Assembly: GCA_961205875.1 (NCBI GenBank)
Contig: OY540812.1
Coordinates: forward strand, 31,939,098-32,003,097
Direction: 5' to 3'
DNA: 64,000 bases
From: Sialis fuliginosa
Lineage: Eukaryota > Arthropoda > Insecta > Megaloptera > Sialidae
The translations under genes and the position numbers were made by a program. The notes beneath the pieces are model-generated. The model did not search any database and was not told the DNA's origin. It was given only the letters and a program-made list of their open reading frames with translations. Below, in pieces: positions 1 to 64,000 of the stretch; the first letter of the stretch is position 1; each line of letters begins with the position of its first letter.

Positions 1-437
1 AAATGGGGGTACTGTTTAGGAGTTGATAGTGGTTTTTTACTATTTTCAGCGAAATATGACCTCCTAGCGGAAAATATACAATGCAAAAGTTGTAGATAAT
101 AAAAAAATCTTAAACTTTCATACAAGACATTTTTCAACATAAACTCAAATTTTCCGAGAAAATAGCGGAAAACCGATTTTTCGGTTTTTTATTTTTTTCT
201 ACCGTAAAAATAATTCAATTTACATGAAACTGTGCAAGTATACCTTTTTTTGCAATGAATAAGCATGATTTTTTAAAATCTGAAAAAAGTAATTTCCGAG
301 ATATTTACATTTTTCGAAAAAAAAAAAAACCTAAATCTTCCACGGAAAACTTTATTGGTTTTTTTTTTCGATTTTAATATTTATTCTGTCTGGGCTCATT
401 TTAACCGTTGAAATGTCTACTATAAAATGGTATATAT

Positions 438-1470
438 ATGTATGTTGATGGTTTATTTTTCAGCACCCCCATTTCACAATTTGCCTTTATCTCGTGTTTA
501 GTTTTTTTTCTTCTCATTATTATAACCTTAACTAAATTTTCCGACTGGTCCTTGCCTATTATTAATTTTATTTTTTCTAGGTTTCAAAATCCGCTTCGGC
601 ACCGGTCTAACTGGGACGTATGGTTTTTTTCCACAAATTCCAAGATAGTAATTTTTTTGGAAAAATTCTTAGCTTTATAATTTTGTGGTGTTGAGATATT
701 TGAGTTTGAACGAAAAATGTACACCATTAAAAATAAACTCGATCCCAAAATATTGATACAAAACTTCTGAAACAAATACGTACTTTTTACTTCTTGCAAT
801 TTATTTCAAGTAATTTTTTTATAAAAACTACGGTCAAGTTCTTAACGTATAAAACAAATCAAAAATAATTTTATCAACGAAATAAAAAGATTTTTGCTTG
901 AACCTTGGTTCACATAGAATATAAAAAGCTTGTTGTTGGTACTTTTTTTTATTCAAACTCGAATTTCGCAACACTAAAAAAGACGGAAAAGTATGAGTAG
1001 AACCGCGTTTTGAGAGTTCCATACAGTTATATTGAACTTAATTATTGACAATTATATAATTAATTTTCTTTACTTATTATTCTTATTATTATTACTTATA
1101 TTTCAAGATTCTAGGTCAACGTGAAGTACCCTGTAGGTTTTGATAAATCAGTGAGTCTGTCCATCAGTATCAAAATATGCTTTAAATTACATTATATTAA
1201 GTTAGGAACTTCAAATTGTTTACAGGATTGAGGCTGTAGATCTTAGTATTTGTTATTAATTTTAACTTACAACCACTAGCTGTTCCTGAGAAAAAGGGTT
1301 CCGTTTTTTTTTTCATTTTAAGGTAATGTGGCGGACACTTCCGGTAATTCATTTATGGGCAAGAATGTGATTTCATCATGTACTCCGCCGGAGCACACAA
1401 CTGCGTCAAAAGTTTCGACTAGGTAGTTTTTTTCGTGAAAAAATCTAAAATGACTGGGCTACAAATAGTA
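438..1470. other. No supported gene; AT-rich, homopolymer-rich sequence
   Basis: Short open frames exist on both strands but none has a recognisable motif, a plausible start or conserved composition. Runs of T/A dominate, as they also do in 1-437. Confidence 0.5.
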
Positions 1471-1519
1471 CATGAGATACAGTCATTTGAACAAAGCAAC
1501 CTACAAGTTTTTTAAAAAC

Positions 1520-2034
1520 ATGGAAAAAAAAGAAATTCGTGCAGTGATCAAGTATCAATTTTTGAAAGGGTTAAAGCAGCAAGAAATCATCGATGACTTC
1601 CAAAAAACTTTGAGCGAATCTGCTCCGTCGAAAACAACCGTATACGATTGGTATAATGAGTTCAAACGTGGCCGTACAAGCATCGAAACTATTCCATCCA
1701 ATTGAGGTGACTACACCGAAAAACATACAAAAAATTCATCGTATGGTTTTGAATGATCGCAAATTGAAAGTGAGAGAGATAGCTTAGATCATGCACATGT
1801 CAAAAGACACGGTGCACAGAATTTTGCATGATCATTTGCATATGAAAAAGCTATTGTCCCGATGGATACCATGAGTTCTCATACCGGAGCAAAAAGAAAA
1901 TCGACGATGTTATCACTGCAACAAATAACTATTTTAAGGGTTTGTGCGTCGATGATTATATGAAAGGTATTAAAATGTTGGAAGATCACTGGACTCGGTG
2001 TATCGAGCTAAAAGGAGACTACGTTGAAAAATAA
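1520..2034 (+). pseudogene. Mariner-family transposase, internally deleted
   Basis: From the ATG at 1520 the frame reads MEKKEIRAVIKYQFLKGLKQ ... TTVYDWYNEFKRG, the N-terminal helix-turn-helix (HTH) of mariner transposases. After a stop/frameshift near 1703 homology continues through HMSKDTVHRILHDHLHMKKL and a 'LIPEQKE' block (to about 1910). It then jumps to the mariner C-terminus, CVDDYMKGIKMLEDHWTRC and ELKGDYVEK, with a TAA at 2032-2034. About half of a normal transposase of roughly 345 aa is missing, including the whole DD34D catalytic domain, and two further in-frame stops are present (near 1784 and 1871). It is a dead copy. Terminal inverted repeats were not found. A 29-bp motif (starting gtgtatacaaaaatt) recurs at about 2046 and 2169, just 3' of the stop. 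Confidence 0.82.
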
Positions 2035-2339
2035 AATCAATGAAAGTGTATACAAAAATTAATCTCCGTGTGTATTAATAAAACTAATTATTAGCACCTT
2101 TTGTGGGTTCTAATAAAGTATACTCGCAAAAGATCGATGGTGATTTTTTTTATGAAGACAAAATGAAGGTGTATACAAAAATTCATCTCCGTAGACAAAT
2201 CTATTTTTGGTCGAAATGCACTACTGGACTATTTATTCAACTGCGGTGTAGTCTTTTGTACATTTTGCTGACTTTTTACACCCAAAATATTTTAATTAAT
2301 TCATCTTGTATTTATTTTTAGATTCAGTTTTTGTTCTTT

Positions 2340-3590
2340 AGATAAGTAACGATATATTCATTATGAAGTAAGTAGGTGCCTACGTATATTAGGTAAAAGT
2401 TTCTGTAGATGACTTTAAAACTCTCAACTATGAAATGTTATGATTGCGTGTTTCCATAAGAACCATGTTTCTATACTCGCGAAAATCTATTATTACGTCA
2501 GAAACAACTGAGACGCTAAGAACACTCGACTCACATTACAAGGGCGGTGTTTGTGTGTATGGGGGGGGGGGGAGGGCTTGTAGTAGTCGTACATATTATT
2601 ATACTTGCAACCACTGTATCGAAAATTAATTATATTTCTGTCAACAGCGGTTGTCAAATTTATGAATTTTTAAATTATTTTCTGTTCGATTCAAAATTAT
2701 TTATGTAATTTAAACTTGAATGTTATGTATACAAAATCGAGTCGGCTGGAAATATGAGGACAAAAGTCTAATTTTTTTCTCTGGGGATGAAGAAAATTGA
2801 AAATTTATTTGATAAATGAAAAAATATTCTATATGAAATTATATTTTTCATGTATTATTTGAAATAGATATACATAATAATATATCTCATGTGTCTTTAT
2901 GTTTGTCTATCATAGCCTTCTAGCAACTGAATTATTTGATCTATAAAGCTGAAATTTAGCATATTTATAGTAAATGGTAGACCAACAATAGACAAAGGCT
3001 TTCAATATGTTATTTTAAAAAATCATCGTTTAAAAAATTTACAAAAAAAAGTGAAAATTATTTGTCACATCTAGGAAACTTGTGATTCCGGAGATATATA
3101 AGGTTTCAAAGTGTGAAATATTTCATTGCATTCTTGCTCCCGAAGTTATCCCCATCCCCTTATTACCACCTCAGATGACGTATTTCTTAGTCAAAAACAC
3201 TACTTATATAGAATATGTATGCAAAAATTATTAAATATGTTTTATCAAAATAAAAACAGTTTGGGGTTACTGTTATATACAGCACTTGAAATAACAATAC
3301 ATGGGAAGTATTTCAACATAAATTAGAAACTAATTGTCTTGAATATAACTCTATTTTCAATAATAACATCTATATTAACCCATCTCGTATGTACGCATTA
3401 TTAAACGTTCGAATTTACAAATTGAATTAAATAGCACTGCATACGCAATATTAATGTCAGTTAGAACTAATAATAATAATAATGATAATAATGAACATAC
3501 ATGTTTATACTAATTAGATACACTAGGGTCGAATTTGTCACATATGTTGTATTATGTTGGTAAAATAACATTATTTAAAACACAGTGTGA
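2340..3590. other. No supported gene; includes a G12 run and TAA/TAATAA microsatellite
   Basis: A poly-G tract lies near 2560-2572 and an AAT/AATAAT stretch near 3467-3492. No coding signal was recognised. Confidence 0.45.
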
Positions 3591-3594
3591 GTGT

Positions 3595-3948
3595 TTATAT
3601 TTTGGGGACTTTTTTTAGAAACCATATTTGTCCATCCTTCCACATTGCAACTAAAATTTTATAGTTCATAACAAAGGTATACACCGCGCGGCAGAAATTT
3701 TCATTCGGTATTTTAGATTTTACAGCATTTTTAAGATTTGGACCCAATTCTAGCCATTTGTAGGCCTTATAGCACCGAAGTCCCAACATAAAAAATTCTG
3801 CCATTATGTTTTTATCTAAGTATACGTCCAAATAAACATTTTGCACCAGGTCTGGTTCGGTTGTTATCTGATTTTTTTTTGGGTCAAAAGCTGGTGGACC
3901 GGACTCATCGTCCGAGCTTTGTCTGAGTGAGTAATTCAAAGCAACCAC
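3595..3948 (-). pseudogene. Unrecognised 117-codon open frame next to the psq fragment
   Basis: The frame has protein-like composition: an acidic SSDDESGPPAFDPKKN stretch near the N-terminus, then FMLGLRCYKAYKWLELGPNL and a C-terminal KDGQIWFLKKVPKI. It has no ATG; the first codon is an alternative start. It lies immediately downstream of the psq fragment on the same strand, so it may be the C-terminal part of the same pogo-like open reading frame after deletion of the middle. I do not recognise the family, and a host exon cannot be excluded. Confidence 0.3.
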
Positions 3949-3995
3949 AACGGCAGACGGTTGTTAAATCTACACCGACTTTGCAGCTGGCTTCT

Positions 3996-4097
3996 ATACT
4001 ACATGCCAGTTTTGCTTAACACCTTTTCTATAGCCTTTTTCATTGCTTCTATTGACCACTCTCCTCTTTTCGTTTTCTTTTTATAATTTCTAACCAT
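3996..4097 (-). pseudogene. Pogo/Tigger-type transposase N-terminus (psq HTH) fragment
   Basis: From an ATG at 4097 the minus strand reads MVRNYKKKTKRGEWSIEAMK then KAIEKVLSKTGM before a TAG. The pattern 'MVR.YK+KT.RG.WS...M..AI..V' is the start of psq-type DNA-binding domains in pogo-like transposases and the proteins derived from them. One frame over, the expected continuation is visible as SIEASCKVGVDLT (family form: S.R.AS.KFGVP.TT), which implies a frameshift. No DDE catalytic domain was recognised downstream. Confidence 0.6.
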
Positions 4098-4099
4098 TG

Positions 4100-4970
4100 T
4101 AACTACCGAAAGTGGTTTCCTATTGGCTAATTCGTTTTGTTGCCATGACGTCTAGTTTCTTGTATATTGAGTGACCCCATCTTGCCTTGCGTCCCCGTCA
4201 TGCTCCTAGTTCCCCTATAGTCCATTTTATAATAAGCTCTTTATATACTCTATACAGTAGCATACAAAAGTTAAGTTAATATTCATGGGATTTTGTATAT
4301 ACATATTTAACCGACTTTAATATTTCACCCCTTGTCACAGATAAAGAATTGTAATTGGTATCATTCAATCTAAGGTTGTGTAAGGATTCTAGAAGAAAAA
4401 TGGAAATATTTACGATTTTTTATAATGAATAAATAGTGAAAAACGCCAATCAATAGCTAATAACTTATAGCCTCATTTATAAAAAACGAGTTTTAACCCT
4501 CAACCCTTTAATACAGTAGCATAAAAAAATTAAAGGTCTAATAATTAATTATTACATATTTCTTATAATAAAAAAGTTGTTCTACTTTATTAATTGGGGC
4601 ACAATTGCTTTTCGGATAAATGGACACTGTTATGCACTAATGTGTCAATCCACACAAAAATGATTATAAAAAAAATATTTTTTTAATTAATTTTTTTAAA
4701 TGTACTTAATTTACAAATTAAACGCCATATTGTTTTTTCCTTACAAAAAGAAATATAAAAAAATTATAAATGTATTTTTCTATGCACGCAATAAAAATTT
4801 TGATATATATCTTAATTAGCTTTGTGTGGATTGATACATTATTGCATAACAGTATCCAAATATAACTCAGTGTCAGAAATATCCAATAAATTCTGTATAT
4901 ATATTTTAATCGGTATATTAACAGGTCAAAATGTAAACAATGCATAAGCCAAAAGCTTATTTCGATAGTT
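4100..4970. other. 3' flank of the GNAT gene; no other gene seen
   Basis: AT-rich. It contains an imperfect inverted pair near 4618-4660 and 4820-4860 (both around 'tgtgtgga' / 'tccacaca' and 'atgcactaatgtgtc' / 'gatacattattgca'). No coding signal. Confidence 0.4.
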
Positions 4971-4973
4971 AAG

Positions 4974-5192
4974 TCAGTTTTTTTTCACTTGATCCTTACT
5001 CACTCTCATAGCCATGACAGAGAGGGTATAATTCCCGGCTCCTGGGTCATCAAAGACCATATCGTAGTTCTCGAGCCATCTAATGTACTCGATGTCAAAT
5101 ATATTCTGCATTCCCATTTTTGATGCGATTTGTTGCAAGCTGCCAGAACTGAAAATACCCATAACTCCATCTAAGTTCATACTTTTTGCTAT
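4974..5192 (-). CDS. GNAT gene exon 3 (residues 189-260 and stop)
   Basis: Acceptor ...TGTCGGCAG is followed by ATAGCAAAAAGTATG in phase 0. The exon encodes the C-terminal part (IAKSMNLDGVMGIFSSGSLQ ... DPGAGNYTLSVMAMRVSKDQ), typical in position of the segment in which insect aaNATs recognise a 'rFYrk.GF'-like region and a closing beta strand. The stop is TGA at 4976-4974. A possible minus-strand AATAAA polyadenylation signal lies near 4586-4591. Confidence 0.82.
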   Translation of the reverse strand: MAKSMNLDGVMGIFSSGSLQQIASKMGMQNIFDIEYIRWLENYDMVFDDPGAGNYTLSVMAMRVSKDQVKKN

Positions 5193-8100
5193 CTGCCGAC
5201 AGAAATATTAATCAAAATTGAGTTCTTGAAAGAGTATTGCAGGGGCGGATCCAAAAAATGGTCAAGGGGTAGCCATATCATGTGTGTGTTAGCCACGCAC
5301 ATGATAGGGTTCTGTAGTCATTCTCACTACCATTCTCTGTCGAAATTAACTAGGTACATTTCTACAATATAAAATAAATAAATATTCCACAGTGTTCGTT
5401 ATAATTTTCTTTGAAAGTAGAAAAAAAAATGTTTTTTTCCAGATTTTTGCATCAATACTTTAGATGGGAATAGTTAGATAGGGGACGCTCTAATAACAAC
5501 TTTGAAAGCAAATATCTCGTGACTGAAGGGTTAAAATGAAAAAGTCCTAAAACACTATATCTAAGGATATCTCATTCATTGGGGTAAGTGAAAAAATTGA
5601 GTATACTTTTACGTCTGTAGGAGGGGGGGGGATCCAAAATTTGTTTTTCATCAATCTACGTCCATATAGCAAATTTTATCTTAATAGGTATGATATACAG
5701 ACAGACAGATGGACGGACAGACAAACTGAAACCATAAGAGTTCTTAGTTGGCTACGGAACCCTAAAATTACTCGTGTATTTTAAAAATATATTTCAAAAT
5801 ATCTTTAATTAATTTTAAAAAAATCTACGTGAAACCGAGATTATTCTCGGTCTCGTCTTTTACGATACGAGACTTACCTAACTCGTTGAAGCCCTTTAAT
5901 AATTTCAGTTTAAATACTGATTAAGGTACTGGCACCAGTCTTGGACATTTCTCCAGTGTTGGACACTTGTTTAATTAAATATACTAAATTAGAAATATTT
6001 GTTGATATTTGATTACGGTCATTACTGAATCATAATATTTATAGACACTTAACTGTAAAACAGTTTAGATTTGATAACAATCGGCGAATGGGTGTTAAAA
6101 TGGCGAACATTTAAAATAATTATAAGTGCAATTTATTTATTAATTATTATATTATCATAGCATCTACTTTACATTGTTTCAAATTTTACGATTCTTCATT
6201 TTGTATCTTTTGTGTCGTAATACTTATCATTTTGTAATCATTAACAAGTGTCCATCATTGGGTACTCATTACTGGTTTTGATTTAACCTACTTAAGAAAA
6301 AATAAACAAAATAAAAGGCTATAACTTAAAATACAAACTACATATATTTTCGGACATTGGTAATTAAATTGATTTAATACAGAGATACTTGTTTTATAAG
6401 TAATAAGAGTTCATGAGAACTACAAAATATCTGCCACGGGAGCCACGGGACTTTCTTATACGTAATACTGAGAGTGACAGTGTACGTGTCTTTAATTTTA
6501 TTAAAAAATATTTATGAAAAACTAATAAAAAACAGAATAAAATTAATGGGACATAAATTATAGATAGCAGCAATCTCTATAATCTACAATATGTATTAAA
6601 TGATTTTTTTTAAATGTAACCACTAAACCGGAAACCTGATGTTTACTCTTGCCAATTTTTGAATTATTTTTGAAATGGTACGAATAAGAAAGAAAAATTT
6701 TAGATAAAAATTGTCAAATATATTATTATCTATAATTTATGTCCCATTCGTTTGTTTCCATCATTTATTATTTAGTCAGAAAGATTTTTTTTAAATAATT
6801 AATTAGGATCATCCACACTGTTCACTTTTATTATTACGTATAAGAAAGTCCCATGACACTCATGGCAGATATTTCTTCTTTGTTATTAACCATTTGAAAT
6901 ATAATTAATCTTTTTTACAAAATTTGGTTTAAAAAAATGAATAGAACGTAAATTATAGATAATAATATTACCTACAATTTAAAAAAATCGACATTAGTAA
7001 ACAGCCGTATCCGATTGAAAGATCGTTTTCAAAAATAGGAGGGTTTCTTTCCAGACAAAAATTAATATTAATATAAAATAACACCTGTCTACGATTTGTC
7101 GTATTTGAGTTACGGCGCTTACAGATAGACAGACTGACAGACCGACACACAAACATCATGACGAAAATAGTCAGAATGGATTAAGGAAAGGTCAACATGG
7201 ATAATTCTATCAAAATCCGGATTTTGAAAAAATCAGTTTCACAATATTTACTTATACAATATACATACTACCTATATATCGAAAGCTTGCGTTTTTAAAT
7301 TTTCTCAATATATAATTTCTGACGTTTAGACAATCAAGTTGTTTTTATTTATGTATATAGGTATAATAAAGTAAAAATAAGCCTCCATCAATCCTAAAAA
7401 ACTGTGTACCTTGCTCTTAAAGCGGTCAAGACTGGTGCTAGTACCTTAGTTAACTTTTAAAATTCTTTCAATCAGCCCTAAACTATTTTCCCAACTTGCA
7501 AACATATCTGATCAATTATTGATTTTATAATCCATTAAGTGCAGACTTTCTTACCTCCATAGACGTTCGCATTAAGTGTGCCCCGTATTTCTTGTGCCTA
7601 TATTCAGAAGTGATACAGACTGCGTGTATAGACAGGAGAGATTCGCATTCGCACATATCGTAGATAGTCTTTGAGTTCTTGTACGCGTTATCGTAAATCT
7701 TCATGATCGGTTTGAACAGCTTACCTTTTGCCGAGTGCATACGGAAAAAGGTTAGAGAGAAATCATTTTTGTACATGCTTCGTAGAGCCAGCACTCCAAC
7801 AATTTTATCTGTATTATATTAGAACGTTTATTTAGTTTATTTATTCCATTAAAATGTATACAGTGTGTTCATTTTCAAAACCACATGAATATTTCTGAAA
7901 CTTATGTCTAGCATTACTTACCAAGTTTAACTAAATGCTCCTTTAACTAACTGTCATTTAGTTTATATTAGGGGTACTCATAAGTAATCAATTATTTCAG
8001 AATTAAATTTTCTACAAAAAATATCCCAATTGTTCAATTCAAAGATCCAGTACATATTTTTAAAGATATGTTCGTTTAAATAAAAAAGTAAAATCCAATT

Positions 8101-9834
8101 TTTATGATAATTTTTAATCAAATATATCTTAAAAATTACTGGATTTATTAATTGAGCACTTAATTCTCTACAAAATATTGCTCTAAGAAATTTAAAAGTA
8201 AGTAAAAAAGTAATTTTTTCCAAGGAGTAATAAATTTTATTTATTTTTTTAATGGTTACAATTAGATTCAGATATATTCATGGGATAAGTTTGCAAATGA
8301 ATACTCGGTATACATGTATTCGGATACCGGATTTTACATAAAGGCCTGTAACTATTAAAGGATTTATTAAAATGATTTGAAATTTTAATACGCAAAACTA
8401 GATTATATAATAAACATTTCGAAAGCTTGCGATTACCTTTTCTTAAATAAATTTTGACGTTTAGACAATCAAGTTTGTTTTTATAAACATTTTACACCAT
8501 TCAGAAGTTTGTGTTATCCAGAGTTGTATATTGCCAAACATGAAACGTATTTTTATCTACCAAAAATATAAAAAAAATATTTTTTATACATAAATTAAAA
8601 GTGTCATATTATTTTAATTATGTGCTAGCTGTACCCGCGGCTTCGCTCGTTTAGGATTTTTGAAAAATATACTAGAATTAAGTACAACCACGATTAGTTA
8701 TTATTTTAATAATAACTAATGAACACTTAAATTACCCAACAAAATCGAATCAGAACAAAAAGTACAAATAATTTGTGTCCTGTTAAAATTTAAATGTTAA
8801 TTATTGAAAACAAAATAAACAATTCATGATCAAAAGACAACAGCCTAGCCGAGGGAGTCCGAATGGCTTCTTTAGATATCGCGTGTTATAAATAATAATG
8901 TACCGTATATAACTTATTTAAAGTTATTTCCTAAACTAAAAGACCAAATTGGATACTGTAAAGGGAAAATTATATCTACATAAAGTACATTACATATGAC
9001 GATACAATCATTTATTTCGATAAGGATTAATGTTTTGCAGGTTATAAGCCCATGTAAACAGAACCCAAACATTTAAAATTTTCTTTGGAACATAAAAGCA
9101 ATAATTGTGAATTAAATAGAAAAGTTAAATATATAGTATAGCGGACTTTATTTTAGATATTTTAATTCTACACAGTTCTTTACCACATTATTTTGTTCAA
9201 TATTTAACGGTTTGTTGCAAAAGAGCGCGCTGGCGGCAAATTTTTTTCCAACTTGATTTACTATTATCGTCACTGCTTATTCCTTATATTACCTAATGCA
9301 ACAAAATATATACTATAACCTCTGGCCAGAGAACATAACTATTAATTTTAAAAAACACGTAAATTGGATAAGTGGTACCCGTGTTATACGCGCACTAATA
9401 GGCAGTCTGACGTTGAGCTTTATATACATATAATAAGGATAACACGTATAATATGACGTCCTAGATCGAAAAAGTGTTAAGAAATACTGCCCTTTGTTAA
9501 AAATCCCCTACTAAATTAAATTACCTGTAGATATTTCAACGGCAACAACCGATTTACAATCTTTAAATATTTTCATCATAAACTCCTTATATCCCTGCAC
9601 AGATTCAGGATCTCCTGAAATTTCAATAGATCTACACAGGACTTCATGTGGTAGGTAATGTTCTTCAATAATACTCCAGGCTTCTTCGTACCTGGTGTCT
9701 TTAAGGTCCTCGATTCGAATCCCCCGTTCTAGATTGCCCCATATTAACGGCAGTCTGATTTTCTTCAAAGTTTCTTGAGTGTTGTCAACATCTGGAACGT
9801 ATTCTTGTTCTTCTACTTTTGGTTTACGTGCCAT
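4974..9834 (-). CDS. Insect aaNAT / dopamine N-acetyltransferase-like GNAT protein (three exons)
   Basis: Spliced coding sequence on the minus strand: exons 9834-9525, 7808-7555 and 5192-4974 give 260 aa from ATG to TGA. Both introns are GT...AG and the phases fit (phase 1, then phase 0). The family transfers acetyl from acetyl-CoA to aryl- or alkyl-amines such as dopamine, octopamine or serotonin in the cytosol (cuticle sclerotisation, amine inactivation). Residues 57-68 (EEHYLPHEVLCR) match the N-terminal substrate-side motif of insect members. Residues 104-112 (DKIVGVLAL) are the core beta strand. Residues 165-183 form acetyl-CoA motif A. Length is normal for the family (about 210-280 aa). 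Odd point: in the Q/R-x-x-G-x-G/A loop the read is R174-H-K-K-Y-G179, so the first glycine is Lys. The introns (2362 and 1716 bp) are filled with repeats. The exact amine substrate cannot be inferred. The reading frame has no stop or frameshift, so the gene is probably functional. Confidence 0.85.
5240..5770 (+). repeat. Interspersed repeat family G (copy 1), in GNAT intron 2
   Basis: Shares 'agggttccgtagtcattctc', 'cgtgactgaagggttaaaat' and 'atcaatctacgtccatata' with copies near 28165, 43615 and 46535. It ends in a purine-rich 'acagacagacagatggacgg' stretch and 'tacggaaccctaaaa'. A hAT-like terminus, CAGGGGCGGATCC, starts at 5242 without a visible partner. Family type unresolved. Confidence 0.6.
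5924..7446. mobile_element. TIR element family E, copy 1 (1523 bp), inside GNAT intron 2
   Basis: Termini are inverted: AGGTACTGGCACCAGTCTTG at 5924 and the complement of AGGTACTAGCACCAGTCTTG ending at 7446. TA dinucleotides lie on both sides (5922-5923 and 7447-7448), as expected of Tc1/mariner-type insertion. No transposase frame was seen, so it is non-autonomous. Copies 2 and 3 are at 24077 and 39307. Confidence 0.8.
6431..6868. mobile_element. TIR element family F (438 bp) nested in family E copy 1
   Basis: Left end CTGCCACGGGAGCCACGGGA, right end inverted (ccatgacactcatggcag). Both are followed inward by ACTTTCTTATACGTAATA or its complement. ATAT flanks both ends. The left copy of the internal motif is repeated at 28077 and the right copy at 56756, so the family is multi-copy. 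Confidence 0.7.
7555..7808 (-). CDS. GNAT gene exon 2 (residues 104-188, acetyl-CoA motif A)
   Basis: Acceptor ...AATACAG is followed by ATAAAATTGTTGG. The two bases AT complete the phase-1 codon as GAT (Asp104). The donor is ATGGAG then GTAAGA, phase 0. The exon holds the central strand (KIVGVLAL), the helix with YDMCECESLLS, and motif A, ITSEYRHKKYGAHLMRTSME. The usual central Gly of motif A is replaced by Lys (RHKKYG). Confidence 0.85.
7975..8230. repeat. Partial copy of the 38.5-39.1 kb fold-back repeat, in GNAT intron 1
   Basis: Shares 'aattgagcacttaattct', 'aaaaagtaaaatccaatttt' and 'tttaaagatatgttc' with 38700-38900 in the other orientation. The 80-aa open frame across it is a by-product. 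Confidence 0.6.
8625..9440 (+). repeat. Repeat family A (copy 1), in GNAT intron 1
   Basis: Begins 'tagctgtacccgcggcttcg' and ends 'acgttgagctttatataca'. Internal landmarks are 'taatgttttgcaggttataa', 'gcaaaagagcgcgctggcgg' and 'acacgtaaattggataagtg'. The same order is seen at 44563-45825 and, inverted, at 11620-12450. No coding capacity. A retrotransposon-derived, SINE-like origin is possible because of the simple AT tail, but this is not proven. Confidence 0.65.
9525..9834 (-). CDS. GNAT gene exon 1 (start codon, residues 1-103 plus one base)
   Basis: The ATG is at 9834-9832, preceded by AT-only sequence. The exon ends ...ATCTACAG followed by GTAATTTAAT, a good donor, leaving one base (phase 1). 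It encodes a charged leader (residues 1-27), then the N-terminal GNAT strand/helix with EEHYLPHEVLCR at 57-68. If the donor is ignored the frame stays open for only four more residues before a stop, which supports splicing here. Confidence 0.85.
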
Positions 9835-9974
9835 TATAATATAAATTAAATATATAATGATTGTTTTATTAAATTAAAATGTCGGTTTTTCATCGTTTCT
9901 ACAGAAACGAATGTCTGGTAATAATATTTTATTTAACTTTAAAATTAACTAAGTTTCTGAAATAGCCCCCAGTA

Positions 9975-10560
9975 TCAGACTGGCGTGAACCACTACATAG
10001 ATGTTATTCACACCAAAAATAAGTAAGTTTTTCAGGACCGTAATTAGTGGTTCGGGGGCCCCGGGGCAACAAGTTACCGAGGGCCCCCCAGTATATGCAA
10101 AATATAAAAATTGAAGACCTTTTTTTCGTTGCCAACTTGTATTTTCCACTTATTACTAATTTTAATTTTAATGATCTTTTTTCCCTTATTTTCATCAATG
10201 TTCATCACAATTTGCTGCTGCGGGGGCCTCCTACGCTCGGCTGCTCCGGTGGTAGTTACGGCCCTGTACACGAGTGTATGCCATAAGGGTTCCGAAGTAC
10301 GTACTACGTGAACTGTTTGGAGCCACTTACAGGTGCATTTTTGAGTTAGGAAAATATATAAAAATCGGGTCATATTCTACTAATTAAGATCCACTTACAT
10401 ATATTACTAATTTTAATTAATTTTAATTACTTTTTTTTTCCTCAATCGCAATCAATCAATGCTCACGCCAATTTGCTGCTCCCCCCCCCTACGCTCGGGG
10501 GTGCCGGGGCATTGCCCCGGTGGTAGTTACAACCCTGAAGTTTTGCTTGAAATATTTTTT
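9975..10560. repeat. GC-rich repeat blocks with a shared 'GGTGGTAGTTAC' motif
   Basis: Unusually GC-rich against the background: 'ggggccccggggcaacaag' near 10056 and 'gagggcccccc' at 10080. 'ctacgctcg' and 'ccggtggtagttac' occur at about 10231-10260 and again at about 10490-10530. Short overlapping open frames here are low-complexity shadows. A stretch at 10257-10375 belongs to the 'cacgagtgtatgccataagg' repeat also found at 56095 and 63110. Confidence 0.45.
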
Positions 10561-10740
10561 CCTAAAACTGCAACCTGTCACAGTTATTTTCGTTTTCGAA
10601 AAATCACAACAGCCTTACCTCGTGATACATTAATTTTGTGAGATGATTAAACTGAAATCCGTCAATATGTTTTTCGATAGAAGTTCGTCATAAAAAGTTA
10701 ACAGGGTTGGACACTTAAAATAGGTCATCCTTAATATATA

Positions 10741-11612
10741 CAGGGTGGGGTATTTAAAGTGTTACAGATTATTATCTCATAGCCATCGCATATTTGAAAA
10801 AAATGTTTCAACCAAAAAATGTTTGGTTGTGAGGGGGTAATCGAATATCAATATTTATTTGCTGTTTTACGTGGGCTTCAAGAATATTTGAAGGTCAACA
10901 TCATTTTTTTAAATAGGAACCTATAGTTTTTATTTAGTAATCTTATTCTACGTAAAAAAATACGAATCTTTCATTGAAAACTTTTTTTTTAACAACCTTA
11001 GCTTTCCAAGGTATCTAACAAAATAATTCGAGATTTTGAACTTTTAAGATTTTTTACTCAGAAACCATAAGCTTTAGAAAAAAAGTACAAGATACAAAAA
11101 ATGTTTATTTTGGTCAAATGAAACTTGGAGAATTATTCTAATTTTTTTTTAACATTTCGTATTTTTTTTTGTTTTTGCTAAAATAAAATAAATAGAAAAA
11201 GTTTTTAAATTTTTAAATTAATTCTCCAAGCTTTATTAAACCAAATTAAACATTTTTTGTGTCTTGTACTTTTTTCTAAAGTTTATGGTTTCTGAATAAA
11301 AAATTCTTGAAAGTTAAAAATCTCGAATTATTTTGTTAGATATCTTGGAAATCTTAGGCTGTTTAAAAAAAAGTTTTTAATAAAAGATTCATGTTTTTCA
11401 CGTAGAATAAGATAACTAAAAAAAACTATAGGTTCCTATTTAAAAAAATGATGTTGACCTTCAATTATCCTTGAAGGCCACGTTAAAACAGCAAATAAAT
11501 ATTGTCATTCGATTACCCCCTCACAACCAAACATTTTTTGGTAGAAATATTTTTTTCAAATATGCAATGGTTCTGAGATAATAATCTGTAACACTTTAAA
11601 TGCCCCACCCTG
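10741..11612. mobile_element. Fold-back element 1 (872 bp, arms about 430 bp, TA-flanked)
   Basis: The left arm starts CAGGGTGGGGTATTTAAAGT and the right arm ends with its near-exact complement (actttaaatgccccaccctg). TATA is outside both ends. Nearly the whole element is an imperfect palindrome centred near 11176: paired blocks include 'taggaacctatag' / 'ctataggttccta', and 'gtaatcgaata' / 'cattcgattac'. No coding capacity. It sits at the 3' end of an inverted family A copy. Confidence 0.8.
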
Positions 11613-11619
11613 TATAAAG

Positions 11620-12450
11620 CTCTCGTCTCTCTGTCTGTCCGTTAGTGACCTTATCACTCGACAACTACTTAACCGATTTACGCGGTTTCTTTTTTAATTC
11701 ATAGGTACATTCTCTGACCAGGTTATAGGCTATATTTTGTTACGTTAGGTAAGATAACAACTAAGCAGTGACGATAATAGTAAATCAAATCGGAAAAAAT
11801 TTTGCCGTCGGCGCGTTGTTTTGCAATACGCTGCCTAAACCGTTAAATATTGAACAAAATACTGTATTAAAGAATTGTGTAGAATCAAAAGATCTACAAT
11901 AAAGTCAGCGCACCATATGTCTCACTTTTATATTTAAGCCACAATGACTGCTTTTATATTACAAAGAAAACTTATAATATTTGGGTTCTGTTTACATGGA
12001 CTTATGACCTGCAAAACATTAATCCTTATCGAAATAAATGATTTCATCGTCATAAGTACTTAATGTAGATGTAATTTGCCCTTTACAGCATCCAATTTTG
12101 TCGTACAGTTTAGGAAATATCTTAAAATAAATTTATAAAGGTAACATATTAAATGTATGGTGTCGTGCCGCATCGAAGCGATGTACAAGACTGGATTCGC
12201 TTACGCTCGGTAGATATTCGGATTCCCTTGGCTGATCGTCTGAGTTTATTTTGTTTTCAATAATTAATATTTAAATTTAAACAGAACACAAATTATTTGT
12301 ACTTTTTTCTTCTGATTCATTTTTGTTAGGTAATTTAATATTATTACAATAATAACTAATCGTGTTTGTACTTAATTAATTCAACTATATTTTTCAAAAT
12401 CCTAAACAATAATTCCGTAGTATACGCGAGCGAAGCCGCGTAGACACTTC
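11620..12450 (-). repeat. Repeat family A (copy 2, inverted)
   Basis: Reverse complement of the 8625-9440 repeat: 'aaagctctcgtctctctgtc' at the left and 'gcgagcgaagccgcg' at the right, with 'cctgcaaaacattaatcctt' between. Confidence 0.65.
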
Positions 12451-14150
12451 TAGTCCTGTTATATATAACTCATGTATAAAAGAATACAGATGCTTATGTC
12501 ATCTTATCTGTACCAAAGTTTGTTGGATTATTAAAAAAACACGAAGCATAAGGTAACATAGATTCTTGCTCGTGAACTTAAAATCAAATTTGATTTAAAT
12601 AATGAAGTATCGCTATGCAAATTTCCGATAACCGTGAGAAAAGACTGTTCATATTTACTTTGAGAACGGAGTGTGATTTGCAATTTAAATAGAGTGTTCT
12701 TCAAATCTAACAAATTCAACCTATAAATATTGATGAGCTAATAATATAGAAAATAAATATTACAATATTCAAACAACGGTATATTGTATAATAATTTTAA
12801 TTACTACACCCGGTGGTGGGGGGGGTACCTTACTCCGGATGGGTTTATTAATCTAATAACTTGTACTGTAAATTTTTTTTGTGAGTCGAGTCTCGCATAT
12901 TAGTGTTCCACGCAGAAAAGTTTTTTTTAAATTATAGCAAAATTAAGTATCAATAATTTTAATAGTTCGTCTGTTAGAAAACAGATAACTCAAAATTGTT
13001 TGTTTGTTAAAGGTTTATAATAGTATAATATTTATTAATATCGCTATTATTTTAATTTTCATAAGCTCGACGAAAAAAATTATGATTAGTGTAACATATT
13101 TATTAATTATTATAGTACTTATTATTATATTATAATATAATTATCATAGCATCTGGTTGTAGCATCTCATTGTTTGAAATATTACGATTCTTTATTTTAT
13201 AACTTTTGTGTTGTAGTACTTATCATTTTGTAACCATATATATTTCCCTGTTAGTCGATGTCAAAACGTGTGAATTCAATTTTAATTCTTTGTACATAAC
13301 TTTCTGTATAGCTCAGATATTAATTAAAGTTACAATTTCACATTGATATGCCACAAAGAAGATAAATCAAAGTTGCCTTTGTAGCTTTTCTTTTAATTTT
13401 TCGAGAAATATTTTCCATTAGAGGCATGTTTCACTTTTTCCCAAATTAGAGGTTAAAAATGAAACACACTTTTTTTATTTTTAAAGTTCGTGTTGTATCG
13501 CACAGTTCAAATGACGTAAGTATTTAAAATGGTTATTTATAAGCGCATCTAGTAGAAAAAATTAAAGTATGAATTTGTATCGTTAACTGTCAAAAAATAT
13601 GAAAGATTTGTATTTTGTTTCACTTTTACCCCAGTTAACCCTACATACAAATATACTTAAATGAATGTAATATATGTAAGTTTGTTTGAGTATCACTGGT
13701 ATAGGTATCCGTCCATAACTATTTAGTACCTACGCCATTATTCACATCGAGGTTTCTACCCGCATCATTCGACCAACCGCTCGTTTCTTGGCGAAGATCT
13801 ATGGCCTGGATGTTTCTTAAAGAGTGCCTGCACAATATATAATGCAAGAATTCAACTTAAAATCTTAGCTCTAGGTGTAAGTTTGCTATAAAATAAGTGA
13901 TGTAGATTAGTTATATGTAACAAGAAGTAATGGTTTTGGAGCGGTTAAATAATTAAACCAGTTTTATTATATAGATAGTTTGGTGATATAGTACTCTAGA
14001 ACTATAATAGAAACTTCGAGATGATGTTAAAATATTTATTATATAGTCTAGTTTTACGTATTAAAATTTTAAATTGTTCCAATGAATACGTTAGTAGTTA
14101 TAGTCGTTTAAGTAAAATAGAAAAAAACAACATTTATTACCTATACTAAA
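12450..14150. other. No supported gene
   Basis: AT-rich intergenic sequence. A piece at 13090-13240 resembles the interior of family E ('atcatagcatct', 'gtagtacttatcattttgta'). No coding signal. Confidence 0.4.
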
Positions 14151-14860
14151 AACATATGCCAAATAAATGCATTGTGCTTCCGCGTGCTAAATTCATGAAA
14201 GGTAGTTAATTATTGAACAATTTAAATAAAAACCAATTAAGTGTTCAAATAAATTGCCATTTAATTTTTATACAATTTTACTAAAAAATATAGTTCGATA
14301 TTTTTCTTAAGACGCACCTGATTATTTTTTCGTTTTTTTATTTTTTGGCAATTTCAATCTAAATTTATGCAAATGTCAAAATGACATTTAAAACGTCAAA
14401 ATAACATTTAATATGTCAAAGTAAATAGCTATTTAAAATTAAAATTGAGATAAATCTTTGTAAAGGAATATTTTACAATAACTGTTGTAGATATATATTA
14501 TACATAATATATAGAAAATTGAATGTTCTACAAAAAAGAATCTATAAAAATTTTACGTAACATGTGTCAAATAAATATTTTGGGATGTCATCCCTCCTCC
14601 GTATGTACAATTTTGTAAAATAAGATCGTCCTTAAGCCAAACCCAATCATCCAACCAAGTTTAATAAATATCGGTTCAGTGATTCATAAGATGAGTGTGA
14701 CAAGGATTCAGGGGACAGACAGATACAGAACGAAAAGTGTTTGTTTTGACCTGAAACGGAAAGATCAAGTTAAAATTTTGAAATCAAAGAACAATTTTTT
14801 GTTATCATTTTAAAACGATCACAAAGCTTCTCGTATTTTGGATATTGTGAGGAAGAAAAA
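14150..14860 (+). repeat. Repeat family D (copy 1)
   Basis: Starts near 'tgtgcttccgcgtgctaaat' and carries 'cgtaacatgtgtc', 'ccaaccaagtttaataa', 'ggttcagtgattcat' and 'acggaaagat'. It ends 'gatattgtgaggaagaa'. In better copies the ends are an inverted pair (TGCTTCCTCG ... CGAGGAAGCA). Confidence 0.6.
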
Positions 14861-14938
14861 ATATATAAAAACGTTGGTGCGTATGTGTGTGTTCTCATCA
14901 GGCCTAAATCACTGGCTGTATCGAATGTGTATTTATGG

Positions 14939-15180
14939 TTTGGTGTAAATTTTTCGAAACACAATTTTTCGAATCACAATTTTTCGAATCACAAAAAGTC
15001 CAAATTGGCTCATATTCAGAATATAGGGGCTCTGCCCCTGGCTACTTTGCACCCCAAAACCGACATTTATAACATAATTCTTGATCGAAGCCGAAATTTA
15101 CAGTATAGTCTATGTCTATCTCTATCTGGCGCGTAGCCTCTGTCTCTGTCCAGCGCTGCGCTGGTGTGAGGTAAAAAAAA
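14939..15180 (+). repeat. Repeat family C with TTTTTCGAA minisatellite (copy 1)
   Basis: 'tttggtgtaaatttttcgaa' is followed by three 17-bp units of 'acacaatttttcgaatc' type. Then come a GC-richer stretch and 'cagcgctgcgctggtgtgag'. A second copy starts at 17961. The palindromic core TTCGAA recurs in every unit. Confidence 0.6.
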
Positions 15181-15214
15181 ACACGTAGTGGCTCAATAAA
15201 AAAAAACACCTGCC

Positions 15215-15360
15215 TAGTAAATACACAGTGCTTCCTCGTGCTAAATTCACCAAAGGTGATTAATTATTCAATTAATTTGACAATTTCAATCTAAATCTAA
15301 ATTTTGTGCAAATGTTAAAATGACATTTAAAACGTCAAAATGACATCTACTATATATAAT
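15215..15360 (+). repeat. Repeat family D (5' fragment, copy 2)
   Basis: 'cacagtgcttcctcgtgcta' plus 'aatgacatttaaaacgtcaaaa' match the 5' part of family D. The rest is missing. Confidence 0.55.
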
Positions 15361-16680
15361 GAAGTGCCCTGACTGACTGATAATCATTTTTTTGACCATT
15401 TCCACTCATCGGAGAAACTTGAAATTTGGTATATACATTCCTTGGGGGTAAAAAATAACAACTAGTGGGCCTTTTTTGAAAAAGTTTATAAATGGGGTGA
15501 CAAGGGGCCCCCAATTTTTCAAAAAAAAAGTTAGAATTTTTTTATTATTTTTTTTATATTCCTTGGGTGATATAATGTAAGGTTCAAATTTCAGATTTAA
15601 AAAAAATGAAAAAAAAAGGAAAAAAAAAGTTTTGATGTAAAAAAGTATCAAAACGAAAACCGATATTAGATTTTTTTAATTTTTTTTAAATACTTTGGTT
15701 AATTGGCAACCATGAACCCGTGTCTGATTTTTGTAAAAGATATGTTAAAGAGGAGAAAATAAACAAAATACGTTTACATATAATGCGCTTTAAGCATTTA
15801 CTAAATTAATTGCAAATGTCGTAACTATGGATACATTATATTTTATTGATTATTTTTAAAAATTTTAAATGTCAGTGGCCATTTAAAATTTTGAAGTGAA
15901 CAATAAAATATAACAAAAAAGAAATATAAAGAGCATAACGAACGAAAAAATATGCACAACTCTAATGTAATAAATAATTTAATTTTCATAAATAAATTTG
16001 ACAAAAAAATTGAAGACAAATAATTACAGCATTCGGACACAATTCGACCAACATTCGGCGATAGATATGTGTTCCCGGTACAAATAAAAATTAAGTAGGT
16101 ATATAATGACATTTTTTAAATCTTAAGTCATTGAATTATCAATATTTTTACTTTCATAGGTATAGGTATTTTATTATATTTATTTGTAATCATAAATATC
16201 AGAAGAATTTATATAATTTCAAATTAACATTGTAATTTTAAATGATATTATTTTAATTGTTGTTTGAAACTGTATATCTGTCATCTTTACCCAATGTACT
16301 AACCTAAAATGTACATTTACAAAATTAAAACAAGATGTTGATTTATTGCAAATTGTTACGAAAGCTTCATTCAATTGACAAGACCTATATTTGATTGTAA
16401 TTAATTAATTAATTGTACAAAGGGTGTACGAGTATCTACAAGAGCTAATAATGTATTTATATAGACACATTGATGAATTTTTGAAAGACACGAGCAGAAA
16501 AACCAAAAATGAAATTATTTTTAATATTCATAAAATGTTCAAATCATGTAAGTACATGATGTAATACAATACATGTACCAGAAGTCATAAAATAATTTTT
16601 TGTCGTTGTCATATCAGAAACAAATGTCATAATATGTATTTAGTATGCAATATATTTTCATACGACAAGAGCATCGTAAA
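15360..16680. other. No supported gene
   Basis: AT- and T-run-rich. A short GC patch near 15497-15510 (ggggtgacaaggggcccc). No recognised family. Confidence 0.4.
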
Positions 16681-16688
16681 CAAATATA

Positions 16689-16977
16689 CAGGTAATCCTC
16701 GACTTATAATTGTCTTTGTCTCTTTCTTACATGCACATATTACATAAATGAAACAAACAGTTCCGGGAATTTCCCAAAAATGTAATTTATTATTATTTAT
16801 GTAGATATTTTTGGGAACCCGCAACTGTTTGTTATGTATAGAAAATGCGATTCGCTTCACATCAAGGAAAACGTCCAAAGCAAAAATATGTACATATTGT
16901 ACGTGTTAACTTACAACTTATTCTATTTACGATCGATGTTTAGAAACCTATCTCGGTTGTAAGTCGAGGAATACCTG
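16689..16977. mobile_element. Tigger/pogo-like MITE (289 bp, TA-flanked)
   Basis: Left end CAGGTAATCCTCGACTTATA and right end inverted (taagtcgaggaatacctg), with TA at 16687-16688 and 16978-16979. CAGG...CTCGACTTA termini are typical of Tigger-type pogo elements. No transposase; a MITE. An inner inverted pair (acagttccgggaattt / ...gggaacccgcaactgt) is also visible. Confidence 0.75.
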
Positions 16978-17960
16978 TACTACGATATATAACGTATGTC
17001 TTATCAGTTTAAGCGTAAAAAATATCAAAGTTAATATTCAATGTTTTTAAATGCTGCGAGAAGTTCAAACATGCTTGACTGATTTAAATTTACTTTTTTC
17101 CTTATTTTATATATTACTTACAAAATAACCAAGACGTTCCATTAAAATTTCAGGATTTGTGAAGTGTTCTGTCGTAGGAAAAGTTTAGGAAGCACTGTTC
17201 TACATCATACTTCAATATCAACCAAATTGAGTTATTGAGGGTAAAAAATATATTGAAAAAACCTCATAGAGAAACCATATTTAGTTTGTGCAATAAAGTT
17301 TTAACAGGTACGATTTTTCTAAAATATCTTAAAATTAATAAAATTAAAATTGATAAAAGCCCAGCTCTAATGAATAAATAAGAAAGCACTCCGTCACAGC
17401 ACTATATTATTCCGTCGCGGGAAAGTACCTACCATATAGGCCAGTCAGGATCCACTCAGGGCTAGCTACGTCACTGGTTACGATACTATATTATTGTTGG
17501 TTACGATATTTCATAAAACAGATATCGGTGCTTAGAATACATTGTCTGGAGGAATACGATAAAAGTTTTAACAGATTTTTTAGCGGAAAAGAGAATTTTG
17601 TCGCTTATATATGAGATTTTTAGAATCGATAACTCAATTTCGCAAAAAGTGTATCTTACGATACTTTGCTTTGGAGGGGACGATATAGAAATAATTTAAC
17701 CAGGTATGTTATAATTTAGGTATATAAAAACATAGTACCTAGCCATGGAATACGGAATTTTATAATTTACGGTTTCAATATTTTATTTTATTAATTTAGG
17801 TTACTATGATTATGTCTCTTTAAAATATTTTGTCGAACAATTAAATGATTTTTGACACATATTAACAATTAAATATTTTGAAATGCCTATATTGATTGAA
17901 AATTTAAATATGAAGAAACATTTCACTTCTATGAAAGGTAAAATATCGAAATTAATTATT

Positions 17961-18045
17961 AGGTTTGGTGTAAATTTTTCGAAACACAATTTTTCGAATC
18001 ACAATTTTTTGAATCAAAATTCTTCGAATGAACAATTTTTCGAAA
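17961..18045 (+). repeat. TTTTTCGAA minisatellite, family C (copy 2)
   Basis: 'tttggtgtaaatttttcgaa' followed by four degenerate 17-bp units ending in 'tttttcgaaaaat'. The downstream GC part seen at 15000-15180 is absent. Confidence 0.6.
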
Positions 18046-18124
18046 AATTTAAGTTTTATTGTTCAAATTTTAATTAGTTAATAAAATATTAAGTAAAGTA
18101 ATATTTGGACATTTTACGATATCC

Positions 18125-19080
18125 ATACTAATATTATAAATGCGAAAGTGTGTTTGTCTGTCTGTTTTCTGTTTGTTACCTTTTCACGGCTAAACCGCTT
18201 TACCGATTTTGATGAAATTTGGCAGTGAGATAGCTTGCATCCCGAGGACGGACATAGGCTATTTCGTATCTTAAAAATTCAACCCCTAAGAAATTGCAAG
18301 GGGGTGGAAATTTTTTATTTTTTTTTAGTAATTATTATTTTACCCCCCGATACATATGAAGGGTTGTAAGTGGTTTTATTCGATCCGGCGGGAAAAATAC
18401 CACGGGGGCGTAGGTTTCAGGGGGCAAAACAACCCTCTATCTTGCATAGGAGCCGAGATATTTACGATTTTGTATAATGAAAGAAAACTAAAAATAAGAA
18501 AAATTTAATATTTTACCCCCTGTCACATATGAAGAGTTGTAATTGATTACATTCGATCTGGCGGGCAAAAATACTACGGAAGAGGGATTATTAGGGGGAC
18601 AAAACAACCCCTTATCTTACATAGGAGTCGCGACTTATATTATAAATGCGAAAGTGTATCTCTCAGTCTGTCTATTTGTTACCTGTTCACGACTAAACTG
18701 CTTTACCGATTTTGATGAAATTTGGCAGTGAGATAGCTTACATCCCGAGGACGGATTAAGGCTATTTCGTATCTCGAAAATTCAACCCCTAAGGAATTGC
18801 AAGGGAGAGGAAAATTTTTAATTTTTTTTAGTAATTAATATTTTACCCGTTACATATGAAGGGTTGTAAGTGGTTTTATTCGATCCAGCGGGAAAAATAC
18901 CACGGGGGCGGGGGTTTTAGGGCGGAAAAACCCCTCTATCTCGCATAGGAGCCGACACATTTACGATTTTGTATAATTAAAGAAAACTAAAAATAAGATA
19001 AATTTAATATTTTACCCCCTGTCACATATGAAGGGTTTCGAAATCCACGCGAGCGAAGTCGCGGGTAGCAGCTAGTTTAA
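18125..19080 (+). repeat. Repeat family B, tandem dimer
   Basis: The unit begins 'ataaatgcgaaagtgtgttt' at 18136 and again at about 18643, giving a period near 507 bp. Both units carry 'accgattttgatgaaatttg', 'catcccgaggacgga' and 'ttaccccctgtcacatatga'. The dimer ends 'cgcgagcgaagtcgcgggta' and 'gcagctagt'. This is a common insect interspersed repeat, possibly RTE/SINE-related. Other pieces are at 22620, 26545 and 42770-43615. Confidence 0.65.
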
Positions 19081-19099
19081 TATATTCAAGCAAATATCA

Positions 19100-19600
19100 A
19101 TTTAGAAAAACAAAACACGAATTTTTAAAATAAATTTAGGTAAATCTTTGTAAGGGAATATTTTACAACAAAATGTTGTAGACCCATATTATAGGAAATT
19201 TAATGCTCTACAAAAAATATTCTATAAAATTTTCACGTAACATGTGTCGTGCTTGAGATATCTTGAAAAAATAAATATTTTGAGGTGTCACCCCTCCCCC
19301 TTACACACGATTTTGATGGTTTTGAAATGGGACCGTCCTCAAGCCAGACCCAACCATCCGACCAAGTTTCAATAATATCGGTTCAGTAGTTCATGAGTTA
19401 TACGTGTGACAAGGTTTCAGGGGACAGACGGACACACACACGGACGGACGGACAGACAGACACGGAACGAAAAGTGTTTGTCTTGACGTGAAACGGAAAG
19501 ATAAATTTAAAATTTTGAAATCGGAAAACATTTTTTTGTCTCATTCTAAAACGATCACAAAGCTTCTTGTATCTTCGTAATTGCAAGGAAGCAATATTAC
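19100..19600 (+). repeat. Repeat family D (copy 3, 5'-truncated)
   Basis: Matches 51930-52440 over 'tattttacaacaaa...cgtaacatgtgtcg', 'cccctcccccttacacacga', 'cagacacggaacgaaaagtg' and the 3' end 'attgcaaggaagcaata'. Confidence 0.65.
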
Positions 19601-20939
19601 TCAGAGACCTTTCATAGCTAAGAAATGACACCTACACAGATAACTGGAAGAAGGATGAAGCTACATAACAAAAAAAATGACGAAAATCGGTTCAGCAAGA
19701 GTCGAGTCTATAAAAAAAAAGAAGAGTAAATGTAAAATATATTTACCTTTTATATAATAGTGTAGATATGTTAGTTACGCGGAAATAAATATTTTTACAA
19801 ATGGTCCCGGTGGGTGATGCTGGAGTTGAGATATTTATGAAAATGTGTATTTATGGTCTAATTTTTAAACAAATTATTTTTAGGCAGAACAATATTTGCC
19901 GGGTCAGCTAAAACAACAATTATAACTATCATACGTGACAGGGGGTGAAATATTAACTCCCGTACGAAGCCGGGACGGGTTCGCTAGTATAAATATAAAT
20001 CAATGAAAAATACATATATGAGTGTAACTACTCATTCAAATGAATTAAATTTTTAACACATACATGAAATAAATTATATTATAACACCACCCTGAAGTTT
20101 TTGTGATTCTTTGTTCCATAGTTCTATGTCCCCAAATATATGAGATTTTTTATGTACCCAATATACGAATATTAAACAAAATATACCAGACTTTACTTGC
20201 CGGACTATAACTAATAGTGTATTATTAATTGGAATGATTTAAAATTTTAATACGTAAAACTGGATTATATAAAGCATATTTAAAGATCACTGTGAGGTTT
20301 CTATGATTTATACTTCCTCATCAAACAAAGAGCGTATTTAATCCACTCAGTATGTAGAAATAATAATCAAATAATAATTATAACCGTGTATGTATTTTAA
20401 ATGATAAAAACAATTAGAGATATACACAGACGTATTTTATAATCAAGTGGTATGTGTAGGGAATAATCTCTATAATAAATTGAATGAATTATAGATAATC
20501 GATATGTTAAAATACTAATTAGTATTTGGTAGGCTAGTAAAAGGTAATAACATTTTCCACAGTTGATTAACGGGTAATCAAGCCGATGTTCATTATGTAT
20601 GAACCATTTACAGGATCCCAAAATATTTCATTTCCTGTTTGCGCGATTCCGTTTTTAATTATAACGGCATTTATTACTGGACGTTGTTCGGAGATCAATT
20701 ATTCGAATAATTTTGAACAATACACACAATTTTGTTAATTTCTAGAGTTTTATTAATAAAAAGGTAATTATATAGACCAGAAGTGTTCAAACTTTGTCGA
20801 CTCTCGGAACCCTTAGAACCATGAGGTTTTTTTGGCGAACCCTTTTTAGATTACATTAGATTAGATAGTGATTGATGAGAAGGGTTTAATACCTCTAACA
20901 CTGCAGCCTTTGGCTTATTGTATTCTTCATCAATTCACT

Positions 20940-21390
20940 CATTCAGTAAAAAGGTTTACCGTTCTTATCAGGTTTAGTAGCCTTTTCACCAAGTTTTCTC
21001 TTATTAGAGCTTCTCGATTGTTTGCTCCTGCTAGGAGTGCATTTCTCCATCGAGCAAGAGCTTCACATTCGAATATTATATGGGAGGCTGGTTTCGTCCT
21101 CTTCATTACACAGTCTGCAAATGGGTTCTTCATCATAGATTCCCATTGTTTGCATGTGTTTCCGTAGGTTACAGTGACCAGTTATCATTCCTGTCACTAG
21201 CCTAATTTGTTGTCTACTTAGTTGTAGTATTTCATCCGTTAGTTTTCTGGATGGTTCATTTACCATAGTTTTGCTATGTCTTTGACCTTCCACATTATTC
21301 CAGCGGTTTTTATGTTGTCTTTTTATCCAATCAGCTAGCCAACTGCGAATAGTGTTTTTGGTAATTCCAAATACTGGTTCAGAACCCTTA
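20940..21390 (-). pseudogene. Jockey/BS-type non-LTR retrotransposon ORF2, C-terminal remnant
   Basis: The minus strand reads SEPVFGITKNTIRSWLADWI, then RQHKNRWNNVEGQRHSKTMV, then LSRQQIRLVTGMITGHCNLR and MGIYDEEPICRLCNEEDET. After a one-base frameshift near 21090 it continues SHIIFECEALARWRNALLAG. This is the RNase-H-distal, Cys/His-rich tail (CxxC...H...C) of insect jockey-like ORF2 proteins. The endonuclease and reverse transcriptase are absent. 5' truncation is usual for these elements. Confidence 0.85.
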
Positions 21391-21524
21391 CACGCGCCCT
21401 TAAAAAATATATCTTAAAATAATATTCAAAGTAAATCAATGTTGATTATAGGTACTTCAAATAGAGACAATTTAAGACAATTAAAGTATTGTATGTAATA
21501 ATAATATGTACATATACAAGCTGT

Positions 21525-21800
21525 GCCCACGCGGCTTCGTTCGTGTGGACTACGGAAATATTGTTTAGGATTTTTGAAAAATATACTTGAATTAAGTACA
21601 AACATGATTAGTTATTATTGTATTATAATAATAACTAATTAACACCTAAATTACATAACAAAAACGAATCAGAACAAAAAGTACAAATACTTTTTTAAAT
21701 TTAAAAGTTAATTATTGAAAATAAAATAAACAACTGACGATCAAAAGACAACGGTCGAGCCAAGGGAGTTTGAATGGCGGCTGAGCGCATGAGAATCGTT
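21525..21800 (+). repeat. Repeat family A (copy 3, 5' part only)
   Basis: 'gctgtgcccacgcggcttcg' through 'gatcaaaagacaacggtcga' matches the first third of family A. It lies inside the hAT-type element. Confidence 0.6.
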
Positions 21801-22208
21801 AATTTTAAAACTAATTATGTAATTATATACAATCAAAAATTAAGACTGTTGCATTTAATAGGGTGAATAGCAAAATAGTCACTTTGGGGATTATTTAGAT
21901 AAATTTTTAACTGGAAAACTTAAGACCCAGGTCCAAACTTGGTGTAGTGAACTTGTAGATAACATTATGACACACCAAAATAATGATAAAAAATACTACA
22001 TATTATAGGTATATTTGGGGAAAAATGTCATTTTCATAAAAATTTTCAAAAAAATAAACATATTTTTTTACTTTGATGAGCAATAACTCTGAACTGGAAA
22101 CACGATGGTAATAACGCTAATACTGAAAAATACGTTAGTTAATTACCTATGAAACTGACTCATTGTGGTTGCTCTAGTTACGTTACTTTGGAAGTTATGA
22201 GATAATCT

Positions 22209-22436
22209 TTGTTTGTAAATACTACTCTGAAGGAAGTTTTTAAACATCCTGTAGCTCAGAGGGTGTTGAAGATTGACCCCCACCTTCCCGTAAAATTTTT
22301 TACTCACAATGAGCCAAGGAATCAGCTCTTAAAATATCTGTATCCCAAACCGGACCATCCTGTATATACTAAGGATTATGGATGTATCTTTATATTTTTA
22401 GTTAATAACAAGTCGACTAGTGTGAGTGCTTTATAA
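22209..22436 (+). other. 75-codon open frame of unknown nature inside the hAT-type element
   Basis: It reads ...VLKIDPHLPVKFFTHNEPRN... with a normal amino-acid mix, but no motif I recognise. The initiator is not an ATG. It may be a remnant of a transposase or captured sequence; coding status is unproven. Confidence 0.2.
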
Positions 22437-22619
22437 TTTTTTTTAAATTTTAATTTTGACTCACGAAACCCCCAGAGAGATACTGCGGAACACAGTTTGA
22501 AGACCACTGATATAGACCAAGAGAATAATTTAAATTAAGAAAATATAGGATGTTCCTATTTTTTTAATTTTTAAAATTTCAAGGGTTTTGTAGTTTTTAG
22601 TCTTTCGTGCAAAACGGAG

Positions 22620-22765
22620 CACTTATGAAAGGTCCGTCCGTCCGTCCGTCTCCTCTCCCCCTGCCAAATTTCATTAAAATCGGTTCAACGGTTTATCTGT
22701 GAAAAAGTAGCAAACCGACAGACAGGCAGACACTTTCGCATTTATAATATTAGTATGGAATATTG
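22620..22765 (-). repeat. Repeat family B fragment (inverted)
   Basis: 'ggtccgtccgtccgtccgtc', 'aaaatcggttcaacggttta' and 'cgcatttataatattagtat' mirror the 5' end of family B. Confidence 0.55.
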
Positions 22766-24070
22766 CACACCCCAATCAGACTCTACTTGGAAGTGTGTTT
22801 TATTCTCGTTCTAAAAAATTTTTCGTATTGAAATTGTTAAAATGAGCATTATATATTAAATTTCTTCAGTAACCCACTTACTATAAAAGTTTACATTTTT
22901 TGAAAGAGAACGTTACAGTCTCCATATTTACTGTTATAAAACTATAAATAATGTTCAATTTGTCGATTTCATCCCATTTTAATGTGACGGCAACACACTA
23001 CAGGTTGCAAAACGTAATAAATCAACAGCAATCCTTTTGAATTCATATCATCTACTATCAGAATAGAACCCTTTTAAAACTCAGCCAAATCGAATAAGTA
23101 GAAATAAGAAAATTTGCAGTTTATTTAATTTTTTCTTCATATTTAAAAAAAAATTTTATCGTGTAATAATTAGTCCGGAGGTTCATAAAAAAATCGCTAA
23201 GAAGCGCCAATCAAGTGACATTTTGTTTGTTGAAATTGAATATTACTTATTTAATTCCGAAAAATTTTAAATGTAGGATTAACGTGTTATGATAAATATA
23301 TTATTTATTATTTGTGGAATACTTTTTCCAGTTTTTGTATTTATTTATTTTTGTGACGGATCGATGTACGAAAATATAATTATTAAGTTAGGTTATGTTA
23401 TTTATTTATTATGTTTTCAAATGTACTTACATAATCACTATTATTACTAGTAATATTCATAGTTAACAAAAAATATGAGTTAAAGATATGAAAATAACCC
23501 CGATTTAAAAAAAACAGACTTTAAAAAATTAATTGACAAGTTGACAACCTTATTAATTAATACATTTTCAAAAGTTTAAAGGGTGCCATGCTATTTCATA
23601 CATATTATGGCCGTATTAAGAATATAAAAAATCGTCTTATCTGTAAAGTTCATTATTAAATGTTGAAAATTAAAAACGGTTGGGGGATCATAATGTATAA
23701 TCAACCCAACCAAAAGTATGTTAATTAATAAATTTGTGTTGATTAAAAACTTGGAAACGTTATAATATTTTGGCCGCAATCTCTTACAATAAGATTAGGG
23801 CCAATCTACTGGGAATAAACACGCCGCTCGTTTATTCTGCGAATGTTCTTTTGTATTGCAATACTTACTGAACTAGAAATTAATTAAACAAAGGGAACAC
23901 TCCGTCCAAAGTATTTCCATTGTACAAACTACACAAGAATATTGTGTTTAATATAAAATTCAATTAAATATTCATACGAAATGTGCCCGTTTCAGTGGAA
24001 AAAGATTTCATCTACATGTATACATTTGTGGGGTTGTATCAGTTTAAAATGTTTAATATTAACATAATAT
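22765..24070. other. No supported gene
   Basis: AT-rich. No recognised repeat or coding segment. Confidence 0.4.
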
Positions 24071-24076
24071 GAGGTA

Positions 24077-24735
24077 AGGTACTGGTACCAGTCTTGGACA
24101 ATACCTCAGTATTGGACACTTGTTAAATTAAATGTAAACCCAAGTTTTTTTCACGATTTTGAAATAACACGGTCTACAAAGAAGAACAAATACACTTTTT
24201 TACACGAATTTTTTATTCTAACACGAATTCCAATTTTTTTTTATTAAAAAAAACATTATATAAAATCCTTGATTTTTGTTTTCCTTGGACCGTATCTACC
24301 GTGAGTTGGGTGTACAAAATTAGAAATATTTGTTAATATTTGATTACATACTGCCATTACTGAACCATAATCTATAGACATTTAATTGTAAAACAGAATA
24401 ATTTGATGACATCTATTTTTAAATACATTGTTTCAAATTTTACAATTCTTTATTTTATAACTTTTGTGTCGTAGTACTTATCATTTTGTAATCATAAGCA
24501 AGTGTCCATCATTGGGTGCCCATTACTGGTTTTTACTTTGGCCATTACTGAAGAAAAAACATAACAAAATAAATGGCTATATATGTAATTTAAGAAAAAA
24601 CAAACTATATTGATTTAATAAAGATATACTTGTTTTATTAGCCACATGAGTTCAAGAGAACAAAAATGAAGTCCATTAATCCCAAAAAATCAGTATACCT
24701 TGCTTTTAAAGTGGCCAAGACTGGTGCTAGTACCT
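24077..24735. mobile_element. TIR element family E, copy 2 (659 bp)
   Basis: AGGTACTGGTACCAGTCTTG at the left, its inverted form at the right, TA at 24075-24076 and 24736-24737. Shares 'tggacacttgttaaattaaa', 'catttaattgtaaaacag' and 'gtagtacttatcattttgta' with copy 1. A unique AT tract around 24135-24320 interrupts the similarity. Confidence 0.75.
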
Positions 24736-25019
24736 TATTTACTCATATTTCGTTCGTTTTTACTCTGAACAAACCTGTAATAATAAACCTGTGAAATTGT
24801 TTATTATACAAATGGTGCAAAATTCTACCATATTCTATAAAACTTGTAAGGGCTTTATTGAAAATTCAACACCCTATACAACAGATCTTATGCAATTTTC
24901 TCGTAAGATGCGTCATTCTTGAGATATTTTGAAAAGGAGAATGTAAAAAGAAAAATTAAAATCTGAAATATTTTATTATACCAAATGATTGGATAATAGA
25001 ATTTTTCCACGCGCTGAAA

Positions 25020-25170
25020 AAGGAGATAATAATATATTATTTTAAGGGGATATTTTATTTCAAAAGTTGTAATGACCTTTTTTTTAGAAAAATTGATGCT
25101 CTACAAGAAAGATTTTGTACAATATTCACGTAACATGTGTCGTTATTGCGATATTAAAAAAAGAACATGA
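25020..25170 (+). repeat. Degenerate family D fragment
   Basis: 'gatgctctacaagaaagattt' and 'tcacgtaacatgtgtcgtta' match the middle of family D. The preceding 24840-24930 stretch looks like a second, more decayed piece. Confidence 0.4.
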
Positions 25171-26544
25171 AAAGAAAAAACATTGTTCCACAATCAGCTG
25201 GAGTGCAAAATTTTCATCTTGAATTGAAAGTTTTACAAAAAAGCTGATATTATTTGAGTTTGTGAAATCTGAGTTTCCAAATAAATATAAAACTCCCCTT
25301 TTTAGTTCCTAATTTAACTCCTTCTAATTGTAAGTATAGATTTATGACAGATCAGCATTTTATTGCCAACGTTTCGCCATGCATTATATTTGAAATTTTT
25401 AAACTCGTTAAAAGTTCATCATACTTAATCGATGTAAAAAAAATATAAAAAATTCAAATTACTTGTATTCATGAAAATGATAAATTGAAAACCAATATTA
25501 ATTAATTATGCTCAAGTAATTTTTTGCATGCACAGTATTCTATCTAGTGTGCGTCTTACAGGCCAGACGTTGCGGCGCCCTTGCATGACAAATAACTGAA
25601 CGTTTGTTGCCAAAAACTAACTACATAGATATTCAGAAATGTATAGAAGTCTTTGCTATCAATTACATATAAAAAACTGATGTTAAAGTTACTTGTTTGC
25701 AGTATTTTGTCCGGTTTCACAAATGATAGTTACCAGCAATTTACTCCAAACTGATTGGACAGTAATTGTAGAACTTAAAAAGTAAATATTTGGAATTTGT
25801 ACTTTGAAAAAAAAGTTAAAACTATAGGCTTATGAATAACATCGGCAGTTTTTGTTTAAAAAATCTTTTAAACCCCGTATACCCTAAAAAATATCAAAAC
25901 TAAATTTTTTGTTTGCTTTATAATCCAGAAACCACTTAAAAATTTAGAGTTTTATATCTTTCAAATGATTTTCTATTTATGTATGTACTATGGGCTTCAG
26001 ATGTCGTCTGCCGCCTTAAAGATCAGAATCGCTTACAACAGATTCGAAAATATTAAGAGAAACAAAATTGCTTCTTTTTAAATAAATACACAAATATACG
26101 TCCAATTCATTAAATAATTTTATATCAAGTTTAACATATATTAACAAATACTAAACTTCGGAGTATCAAATATTATATTGCCACAAAATTTACTTTTACC
26201 ATTTTCAATCGATTACATAATAATTTAATCGTACAAATATACATGAGTACTATAAAAGAAGATTACTTCTTCCTCTAACAAATGAATTTTAAAATATATG
26301 TCTTTGTTTGGTACATGGAGAAATGATTTAAATATTATAATAATTAAATGGGAGGAGCCTACTAAGTTTGTGATAAGTGAATTTCAATGAAAACTGGACG
26401 ACCATTACAGTAAGAATTATGACAGCGTCGCCATTTTTAGCCAAACCAGCGGTGATGCAATTTATTCAAAAATTCATTTACGTATTATTTTTAACAAGCA
26501 TAAAAAATAAAATAAAAATTGAACACAATGAAATATTACTAATA

Positions 26545-26722
26545 TCCTATATTAATATTATAAATGCGAAAGTAACACTGTCTGTTTATTTGTTACCTTT
26601 TCATGGTTAAACCGCTGAACCGATTTTGATGAAAATTGACAGCTTGCATCATGAGGAAGGACATAGGCTACTTTGAATCCCGAAAAAATTATTAGATAAG
26701 AGTTGTGAGTATCTCTAGGTCG
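26545..26722 (+). repeat. Repeat family B fragment carrying the 26723 insertion
   Basis: 'attataaatgcgaaagtaac', 'aaccgctgaaccgattttga' and 'catgaggaaggacatagg' match family B. Its 3' part is cut by the 26723-27513 element. Confidence 0.55.
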
Positions 26723-27513
26723 CATGGGCGCCGGGAGGGGGGTGCAAGGACGTGCACTTGCACCCCCCTATCAAAAAAGAAAAAAAAACACGTAAAAATA
26801 AAGAAATACAATTTTTATTTTAAAATTCACTCTTTGAATAACAGTTTAGTTGCCTTGGTTGTTGTCCAAACATTAATTAACTATGAGAAAAATCATTTTG
26901 TGCCTGGCCGGAACTTGTTTAACATTTTTAGCCGTCCCTCCCTTCTTCCGGAAAATTTTTTGTACAGCAATTATACCAATAAAGTAACAGTTTGAAATCA
27001 CTGCCAAAATTTAGTATTCCTAAAGTTATATAAAAAAAAATATTTGTGACTTATTAAATCCTGTTGTAATATTTTGGCACAAAACTTTAAAAAAAAATTT
27101 TTTGACTCATTACTATACCAATCGAATAACAGCTTCAAACTATGACCAAAAGAAAGTTTATTTATTTTTCTATTGAAAAATACATTTGTGCCATGTTAAT
27201 GCCTGTTAGAAATGCCTGGCACAAAACTTTTTATTTTTCTCAAAAGCTATAGCCAGGTAAGCATACAAAATCGGCCTTTGCATAAATTTGGCTGATTTTT
27301 TTTTGGAGGTCACATTCTATGTACTTTCAACCTGACCAAATATTAGATTCCAAAAAAATATAGTTTTCAACCGTTAGAGGCGTAATTATCCTCACAGGCG
27401 AAGATGCGTTCCACAGATACATATTAAAATTCCCGCGTGATATGCATTTTAAATAAATTTAATTTTATATACCTGGATGCACCCCCCTGAAAGAAATCCC
27501 GCCGGCGTCCATG
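26723..27513. mobile_element. Class II element (791 bp) with perfect 8-bp target duplication
   Basis: CTAGGTCG lies at both 26715-26722 and 27514-27521. The ends are imperfect inverted repeats: CATGGGCGCCGGGAGGGGGG at the left and, in complement, CATGGACGCCGGCGGG at the right. Both continue inward to a GGGGGGTGCA-type block. 8-bp duplications point to the hAT or P superfamily. No transposase was seen. Confidence 0.75.
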
Positions 27514-28164
27514 CTAGGTCGTTTTAAAATTTGAATCCTGGTGTTAAACATTTTAGGAAGCACTGACTCTTACAGACATTTTAAGACCATTCAAAAGTTT
27601 CTGAGATTAATAGTTCCACAGCATTATGTCGCCAAAACCAAGACGTGTGTTTTTTTTAATTCACTTTTTGCATAAGAGTATTCTATCTAGTGTGCTTGGG
27701 CCAGACGTCGCGGCGCCTGTGAGAGAGACAGAGCACATTAGCCACACGTAATTGGTCGTAGAATGTCTCTCATCATCTCTATATATCTGTAAAGACCGAC
27801 AAAATGCCGCTGATATTTTTTTATATTCGTCCATTCACTCTCATAAGAAATGTTCGCGTACTTTATTTTTATACCCGATATTGAGATGAAAAGTACTTCG
27901 TTTAGATTGAAATGTAAATGACGCGTTGAAATGTAGAACGGGATGGATTTTTATTCATTAAATTTGTGATAATTTTACTAAAGATACTGTTTTTTTTATG
28001 TGGATATGAATGAATTCAAAAAGAATTTTTGATTAATTCTCTCTGTATAATATGGAAATAAAGCTGTCACAAGTACCACGGGACTTTCTTATACGTATAT
28101 ACCTATTATATACCTTTGTAAAACAAATATTTCTGGCTAATTAATAAGAGATATAGAATAAAAC

Positions 28165-28690
28165 GACCAAGTGAAAGGGTTCCGTAGTCATTTTCACTAC
28201 GATTTATAAAAAATAATTATTTCAAAATTTACGCAATGTTCGTTATAATTTTTATTGAAAGTACTAATTAAAAGTTTTTTTTCCAGATATTTTGCAACGG
28301 TTAGAGGGGGGGACGCTCTGATAACTACATTGAAAACCAAATATATCGTGACTGAAGGGTTAAAATCAGAAGGTTATACAACATTTATCGTTGCATTTAG
28401 TGAAAAAAGAAATGTGAGTTCACTTTTCAGTTTATGGGAAATTTTTTGACAGTGTTGTTATAATTTTCAGTGAAAGTACTAATTAAAAGCTACATTTTGG
28501 AATTTTTTCAGATTTTTTGAATCAACAGCTTAGAGAGGGGCTCTGATTGCGATTTTGCACGCAAACATATCGTGACTGAAGGGTTAAAATCAAAAAAGCC
28601 TAGGAACATTTTTGTTTCATTTTAGGAGACCTATCTAAAAACACCCCACTCAATGGGTTACGTGAAATTTTTGCAGCTCATTTTAAGATT
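28165..28690 (+). repeat. Repeat family G (copy 2, with internal duplication)
   Basis: 'agggttccgtagtcattttc', then two successive 'attttcagtgaaagta' / 'cgtgactgaagggttaaaatc' units at about 28240-28370 and 28450-28590, so the core is partly duplicated. Confidence 0.55.
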
Positions 28691-29650
28691 CGGCGGATCA
28701 AATTACCCTAAAAAAGATACTGAGAACCCTGCACCAAAAAACTTTTTTTTTCTGTAGACCTTTGTAATCATTAATTTGTATTATTAGATAGGAGGTTGAA
28801 AAAATGTGATGCAGCGTCACAGATGAAGAGGGAGGGGTCTAAAAGGCGTGAATTTTGCGTGACATTTTATAGTTCACCCAAAAGAATTATACATAATTTT
28901 ACCTAAATTTTTAGAATAGTTATATTTTATTTTTTAGTTAAATAATAATATTGTTTCAACAGTTCGAAAATCAGTAACAAATATTGAAGAAATGCTAATT
29001 GAACAGTAAAAATCAATATTGAAAATGTACTGAGTGGTTAATTTTCATTTTGAATTTCTAATTACATCACTTCACCTGCAATAGGTATGTAATTATTACA
29101 TTTAAAAAAAAAACAAATAGCCTTAATAAATACAACTCAATGGTAAATATTGAATTTATGTTGGGGTCTGTATCAATTAAAAAATATATTATTATATATT
29201 TATTTCAAATATTCTAGCTCAATTCCGAGCTTAAATTATTTTCGTTGTAAATGGCTTTTCAATTTCATTAATAAAATTGTCATTTTATCTATTTTTCAAA
29301 ATTTTATGTGGCTTTGTTATGTTCACAAATAGTACTCAGTACTCACAAAAAATCACCTTGATTGATACACATTTTCTATTAAAAAAATTGAGCTAAATAT
29401 GACAAAAAACACGAAAATACCAAAATCAGTTGTTTTCGAAGTAAAAAAAGTTACGTGGGGGACGGCATATAATGTTCTTAATAATTATCTTTAAAGGGCC
29501 TGTTGGTTCGTTTTGTTATTTTGATTTTTATAACTGCTAGAAATTAAAAAAAAATCCGTATAATGTGGAAACTCCAAAATGAGTTATATTCAAAGTTAAA
29601 AATATATATGGGGGGATGAGATTAAAATGTGATTTTTTTCTACAAATGCT
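28690..29650. other. No supported gene
   Basis: AT-rich. No recognised family or coding signal. Confidence 0.4.
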
Positions 29651-30041
29651 TTAGTCAGCGGTTCTTAAACTAATGTAGTCTAGGAACCCTCTTTTGAATA
29701 ATTATTTTTCAGGGACCCCCTCTCTGTAGGGGTTATTTTAAGAAAATTTTACAACCTTATTTTTTGCTCCATACTTATAATTTTTGCTTTTCAACTGCAA
29801 TGTAATTTGTTTTTTGCATTATATTTCTTACATTTTTTGTTTTTACAACAGCAATGATTTTTGTGCTCTACATTTCTTACATTTTTTGATTTTACAACTA
29901 CAATGACCTATTTTTGTTCCACATTTCTTACATTTTTTGCTTTTACTACTGCAATGACCTTTTTTTGCTCTAAATTTCTTACATTTTATTATTTTATTTA
30001 TTTTTAAACATTTTTTCAATTTTTTGCACTACACAAATTAA

Positions 30042-31513
30042 CCCTAGTGTAACCAACCTAATAAATTTACACTATTTACCAACCGGGTACCCGGGTACCC
30101 ATGTACGAATTTGTAAGTAAAACTTTTTTTATATATTAATACAAAAAATTGCTCTTTCCTTCCAGTTTCTTATTTATGAAAATGTTCGTTACTCTGACTA
30201 CTACTGTTTTAACCAACAATTTTTTTAAGTTTGAAATTAAAAAAAAAACATATCTCCTGTGTGGTACATAGTACAAATTTGCAATTAGGCTCAAATGACG
30301 CGAAATTAAATTGCACACAGACAAAAATAGCATATTTTTTTAATTTGGGTCCGCAAAGTAGGTTATATTTGAGGTACAAGATGGAATTATATATATTTTT
30401 AATGTTTAACTGCAAATTTAGCATAGTTAACGGGACCACATTTAAAAAAATGTTCTTTATATCTATATAGAACTTAGTTCTGCGTCATTTGGGCTTAATT
30501 GCAAATGTGTAGTATTTATCGTTTCGGAGATATTCCGATTTTTATAAACACTCAAAATTGTTTCTTTCAACCCTGATTGCAGGGTTTTCTCAACACCTAG
30601 GAATGGGGACTTTTCAGAAAATACTCCTCACAACTATCTCTAAATCCATGAAAAATCCCTGAACTATTGGAATTATTTGGAACTTTTGCACAAGTTTCCT
30701 GAACTATATAGAATTATAGAATAGAATTATTATAATCCTAAGTCAGGTATGAAACGCGGACAGAATTTCTTAATTTTTACATTTGAAAAGCATTTTAGTT
30801 TAGTTTATAATAAACCGGTAACAGTCCACGTTACTGCTAATAATCAAGCACGCGACAACAATGGTAGAAAAGTTGTTGTTGGATCATGCTACATTTGCAG
30901 CAAGCAACCTATTCGTAAACGGAGGAAGACCAGGAAGTGCTGAGTTGAATGCGAAAAGCCAGTCTGCGATGAGCATATTGCCAATGTTACTAAATGTCTT
31001 GAATGTAGTGATTAATTTCAGTTTTTTCATTTAATAGCTAAAAAACAATTATTACAAGAAATTGATTTTATAATTTTCATTTATTATTGTAGATTATTTG
31101 TTTGTACATGGTATTTTTTTATATTAATAAAAATGTAGAAATGTAATAATTATTTTTACTACATCCAAAAAAATTTGATGAACAAAGTTGAATAAACAAT
31201 TAAAAATAAATATTATTTATTATAATTTATTTATTTATAATTATTTACTTACTCCTTTTTTTATAAAAATATTTTAATTTTATGATATATTGCATAAAAA
31301 TCATTATACCTGGTTGGACTATACGTGTACTTTTTTTCAAATTTAAAATTTTCTTTGTTAAATAAAATTTTTAAAAAATTGTGCATTTTTCAATAGGAAA
31401 TCGATCAAATCGTGGGGATCCAAGAGGATTTTTGCAATTTTTCTTTAGGAAAAAAAGTATTCAACAAAATATACGTCGAAAGGTACCCGGGTACCTGGTT
31501 GGTTACACGAGGG
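30042..31513 (+). mobile_element. PiggyBac-like element (1472 bp) with TTAA target sites
   Basis: Termini CCCTAGTGTAACCAACC at 30042 and GGTTGGTTACACGAGGG ending at 31513 are 16/17 inverted matches. TTAA flanks both (30038-30041, 31514-31517), the signature of piggyBac insertion. Subterminal GGGTACCCGGGTACCC (30085-30100) is mirrored by GGTACCCGGGTACC near 31482. Only the transposase C-terminus survives inside, so the element is deleted and non-autonomous. Confidence 0.9.
30749..31015 (+). pseudogene. PiggyBac-type transposase C-terminal Cys-rich domain
   Basis: The frame reads NKPVTVHVTANNQARDNNGR, VVVGSCYICSKQPIRKRRKT and RKC, then an in-frame TGA at 30941, then VECEKPVCDEHIANVTKCLE and CSD before TAA. 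The spacing CxxC ... C-x4-C-x4-C-x2-H ... CxxC is the C-terminal cysteine-rich, DNA-end-binding domain of piggyBac transposases. The preceding RNase-H-like DDD domain is missing. The premature stop splits the domain. It is a dead fragment of a protein usually near 550-600 aa. Confidence 0.8.
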
Positions 31514-31599
31514 TTAAGTTTACAACTGCAGAAATAAGCTACAACTACACACTAAAATAACCCCTGTCTCCCTGACAGAAAAAACAAAGAAGGTCGTTA

Positions 31600-32230
31600 G
31601 ATAGTAATTAATAATTTGTAAATAGAAAAAGTACTTTAATTTATTGCTGATATTTTTATTTTTATATGGAATATTTACGTCATAAACTTTATTTTGCTGT
31701 TTCTTTCATACAGCGTCTACGTAAAGACGCCTTGAGAATCGAGTCCATTTTCTACGTAACTAAACTATTGTCAATATAATTATGTTTTATTCTATGGTAC
31801 GGGACCCTCAGGGCGCGAGTCCACTAACACTTGTCCGTCTTTTTTTGCATAAAATCGCATATATAGGAGTAACTATAAACTTTATCAAAAAATAAGTAAG
31901 AACAAAAAAAGTTTTATAATTTTATTGTTAACAAGCTAGAACACAAAACTTCTTAATTTAATAATCGCATCTCGAGATACACGAAGAAGCTCACTAAAGC
32001 AGTAATCTATTTAATCTTTGACTTTGTAGCGCGGGTTAATTAAAAATTAACGAAATCGTCACCTGAATATTTGTTGGTTACAAATCCACTAAACTAGTTT
32101 TGTGGTAAATAAACTTTCGAAGCTTGAAGAGTAAATCAGGACTTAATGCAAACAATAATTGGTAATATAAAGCCTAATATTATTTTTAGCTACGATTTGA
32201 ATAGTAGAAATTGTTCATTTTTTTATTAAA
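31600..32230. other. No supported gene
   Basis: AT-rich intergenic sequence. 'gggaccctcagggcgcgagt' near 31802 is the only GC-richer patch. Confidence 0.35.
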
Positions 32231-32234
32231 CCTT

Positions 32235-32550
32235 GATTTTTAACCGACTTCGAAAAATGAGGTTCTCAATTCGACAATATTTTTTAATATATATTCGGAC
32301 ATAATTTCGACAGATATCCATGGATTTGGAATTTTTGTTTGTTTGAGAAAGTATACCCCCGAAGTGGTCCCATATAAATTTTATAAGAATCTGACCACGA
32401 ACTTAAAAGATATTCCACTCAAAAGGGAAATAAAAATAACTTTTTAGGAAAAAAATTAAAACAGGCTTTAAAAAACCCTAAAAACACTGAAAAGTATAGA
32501 TAATATTAAATTTAACAGTTTTTGAAGTCGGTGCCAAGCAAAACAAAATT
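32235..32550 (+). repeat. Repeat family L (copy 1), 'ccgacttcgaaaa' repeat
   Basis: Begins 'tttttaaccgacttcgaaaa' and ends '...tttttgaagtcggtgccaag', so its ends form a short inverted pair (CCGACTTC / GAAGTCGG). Carries 'gtggtcccatataaatttta' and 'ccactcaaaagggaaataaa'. The inverted relative is at 49840-50585. Confidence 0.55.
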
Positions 32551-33039
32551 TTTTAGAAATAAAAAAATTAAACCGATTCAAAAACCTCTTTGTTAATTAT
32601 ATTTCCACATGAATCCATAGCACGTACCATAGAAAATATATTCACAGAATATCTTTTATTTAAATGTTGAAAGGAAAGCGCAAAAAATTGATGTAGCCGT
32701 ATTTTGTAGTCGCACAACAGAGCGCTGTTCAATATACACCGACTGACTGAATAGATTTATTCCTCTCTTTATCCCTAGACTACACTTTCCAACGAAATGA
32801 TACTCTGAAACGAAATACGTACAAGAAATCATTGTTATCCTTTCGTATGTCCGCCGAGAATAAATGTCTCTGTGTTTTATTGTTCGATATTTCAGACGAG
32901 ACAATGATAGACATAAAAGGATGTTGTTTAAAAAATAAATCAAATAAATTCATAATAACAATAGTTTTATTGTTTTTGACCAATTATTGTCACGTCAATT
33001 ACAAAAAATAAATAAAATTGCATTTAAAGGCACTCAGTA

Positions 33040-33480
33040 ATGTTGTACGGTTCCCTGCTGATAAAAAAATCTTTTAAACATATTACAAAACGTAAAAAAA
33101 AGTTGTTTTCCGCATGGCGGTTGTGCGTGTGTCTGTGAAAAAAGTGGAACTCGAATTTTAGAAAAAATTATAATTCCTAAATAAAAGTTGGATTTTTTCG
33201 TTTACGATAACTACTGTAAAAATGAACCGATTTGAATTTTTTATGAAAAATGTTTGTCTCAGTGAGTACTCCAGATCTATGAATTTTGGTACTAATCGGA
33301 TTAGGGATTTTGGAAATATTTGAAAATTATTAGAGAACTTTGTATGTTGTATCTGTACCTATGTATATCACCAATTTTCAACTTCTAGTTCAATCGAACC
33401 TAAAGGACACTTATTTATTTATAGATGCTAAAGCAGGCTTTAAAAGGGGTGAAAAAGCCCATCAATTTTCTTAATTAATA
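33040..33480 (+). repeat. Partial copy of the 59335-60711 element
   Basis: 'tttccgcatggcggttgtgc', 'gtggaactcgaattttag', 'tcagtgagtactccag' and 'ctaatcggattagg' match 59340-59700. The order is rearranged relative to the terminal repeat of that element. Confidence 0.55.
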
Positions 33481-34105
33481 AATTAATACGTTTTCTATAA
33501 ATAAAGATGTTTGTAAAAAATTTCTTCACCAGGATTTATTTAGGAGCAAAATTATAATTTCTACTTCAAAAAGTCTGAACGTAATTTAAATTATTATTAT
33601 TATATTTATGGACATTCTGTATAGACAGGACCGAAATCTATATACAAGATACCAGTATTTGCATATAACCACTAAATCTACAAGGTCTATTTGTCGAGGA
33701 ATCTAAGCGTTGTAGACCATCCCGTCTAATCAAACATATTTAATGTTTAGTTTGGTGATTTGTAGCTCATCTATATATAATTATATAACACAATTGGTAT
33801 CATTAGTTAGTACAGTCTGGTATAATAACTCCTCCTGATGAGGACTTCTTATCAAGTCGAAACACGTTTTTTTCTTCATTATTATGAACGAATTATTTTT
33901 GATATCTTTTTCAGTCACTCTTGATCTTGTGATCGAAACCGAAATTTTTCTTAGCCTCGTGTGGATTTTTTTTAATAAAAATATTTCTTCCGTTTATTTT
34001 ATACAGGCTGAGTCATATCAGATGGAACAAACTTGTTGAAAAACAACAAACAGTTGATCAAGAAAAATATTTCAAGTAAAAAAGTTCATAAGAACATGTA
34101 TAATA

Positions 34106-35555
34106 TCCCTCTATTATATAAACCGTGAGTATATTTATATATATATATTTGTATGTCTGTCCGGTAGCAATCAATTTATAGCCCGTTAAACCGTTCACTG
34201 GATTTTTTTCATACTTTGCCTGTTTTTAGATTCGTCCTTAATGCAGTTAACAGGCTTATATTCTTATGCAAAACTAGAATAGTTTCTGTGCTGTGTATTT
34301 TTTTCCGAGAAACGACATATAAAATTGGCACAAAATTTTGCTTTCTGACGTTTACTTTGAAATTTAGCAGTTTCGTCACTAGGCTTTTGTTTTTGGAATT
34401 CTTAGAATTTCGTCGGTGTGATTGGTTGAAAATGGGCATTTAGTATGAATTTTAAACACTTCACGTGGACTTGATATTTGCCTGTCATAAACAGTTGTTT
34501 TTTATTTGAAATACGTCAGGGGCGTGTACAGAAATGTGTCAAATTGGTACATTCCAATTAAATTGTTTATAAATGAAAATTTTCACCAAAATTGGTTAGT
34601 ATATTGATGTAATTAGTATAATAATTTATATTTAATAAGAATTACGTCAGGAGCGTGGTTACAAGAACATTTTTTATTGTTTTTTTTCATATAATTGTAT
34701 TAAAATGAAAAAGTTATATTAGTCATTGGGGATTGATGTAATTTGCCCAAAAATTAATATTTATTAACAATTAAGTCAGGTGCGGCGTAGTAAAAAATAT
34801 TTATATTATTTTTTTTAAGAGTTGTATAATAAACAATTTTGAAAATCATTTGATAGTTCAAATATGTAATGTATCAAACAATTTATACTAAATAATTATA
34901 AAGACAGGGGTGGAGTATTAAGGGGAAACAGCAATGAGATATGTTGAAAAATTTTTTTGCGATTTTTAAAATTTATTTAATTAATTCTTTTAGTATTGTC
35001 AGTGGCATCGCATTATAAAATATTTAAAATTGCTATTTTTTAATCGTGACGAAAAAAATTGATTTGATTGAAATTGAACAAAAGTTAAAAACTTAAGAAA
35101 TTTATAAAAATAATAAATAAGTCAAAGTCAGAAGTGTGGTCTTGAAAATTACTTCAACGCATTCTTTGAATATGTTATATGCAAAAAAATATGGAAATTG
35201 ATATTCACAATGATTTTTTGGTAATTTCTTAAAGGTATTATCAAAATTAATGGTAAAGGCATAAATTACGATGTATACGAGGGTCGCAGCCGAAGGCTGA
35301 GACCCGAGTACGTCTGAGGTTAGGGTGATTTGTACATGTAAATAGTAACATTACTGGAAATGTAATAATGATAAATGATTATCACAGCCAAATTCAAGAA
35401 TTATTTACTTATCAGCATTTAAAACAATTACAGTGAAATATTTTATGAAAATTTGATTAGACAAAAGTTAATATAAAAAAATAATTATATTTTACCAATC
35501 AAATGTGGCGCGATAAGGGGTTGGGGCGCGAAGCGCCCAGGGGCAAAGCCCCTAG
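34106..35555 (+). mobile_element. Non-autonomous Helitron, tandem unit 1 (1450 bp)
   Basis: 5' end TCCCTCTATTATATAAACC directly after an A. 3' end hairpin GGGGCAAAGCCCC then TAG (terminal CTAG), next base T, which is the canonical Helitron TC...CTRR structure inserted between A and T. A second stem, GGGCGCGAAGCGCCC, lies just inside. An internal hairpin of the same style (GGTCGCAGCCGAAGGCTGAG) occurs near 35283. No Rep/helicase frame was seen; the short open frames at 34209-34443 on both strands have no recognised motif. Confidence 0.8.
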
Positions 35556-37005
35556 TCCCTCTATTATATAAACCGTGAGTATATTTATATATATATTTGT
35601 ATGTCTGTCCGGAAGCAATCAATTTATAGCCCGTTAAACCGTTCACTGGATTTTTTTCATACTTTGCCTGTTTTTAGATTCGTCCTTTATGCAGTTAACA
35701 GGCTTATATTCTTATGCAAAACTAGAATAGTTTCTGTGTTGTGTATTTTTTTCCGAGAAACGACATGTAAAATTGGCACAAAATTTTGCTTTCTGACGTT
35801 TAATTTGAAATTTAGCAGTTTCGACACTAGGCTTTTGTTTGTGGAATTCTTAGAATTTCGTCGCTGTGATTAGTTGAAAATGGGCATTTAGTATGAATTT
35901 TAAACACTCCATGTGGACTTGATATTTGCCTGTCATAAACAGCTGTTTTTTATTTGAAATACGTCAGGGGCGTGTACATAAATGTGTCAAATTGGTACAT
36001 TACAATTAAATTGTTTATAAATGAAAATTTTCACCAAAATTGGTTAGTATATTGATGTAATTAGTATAATAATTTATATTTAATAAGAATTACGTCAGGA
36101 GCGTGGTAACAAGAACATTTTTTATTGCTTTTTTTGATATAATTGTATTAAAATGAAAAAGTTATATTAGTCATTGGAGATTGATGTAATTTGCCCAAAA
36201 ATTAATATTTATTAACAATTAAGTCAGGTGCGGCGTAGTAAAAAATATTTTAAATGGTTATTTTTTAAGAGTTGTATAATAAACAATTTTGAAAATCATT
36301 TAATACTTCAAATATATAATGTATCAAACAATTTATACTAAATAATAATAAGGACAGGGGTGGAGTATTAAGGGGAAACAGCAATGAGATATGTTGAAAA
36401 ATTGATTTTTTTGCGATTTTTTTAATTTATTTAATAAATTCTTTTAGTATTGTCAGTGGCATCGCATTATAAAATATTTAACATTGCTATTTTTTAATTG
36501 TGACGAAAAAAAATTGATTTGATTGAAATTGAACAAAAGTTAAAAACTTAAGAAATTTATAAAAATAATAAATAAGTCAAAGTCAGGAGTGTGGTCTTGA
36601 AAATTACTTCAACGCATTCTTTGAATATGTTGTATGCAAAAAAATATGGAAATTGATATTCACAATGATTTTTTGGTAATTTCTTAAAGGTATTATCAAA
36701 ATTAAAGGCATAAATTATGATGTATACGAGGGTCGCAGCCGAAGGCTGAGACCCGAGTACGTCTGAGGTTAGGGTGATTTGTACATGTAAATAGTAACAT
36801 TATTGGAAATGTAATAATGATAAATGATTATCACAGCCAAATTCAAGAATTATTTACTTATCAGCATTTAAAACAATTACAGTGAAATATTTTATGAAAA
36901 TTTGATAAGACAAAAGTTAATATAAAAAAATAATTTATATTTTATCAATCAAATGTGGCGCGATAAGGGGTTGGGGCGCGAAGCGCCCAGGGGCAAAGCC
37001 CCTAG
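35556..37005 (+). mobile_element. Non-autonomous Helitron, tandem unit 2 (1450 bp)
   Basis: Starts at the T that directly follows the CTAG of unit 1. It ends with the same GGGGCAAAGCCCCTAG hairpin and a flanking T. Near-identical to unit 1 over its full length, differing by scattered substitutions and small indels, and by coordinates of equal length. This is a head-to-tail dimer with no intervening base. Confidence 0.8.
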
Positions 37006-37275
37006 TTCTTCTTAATATGAGTCCTCATAGCCCTATAACCAGTTGTATAATAACCTAACCGAGACTCTCAACGAGACTTACACCGTGATAATTATATTCT
37101 GATACAACTCTTTATCGACGATGTACCGTTATTTTAGCAACCCATTCATTACCAAAAAAACAATTGAAAGTACCGTTGTGTTATCTAGTATATCATGTAA
37201 AACAATTATACAATTTTAATTAGTCTTAACAAAAATTTCGAGCATGAAAATATATCGAGAAATAATATTTAAAAA

Positions 37276-37853
37276 ATGGCTTTGTACGCTGGTGATGAAT
37301 TTATATTTTCTGATGAGAAGTTCTGGAGCAATCCCACAACTCTCAGTATGTCAGAGTTTGGTCTGCTAGGATTGAGGACATCTCGGAAGACAAGACACAT
37401 TCCAAGATTCCAGAATACTGCGTTGGTCATGGTTTGGGGTGCCATCAATCCAAGAGGCAAATTACCCTTAATTTTTATCGAAAAGTCGTAAAAATCAATG
37501 CAACATAGTATTTGGAGGAAGTATTGAAATAAAATGTCATGCAAAATGCCAAAAATTTATTTGGAGATGATTATTATTGCTTTCAACATGATGGAGCCCC
37601 CTCCCACGCAGCAAACATTACTCAATCATGATGTAAGAATAATTTGGTTGATTTTTTATTGAAGAATGAATGGCCGCCAAGCTCTCCCGATTGCAATCCT
37701 CTCCATTATTTTGTATGGTCTTATATGTTGTCTAAGCTCCCAGCTTACAAATTCTCAAATTTGCAGCAATTTAAGAATATTATTCTCAAAAGTTGGGACA
37801 AAAAGCCAATGAAAACAGTGCGTGCCGCTTGCAATAACTTTGAAAGAAGATAG
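37276..37853 (+). pseudogene. Tc1/mariner DD37D (maT-like) transposase catalytic domain
   Basis: Reads ALYAGDEFIFSDEKFWSNPT (first catalytic Asp in FSDEK), MVWGAINPRGKLPLIFI, then after a frameshift near 37491 the block LFGDDYYCFQHDGAPSHAAN (second Asp). Next come a TGA where the family has Trp (37629), NEWPPSSPDCNPLHYFVW, and a normal C-terminus RAACNNFERR with TAG at 37851. The spacing from the second Asp to the third position is 37 residues, the DD37D class. The third catalytic residue is His (CAT for GAT), so the copy was catalytically dead even before the frameshift and stops, or decayed later. The N-terminal HTH was not found. Confidence 0.82.
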
Positions 37854-38345
37854 AAACTAGTTTTTAAAGTTAAAGGAGGAGTTATTCCCAAACACTTAAT
37901 ATAAATTTCCAATCCATATGTCTACTTTATGAATTGAATAAAAACTTAACTGAAACTTTATAATTGTCACGGTATATATAAATAAAGTTAATATCATCTC
38001 GACCTTATTTAAGCCAATCTCGTCAGAATATAGTCACGTAGAGAATTGGCCTAAAAAAGAATGAAATAATTTTCCAACGTTAAATTCATTAATTTTTTTA
38101 AATTAAGTTAAATATAGTACCCGCAAGAAGACGCCAATGAATGTGAAATGTGAAACAGATGTTGCAAAAATTCATGATTCGTTAAATCAATAACGTTTTG
38201 TTAATTGGAAAATTATTATTATAGAAACACTGAATATTTGCAATCATTAAAAAAAAGCAGGATATAAATTAAAATATTTATTAAAGCAGTCCTACCTCGC
38301 GCTACCTGTGTGAACACCGGGATGTCACCATACCTGTTTAAGTAT

Positions 38346-39290
38346 TTTAAGTGTCGATCCACACTATCGTGCCGGTCCCGGTCCGGTATAATTCCAGTCA
38401 AATATTCAGTATAGTAATACTGTATCAGAACATGATTGGATCGAGACCGGCACGATACCTATAGTGTGAATGATTTCATTGTTTATTGTATATTTATTAG
38501 GGTGTTTTTATTTTTTTTATTTTTTCGGTCCCGCAGACCTATGTTTTAGCTTTGGATCAAAAGTTAATTGTACCAAAATTTCAAATTCATAGATCAAACC
38601 TGTGGACGGCGCAAACCGAGTATTTTTCCCATTTGATTAACATGGCAAAAATTACTTTTTTACTTACGCGTGAATATCTCGTTGAAAACGATTTTTTTTT
38701 TTGAAAATTTCTCAATGGAATATTTTGTAAAGAATTAAGTGCTCAATTCATAAATCCAATAAATTTTAAGAAATATTTGTTTAAAAATTATCATAAGAAT
38801 TGGATTTTACTTTTTATGATAATGTTTAAATGAACATATCTTTAAAAATCTTCGATCTATGAATTGAGCACTTGGGATCTTTTTTGTAAGAAATTTAATT
38901 CTCTATGATATACTGCTGTGAGAAATTAAAATAAATAAATTTTTTGAGATATTCACGCATAAGAAAAAAAGTAATTTTTCCCGTGTTAATTAAATGGGAA
39001 AAAACTCGGTTTGCGCTGTCCACAGGTTTGATCTATGATTCTGAAATATAGGCCAGTGGGACCGAAAAAAAAATTAAAAAAACACCCTTAATTTATATTT
39101 GATTGGAGCGAGAATCAAATATAAATTAAGGGTGTTTTTTAAATTTTTTTTCGGCCCCGCTGGCCTATATTTCAGAATCATAGATCAAACTTGAGAAATT
39201 AAAAAAAAAAAATCGTTTTCAACGAGATATTCACGCGTAAGTAAAAAAGTAAGACCGGGACTGGCACGATAGTCTGGATCGACCCTAGGA
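38346..39290. repeat. Compound palindrome / fold-back cluster
   Basis: An outer motif (GTCGATCCACACTATCGTGC) at 38353 recurs inverted at about 38435-38460 and again at 39254-39287. Between them, 38498-39090 is an imperfect palindrome ('gggtgtttttattt', 'cggtcccgcagacctat', 'aaacctgtggacggcgcaaac' and their complements). At 39120-39250 a third partial copy of the same arm is joined. Looks like a fold-back element with repeated arm duplication. Confidence 0.65.
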
Positions 39291-39306
39291 TTGCTACCAA
39301 ATAGTA

Positions 39307-41495
39307 AGGTGCTGGCACCAGTCTTGAATCATACCCAAATATTGGACTCTTGTTTATTTTAATGTACTTAATTACACAAATATTATTATTTTATTACTAC
39401 CATTACTGAAACATAATCTAAATATAAACACTTAACTGTAAAATTGCTTAATTTGATGACACTCTTCTAATGGGTGTCAAAATGGTGGACATTTTAATTA
39501 ATTATTAGTGTAATCTATTTATTAATTATTTTATTATCAAAGAATCTACTTTACATTGTTTCATATTTTACGAATCTTTATTTTATAGATTTTATGTCGT
39601 AGTACTTATCATTTTGTAATCATTATCAAGTGTCAATCACTGAATGCCCATTACGGGTTTTACTTTATCCATTACTTGATAAAAAAAACATAAAAAAGGC
39701 TATAATAATAAAAAACAAAATACAGTGTGTCCCAGAATAGATGTAACAAGCGGTGTAAATACCTACATTTTTTTTTTTTTAGAATTTGGGAATGAAATTT
39801 TGGGATTGAGTCCTGCTTGATGTAAAACTAAGGTATACTAATAATCAGTCTATTCGGTCCTCTACAGGCTGTTTTATAAGCAAAGTTGAAAAAATTACCA
39901 CCTTGATTTTTCAAAATCAGAAAAAATTACAATGAAAATTTGTTTAAAATGTTATTTTGGCACCTCATACCCAATTTCAGAAATAACATTAAAAAATTGA
40001 AATGAAACAAATTAAATAAATTGCATTTTATTTTGAACGATACAATAAAAACAAACAACAAGAACCATAATTATCATCACAAAATTAACTAGGATTCAAA
40101 ATTATAGCATGTTATAAATGTCAAACTTACAATTAGTAATAATAATTATTATTATATAAATTAAGTTGCCTTACTACTTCTCTTATTGTTAGTGAATTTT
40201 GTCCACCGGTTCCGAAACATTGTACAATATTACTTTTTAAGCGCAATGCAAGTACCATTTTCTCTTATTTTTTTTAATACTTTGGTTTTGAGCTTGTTCA
40301 ACATTGATGACAAATTAGAGATGATGAGATTGGCAAGATGAGACAACGCTACGATTGACAGATAGTCAATAACAACTAAATGATATGTCGCTATTGTTGT
40401 CTCCATATCCTACTTTTCACTTTAAAATAAAAAATCTACTTAATTTATTGAAAGTTTTTTAATGTTCTGAAATTTGATATAGGGTTACAAAATTGCATTA
40501 TAAACAAACTTTCTTACCAGATTTTTTTCATATTTTGAAAAAAATAGAGGTAGTTTGTTTTTGGTTATTACTTTTTTATACATACATGAAATGTAGTGTA
40601 TAAATAAAGTATAGTGATCATGAAAAAATTTGAACTCAAGATTTTAACGGAATTACACGTATTGAGAGTCCCTGAATCACGTACGACCATTATCTCAATG
40701 ACGTCTGTGTGTGTGTCTGAACGCTCTACAGCCAAAACGGTAAGACTTACAGACATGACATTTCAAACTTAAGGTAAGGTTCTTGTATACTCTAAATGTG
40801 CACTTCCTATTTTTGAAAACCATCACTAAACCGGAAACGGATGTTTACTGATGTCAATTTTTAAATTTTTCGAATTATTTTTGAAACGGTGCGCAGTAGA
40901 AAATTTTTTTTTGAATAAAGTTATAAAAAATGCTCTTATCTATAATTTATGTTCTGTTCATTTTTCCCCCAAAATTTTTTTTAGGAAATAATTGATTTTC
41001 TCTAATTTTTAAATTTTTCGAATAATTTTTTAAACGGTACGTCTTAAAAAATGTTTTTGATACAAGTTATAGAGAATATTACTATCTATAATTTTTGTTA
41101 TATTTATATATAACAAAAGTGTGTAAGAAAATAATCATTTTTTTTTAATTTTATTTCAATAGGTTCATAACAGAAGTAATGTAATAAAAGTTGCTAACTT
41201 ATGTAATTTCTTCTGTATCATGATGTATAAAAAAGTCTTGTGCCGACCAGGGCAGTTTATTTTTTTCCATTTTGCTTATAAAACATCTTGTAGAGAACTC
41301 AATGGACTGATTATATTATTAGTCATTTCTAAATTCGAAAAAAATGTGTTCATTACATCTATTCTGAGACACACTGTATAATTGCGGACTTTGATAAAAT
41401 TAAATTGATGAGAATTAAAAAAACGACGACCATCGAAGTAACAGTAAAAACAGTATAACTTGTTCTTAAAGCGTCCAAGACTGGTGTTAGTACCT
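39307..41495. mobile_element. TIR element family E, copy 3 (2189 bp, carries a nested element)
   Basis: AGGTGCTGGCACCAGTCTTG at 39307 and inverted 'caagactggtgttagtacct' to 41495. TA precedes; GA follows (one change from TA). The interior matches copy 1 until 39720 and again after 41377. Confidence 0.75.
39723..41376. mobile_element. TA-flanked TIR element (1654 bp) nested in family E copy 3
   Basis: CAGTGTGTCCCAGAATAGAT at the left and its near complement (atctattctgagacacactg) at the right, TA on both sides (39721-39722, 41377-41378). CAGTG... ends with TA sites are Tc1/mariner-type. Inside, 40800-41100 resembles the family F interior ('ccggaaacggatgtttact', 'ttatctataatttatgtt'). No transposase was recognised. 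Confidence 0.75.
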
Positions 41496-42329
41496 GATAT
41501 TTACCTGCAAAAAGTAGTCTGTGAAAATGAAGAAATTAGTTCTATGGCTGTAACTTCCAAACTAATTTAAAAAAATAAAAAATATATAATTCTATTTAAA
41601 AAAATCTCTATTTATTTGAAGTTATAAAAGTTGCCAATTAGCCTTGTTCACGTTATAATTTAAATAACGATATTTTCGTATGGGATGTGGGAGGAATAAA
41701 CCTTCACAACTCCCCTTTGACTACAATCCTGAATACAATAATATTTTACGTAGGTACGTGTATCTGTGTTTATCAGAAATGTAAATTTTAGAATAAACAT
41801 AGCGTATTTTGTAAATCAAATATATTATTTACATAAGGAACACAAATGGTTTTAATTTACATATTTACGTCGAAAAATTAATTGCTTATAATTTATAATA
41901 ATAATAATGTTATTATAAAGAACGTACGAATAAATCTACCCAGGAATATGTACATATTTTTCATGAAACATTTATTTATTTTTATTTTGACAGTTTAATA
42001 TATTTCATAAGTTATTGTGAAAGTGACCATTAATTACGTAAAGATTAAGGAGTGAGGAGGGGGGTCAAAAGCGTTACTTATGTAAATTTTCTCTTACTAA
42101 TTAATTATTTCAGAATACTTTAATTGAAACCTGTTTTGGATATTAAAATTTGTAATGTACCTAATAATATAAACAATAATTATTATTATTAAAAGAAAAT
42201 ATACTATTACTTACAATTAGTCAAAAACTTGTTAGTGTTGTTACCCGTAACTTCGCGTTGAATTTGTATTTTTTTTATCAAATCAATACAAAGTAGCAGG
42301 GGTTTTTTAAGAAAATTCTTCAACTGGAA

Positions 42330-42655
42330 TGACTTTTTTTCTCTACACTTTTTATATATTTACAATTACTTTTTATACAGTGGAAACTCGTTAGTACGTT
42401 TTTCGCCATATTACGTTTTTTTAGGTCCTGGTATTCTTCCATGTTAATAATATTCATTAGTAGATTCGTGTTTTTCCCCCAGTCCCTTCAAAAACTTATT
42501 AACGAGGTTCCACTGTATTTTCAATTGCAATGGCCTTTTTTACATTTTTTTTACACTTCTTATATTTTTCACTTACAATTTTCAATTACACAAATTTACT
42601 TTTACAACTGCAGAAACAAGCTATAACTACACACTAAAATAACCCCTGTAAAGTT
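42330..42655 (+). repeat. Repeat family H (copy 2), uninterrupted by piggyBac
   Basis: Contains 'acacaaatttacttttacaa' where copy 1 has the TTAA-flanked element. Ends 'acacactaaaataacccctg' as at 31545-31565. It is itself interrupted by the MITE at 42378. Confidence 0.6.
42378..42515. mobile_element. Pogo/Tigger-like MITE (138 bp, TA-flanked)
   Basis: CAGTGGAAACTCGTTAGTAC at the left, inverted 'attaacgaggttccactg' at the right, TA at 42376-42377 and 42516-42517. CAGTGGAACCTCGTTA is the well-known style of Tigger/pogo termini. Too short to code. Confidence 0.8.
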
Positions 42656-42769
42656 GCCTATATACTTCGTTCGGGTAGAATTTAGGTAATATATGTACAT
42701 TAAGTTCGCTTAGATAAATAACAGATTTATGTATGATAATCGATAAAACAGGTCAAATGTCACACACCC

Positions 42770-43615
42770 ATTTTTATCTAATAAATTTTCGGGATATAAA
42801 ATAGCATATGTCCTTCCTCAGGATGCAAGCTGTCTCCCAGCCAAATTTCATCAAGATCGATTTAGCGGTTTAGCCGTGAAAAGGTAAAAAAGACAGATAG
42901 ATAGACATACACTTTCGCATTTGTAATATTAGTATGGATTTAAAGAACACTACAGATTTCGCTTGGTATTTTAAGACGGGAAAGGGGAGGGGGTAAAGCC
43001 ATCTTTCTATACATACATAGGTCAATAAGATAAACTATATTATTATTATAACTGTTACCCGAAAAAGTTGTATTTTCCTCCACGGATCGAATGAAACCAA
43101 TTAAAACTATTCATATGTGAGAGGGGGTGCAATATTAAATTTGTTTCTTTTTATTTGTTATACAAAATCATAAATATCTCGATTCCTATGCGAGATAAGG
43201 GGTTATTTTTCCACTATAAATCCTAACCCCATAGTATTTTTCCCGCCAGATCGAATGAAACTAATTAAAACTCTTCATATGTGAATAGGAGGTGAAATAT
43301 ATATATTTTTTCATTCATTATACAAATTCGTAAATCACTCGGTTCCTATGCGAAATAGGGGGTTATTTTTTCCCCTAAAACCCCCACCCTCGTGGTGTTT
43401 TTTTCATCGGATCGAATGAAAGTAAATAATAAATAATTTAAACCCTCAATATGTGACAGGGGGTGAAATTTCCACCCCCTTACAGTTCCTTAGGGGTTGA
43501 ATTTTCGGGATTCAAAATTGCCTATGTCCTTTCTCAAGATCTCCTTGTCAAACATCAAGATTGGTTCAGCAGTTTAGCCGTGAAAAGGTAACAAACAGAC
43601 AGAGAGACAGACTTC
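42770..43615 (-). repeat. Repeat family B (inverted, two units)
   Basis: 'tttcatcaagatcgatttag' with 'cgcatttgtaatattagtat' marks the end of one unit (42770-42940). A second runs 42990-43615 with repeated 'gttcctatgcgaaatagggg' / 'ctattcatatgtgagagggg' blocks and ends 'gaaaaggtaacaaacagaca'. Confidence 0.6.
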
Positions 43616-43935
43616 GTTATAATTTTTATTGAAAGTACTAATAATAATGAATAGTTATATTCTGGAATTTTTTCATATTTTTAAAATCGATAGCTTAAAA
43701 ATTAGAGGAGGGGGCGCTCTGATAATGACATTCAAAAGCAAATATAACGTGACTGAATGGTTCAAATCAAAAGGTCATATAACATTTTTTGTTGAATTTC
43801 AGGAGACCCATAATTTTTTTCAAAAATCTCAATTTTTGTTTTTGAGTTATCAATCTACGTCCATATACCGGACAGAGCGAAACTATAGGGGTTCCTAAAC
43901 CGAATTTTTTGAAGTTCCACAGGGGGGGGGGATTT
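43615..43935 (+). repeat. Repeat family G (copy 3, truncated)
   Basis: 'gttataatttttattgaaag', 'cgtgactgaatggttcaaat' and 'tcaatctacgtccatatacc' match family G. It joins family B directly at 43615. Confidence 0.55.
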
Positions 43936-44562
43936 CAAATCTCATCCTTATGTAATTAAATTATGAATCAATAATTATTCTATTAATTTTTTTAATATAT
44001 AAAATATTTTTCTATTAATTGTAAACAAACAAAAAACTGTATTAACTGTACAAACAAAAATTAATTTATAACACTAACGAATACCCAATTCCCTAAACCT
44101 GTAGACAGAGAATTCAATTCTGACGGCCCTTTGTAAGGGAAGAAAGCTGGGATACACGAGGGATAGCCATTTCACGAGTTAACTGTATTATTATTGTAAA
44201 TTGTATTATGATTAATTTGGCATCAGCCAATTTGCACTATTGACAGCGGAAATCGTAAATGAGACGAAGCTATGCAATCGACCATTGGTGGCGACTTTTG
44301 CAAATATCTAGGCTTAATTTATTTAGTTTAAAAAAAGTATGTTTGTTTTAATTTGGCACGGAAACTACTGAACCGATTTTAATGTGATTTGACTAATCAG
44401 AAGCCTAAGATCCGTAAATTTGTTTAGACTATATGATAATTAATTTACGGCGGGTCCGTATTAAGGAAAATTTACAATTGATATTTTGTTAAAACATATT
44501 TTGAATAATATATATGTATTATTATGTATAGATAGGATTTGATTGATTTATTTATTATCAAC

Positions 44563-45825
44563 TAGCTGTGCCCACGGGGCTTCGCTCACGTGGACTACGG
44601 CATTATTTTTTAGGATTTTTGAAAAATATAGTTGAATTAAGTACAAACTGGATTAATTATTATTGAGTGCGTTTAGCGAGCTCAGCGGTTGAAAATCAGC
44701 AGTCAATTATGCTGAGTATGTTTTCTGACAGTCAACTGCTTCAAATTCTCTAAACCATGAGCTTACAGTCATAGTATCACAAAAAAACATAAATATTACC
44801 ATTAACATTTCTACGAACGAGCCTGATGTTTATAATAACGAAATACTTTAAAAAAATTGGTTTGTTAATTTTTTTCCATAAGAACGACTCAGAAAACGCA
44901 AAAATAATTTACCGAACCAAAAAGTTTTGACGTCTAAATATGAACAATTGAACAAGTCCGAGCCAGCTAATAGCTGACCGACACAGTGTTAATTTTTTGC
45001 GCTGACCTGTTAAGTCAACAGTTGGAAGTCAGCGTTTGCGCAGCGGCCCGTTTAGCGAAACCGATTCGGTCAGCATCTCAGCCGCTGACGTTCGCTAAAT
45101 GCACACATTGTAATAATAAATAATCAGAACAAAAAGTACAAATAATTTTTGTTCTGTTTAAATTTAGAATTATTGAAAACAAAATAAACAATTGACGATC
45201 AAAGGACCCAATGAGTCCGAATGTCGGCCGAACGCACGTGAATCGCTCCCTCCTGTCCACGTCCCGACACGAATCTTCTTTAGTTCGCGCGAATAATATG
45301 TTACCGTATGTATATTTAAAGTTTTTCCTAAACTATAAAACCAAATTGGCAAATTATATCTTCATTAAGTACTTATAACGATGAAATAATTTATTTCGAT
45401 AAGGATTAATGTTTTGCAGGTCATAAGTTCACATAAATAGAACCCAAACATTTTTAATTTTCTTTGTAACATAAAAGTAGTAATTGTGACTTAAATATAA
45501 AAGTTACATATATGATGTCGTAGACTTTACATTAGATCTTTTTACTCTACACAGTTTTTTACTGCATAATATTGTTCTATATTTAAAGGTTTAGGCAGCG
45601 TATTGCAAAAGAGCGCGCTGGCGGTAAACTTTTTTCCGACTTGATTTATTATTATCGTTACTTCTTATTCATTATGTTACTCAACGTAACAAAATATATA
45701 CTATAACCTAACCAGAGAACATATCTATTAATTAAAAAAACACGTAAATTGGATAAGTGGTTCTCGAGTTATAAGCGCACTAACGGACAGACAGAGAGAC
45801 GTTGAGCTTTATAATATATGGATAT
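44563..45825 (+). repeat. Repeat family A (copy 4) split by a nested element
   Basis: 'tagctgtgcccacggggctt' to 'attattattg' (44563-44664), then resuming 'taataataaataatcagaac' at about 45110 through 'cgttgagctttataatatat'. Matches copies 1 and 3 on both sides of the insertion. Confidence 0.65.
44666..45108. mobile_element. TIR element (about 440 bp) nested in family A copy 4
   Basis: Left end GTGCGTTTAGCGAGCTCAGC, right end in complement GTGCATTTAGCGAACGTCAG. GC-richer than its host and has no counterpart in copies 1 and 3 of family A, so it is an insertion. Exact ends and target duplication could not be resolved to the base (an ATTG lies near both ends). Confidence 0.65.
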
Positions 45826-46069
45826 AAACTTGAGTTACGCCATGGAGAAATTATATATTATACATAAATAATAATAATAACTTTATTGTCTAAACGTCAC
45901 AAAAGTTACTGAAGACAATTTTTTGACAGATACAAAATAATTTGGGGGTCAGTGGTCATTTTTACTGCCAAATTCGTTTCCAGCACCCAAATATACGTAA
46001 GAAAAACAAAGTCCAAGATATTTAATTAAAAATTAGGTAATTACTTTATTTTTTTAAATCGCTCCCATT

Positions 46070-46290
46070 TCTCCACTCTAGTCGACGTCTATGTGCTATA
46101 TAGCGCACGCGCGCTCATATCCGGAGATGAACACGTGCAGCCTCCGAGCGCCAGTGTCACAGCCGACTTTGCAAATGCACCGTGGTGCTTTTCTCGAGAT
46201 AGAATTTTATATATTTTTTTTCGTGAATGAAAAGTGACGGATTATTTGTTTTTCTACGTCTCGACGCGTGGGCGTATCTCCTTTTAAAAT
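46070..46290. promoter_or_regulatory. Unexplained GC/CpG-richer island
   Basis: 'gtgctatatagcgcacgcgcgctcat', split here as TATATAGCGC followed by ACGCGCGCTC, then CACGTGCAGC and 'cgacgcgtgggcg'. CpG density is far above the flanks. It could be a promoter / first-exon region or another TE. No downstream coding exon was recognised, so the regulatory label is only a suggestion. Confidence 0.2.
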
Positions 46291-46534
46291 TCATACTGTT
46301 TAAAGTGATTAATTAATAAATAATAATATTTGTAACGTGGAAATAATAATAATAATAAGGTATTCAGTATACTCTATAAGAAGTAAAATTGGTATTATTT
46401 TTTTTGCTTGCAAAAATCTACGCAAAAAAGTTTTAATTCATTTAATTATACTTAAAATAGTTTATTTTTGTTTGCAAAAAAATAGGAAAAACAAGTTTTT
46501 CATTATAAAAATAAAAAGGCCAAAGGCGTGTTGG

Positions 46535-47000
46535 ACACGCACATGATAGGGTTCCGTAGTCATTCTCACTACGATTTATAAAAAAGAGTTATTCCAAAAT
46601 GTTTCATAAACTATTTTTGCTATAGTGTTCGTTATAATTTTCATTGAAAGTAGGTACTAAATAAAAACTTCATTCTGAATTTTCTTATTTTTTTTTTCTG
46701 ATAACCATATTGAAAGGTAAATATATCGTGACTGAAGGGTTAAAATCAAAAAGTCCTAAAGCATTTTTTATTGCATTTTAGGAGACCTAACAATGGGATC
46801 AGTGAAAAAATTTTTTTGAATATACTTTTCAGTCTATTGGAAATAAATAATTTTTTTTTTCAAAAATCTCATTACATCTGTTTTTAGGTTATCAATCTAC
46901 GTCCGTATACCAAATTTCATTTTAATCGGTATAAAATTTATATAGACGGACGAACAGAGTGAAACTATAAGGTTTCCTAGTATTCTACGGAACCTTAAAA
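46535..47000 (+). repeat. Repeat family G (copy 4)
   Basis: 'agggttccgtagtcattctc', 'atcgtgactgaagggttaaa', 'caatctacgtccgtatacca' and 'ctacggaaccttaaaa'. The best preserved 5' and 3' ends of the family. Confidence 0.6.
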
Positions 47001-47568
47001 AATTATATTCGTACAATGTATTTTTTTAAATAAAAATTATTTGTAGGTACCTATATATTTTTTGACATCAAGACATATTGATATTATAAAAATGGAGTAA
47101 TATGAGGCCACTATTGTAAAAAACTCTTTGATAATATTATTGCGGCTTAACCCATGTTTTGACTCTTTACGGTTTAATTAGATTTATAAATATTTTTTTG
47201 TAACCGTTTTATAAATTTTTATAAAACCAGATATTATTCAACTTTATTATTATCAAAATTTTAGTGAATAAAAAAATATTTTTTTAAAATAAATATAATT
47301 ATTACTGAAAGGTTAACGAAATTGCATATTTCAAAATTAAGGTCACCGAAAATGTAGGGGGGGGGGTATGGGCCCATAAAGTTACGATATACATTACACA
47401 TATGTTTAAATTTACAGTTATTTTTGCATTTTTTCGAGATTAAATCTTTTTAATTTGAATACATTAAATAGAAATCTACATTTGTAGTTTTTCATCTAAC
47501 CTAAATATGGTTTCATTAGTTAAACATAAACATAACAACTATCATAATATTTTATTTTAAATATTATA

Positions 47569-49102
47569 CAGGATGTCTAAGATAAGCGTGAAATGCATGG
47601 GGATTTCCTAAAAGGTAAGAGATACAGATTCGATTAAATGAGATGAATTATTTGTAATGGAGGGGTGAGGTGAGTATTACTACATCAAAAAAGATTATTA
47701 TTAATTTTTGTTTTCGGTTTCTAAAAGCAGTTTTTGTGTAGTATTGATTGGTGTATTTAGGATTTTTTATATCACGTCTAGTTTCCGAGTTACAACCCCT
47801 AACTTTATTTTTTCTTATGGGCCACTAAGTTGGCTATAGCATATTTGAACGTGTTTTTTACTCTACATTACGATATGTCACTTGTAATACTTATCTACTA
47901 TCGAAAAAAATAAGAACATTTTTTTTTGTACATAACATAATAATTTATTGTTTTCAAATATTCATTTATTATTTTGATTGTTGCTATTGTGATTTTTGTT
48001 TAACAATTTTTGTTTTCCATGGCCTACTTAAACGTTTGTAATAAAATACTAAATATCACTAGTATTTAGTACTTCGACTTAATTAAGTCTAGCTCACTCG
48101 ACGATAGATTTGAATAGATTTGCTGCTAGTTTGCTTGCTATAAATATTTCAATGATAGTATTCAAGTGTGTTGCGGCGCTGGATTATTGTTATGGTTTCA
48201 ATGCGTGTTGGCTTCATACGATACTTGAATTTGTAGATTGTTTTAATGCGTACGAAGTGACAGTTCTAATATCAACATAATATTGTAGTGGATAAGGTTT
48301 ATGAAAATAAAAAAATCCTTTGGGTGAACAATACATAATGTTTATTTATTTCGAAAGTTAAACTCAATGAGCTAAGTTTAAAATTTCACAACAGTTCAGT
48401 TTTCTCACATTTATTTTTTATATGCAGGATCGATCTTATGAGGTATGTTTAATAAAACTCATATTTGAATATTAGTAAACTGGACATAATTATTTCTTAT
48501 GATTTATACGTACATAAACTGTCACAAAAGTATACGCTATGACGCCATGTTTGGTTATAACGTTTATGGTCACGTGACAATATACTATTTTCTGATTAGT
48601 TTTTGCTCAAATCTAGCACGAAAAATAGGTCATGAACTATCACAGAATTCTAGCAAGTGTCCACGTAACGAAGTCAGCAGTGACGTTATTTTCCATCACA
48701 GCAACCATCGTTGTTGCCATCACTAGCAAACTAGCAGCAAATCTATCGTCGTGTGAGATAGGCTTTATTTTCGAAAATAAATGTGACAAGTGACATATCG
48801 TTACAAAGTAGAGTAAAAAACACGTTCAAATATGTTATAGCCAACTTAGTGGTCCATAAGAAAAACTGAAGTTAGAGCTTGTAACTCGGAAAACAAAAGT
48901 TATATAAAAATTCTAAATACACCAATCAATTCTACATAAAAAAGTACTATATACCTATCTATTTTGACAAAAAAGTTATAGCCATTTAGATTTCAGATTC
49001 ATTTGATGTGATAATACTCATCCCTTTCTTACAAACCGAATCTGCATCTCTTATACCGTATAGGAAATCCCCATGCATTTTACGTTTATTTTGGACATTA
49101 TG
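47569..49102. mobile_element. Fold-back element 2 (1534 bp, TA-flanked)
   Basis: Outer arms: 'gtgaaatgcatggggatttc' (47588) against 'gaaatccccatgcattttac' (49066). Inner arms: 'ccactaagttggctatagca' (47822) against 'gttatagccaacttagtgg' (48835), and 'cgacgatagatttgaatag' against 'agcaaatctatcgtcgtg'. The centre is near 48335. TA at 47567-47568 and 49103-49104. No coding capacity recognised. Confidence 0.75.
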
Positions 49103-49839
49103 TATACTATATTTATTATAAAATATAAATTGTAACTTTTCCTTAATACTAGCCCATCCTAATTCAATTATCATCTTAGCTCCTAAACAAATTACAAGAA
49201 TCTAAGCTTTTTAATAGTAAAAGTCTCATCAAAATCGGTTCAGTAGTTTTCGTTTCAAATCAATATTTTTATTACACAACAATATAACAACAATGAGTCT
49301 AAAAAAATACAGATTTTATAAAAACTATCAAAACAAATCAACCAAATCTTAATTGTGCGTTTGAAATAGAATTAATTATTAGTATGAATATAATATTACC
49401 TGCTTATAATATTAGAAATTAGTATTTATAATATTATACCTAAGTGTTTATTTAAAAATTAACAACATGAATGCCCCGGTAATGCCTGGCCAGCACAATA
49501 CTTATTTTTAGATAATAGTTGACAGATTTGTTTACATTTCATGCGATATATTATTCTTTATTTCTGTTACTTCTTCGCTGCTATGATATTTTTACAGGCC
49601 ATGTTATATGTGCATTTCATGTCACATAAAAACGTATCAACTACAAACATACATTATTAATTTCATAATCATATATGTCAGATTTTCTTGCTTCGTATAA
49701 GATTTTTAAATTATTAAATACGAAATCTGCTGATATTTTTTTCGTATTTTTTGGTAGGTGTTTTTGTAATAATTTATTAGTGGATGCCGGGTTGTTGCCA
49801 AAACGATTGAGGTACTATATAAAAAAACTTGAAGAAAAA

Positions 49840-50585
49840 AATAAAAACCGACTTCAAAAAAAACCCTAAAAATACTAAATAGTATGTAATTAAATTAAAA
49901 TTTTTGAAGTTTTATTTTTTTCTTAAAAAGTTTTTTTATTTTCTTGGCACCAAATTCAAATGTATATAAAATTAAATTTTTATATTACATTTCAGTGTTT
50001 TTAGTTATTTTTTTCTTAAAAGCTTTTTTATTTTTCCCTTTTGAGTGACGTATCCTTAGATTAGGAAAGACTATGGATACATAACAACCAATGCTAGTCC
50101 GTATATGAAACTGTTACCAACATTTGTCGGTGGCCATCTTTTTTTAATTGTCAAAATCGCATATTATCCCATAGGCGTCAGTTGAAAATTTATAATATGC
50201 AAATATGTTTTAAATTACAATTGAATTTAGTATGTATGAGAGATGATAGTTCCAAATAGACCTTTCTCTGTTAATCAATTATCACTGAAATACTTTTAAA
50301 CTCAATATAAAACATTTATTATTAATTAATTTTATAATTCAAAACAATTGATATTATTTCAAAATCTGAATGATACGTCAATGATCCGTGGAGTGATTTT
50401 TCGTAGTGCGATATGGTAACAACGCTAGGTAATGTGTTATTTGTTTTTTATCTTTCCTTGTCTATGGGCGTATATTTGAAGTCTATGGTCAGATTCTGAT
50501 GAAATTTATATGGGACTACTTCGGGTTAAAAATCTCGAAATTGGTGCATATTTGTCGGAGTTATGCCCAAACATACATACAAAAT
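49840..50585. repeat. Repeat family L (copy 2), interrupted
   Basis: 'aaaaccgacttcaaaaaaaa' and 'ttttgagtgacgtatcctta' at the left; 'gattctgatgaaatttatat' with 'gggactacttcggg' and 'gtcggagttatgcccaaaca' at the right. The 50065-50480 segment between has no match in copy 1 and may be an insertion (its ends share an inverted AGGAAAGA). Confidence 0.45.
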
Positions 50586-50590
50586 ATATA

Positions 50591-52757
50591 CCGTGTATTC
50601 CAAATCGATTAAGCCATAGGAAATTTAACATAGGGACAATTAGAAATGTTGTAGGAACCTTTGGTCAAATTTAACGATATATCATTGGTGCATTTTGAAA
50701 TGCCGCCACAAAATTTTATAAAATTGCCATTAGTATTTTGATTTCATTTTTATATCTGTCAAAAATTACTAATATTTATTGTAATCACAAAATAATTAAA
50801 ACATTATTCATTCTGATATTATAATTAACTAGTACACGATTAAAGAAAAATTGCAAATGGATACATTTAGGTGTTATTTCTAAGTAAGAGATTTATTTAA
50901 CGTCGAATTTGAGAACTGACCAATACCATTGAGTAACAATACTTCATATTTCAAGCATAGGTAATAAAATAAATAATAATAACTAAAATTAAATTAAGTA
51001 ACGAAAATAAATTAATATGTTTTAGATGGCATAATATGTATCGCAATTTTGAAGAAAGGAGCTGTTTAAAATCCAAACGTAACGTCAGAAGAATCATTGA
51101 CTATAACCGATTCATAAACACATTATATTCAATAATTTAGAAGAACTGAAAGAATATTTGTTATACTTTATTTATTCTTAATGTATTTTTAAAATTAAAT
51201 ATAGTTATTTTTATGTATCCACTGTTTACTGATTTCGTTCCAGTAAAATTTTGTAAGTTTAAATTAGAAATTAACATACAATCATTTAATTTGTGTGTAA
51301 AAAATAAATGCATAAATATAAACTGGAGTATCATAGAAAGTAAAGAAAACATCTGCCAAGTAAATGCACAGTGCTTCCTCGTGCTAAATTCACTAAAACC
51401 GATAGTGTTCAGATAAATTGCCTGGTATTGGTTAACCATTTAATTTTTATACAAATTTTACTAAAAAATCTTAGTTCGAATTTTTTCTTAAAACGCACCT
51501 GAATATTTTTTCATATATTTTTAATTTTTTGACAATTTCAATCTAAATCTAAATTTATGCAAATGTCAAAATGACATTTAAAACGTCAAAGTGACATTTA
51601 AAACGCCAAAGTGACATTTAAAACGTCAAAATTGTTACATATCTAGATGACTGTGGAATAATATGTAAACAATAGAACATGTGAATTAGAGATAAATGAA
51701 TGATGTATCAAATATTAAATTAAATAAAAATATAACATGGTGTCAGGTGTGGGGTCTAATAAAAAAGAAATAATGATCTCTATTTAAAAAGAAGACATAA
51801 AAGAAGACTGAAAATAAAGTGACTGGTATTAAATAAAAATATAACATGGTGTCAAATCAATCATGTATCAAATATTAAATAAAATAAAAATATAACAAAA
51901 ATGACACTTAATATATCCAATCAAATATCAATTTAGAAAAACAAAACACGAATTTTTAAAATTAATTTAGATAAATCTTTGTAAGGGAATATTTTACAAC
52001 AAACGTAGTAGACCCATATTATAGGAAATTTAATTCTCTACAAAAAATATTCTATAAAATTTTCTCGTAACATGTGTCATTCTTGAGATATCTTGAAAAA
52101 ATAAATATTTTGGGGTGTCACCCCTCCCCCTTACACACGATTTTGATGATTTTGAAATGGGACCGTCCTCAAACCAAACCCAACCATCCGACCAAGTTTC
52201 AATAATATCGGTTCAGTGGTTCATGAGTTATGCGTGTGACAAGGATTCAGGGGACAGACGGACGGACGGACGGACGGACGGACGGACACACGGACAGACA
52301 GACAGACACGGAACGAAAAGTGTTTGTCTTGACGTGAAACGGATAAATAAATTTAAAATTTTGAAATTGGAGAACTTTTTTTTTGTCTCAATCTGAAACG
52401 ATCACATAGCTTCTCGTATCTTCGATATTGCGAGGAAGCAATAAAACACAACATAAAATTAAATAAAACATCCAAGATAAAATTACAATAGTATAATTAA
52501 TTAATAGTTTAATTCGTTACTTGCACCAATATGTTCCAAATTCTGCGATGAAAATGTTTTAATTATGATTATTTTCATGATTTTGACAGATATAAAATTG
52601 AAAACAAAATACTGATGACAATTTTATTAAATTTTGTGGCGGCATTTCAAAATGCACCAATGACACATCGTTAAATTCGATCAAAGGCTACTACAACATT
52701 TCTAATTGCTCCCATGTTAAATTTCCTATGGCTTACTACTCAACTTGGAATACACTG
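50591..52757. mobile_element. Inverted-repeat element 3 (2167 bp, TA-flanked) carrying a family D copy
   Basis: Left CCGTGTATTCCAAATCGATT and right, in complement, CAGTGTATTCCAAGTTGAGT. Arms pair for several hundred bases ('gcattttgaaatgccgccac' against 'gtggcggcatttcaaaatgc'). TA at 50589-50590 and 52758-52759. The loop contains family D copy 4. Confidence 0.75.
51370..52443 (+). repeat. Repeat family D (copy 4, longest) with (GACG)n microsatellite
   Basis: TGCTTCCTCGTGCTAAATTC near 51370 and GCGAGGAAGCA near 52430 form an inverted terminal pair. Inside are repeated 'aaatgacatttaaaacgtca' blocks (about 51565-51630), a duplicated 'aaataaaaatataacatggt' segment, and a GGAC/GACG tetranucleotide array at 52252-52290. 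Confidence 0.65.
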
Positions 52758-52759
52758 TA

Positions 52760-54200
52760 TAAGGGAGAGTGAGGTAGTTACGAAGGAGAAATCAAAAAAA
52801 TAAAACCTTGTATAAGAAACCAATATATGTATGTATTGTGGATTTTTATTGAATATAATCGATTAGTTATACATTTTCTCTATAAATTTTAATAAAATAT
52901 AAAAACAAAATTAAAATTACCTAAAGACAAAAACAAAACCCAATGTTTTTGTGATTATCCGATTAGTATGAGGTAAACACGAACAGTGGAATAGATAATT
53001 AAACCTAATTAGTATAAATTTCGCAGCAAAAACCTCTGGATGTACTTTGACCACTGGTATACTTATCATGTGCCCATAATTTAAATTGCACTTGAAGCAT
53101 ATTACCTAGTCTTCAACAGGATGATGTTGATATTTTTCATTATAATAACAAAAACAGTTTTTTTTGGACAAGATCTTCGTTTCTTTTTCTTTTTTATTCG
53201 ACACTTCTTCTTTTGGTTATTTTTTTTTAAAATGACTGCGATTTCCCGGACTTTTTCAGTTTTAGTTTTCATCAGTCTTTTTTACAACGTTCGGAATTGC
53301 CCCAGTTTTTTTTAACGGTCCGATATTAGATGTAGGCCCAACTATCGGTAAGTACAGAGAGAACATTAGCTTTCTTCTTCCAAAATACTGAAACCACTGA
53401 ATTCGCGATTACCCTGCGTTCGTGATTACCCCATTTTCTCCTATAGCGGAATTGAGAATCTCCTCCTTTTTTGAAGTTGGTTAATAATAGTAAATCATAT
53501 GTAAAATTTTCCCGCACCGTACAAATTATATTATGCTACTGGAAAACGTAGAAACTGTGTGTTTCTTACGTCACATAAACTAACTATTAGAAATGAGGAT
53601 TTGTGAAATCGAAACACGTGTCGAGTGACATTGTTTTACTGTAGTTAAGGTATTTTTAGTTTTTTGTCTTTAAATTATATAATTTTTTTTAATAGATGAT
53701 TTTGTAATAAAGTCATAGTCAACAAATAGATCCCGGGATGTCGCCAAATCGGTTTAAAATCAAGGTTGATTTAATATATCTCTACTAACTTATTACTTTT
53801 ATTAGCGTACCACATTTTTCTTAAACGCTCATCCTTTTGGCATGATAGCATGTTTTTGCATATCATATATTAATCGGGGCATCATAAAGAACATGTTTGC
53901 GAAAGTTTCACCCAAATTGGTTGAGTATATTTTAAAAATAGCGTAAGCAAAAAAATCTATATATTTTCATGTTTGGTTTATTTATAAAGAAAACTTATTT
54001 TTAATTCGTTCATCAAAAATTATTTTATGGAACCGAACTTTAAATTTTTGCCAATATTTTGGAATTTTTGTATCTGTTTTGTGCCGACTTGGCACGAAAA
54101 CTACTGAACCGATTTCGACAGTACTTTCAGTGATTGTGAGTCTAGGATCCTATATTTACTTGATGCTATATAATAGTCAAAACAATTCTCATTAAAAGTA
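52760..54200. other. No supported gene
   Basis: AT-rich. 53900-54180 contains 'ggcacgaaaactactgaacc' followed by 'gatttcgaca', a repeat also seen at 44355-44400. No coding signal. Confidence 0.4.
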
Positions 54201-54209
54201 TTAAACAAA

Positions 54210-54885
54210 CATTTGCCAAGTAAATGCACAATGCTTCCTCGTGTTAATTTCACCAAAGGTAGTTAATTATAGATATTATTGAACAATTTTAATAAAACCC
54301 GATAGTGTTCAGATAAATTGCCTGGAATTGGTTAAACATTTAATTTTTATACAATTTTACTTATTATTTTATTATTTTTTGATAATTTCAATCTAAATCT
54401 AAAGTTATGCAAACGTTAAAATGTTATTTAACATATCAAAGTAAATATCAATTTAAAAAAACAAATGACGATTTTTTAAAGTAAATTGAGATAAATCTTT
54501 GTAAGGGAATATATAATATAACTTATGTTATAGGAAATTAAATGCTCTACAAAAAAGATTCTATAAAATGTTCACGTAACATGTGTCGTTCTTGAGATAT
54601 CTTGAAAAAATTAATATTTTGGGATGTAACCTCTCCCGCTTACACGATTTTGAAATGGGATCGTCTTCACCCAACCATCCAACCAAGTTTCATTAATATC
54701 AGTTCAGTGGTTCATGAGTTATGCGTGTGACAAGGATTCAGAGGACAGACACACACACAGATAGACAGACACGGAACGAAAAGTATTTGCCTTGACCTGA
54801 AATGGAAATATCAATTTAAAATTTTAAAATCGGAGAACAAAGCTTCTCGTATATTTGACATTGTGAGTTTGTGTGGAAGCAAATT
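54210..54885 (+). repeat. Repeat family D (copy 5)
   Basis: 'tgccaagtaaatgcacaatg' with 'cttcctcg' at the left. 'cttgagatatcttgaaaaaa', 'cagacacggaacgaaaagta' and 'gtgtggaagcaa' to the right. Confidence 0.65.
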
Positions 54886-55430
54886 AATCGAATTTTCTAG
54901 CAATAAATAATATTAATTAAAAGCAACAGACGTAAATGATTAAAATAAAATTTGAATTTTTAAAATGAGGCACATTAATATAAAGGGAGTTTTCCTTATT
55001 ATACTATATTTAATAAAAGGGACCTATGTTTGTTTACAAACAAAAATTATATATTAAAATAGCAACATAATGTCAAAGGTTGCAAAGCTACAAAGGAGTC
55101 TCATTAGAGAATATTATTTTATATTATTTACATAGAAATAAATATCTTGTATAATATATATATTATTTTAAATTACAACATACATTTTTTGTGAAAATAT
55201 TGAATCTTTTAAGACATATCCATTTAGAAAGCTGGAACCAAATAAGAGATATATGTATATAGTATATATGCCAAATTTTACAGTAGGGTGAAAAACGATA
55301 TTTTTTTATGTTTTTGTTATTATTTTCTCATTTTTTTGTAACTATTAAAATTTGTCATTCTCGATATATTTTTGAGCTTTGTTTAATTATGAATTATTAT
55401 GATTTTTATGAAGGTTTTTTTTTTAATTAA

Positions 55431-55699
55431 TGTCCGGTATTATAAAGGAGCTAGGTATCAAACAGTTCTCTTTGAGTTTTTAACAGATATTTGCAAGCGT
55501 AGTAAGTTGGTTTTTATCGTTTTTACTCAAGGTTAGTAAATACACTTTAGTAAATATACTTTATATATTCTTAATTTTACTTTCTATGCATGAAATTATT
55601 TGTCAAAAACTCCAATAAAACTGTCATATAAGTTTTATTCCCCATTTGAAAGTGCTTGCTAGCTAGCAAATTTTGTTAACTGCTTTGTAATACCGGACA
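55431..55699. mobile_element. Short TIR element (269 bp)
   Basis: TGTCCGGTATTATAAAGGA at the left and, in complement, TGTCCGGTATTACAAAGCA at the right. Non-coding interior. Target duplication not resolved. Confidence 0.65.
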
Positions 55700-55799
55700 T
55701 AAGTCAAAATGACAGTTATTATGTTGAATATAACATTCGGCGCGACTTAAAATACTGACTTTAAGGTTATTCGATCGTTAGAGATAAATATAAATTATA

Positions 55800-56205
55800 T
55801 TTAAATATTAACTCAAAATGGCGCCTGTAGGTGGCTAAAAGCAGTGTTTTATTTTGCCCCCCACCCCCCTCTAACTCTGTAACTACTGGCTCAAAAAATC
55901 TGAAAAAAATTTGGTAACGAAGTTTTGGTGGGACTACCAATGACAAATACTAAAGTCAACAATATAATTTTAAATTTTGGAATTATAGAGAGGGGCGTCA
56001 TAGAATTTTTTATTTTGATATCTAGGCATGTGGTATGTCAAAATATAGATCTCAATTAGTAGATCTTGACATTTTTTTATATTTTAACCTTAATTTAAAA
56101 ATGCACCTGTAAGTGGTTCCAAACATTTCACGTAGTACGTACTTCGGAACCCTTATGGCATACACTCGTGTATGTCTTGCCCGAATTATTTTAAACAAAA
56201 TATAC
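55800..56205 (-). repeat. Inverted copy of the 63.1-63.7 kb repeat
   Basis: 'aaaatggcgcctgtaggtgg', 'gagaggggcgtcatagaatt', 'tttgatatctaggcatgtgg' and 'cttatggcatacactcgtgt' are the complements of blocks at 63110-63640. Confidence 0.65.
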
Positions 56206-56559
56206 CTTTACAAAGTTTTTTTTAAGAATTTAGCACTGTATCATCATTTGACTTATTTTTTTCATTTATCATATTCAGAATAATTCGTTTCTGTAAAGAA
56301 AACGATAAAATCAGAGCGTACTCAATTTTATTATCTGTACATTTGAAAAATCTTACCATTTTTATCGGTTGAATTATAATTATTATTCAACGTACAAAAA
56401 TATTTTGTAAATTTTAAAAACATATTTCATTATGTTACAAAGATATGTCATAAAGCAATTTATCTTTATAATATAATATATTATGTATGTACGTGCATCG
56501 GTGATACAGCGGGCTCAGGGTCGGACTTGGATGCTGGGAAACTGAAGATGAAAATCTGC

Positions 56560-56790
56560 AATTTTTTTAAAACTAATACATCATCGAAAACGGATATTTA
56601 ATCTTGCCAATTTTTGAATTTTTTGAATTATTTTTCAAACGGTGCAAATTAGATAAAAAATGTTTTTAGATAAAAAAGAATTTTAATATCTGTAATTTAT
56701 ATCCCTTTGTATCCTTTATCTGTTAGCCAGAAATAATTGTTAACTCTCAATATTACGTATAAGAAAGTTCCGTGAAACCCATGACAGCTT
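56560..56790. repeat. Family F fragment
   Basis: 'cttgccaatttttgaatttt', 'ttatttttcaaacggtgcaa' and the right end 'attacgtataagaaagttcc' with 'catgacagct' match 6640-6868. Confidence 0.5.
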
Positions 56791-57053
56791 TATTTTAAAT
56801 TATATATATGTATATACATTATAAAATTCTAGATATTTAAAAATGATTTTTTAGTGGTCTGTGCCAAACGGAACACTTATGGTATCACTTCGGTATTCGT
56901 CCGTCCGCCTATCTGTCTCATGCGATTTTCTATGAAACTATTCGATATAAAATTTTGAACTTTAACATAGATATGCAGTATAAAAAGTTGAACTTTTATT
57001 CTAGGGGTAACTTTCAGTAAATTGGGAAATGGAGAAAAGGGCATCATGTAGGG

Positions 57054-57747
57054 CAGTGGTTCTTAACCTTTTTGAAGTGAAGGAGCACTTTTGATTGTAA
57101 AAAAAATTGCGGAACATTTTTTTTATTAAAAATTACAGCATTAATTTCCAGTCCAATCAACATAATTCGAAAAAAAGTAACTGTTGTAATATTTTTTAAT
57201 CTTACTTGCGCTTATCGGATTTTGCAGATTTTACATAGAAATATCAGGCATAATAATGTGATAATGCTAACCTCATTTCTTTATCAATATTCCCAAGTCT
57301 TTCACTCTTTTAGTTTAAATGTCCGTAAATGTTGAAAAACCCAGTTCAATATGAACAAAATTATCTGCTTTTATAGAAAGAATTGGTTACTCGACTTGCA
57401 CAAAAATTCAACTCAGAAAATTTTAATACGATCCGTCGACAAACTAACTGTTCTTCCTCATGAAATGAAAATTCGTAATTCGACATAGGTATTAACTGCA
57501 GCAAATGGATTTCCAATCCAATCCTAATTTTCTGTATTTAGAGAAGGAAAGGCTTGTACAATATATTCTAATAATGATCTAATCATTTATTGTTCTGTGA
57601 AACGACTGATATAAGATTAAACACAGCTCCTTAAATGTATTGTAAGTGGTAGGGAAAATCGGGATCGATAGTGCTGCTTGTGAATTGTTTGTAGTATTTC
57701 GCGGAGCACTTGTAACATTTCCGCGGAACACCGGTTAAGAACCACTG
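57054..57747. mobile_element. hAT-type MITE (694 bp)
   Basis: CAGTGGTTCTTAACC at 57054 and GGTTAAGAACCACTG ending at 57747 are perfect 15-bp inverted ends of classical hAT style. The flanking 8-mers atgtaggg and gtgtagag agree at 6 of 8 positions, consistent with an old 8-bp duplication. 'aggagcacttttgattg' at the left mirrors 'gcggagcacttgtaaca' at the right. No transposase. Confidence 0.85.
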
Positions 57748-57759
57748 GTGTAGAGTGTC

Positions 57760-59330
57760 AAATGAAAGCTTATTGATGCACGAATTTAACAATATAAATT
57801 ATTTATTTTTTATGCATTTTCGGGAAAACGATTAAAAATTACTGCCCCCCACCAAAAAGGATCGCTCAAAAAATGTAAAAAAAAAATTAATATTGATAAT
57901 AATTAGGTGTAGATTGAGCTAAAATTATCAGGATTGAAAATTTCTAGCACGATCAATTGTTATAGTCAATTTAACTGTTTATTTCTTTATAACTGCCGAA
58001 CCGTTGTGTTTAGAGAAAAAAAATGTTTTACAAAAAATATTTTTTTTACGTTGTAAGAAACGACTTTTGTTCTTACACGTTTTTCAAAATCTTCAATAAT
58101 TTAAGTGATGGCACGGGACACTAATTGTGCAAGTATAGCTTGCAGTTGTCTTATTTTTTAAATAATAGAGACAGGGGCCTGTAAATATTGAGCTAGTCCG
58201 CCACTAGGCATGTAAGATACTTTTGTATTTTAGATTCACATTTTCCATTATAAAAGCATTACTTTCTCTTGACTATATTTTATATAAATATTACATGTCG
58301 CCGTCGCGAAGCAAAATGTTAAAAGAAAAGAAAATCAGTTTCACGAAGACAGCCAGAAACGGTAACGTTTTTTTATAATAAGAAGGCAATCGATTTATTC
58401 AAACAGCACCTTTATATTCTATTTTTAAAATTTCTTATCAAATGTATTTTTTTTGACCGTTTCGATCATTAGAGCAATGCATAGGTAAAAGTTTAAAATT
58501 TTAATATGTTATTTACGGATAGCTCTTATATTGTAACTACTACCCTTGAATTTTCATTTCGAAGAATAATAACACATCATACAACCCCTACCTATACTTG
58601 CATCGCCAACACGCCTCTAAAATTTTAAATTTTAAATGGAAACCTCCATATTTTCTTTTAGAATCTGAAAGTTAGATTTATTTTTAGTTCAAGCAAAATT
58701 ATTATCAAATCAACATAAATCGCTCTAAATGTCTATACTTACGTACAGAAAGCAATAAAACATTTTAATATTTTGTAAACTAAAATCAAAATATTATGCA
58801 AAAAATTACAAATTTGGAAAAAAATAGGTTTTTAAAACATTTGTAGAGTTTTCTTAAGTACCATCGTAAAGTATATAAAAAAACTACAATATGAAGAAAA
58901 AATGTTCCTCCACCGTTTGAGTCAATTTTGATTTTTAAATGCGTTTTTTTAGCTGTTTTAAATAAAATAAAATTTTGAATTTAGCACACTTATTAATAAT
59001 CATAAGGATAATCTTTTCCAAGTTTTGAGGCTTCCGCGGTGATATATATTGATATAATATTGATCTTGGCTTCTGGATGTAAGCCGCGTTAATTTGGTCG
59101 TGTTATCGGCTAACGTTTCATCAGATATTGCAGTGGGCATCTTCAGGGCTTTTCTAAAGATTATCTTTTCTTAAAATTTTATTAAAATCTAATATTAAAG
59201 TTATAAAAAAAAATGATTTTGGTTTTTATTATTTTTTTAATTTATTGTCGGCAGGCTTGGTCCTAGCCCGACAGCTCAGTAGTATCGTAATGTGTTGTTT
59301 TTATTTTTATTTTAGGTTACAAAACAAATC
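57760..59330. other. No supported gene
   Basis: AT-rich. A phrase at 59090-59150 ('gctaacgtttcatcagatat', 'cagtgggcatcttcagggc') resembles 3' ends of some non-LTR elements, but no coding sequence accompanies it. Confidence 0.35.
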
Positions 59331-59334
59331 TATA

Positions 59335-60711
59335 CACGGAGAAAAATGGAACTCAAATTTTAGAAAAAAATAGTTTTTACTTCCATGTTCTGAAAGATAT
59401 GGAAGTATTGTAATACCATCGAAAAATCGTGTCCGAGAAAATGACAAATTCTGATTGTACTAACTTCAAAACGTAAAGAAAAGTTAATTTCCGCATGGCG
59501 GCTGTGCGTGTGTCTGTGTGTCTGTGTGTCTGTGTGCCTGTGTGTCAGAATGTAGATTTTTTTTCGTTCACGATAACTACCGTGAAAATGCACCGATCTA
59601 AATTATTTTTGGGGAAAATGTTTGTCTCAGTGAGTACTCCAGACCTATTGATTTTGGTGCTAATCGGATTAGGGGTTTTGTAAATATTCAAAATTTTGTA
59701 ACTTTTTTCGTCTAAAAAGTGAATATTGCGAGTATTATCTCACTAATTTTGATAAGATTTGATACATTTGCAGTTCAATTGAATCTAAGGGACATTTATT
59801 ATTTGTACGTGCCTAAACAGCCATTAAAGGGGTGAAAAACACACTTAAAATTTGAATTTTAAATACTAATATGTCATTAATTCATGTTGCCTTGGAAACA
59901 AATGCAACTAAATTCAAATTGTCAAATTAGTTTTTCTACGAATGTGAATTAATTATGTTTTTGACATTAGAAAACTAATATTTATACACAAATGGCAAAA
60001 AGAGCTGTGACCGTTGTAAGTATTTATGTTTTTTTAAATGTATTACGATATGTATATTCATAGTAGTAGGTTATATAAATAAAATATTTAAAAAAAATGT
60101 ATATTTAAAAATTATTTAAAAAGATAGAAAGAACATGGAAGTAATGTATGGTTCTCCATACCGATATTTTTACTTTCCAGACCTATTGATTTTGGTGCTA
60201 ATCGGATTAGGGGTTTTGGAAATATTCGAAATTTTGTAACTTTTTTCGTCTAAAAAGTGAATATTGCGAGTATTATCTCACTAATTTTGATAAGATTTGG
60301 TACATTTGCAGTTCAATTGAATCTAAGGGACATTTATTTTTTTGACATTAGAAAACTAATATTTATGTACAAATGGCAAAAAGAGCTGTAACCGTTGTAA
60401 GTATATATGTTTTTTTAATGTATTACGATATGTATATTCATAGTAGTAGGTTATATAAATAAAATATTTAAAAAAATGTATATTTAAAAATTATTTAAAA
60501 AGATAGAAAGAACATGGAAGTCATGTATGGTTCTCCATACCGATATTTAAATAAAAATTCATTTCTGTATTACAATAGTTTACCGACTTATTATAAAAAT
60601 TATAATCTCATTAAAAAATACAGTAAGTTGTAAATTATTGCAATACGAAGAGTAAATTTTTATTAAAGAATTGTAATTTTTCCTAAAATTTGAGTTCCAT
60701 ATTTCTCCGTG
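59335..60711. mobile_element. TIR element (1377 bp, TA-flanked) with internal tandem duplication
   Basis: CACGGAGAAAAATGGAACTC (continuing AAATTTTAG) at the left; the complement CACGGAGAAATATGGAACTC at the right; TA at 59333-59334 and 60712-60713. Internally 59637-60177 is repeated at 60178-60548 with about 145 bp deleted from the second unit. A TCTG/TGTG tract lies at 59507-59548. Both units keep a short ATGGCAAAAAGAGCTGT frame followed by GTAAGT. Confidence 0.75.
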
Positions 60712-61355
60712 TAGGATTTTTAACTATTAGTGAAATTCATAACGAACAAAATAGGTAGTTAATTTTTGCAATCCTACCAATAGAATTGAAGATATTAAAA
60801 AAAAAACGTCCAGTGATAAGTAGAAAATATTAATCAAAAAATACTTCTTTTTTCCAGTTTATTAAAGAAATTTTTTGCTAATATGACTCCACTAATGAGT
60901 ATTTTTCGATTTCCGTAAGGAATACTAAAAAAGCTTCATTACGTCATAACACATAAAGAAAAAATAACTTTTTTTTGATACAATTACCGAAATAAATCGC
61001 CCACCTTACTTTATAATAACTTTGTATATCAGGAATTCATAACTAAATTTAGCTTATTGTTATGATTTAATATACCGGGTGTCTCATTTTAATTAATACG
61101 CGGAAATAACATGAAATTTTTGCACTTTACGAAGAAATGTTTCAAACAAAATTTATGTTTTTTTAGACGAGAAAACTCAGACTGCTAGGACATTATTAAT
61201 TTTGTCAGTAAATTTTTGATTCAGGAAGTTAAATTCATCGTTCCCTAATGAACATCCTGTATTTTGAATACATTTTCGTTTTCTGTTATAAAAATTACAT
61301 ATTTTTGTATGTTATTTTTTAAAGTTATTTATGTTACCGGCAATGTATGTAATTC

Positions 61356-61395
61356 AGGCATTCTATAGAATTCCTAGGAATTCTATACAATGCCT
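61356..61395. repeat. 40-bp near-perfect palindrome
   Basis: AGGCATTCTATAGAATTCCT followed by its complement with one mismatch, centred on CCTAGG at 61373-61378. Confidence 0.9.
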
Positions 61396-61456
61396 GACGA
61401 TTTCAGGCAAAGTATGAAATATTTGTTTAATAGAAATTTATTATATACTTTGCCTA

Positions 61457-61494
61457 GGCATTCTATAGAATCCCTAGGAATTCTATAGAATGCC
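61457..61494. repeat. 38-bp near-perfect palindrome, second copy
   Basis: GGCATTCTATAGAATCCCTA then GGAATTCTATAGAATGCC, again centred on CCTAGG. Preceded by TGCCTAGGCA (itself a 10-bp palindrome). Between the two palindromes an outer inverted pair (caggcaaagtat / atactttgcctag) brackets 61404-61457. Confidence 0.9.
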
Positions 61495-61689
61495 AAGATA
61501 ATATTAGGAAATGTATGAAATAAAAGACAAAATGATATTAATAAAGCAGATAGGTATTATTTAATTAATTTTAAAAAGTCCATATTCATATTATGTAAGA
61601 TTAAGGTCTTTCATTGTTAAAATAACAGAACCACATAAACAATAGTATTACATTTGATATTTATTATAATAAATAAAATAAATATTATT

Positions 61690-62700
61690 GTTAGTTCAGA
61701 CGCATATTAAGTATGATTTAAAATTATTAAAATAAAAAATAAAAACCTTAGATATTGTTTAAACATTCAATAACATATTAGTCCAGACGTGTATTAAGTA
61801 AGATTTAAGGCCCTTACTGTTAAAATAACAAATTCACAAAAACAATATTGGAACCTTAAATATTATATAATCAATTCAATCAAATATTTGCCCGGGTACG
61901 TATTAAGTGAGATTTTGGGCCCTAAACGTTAAAATAACATATATCCAAAAACAAATCAATAAACACTAGATTATATGTAGTCAACTAAAATTAATATTAG
62001 GCCAGGTGCGTATTAAGTAATATTTAAGGCCCTTATTGTAAAAATAACAAATTCACATAAACATTGTATATAACTTAGATACTATTTGAACATTCAATAT
62101 CATAGTAGTCCAGACGAGTATTAAGTAAGATTTAAGGCCCTTACTGTTAAAATAACAAAGTCACAGAATCAATATTGGAACCTTAAATATTATATAATCA
62201 ATTCAGTCAAATATTTGTCCGGGTACGTATTAAGTGAGATATTGAGCCCTAAATGATAAAATAATATATTTCCAAAAACAAATCCATAAACACTAAATAT
62301 TATGTAATCAACTAAAATTAATATTAGACCAGGCACGTATAAAGTAATATTTAAGGCCCTTATTGTAAAAATAACAAATTCACATAAACATTGTATAAAA
62401 CTGAGATTTAAAGGCCTTAATATTAAAATCACAATTTTATTGAAATAATATTGGAATCTAAAATTTTATTTAATCTGTTAAACTAAATATATGTCCAGAC
62501 ACGTGCTAAGTGGAATTTGGGGTTCTGAACGTTAAAATAAAAAAAATACACGTTAAAAAATACAAACATATTTTCAGGAAAAACATCATAAACATTAGAT
62601 ATTATCTAAGTAGTCTACTAAATTATATAATAGCTCAGACGCGTATTATTTTATATTTAAAACCCTTATAGTAAAAATAACAAATGCACATAAACATTTA
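61690..62700 (+). repeat. Satellite with about 109-bp monomers in an A-B-C higher-order repeat
   Basis: Monomers start gtccagacgtgtattaag (61781, type A), cccgggtacgtattaag (61890, B), gccaggtgcgtattaag (62000, C), then A again at 62109, B at 62218 and C at 62328. Same-type units are about 328 bp apart and more alike than neighbours. Degenerate units flank the array (61695, about 62400, 62493, 62632). Each unit has 'taaggcccttattgttaaaataaca'-like text in its first half (shortened here). Confidence 0.8.
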
Positions 62701-62719
62701 AATATTTTATATTTTAATA

Positions 62720-62956
62720 CTCCCTCTGTCCCATAATACTTGATAGTTTTCGTTTCGTGGCCGCGGCTTAATAAATATATGGCTCTATCTCAATATTTTT
62801 TTTCTTATAAGTTTAATTGAACATACTTCTTTATAAACTACTCTTAAATAAAAATATACTAGCTTTTTTGTCAAAAAATTACTTTAAAGAAACATATACA
62901 GTAATATGGGACAAGAAAAAATGAGAACACTATCAAATATTATGGGACAGAGGGAG
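62720..62956. mobile_element. Stowaway-like MITE (237 bp) with plant-type termini
   Basis: CTCCCTCTGTCCCATAATAC at the left and gtattatgggacagagggag-type complement at the right (tattatgggacagagggag), TA at 62718-62719 and 62957-62958. CTCCCTCCGTYCC ends with TA sites define Stowaway MITEs of plants. No coding capacity. Inserted in the satellite: a degenerate monomer (62632) precedes it and another (about 62970) follows. Confidence 0.85.
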
Positions 62957-62959
62957 TAT

Positions 62960-63060
62960 TAAATAAAATATTAGTCCAAATTCGTATTAAGTATGATTTA
63001 AATACCTTGATGTTAAAATAACAAGGAAACATTATTGGAATCTTACACAATTCAAAATTA
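62960..63060 (+). repeat. Last degenerate satellite monomer
   Basis: 'agtccaaattcgtattaagt' and 'ttgatgttaaaataacaa' match the satellite unit beyond the MITE. Confidence 0.6.
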
Positions 63061-63107
63061 CACTATATTTTTTTAATTGCCAATGAGACATATTTTTATA
63101 AAAAATT

Positions 63108-64000
63108 CGGGCAAGACATACACGAGTGTATGCCATAAGGGTTCCGAAGTACGTACTACGTGGAATGTTTGGAACCACTTACAGGTGCATTTTTAAGTTA
63201 GAAAAAATATAAAAAAGTGTCAAGTTCTACTAATTGAGATCTACATATATTTTGACACCCCACTTGCCTAGATATCAAAATAAACAAATTTATGACGCCC
63301 CTCTCTATAATTCCAATTTGTCGTTGCTAGTCCCACCAAAGCCTCGTTACCAAATTTATTCAGATTTTTTGAACCAGTAGTTACAAAGATATAGGTGGTG
63401 GGGACAATGTAAACAATGCTTTTAGCCCCCTACAGGCGCCATTTTTGAGTTAGAAAAAAAATAAAAAATACTAATATACTAATTGAATTGTATATTTTGG
63501 CATCCCACATGCCTAGATATGAAAATAAAAATTAAAAATTCTATTACACCCCTCCCTATTATTCCAAAATTTAAAATTATATTGTTGACTTTAGTATTTG
63601 TCGTTGGTAGTCCCACCAAAAACTCGTTACCAAATTTTTTTCAGATTATTTGAGCCGGTAGTTACAGAGTTAGAGGGTGGGGAGGACAAAATAAAAAACT
63701 GCTTTTAGCTCCCTACAGGCGCCATTTTTAAGTTAAAAAAAAATTAAAAAATGGTCAAATTCTACTAATTGAGATGTACATTTTGACATGGCACACGTCT
63801 TGGTATACAATTTTTTTGTTTTTTTTTTTGGATTTGCTTTAAAGCCCCCTACAGGCACCATTTTTGATTTAGAAAAAAAAATAGAAAAAAGGTCAAATTC
63901 CGCTTGTTTGGTTATACATTTGAACGTGCAACATGCCTTGGTATAAAAAAAATATTTTTTTTACCTAGCTTTAGCTCCTTATTGTCCCCCCTTAAAAGTT
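63108..64000 (+). repeat. Tandem repeat of 262-285 bp, running off the window
   Basis: 'cttacaggtgcatttttaag' (63177), 'cctacaggcgccatttttga' (63429), 'cctacaggcgccatttttaa' (63713) and 'cctacaggcaccatttttga' (63849) mark successive units. The last spacing is only about 135 bp. Units carry 'tagtcccaccaaa', 'ctcgttaccaaattt' and 'gtagttaca...agatata/gagttagag' (abridged). The first unit opens with 'cacgagtgtatgccataagg' found also at 10269 and, inverted, near 56150. Confidence 0.7.

Follow-up and report, generated by a model that had tools for sequence, protein, structure and literature searches.

The window analyzed here, a stretch of 64,000 bp at C4:31939098-32003097 of a 392-Mb assembly with 20 contigs (14 of these sum to 391.98 Mb), raises the question of how a short element with ends like those of a plant transposon came to lie in an arthropod genome. 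The first-pass annotation placed this element in an insect satellite array, read it as a plant-type Stowaway MITE and proposed either horizontal transfer between plant and insect or an insect mariner lineage that had converged on, or shared, the Stowaway terminus.

Structure of the MITE

The span originally given for the element, 62718-62958, is made up of a 237-bp MITE at 62720-62956 and both copies of the TA duplication. The description of a 237-bp element with CTCCCTCTGTCCCATAATA ends and TA duplications was borne out, with exact boundaries at 62720-62956 and CTCCCTCTGTCCCATAATA as the exact 19-bp inverted ends. The features of the insertion are as follows.

62720..62956, no strand: MITE, 237 bp, non-coding, 29% G+C, 100% identical to copies on contigs C10, C3 and C2
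62718..62719, no strand: left copy of the TA duplication (TSD)
62957..62958, no strand: right copy of the TA duplication (TSD)
62720..62751, + strand: left TIR, 32 bp, the first 19 exact; family consensus CTCCCTCTGTCCCATAATACTTGATAGTTTTC
62925..62956, - strand: right TIR, 32 bp, the first 19 exact
62713..62963, no strand: palindrome TTTAATA / TATTAAA of the target, on either side of the MITE; sequence of the empty site TTTAATATTAAA, with empty paralogues on C11 and C14

When up to 3 mismatches are allowed, the 19-bp end matches twice in the window, compared to 0 matches in 100 shuffles. The inverted repeat spans 32 bp at 94% identity, or 39 bp at 95% once the palindromic target TTTAATA/TATTAAA is included, and the single strand folds into a strong hairpin (z -6.4; 0 of 200 shuffles folded as well). 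In addition, a sub-terminal motif, ATATGGGACA, recurs inside the right end of the MITE (window 62888-62949; 26 bp, 73%). Judged from its sequence, this repetition could be a putative second, partial binding site, or it could be due to chance.

The transposon that carries the MITE

The context of the MITE differs from the insect satellite array that was first described. What looked like a satellite consists of tandem repeats inside a dispersed, TA-flanked transposon of 3.7 kb, and insertion into a satellite is replaced by insertion into this transposon with its internal tandem repeats.

61332..64000, no strand: 3,699-bp non-autonomous TA-flanked transposon carrying the MITE; left end TGTTACCGGCAATGTATG at 61332
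61743..62407, no strand: tandem repeats of ~110 and 327 bp inside the 3.7-kb transposon, the "satellite array" of the first-pass annotation

The transposon extends beyond the window, and its right end would equal window position 65030. Four copies that were read end to end are 3,698-3,712 bp long, possess the ends TGTTACCGGCAATGTATG and are 99.0-99.8% alike. They lie in differing surroundings on C4, C10, C3 and C2, and all are flanked by TA except for one right flank, which is TT. The same two MITE junctions are found in eight copies (L003-L010, including the copy in the window, L004), and the surroundings of these junctions are 98.4-99.8% alike across 2.4-3.1 kb. A ninth copy, L015, has the left junction only, and its MITE ends at base 223. 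Because copies of the transposon are present on several contigs with the MITE in an identical position, the transposon must have spread while carrying it. A MITE riding in another transposon is the source of the eight two-junction copies and of the ninth, truncated one.

Copy number, transposition and age of the family

A genome-wide count of copies, which the first-pass annotation had proposed, found the 32-bp end 145 times in the assembly with at most 3 mismatches (70 + 75; reversed control 0) and the 21-mer end including the TA in 101 exact occurrences (control 0). With two ends per element, these counts suggest a family of ~70 or more copies. A search of the assembly with the MITE returned, as its best 40 places, matches of high identity on many contigs. 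The 71 stretches that were scanned (L016-L086) contain 59 complete elements, and 54 of these 59 have TA on both sides.

The MITE sits at unrelated TA sites. Among the 31 scored copies that do not lie in the 3.7-kb unit, no junction is shared, and none is shared with the window. In two of the 31, one flank partly resembles a segment of this unit (76% and 83%), and six pairs of flanks are partly alike, with none in register at the junction; we take these partial likenesses to be other repeats. To find empty sites, the window's site was used as a query with the MITE deleted and a single TA retained. Paralogues on C11 (92%) and C14 (90%) read straight through TTTTAATATTAAATAAAA with one TA. Their DNA is continuous across the site, and they represent the site before insertion. 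Two further paralogues (79-80%) possess a deletion or a small insertion at this point.

In the family consensus, the inverted repeat of 32 bp is perfect. Divergence from it is 0.8-4.4%, with a median of 3.0%, for 32 copies drawn from the best-scoring places, a figure that leans toward young copies because the 40 places were the best-scoring ones. When 52 copies, including more diverged ones, were compared in an alignment of length variants, the median was 3.5% and the maximum 18.8%. The low divergence of the best-scoring copies indicates that the MITE family is young.

Longer members of the family were also inspected. The 46 stretches around TIR sites (40, then six more termini) all match the MITE consensus at least partly, and in a few of them only the first 30-60 consensus bases are present, followed by other sequence. 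Seven elements measure 374-1242 bp from one good end to the other; each is a MITE with additional DNA inside it, and two of the inserts are palindromic. In L057:123-1301 and L048:368-1364, the interruptions are near-palindromes of ~945 bp at 94% and ~750 bp at 84%, respectively, which are perhaps foldback-type elements. Open reading frames of at least 35 residues in the longer elements were inspected by eye, and a Pfam scan of ten of the 13 with at least 60 residues gave no hit at E 0.01.

The host genome

The insect host assumed in the first-pass annotation is well supported at the level of the arthropods, while its assignment to the insects is likely. The 35-base pattern (TTAGG)7 has 5705 overlapping matches in the assembly (reversed control 0), and among the matches listed a dense TTAGG run starts 1.7 kb before the end of C1, the listed matches reaching to 1.1 kb from that end. 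Chitin_bind_4, a cuticle-protein domain, has 105 matches in the assembly and 0 in 14 control genomes; one of the 105 is at C4:31904574, ~34 kb ahead of the window start. Together, the TTAGG runs and the cuticle domains identify the host as an arthropod. Interstitial TTAGG runs also occur away from the contig end, for example at C1:3172183.

The insect-type aaNAT that was named as the only host gene in the window found little support. One of the three candidate open reading frames matches GNAT domains (E 0.0094 and 0.016, both below Pfam's cut-offs), and the other two match no family. When two of the candidates were compared to the PDB, one had no match and the other a single unrelated match at E 0.54.

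Contamination by plant DNA or a misassembled junction would also explain plant-like ends in this window, and the likelihood of this is negligible. Tens of MITE copies are present on many large contigs, eight copies of the 3.7-kb host transposon possess the identical two junctions, and empty paralogues of the site exist. Moreover, TTAGG runs are found near the end of C1, and genes with cuticle domains are on the window's own contig, C4. Given the many contigs, repeated junctions, empty sites and arthropod marks, this explanation was discarded. The earlier view that contamination is not the source holds, on the basis of the copies, contigs and empty sites. The MITE family is real and native to this arthropod genome.

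Resemblance of the ends to Stowaway and DD39D elements

Stowaway elements are defined, in the available text of PMC1925063, by the TIR consensus CTCCCTCCRT and a TA target. CTCCCTCTGT agrees with this 10-bp consensus at 9 of 10 positions, with the mismatch at position 8. The MITE further resembles the plant Stowaways in its TA duplication, its length of <500 bp, its non-coding and AT-rich sequence, its strong hairpin and its many copies. It differs from them in its arthropod host, in having no mariner-like partner found, and in possessing T where those elements have C, at position 8, among the 100 21-mer matches listed. The end form CCGT has 0 matches in the assembly. Since a plant host is a habit of the known Stowaway members and not a feature of the element, "Stowaway-type ends" is a better term than "plant Stowaway". 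The Stowaway-type ends and the TA target described earlier are supported.

Osmar of rice is a member of the DD39D/Guest/PlantMar mariners. With this group, which also includes Ppmar2 of bamboo (PMC6696609), the MITE shares the CTCCC start of its ends and the TA target. The CTCCC start is called typical of DD39D/GT in the text available from PMC8472432. The same source describes a DD39D/GT element of 2381 bp with a CTCCC start in the bee Lepidotrigona ventralis hoosana, present in 3 copies, none of which is intact; a DD39D element with CTCCC ends has therefore already been published from one bee assembly. In contrast, the present family has no transposase in sight, and the published hosts of the group are plants, a few oomycetes and this one defective bee report. 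The accessible part of PMC7325037 equates the DD39D family with PlantMar, limits it to plants and a few oomycetes, and, some oomycete sequences apart, records no return from plants to other hosts. Similarly, PMC9777934, as far as its available text goes, places GT chiefly in plants and counts it among the families involved in horizontal transfer.

The silkworm elements BmMITE-3 and -8 are short, TA-flanked and from an insect host, as is likely here, and according to the available portion of PMC2997013 their name, "Stowaway-like", comes from the TA target. Unlike the present MITE, they have published ends, GATATGTGTCGTTCG and TATATCGACGC..., without resemblance to CTCCCTC in that portion of the paper. 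An irritans-type MITE of aphids (PMC5490172) possesses TGTCCCA-AA in its inner end, as does the present MITE, while its outer bases are CGAGG compared to CTCCC here. Overall, 12 published aphid mariner and MITE ends (PMC5490172) are identical to the present end at 3-10 of 19 positions, whereas five plant strings agree at 16/19, 17/18, 14/17, 16/19 and 17/19, a contrast that is partly circular, since this motif had been used to find the plant strings.

Judged by titles and the starts of abstracts, 14 of the 15 papers that contain one or another of four variants of the end deal with plants or plant transposons, the remaining one deals with human cells, and none with insects. The plant strings with the end motif include barley miR1436 and jute small RNAs. 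Among the titles and abstract starts listed, no Stowaway family with CTCCCTC ends is described from an insect. The exact MITE end was absent from collections of viral contigs and genome contigs; a relaxed pattern matched two viral contigs once each, which we take to be chance.

Search for a transposase

A provisional sequence of a plant mariner transposase served as a query and matches PF24964 at E 9.9e-20. The PF24964 profile itself had 0 matches in the assembly, which is no proof of absence because the control genomes gave 0 as well. The plant protein gave 40 weak matches in the assembly, the best at 29 bits, nearly all over the helix-turn-helix part and two over the catalytic part (20-22 bits). 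Four of these places were read, and all four contain a helix-turn-helix of the Tc1/Tc3 type above Pfam's cut-off, with DDE_3 in three. Neither CTCCCTC nor GAGGGAG is present in any of these four Tc1-like stretches as read. In tblastn searches of 40 end-flanking stretches (141 kb) with the plant protein and one Tc1-like protein, nothing was better than E 0.17.

The first-pass annotation had also proposed looking for a transposase with matching ends, and none was found in the assembly or in the 40 stretches with the queries used. So the transposase of the MITE has been lost or has decayed, is missing from the assembly, has diverged too far for the queries, or is of another kind. This missing partner is the weak point of any account of the family's origin.

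In L091, L092 and the match places, Tc1-like open reading frames of 372 residues occur at nine places and of 344 residues at nine. From their sequences, the open frames suggest recent activity of these Tc1-like families.

Origin of the MITE family

The best reading, and probably the correct one, assigns the element to a Tc1/mariner MITE family that is young, has ends of the Stowaway/DD39D type and was mobilized by a transposase that has been lost or has escaped detection. A DD39D-kind transposase supplied in trans would have recognized the MITE ends and generated the copies through a cut-and-paste mechanism. This transposase may since have been lost or have decayed, or it may be outside the assembly or have escaped detection. 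One MITE copy entered a tandem-repeat monomer inside the 3.7-kb transposon, which then spread with the MITE inside.

Where such a family came from is a separate matter, and two of the rival explanations, both compatible with this reading, concern origin. Transfer from plant to insect is possible. More specifically, a Stowaway/DD39D element could have passed recently from a plant to an arthropod, either directly or via an oomycete, fungus, virus or symbiont, and been followed by MITE amplification, a proposal that we hold tentatively. It agrees with the youth of the family, with the closer match of the five plant strings (14-17 of 17-19) than of the 12 aphid ends (3-10 of 19), with the nearly exclusive occurrence of the end versions in literature on plants and not on insects (by title and abstract start), and, as far as the available texts of the surveys go, with the restriction of PlantMar/DD39D to plants and a handful of oomycetes (PMC7325037) and the involvement of DD39D/GT in horizontal transfer (PMC9777934). 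However, the comparison with the plant strings is partly circular, no transposase was found, and the assembly contains no end of the CCGT form. Inheritance within the insects from an old arthropod, or invertebrate, DD39D/Guest lineage with CTCCC ends, of which the MITE would be a derivative, is somewhat unlikely. The bee element with its CTCCC start (PMC8472432, in the text available) is a precedent for such a lineage, but it stems from a single species and may itself be a contaminant. The apparent lack of a move out of plants, a few oomycete sequences aside, in the accessible part of PMC7325037 also speaks against it, as does the failure to find a transposase here.

The remaining rival is convergence or borrowing: the ends would merely resemble Stowaway and would belong to an unrelated hairpin mobilized by a mariner or Tc1 transposase of an insect. 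This is less probable still. The inner TGTCCCA-AA shared with the aphid irritans-type MITE and the presence of Tc1-like families with intact open frames in this genome are consistent with it. On the other hand, the outer CTCCCTC is in none of the 12 aphid ends compared, and the four Tc1-like stretches, as read, are without CTCCCTC or GAGGGAG.

It is conceivable, though doubtful, that a plant DD39D/Stowaway element entered this arthropod and that the MITE was then amplified to some 70 copies or more. If true, this would be a jump out of the plant and oomycete world of a kind almost never seen according to the available part of a published survey (PMC7325037), where the PlantMar/DD39D lineage is portrayed as having almost wholly lost the ability to switch back after its entry into plants. 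An amplified arthropod MITE family with PlantMar-type ends provides a concrete test of that claim, through the source of the ends and the transposase that moved them.

Other features of the window

Three further features were observed in the window. The remnant of a mariner-type transposase with an HTH_48 domain (Pfam E 2.1e-9) is present at 1469-1705, with stops downstream. A direct duplication of ~1.46 kb, its copies lying end to end at 96% identity, occupies 34106-37012. Finally, 52252-52307 is a (GGAC)n microsatellite of 14 units, and the repeat surrounding it is common to 19077-19596 at 90%.
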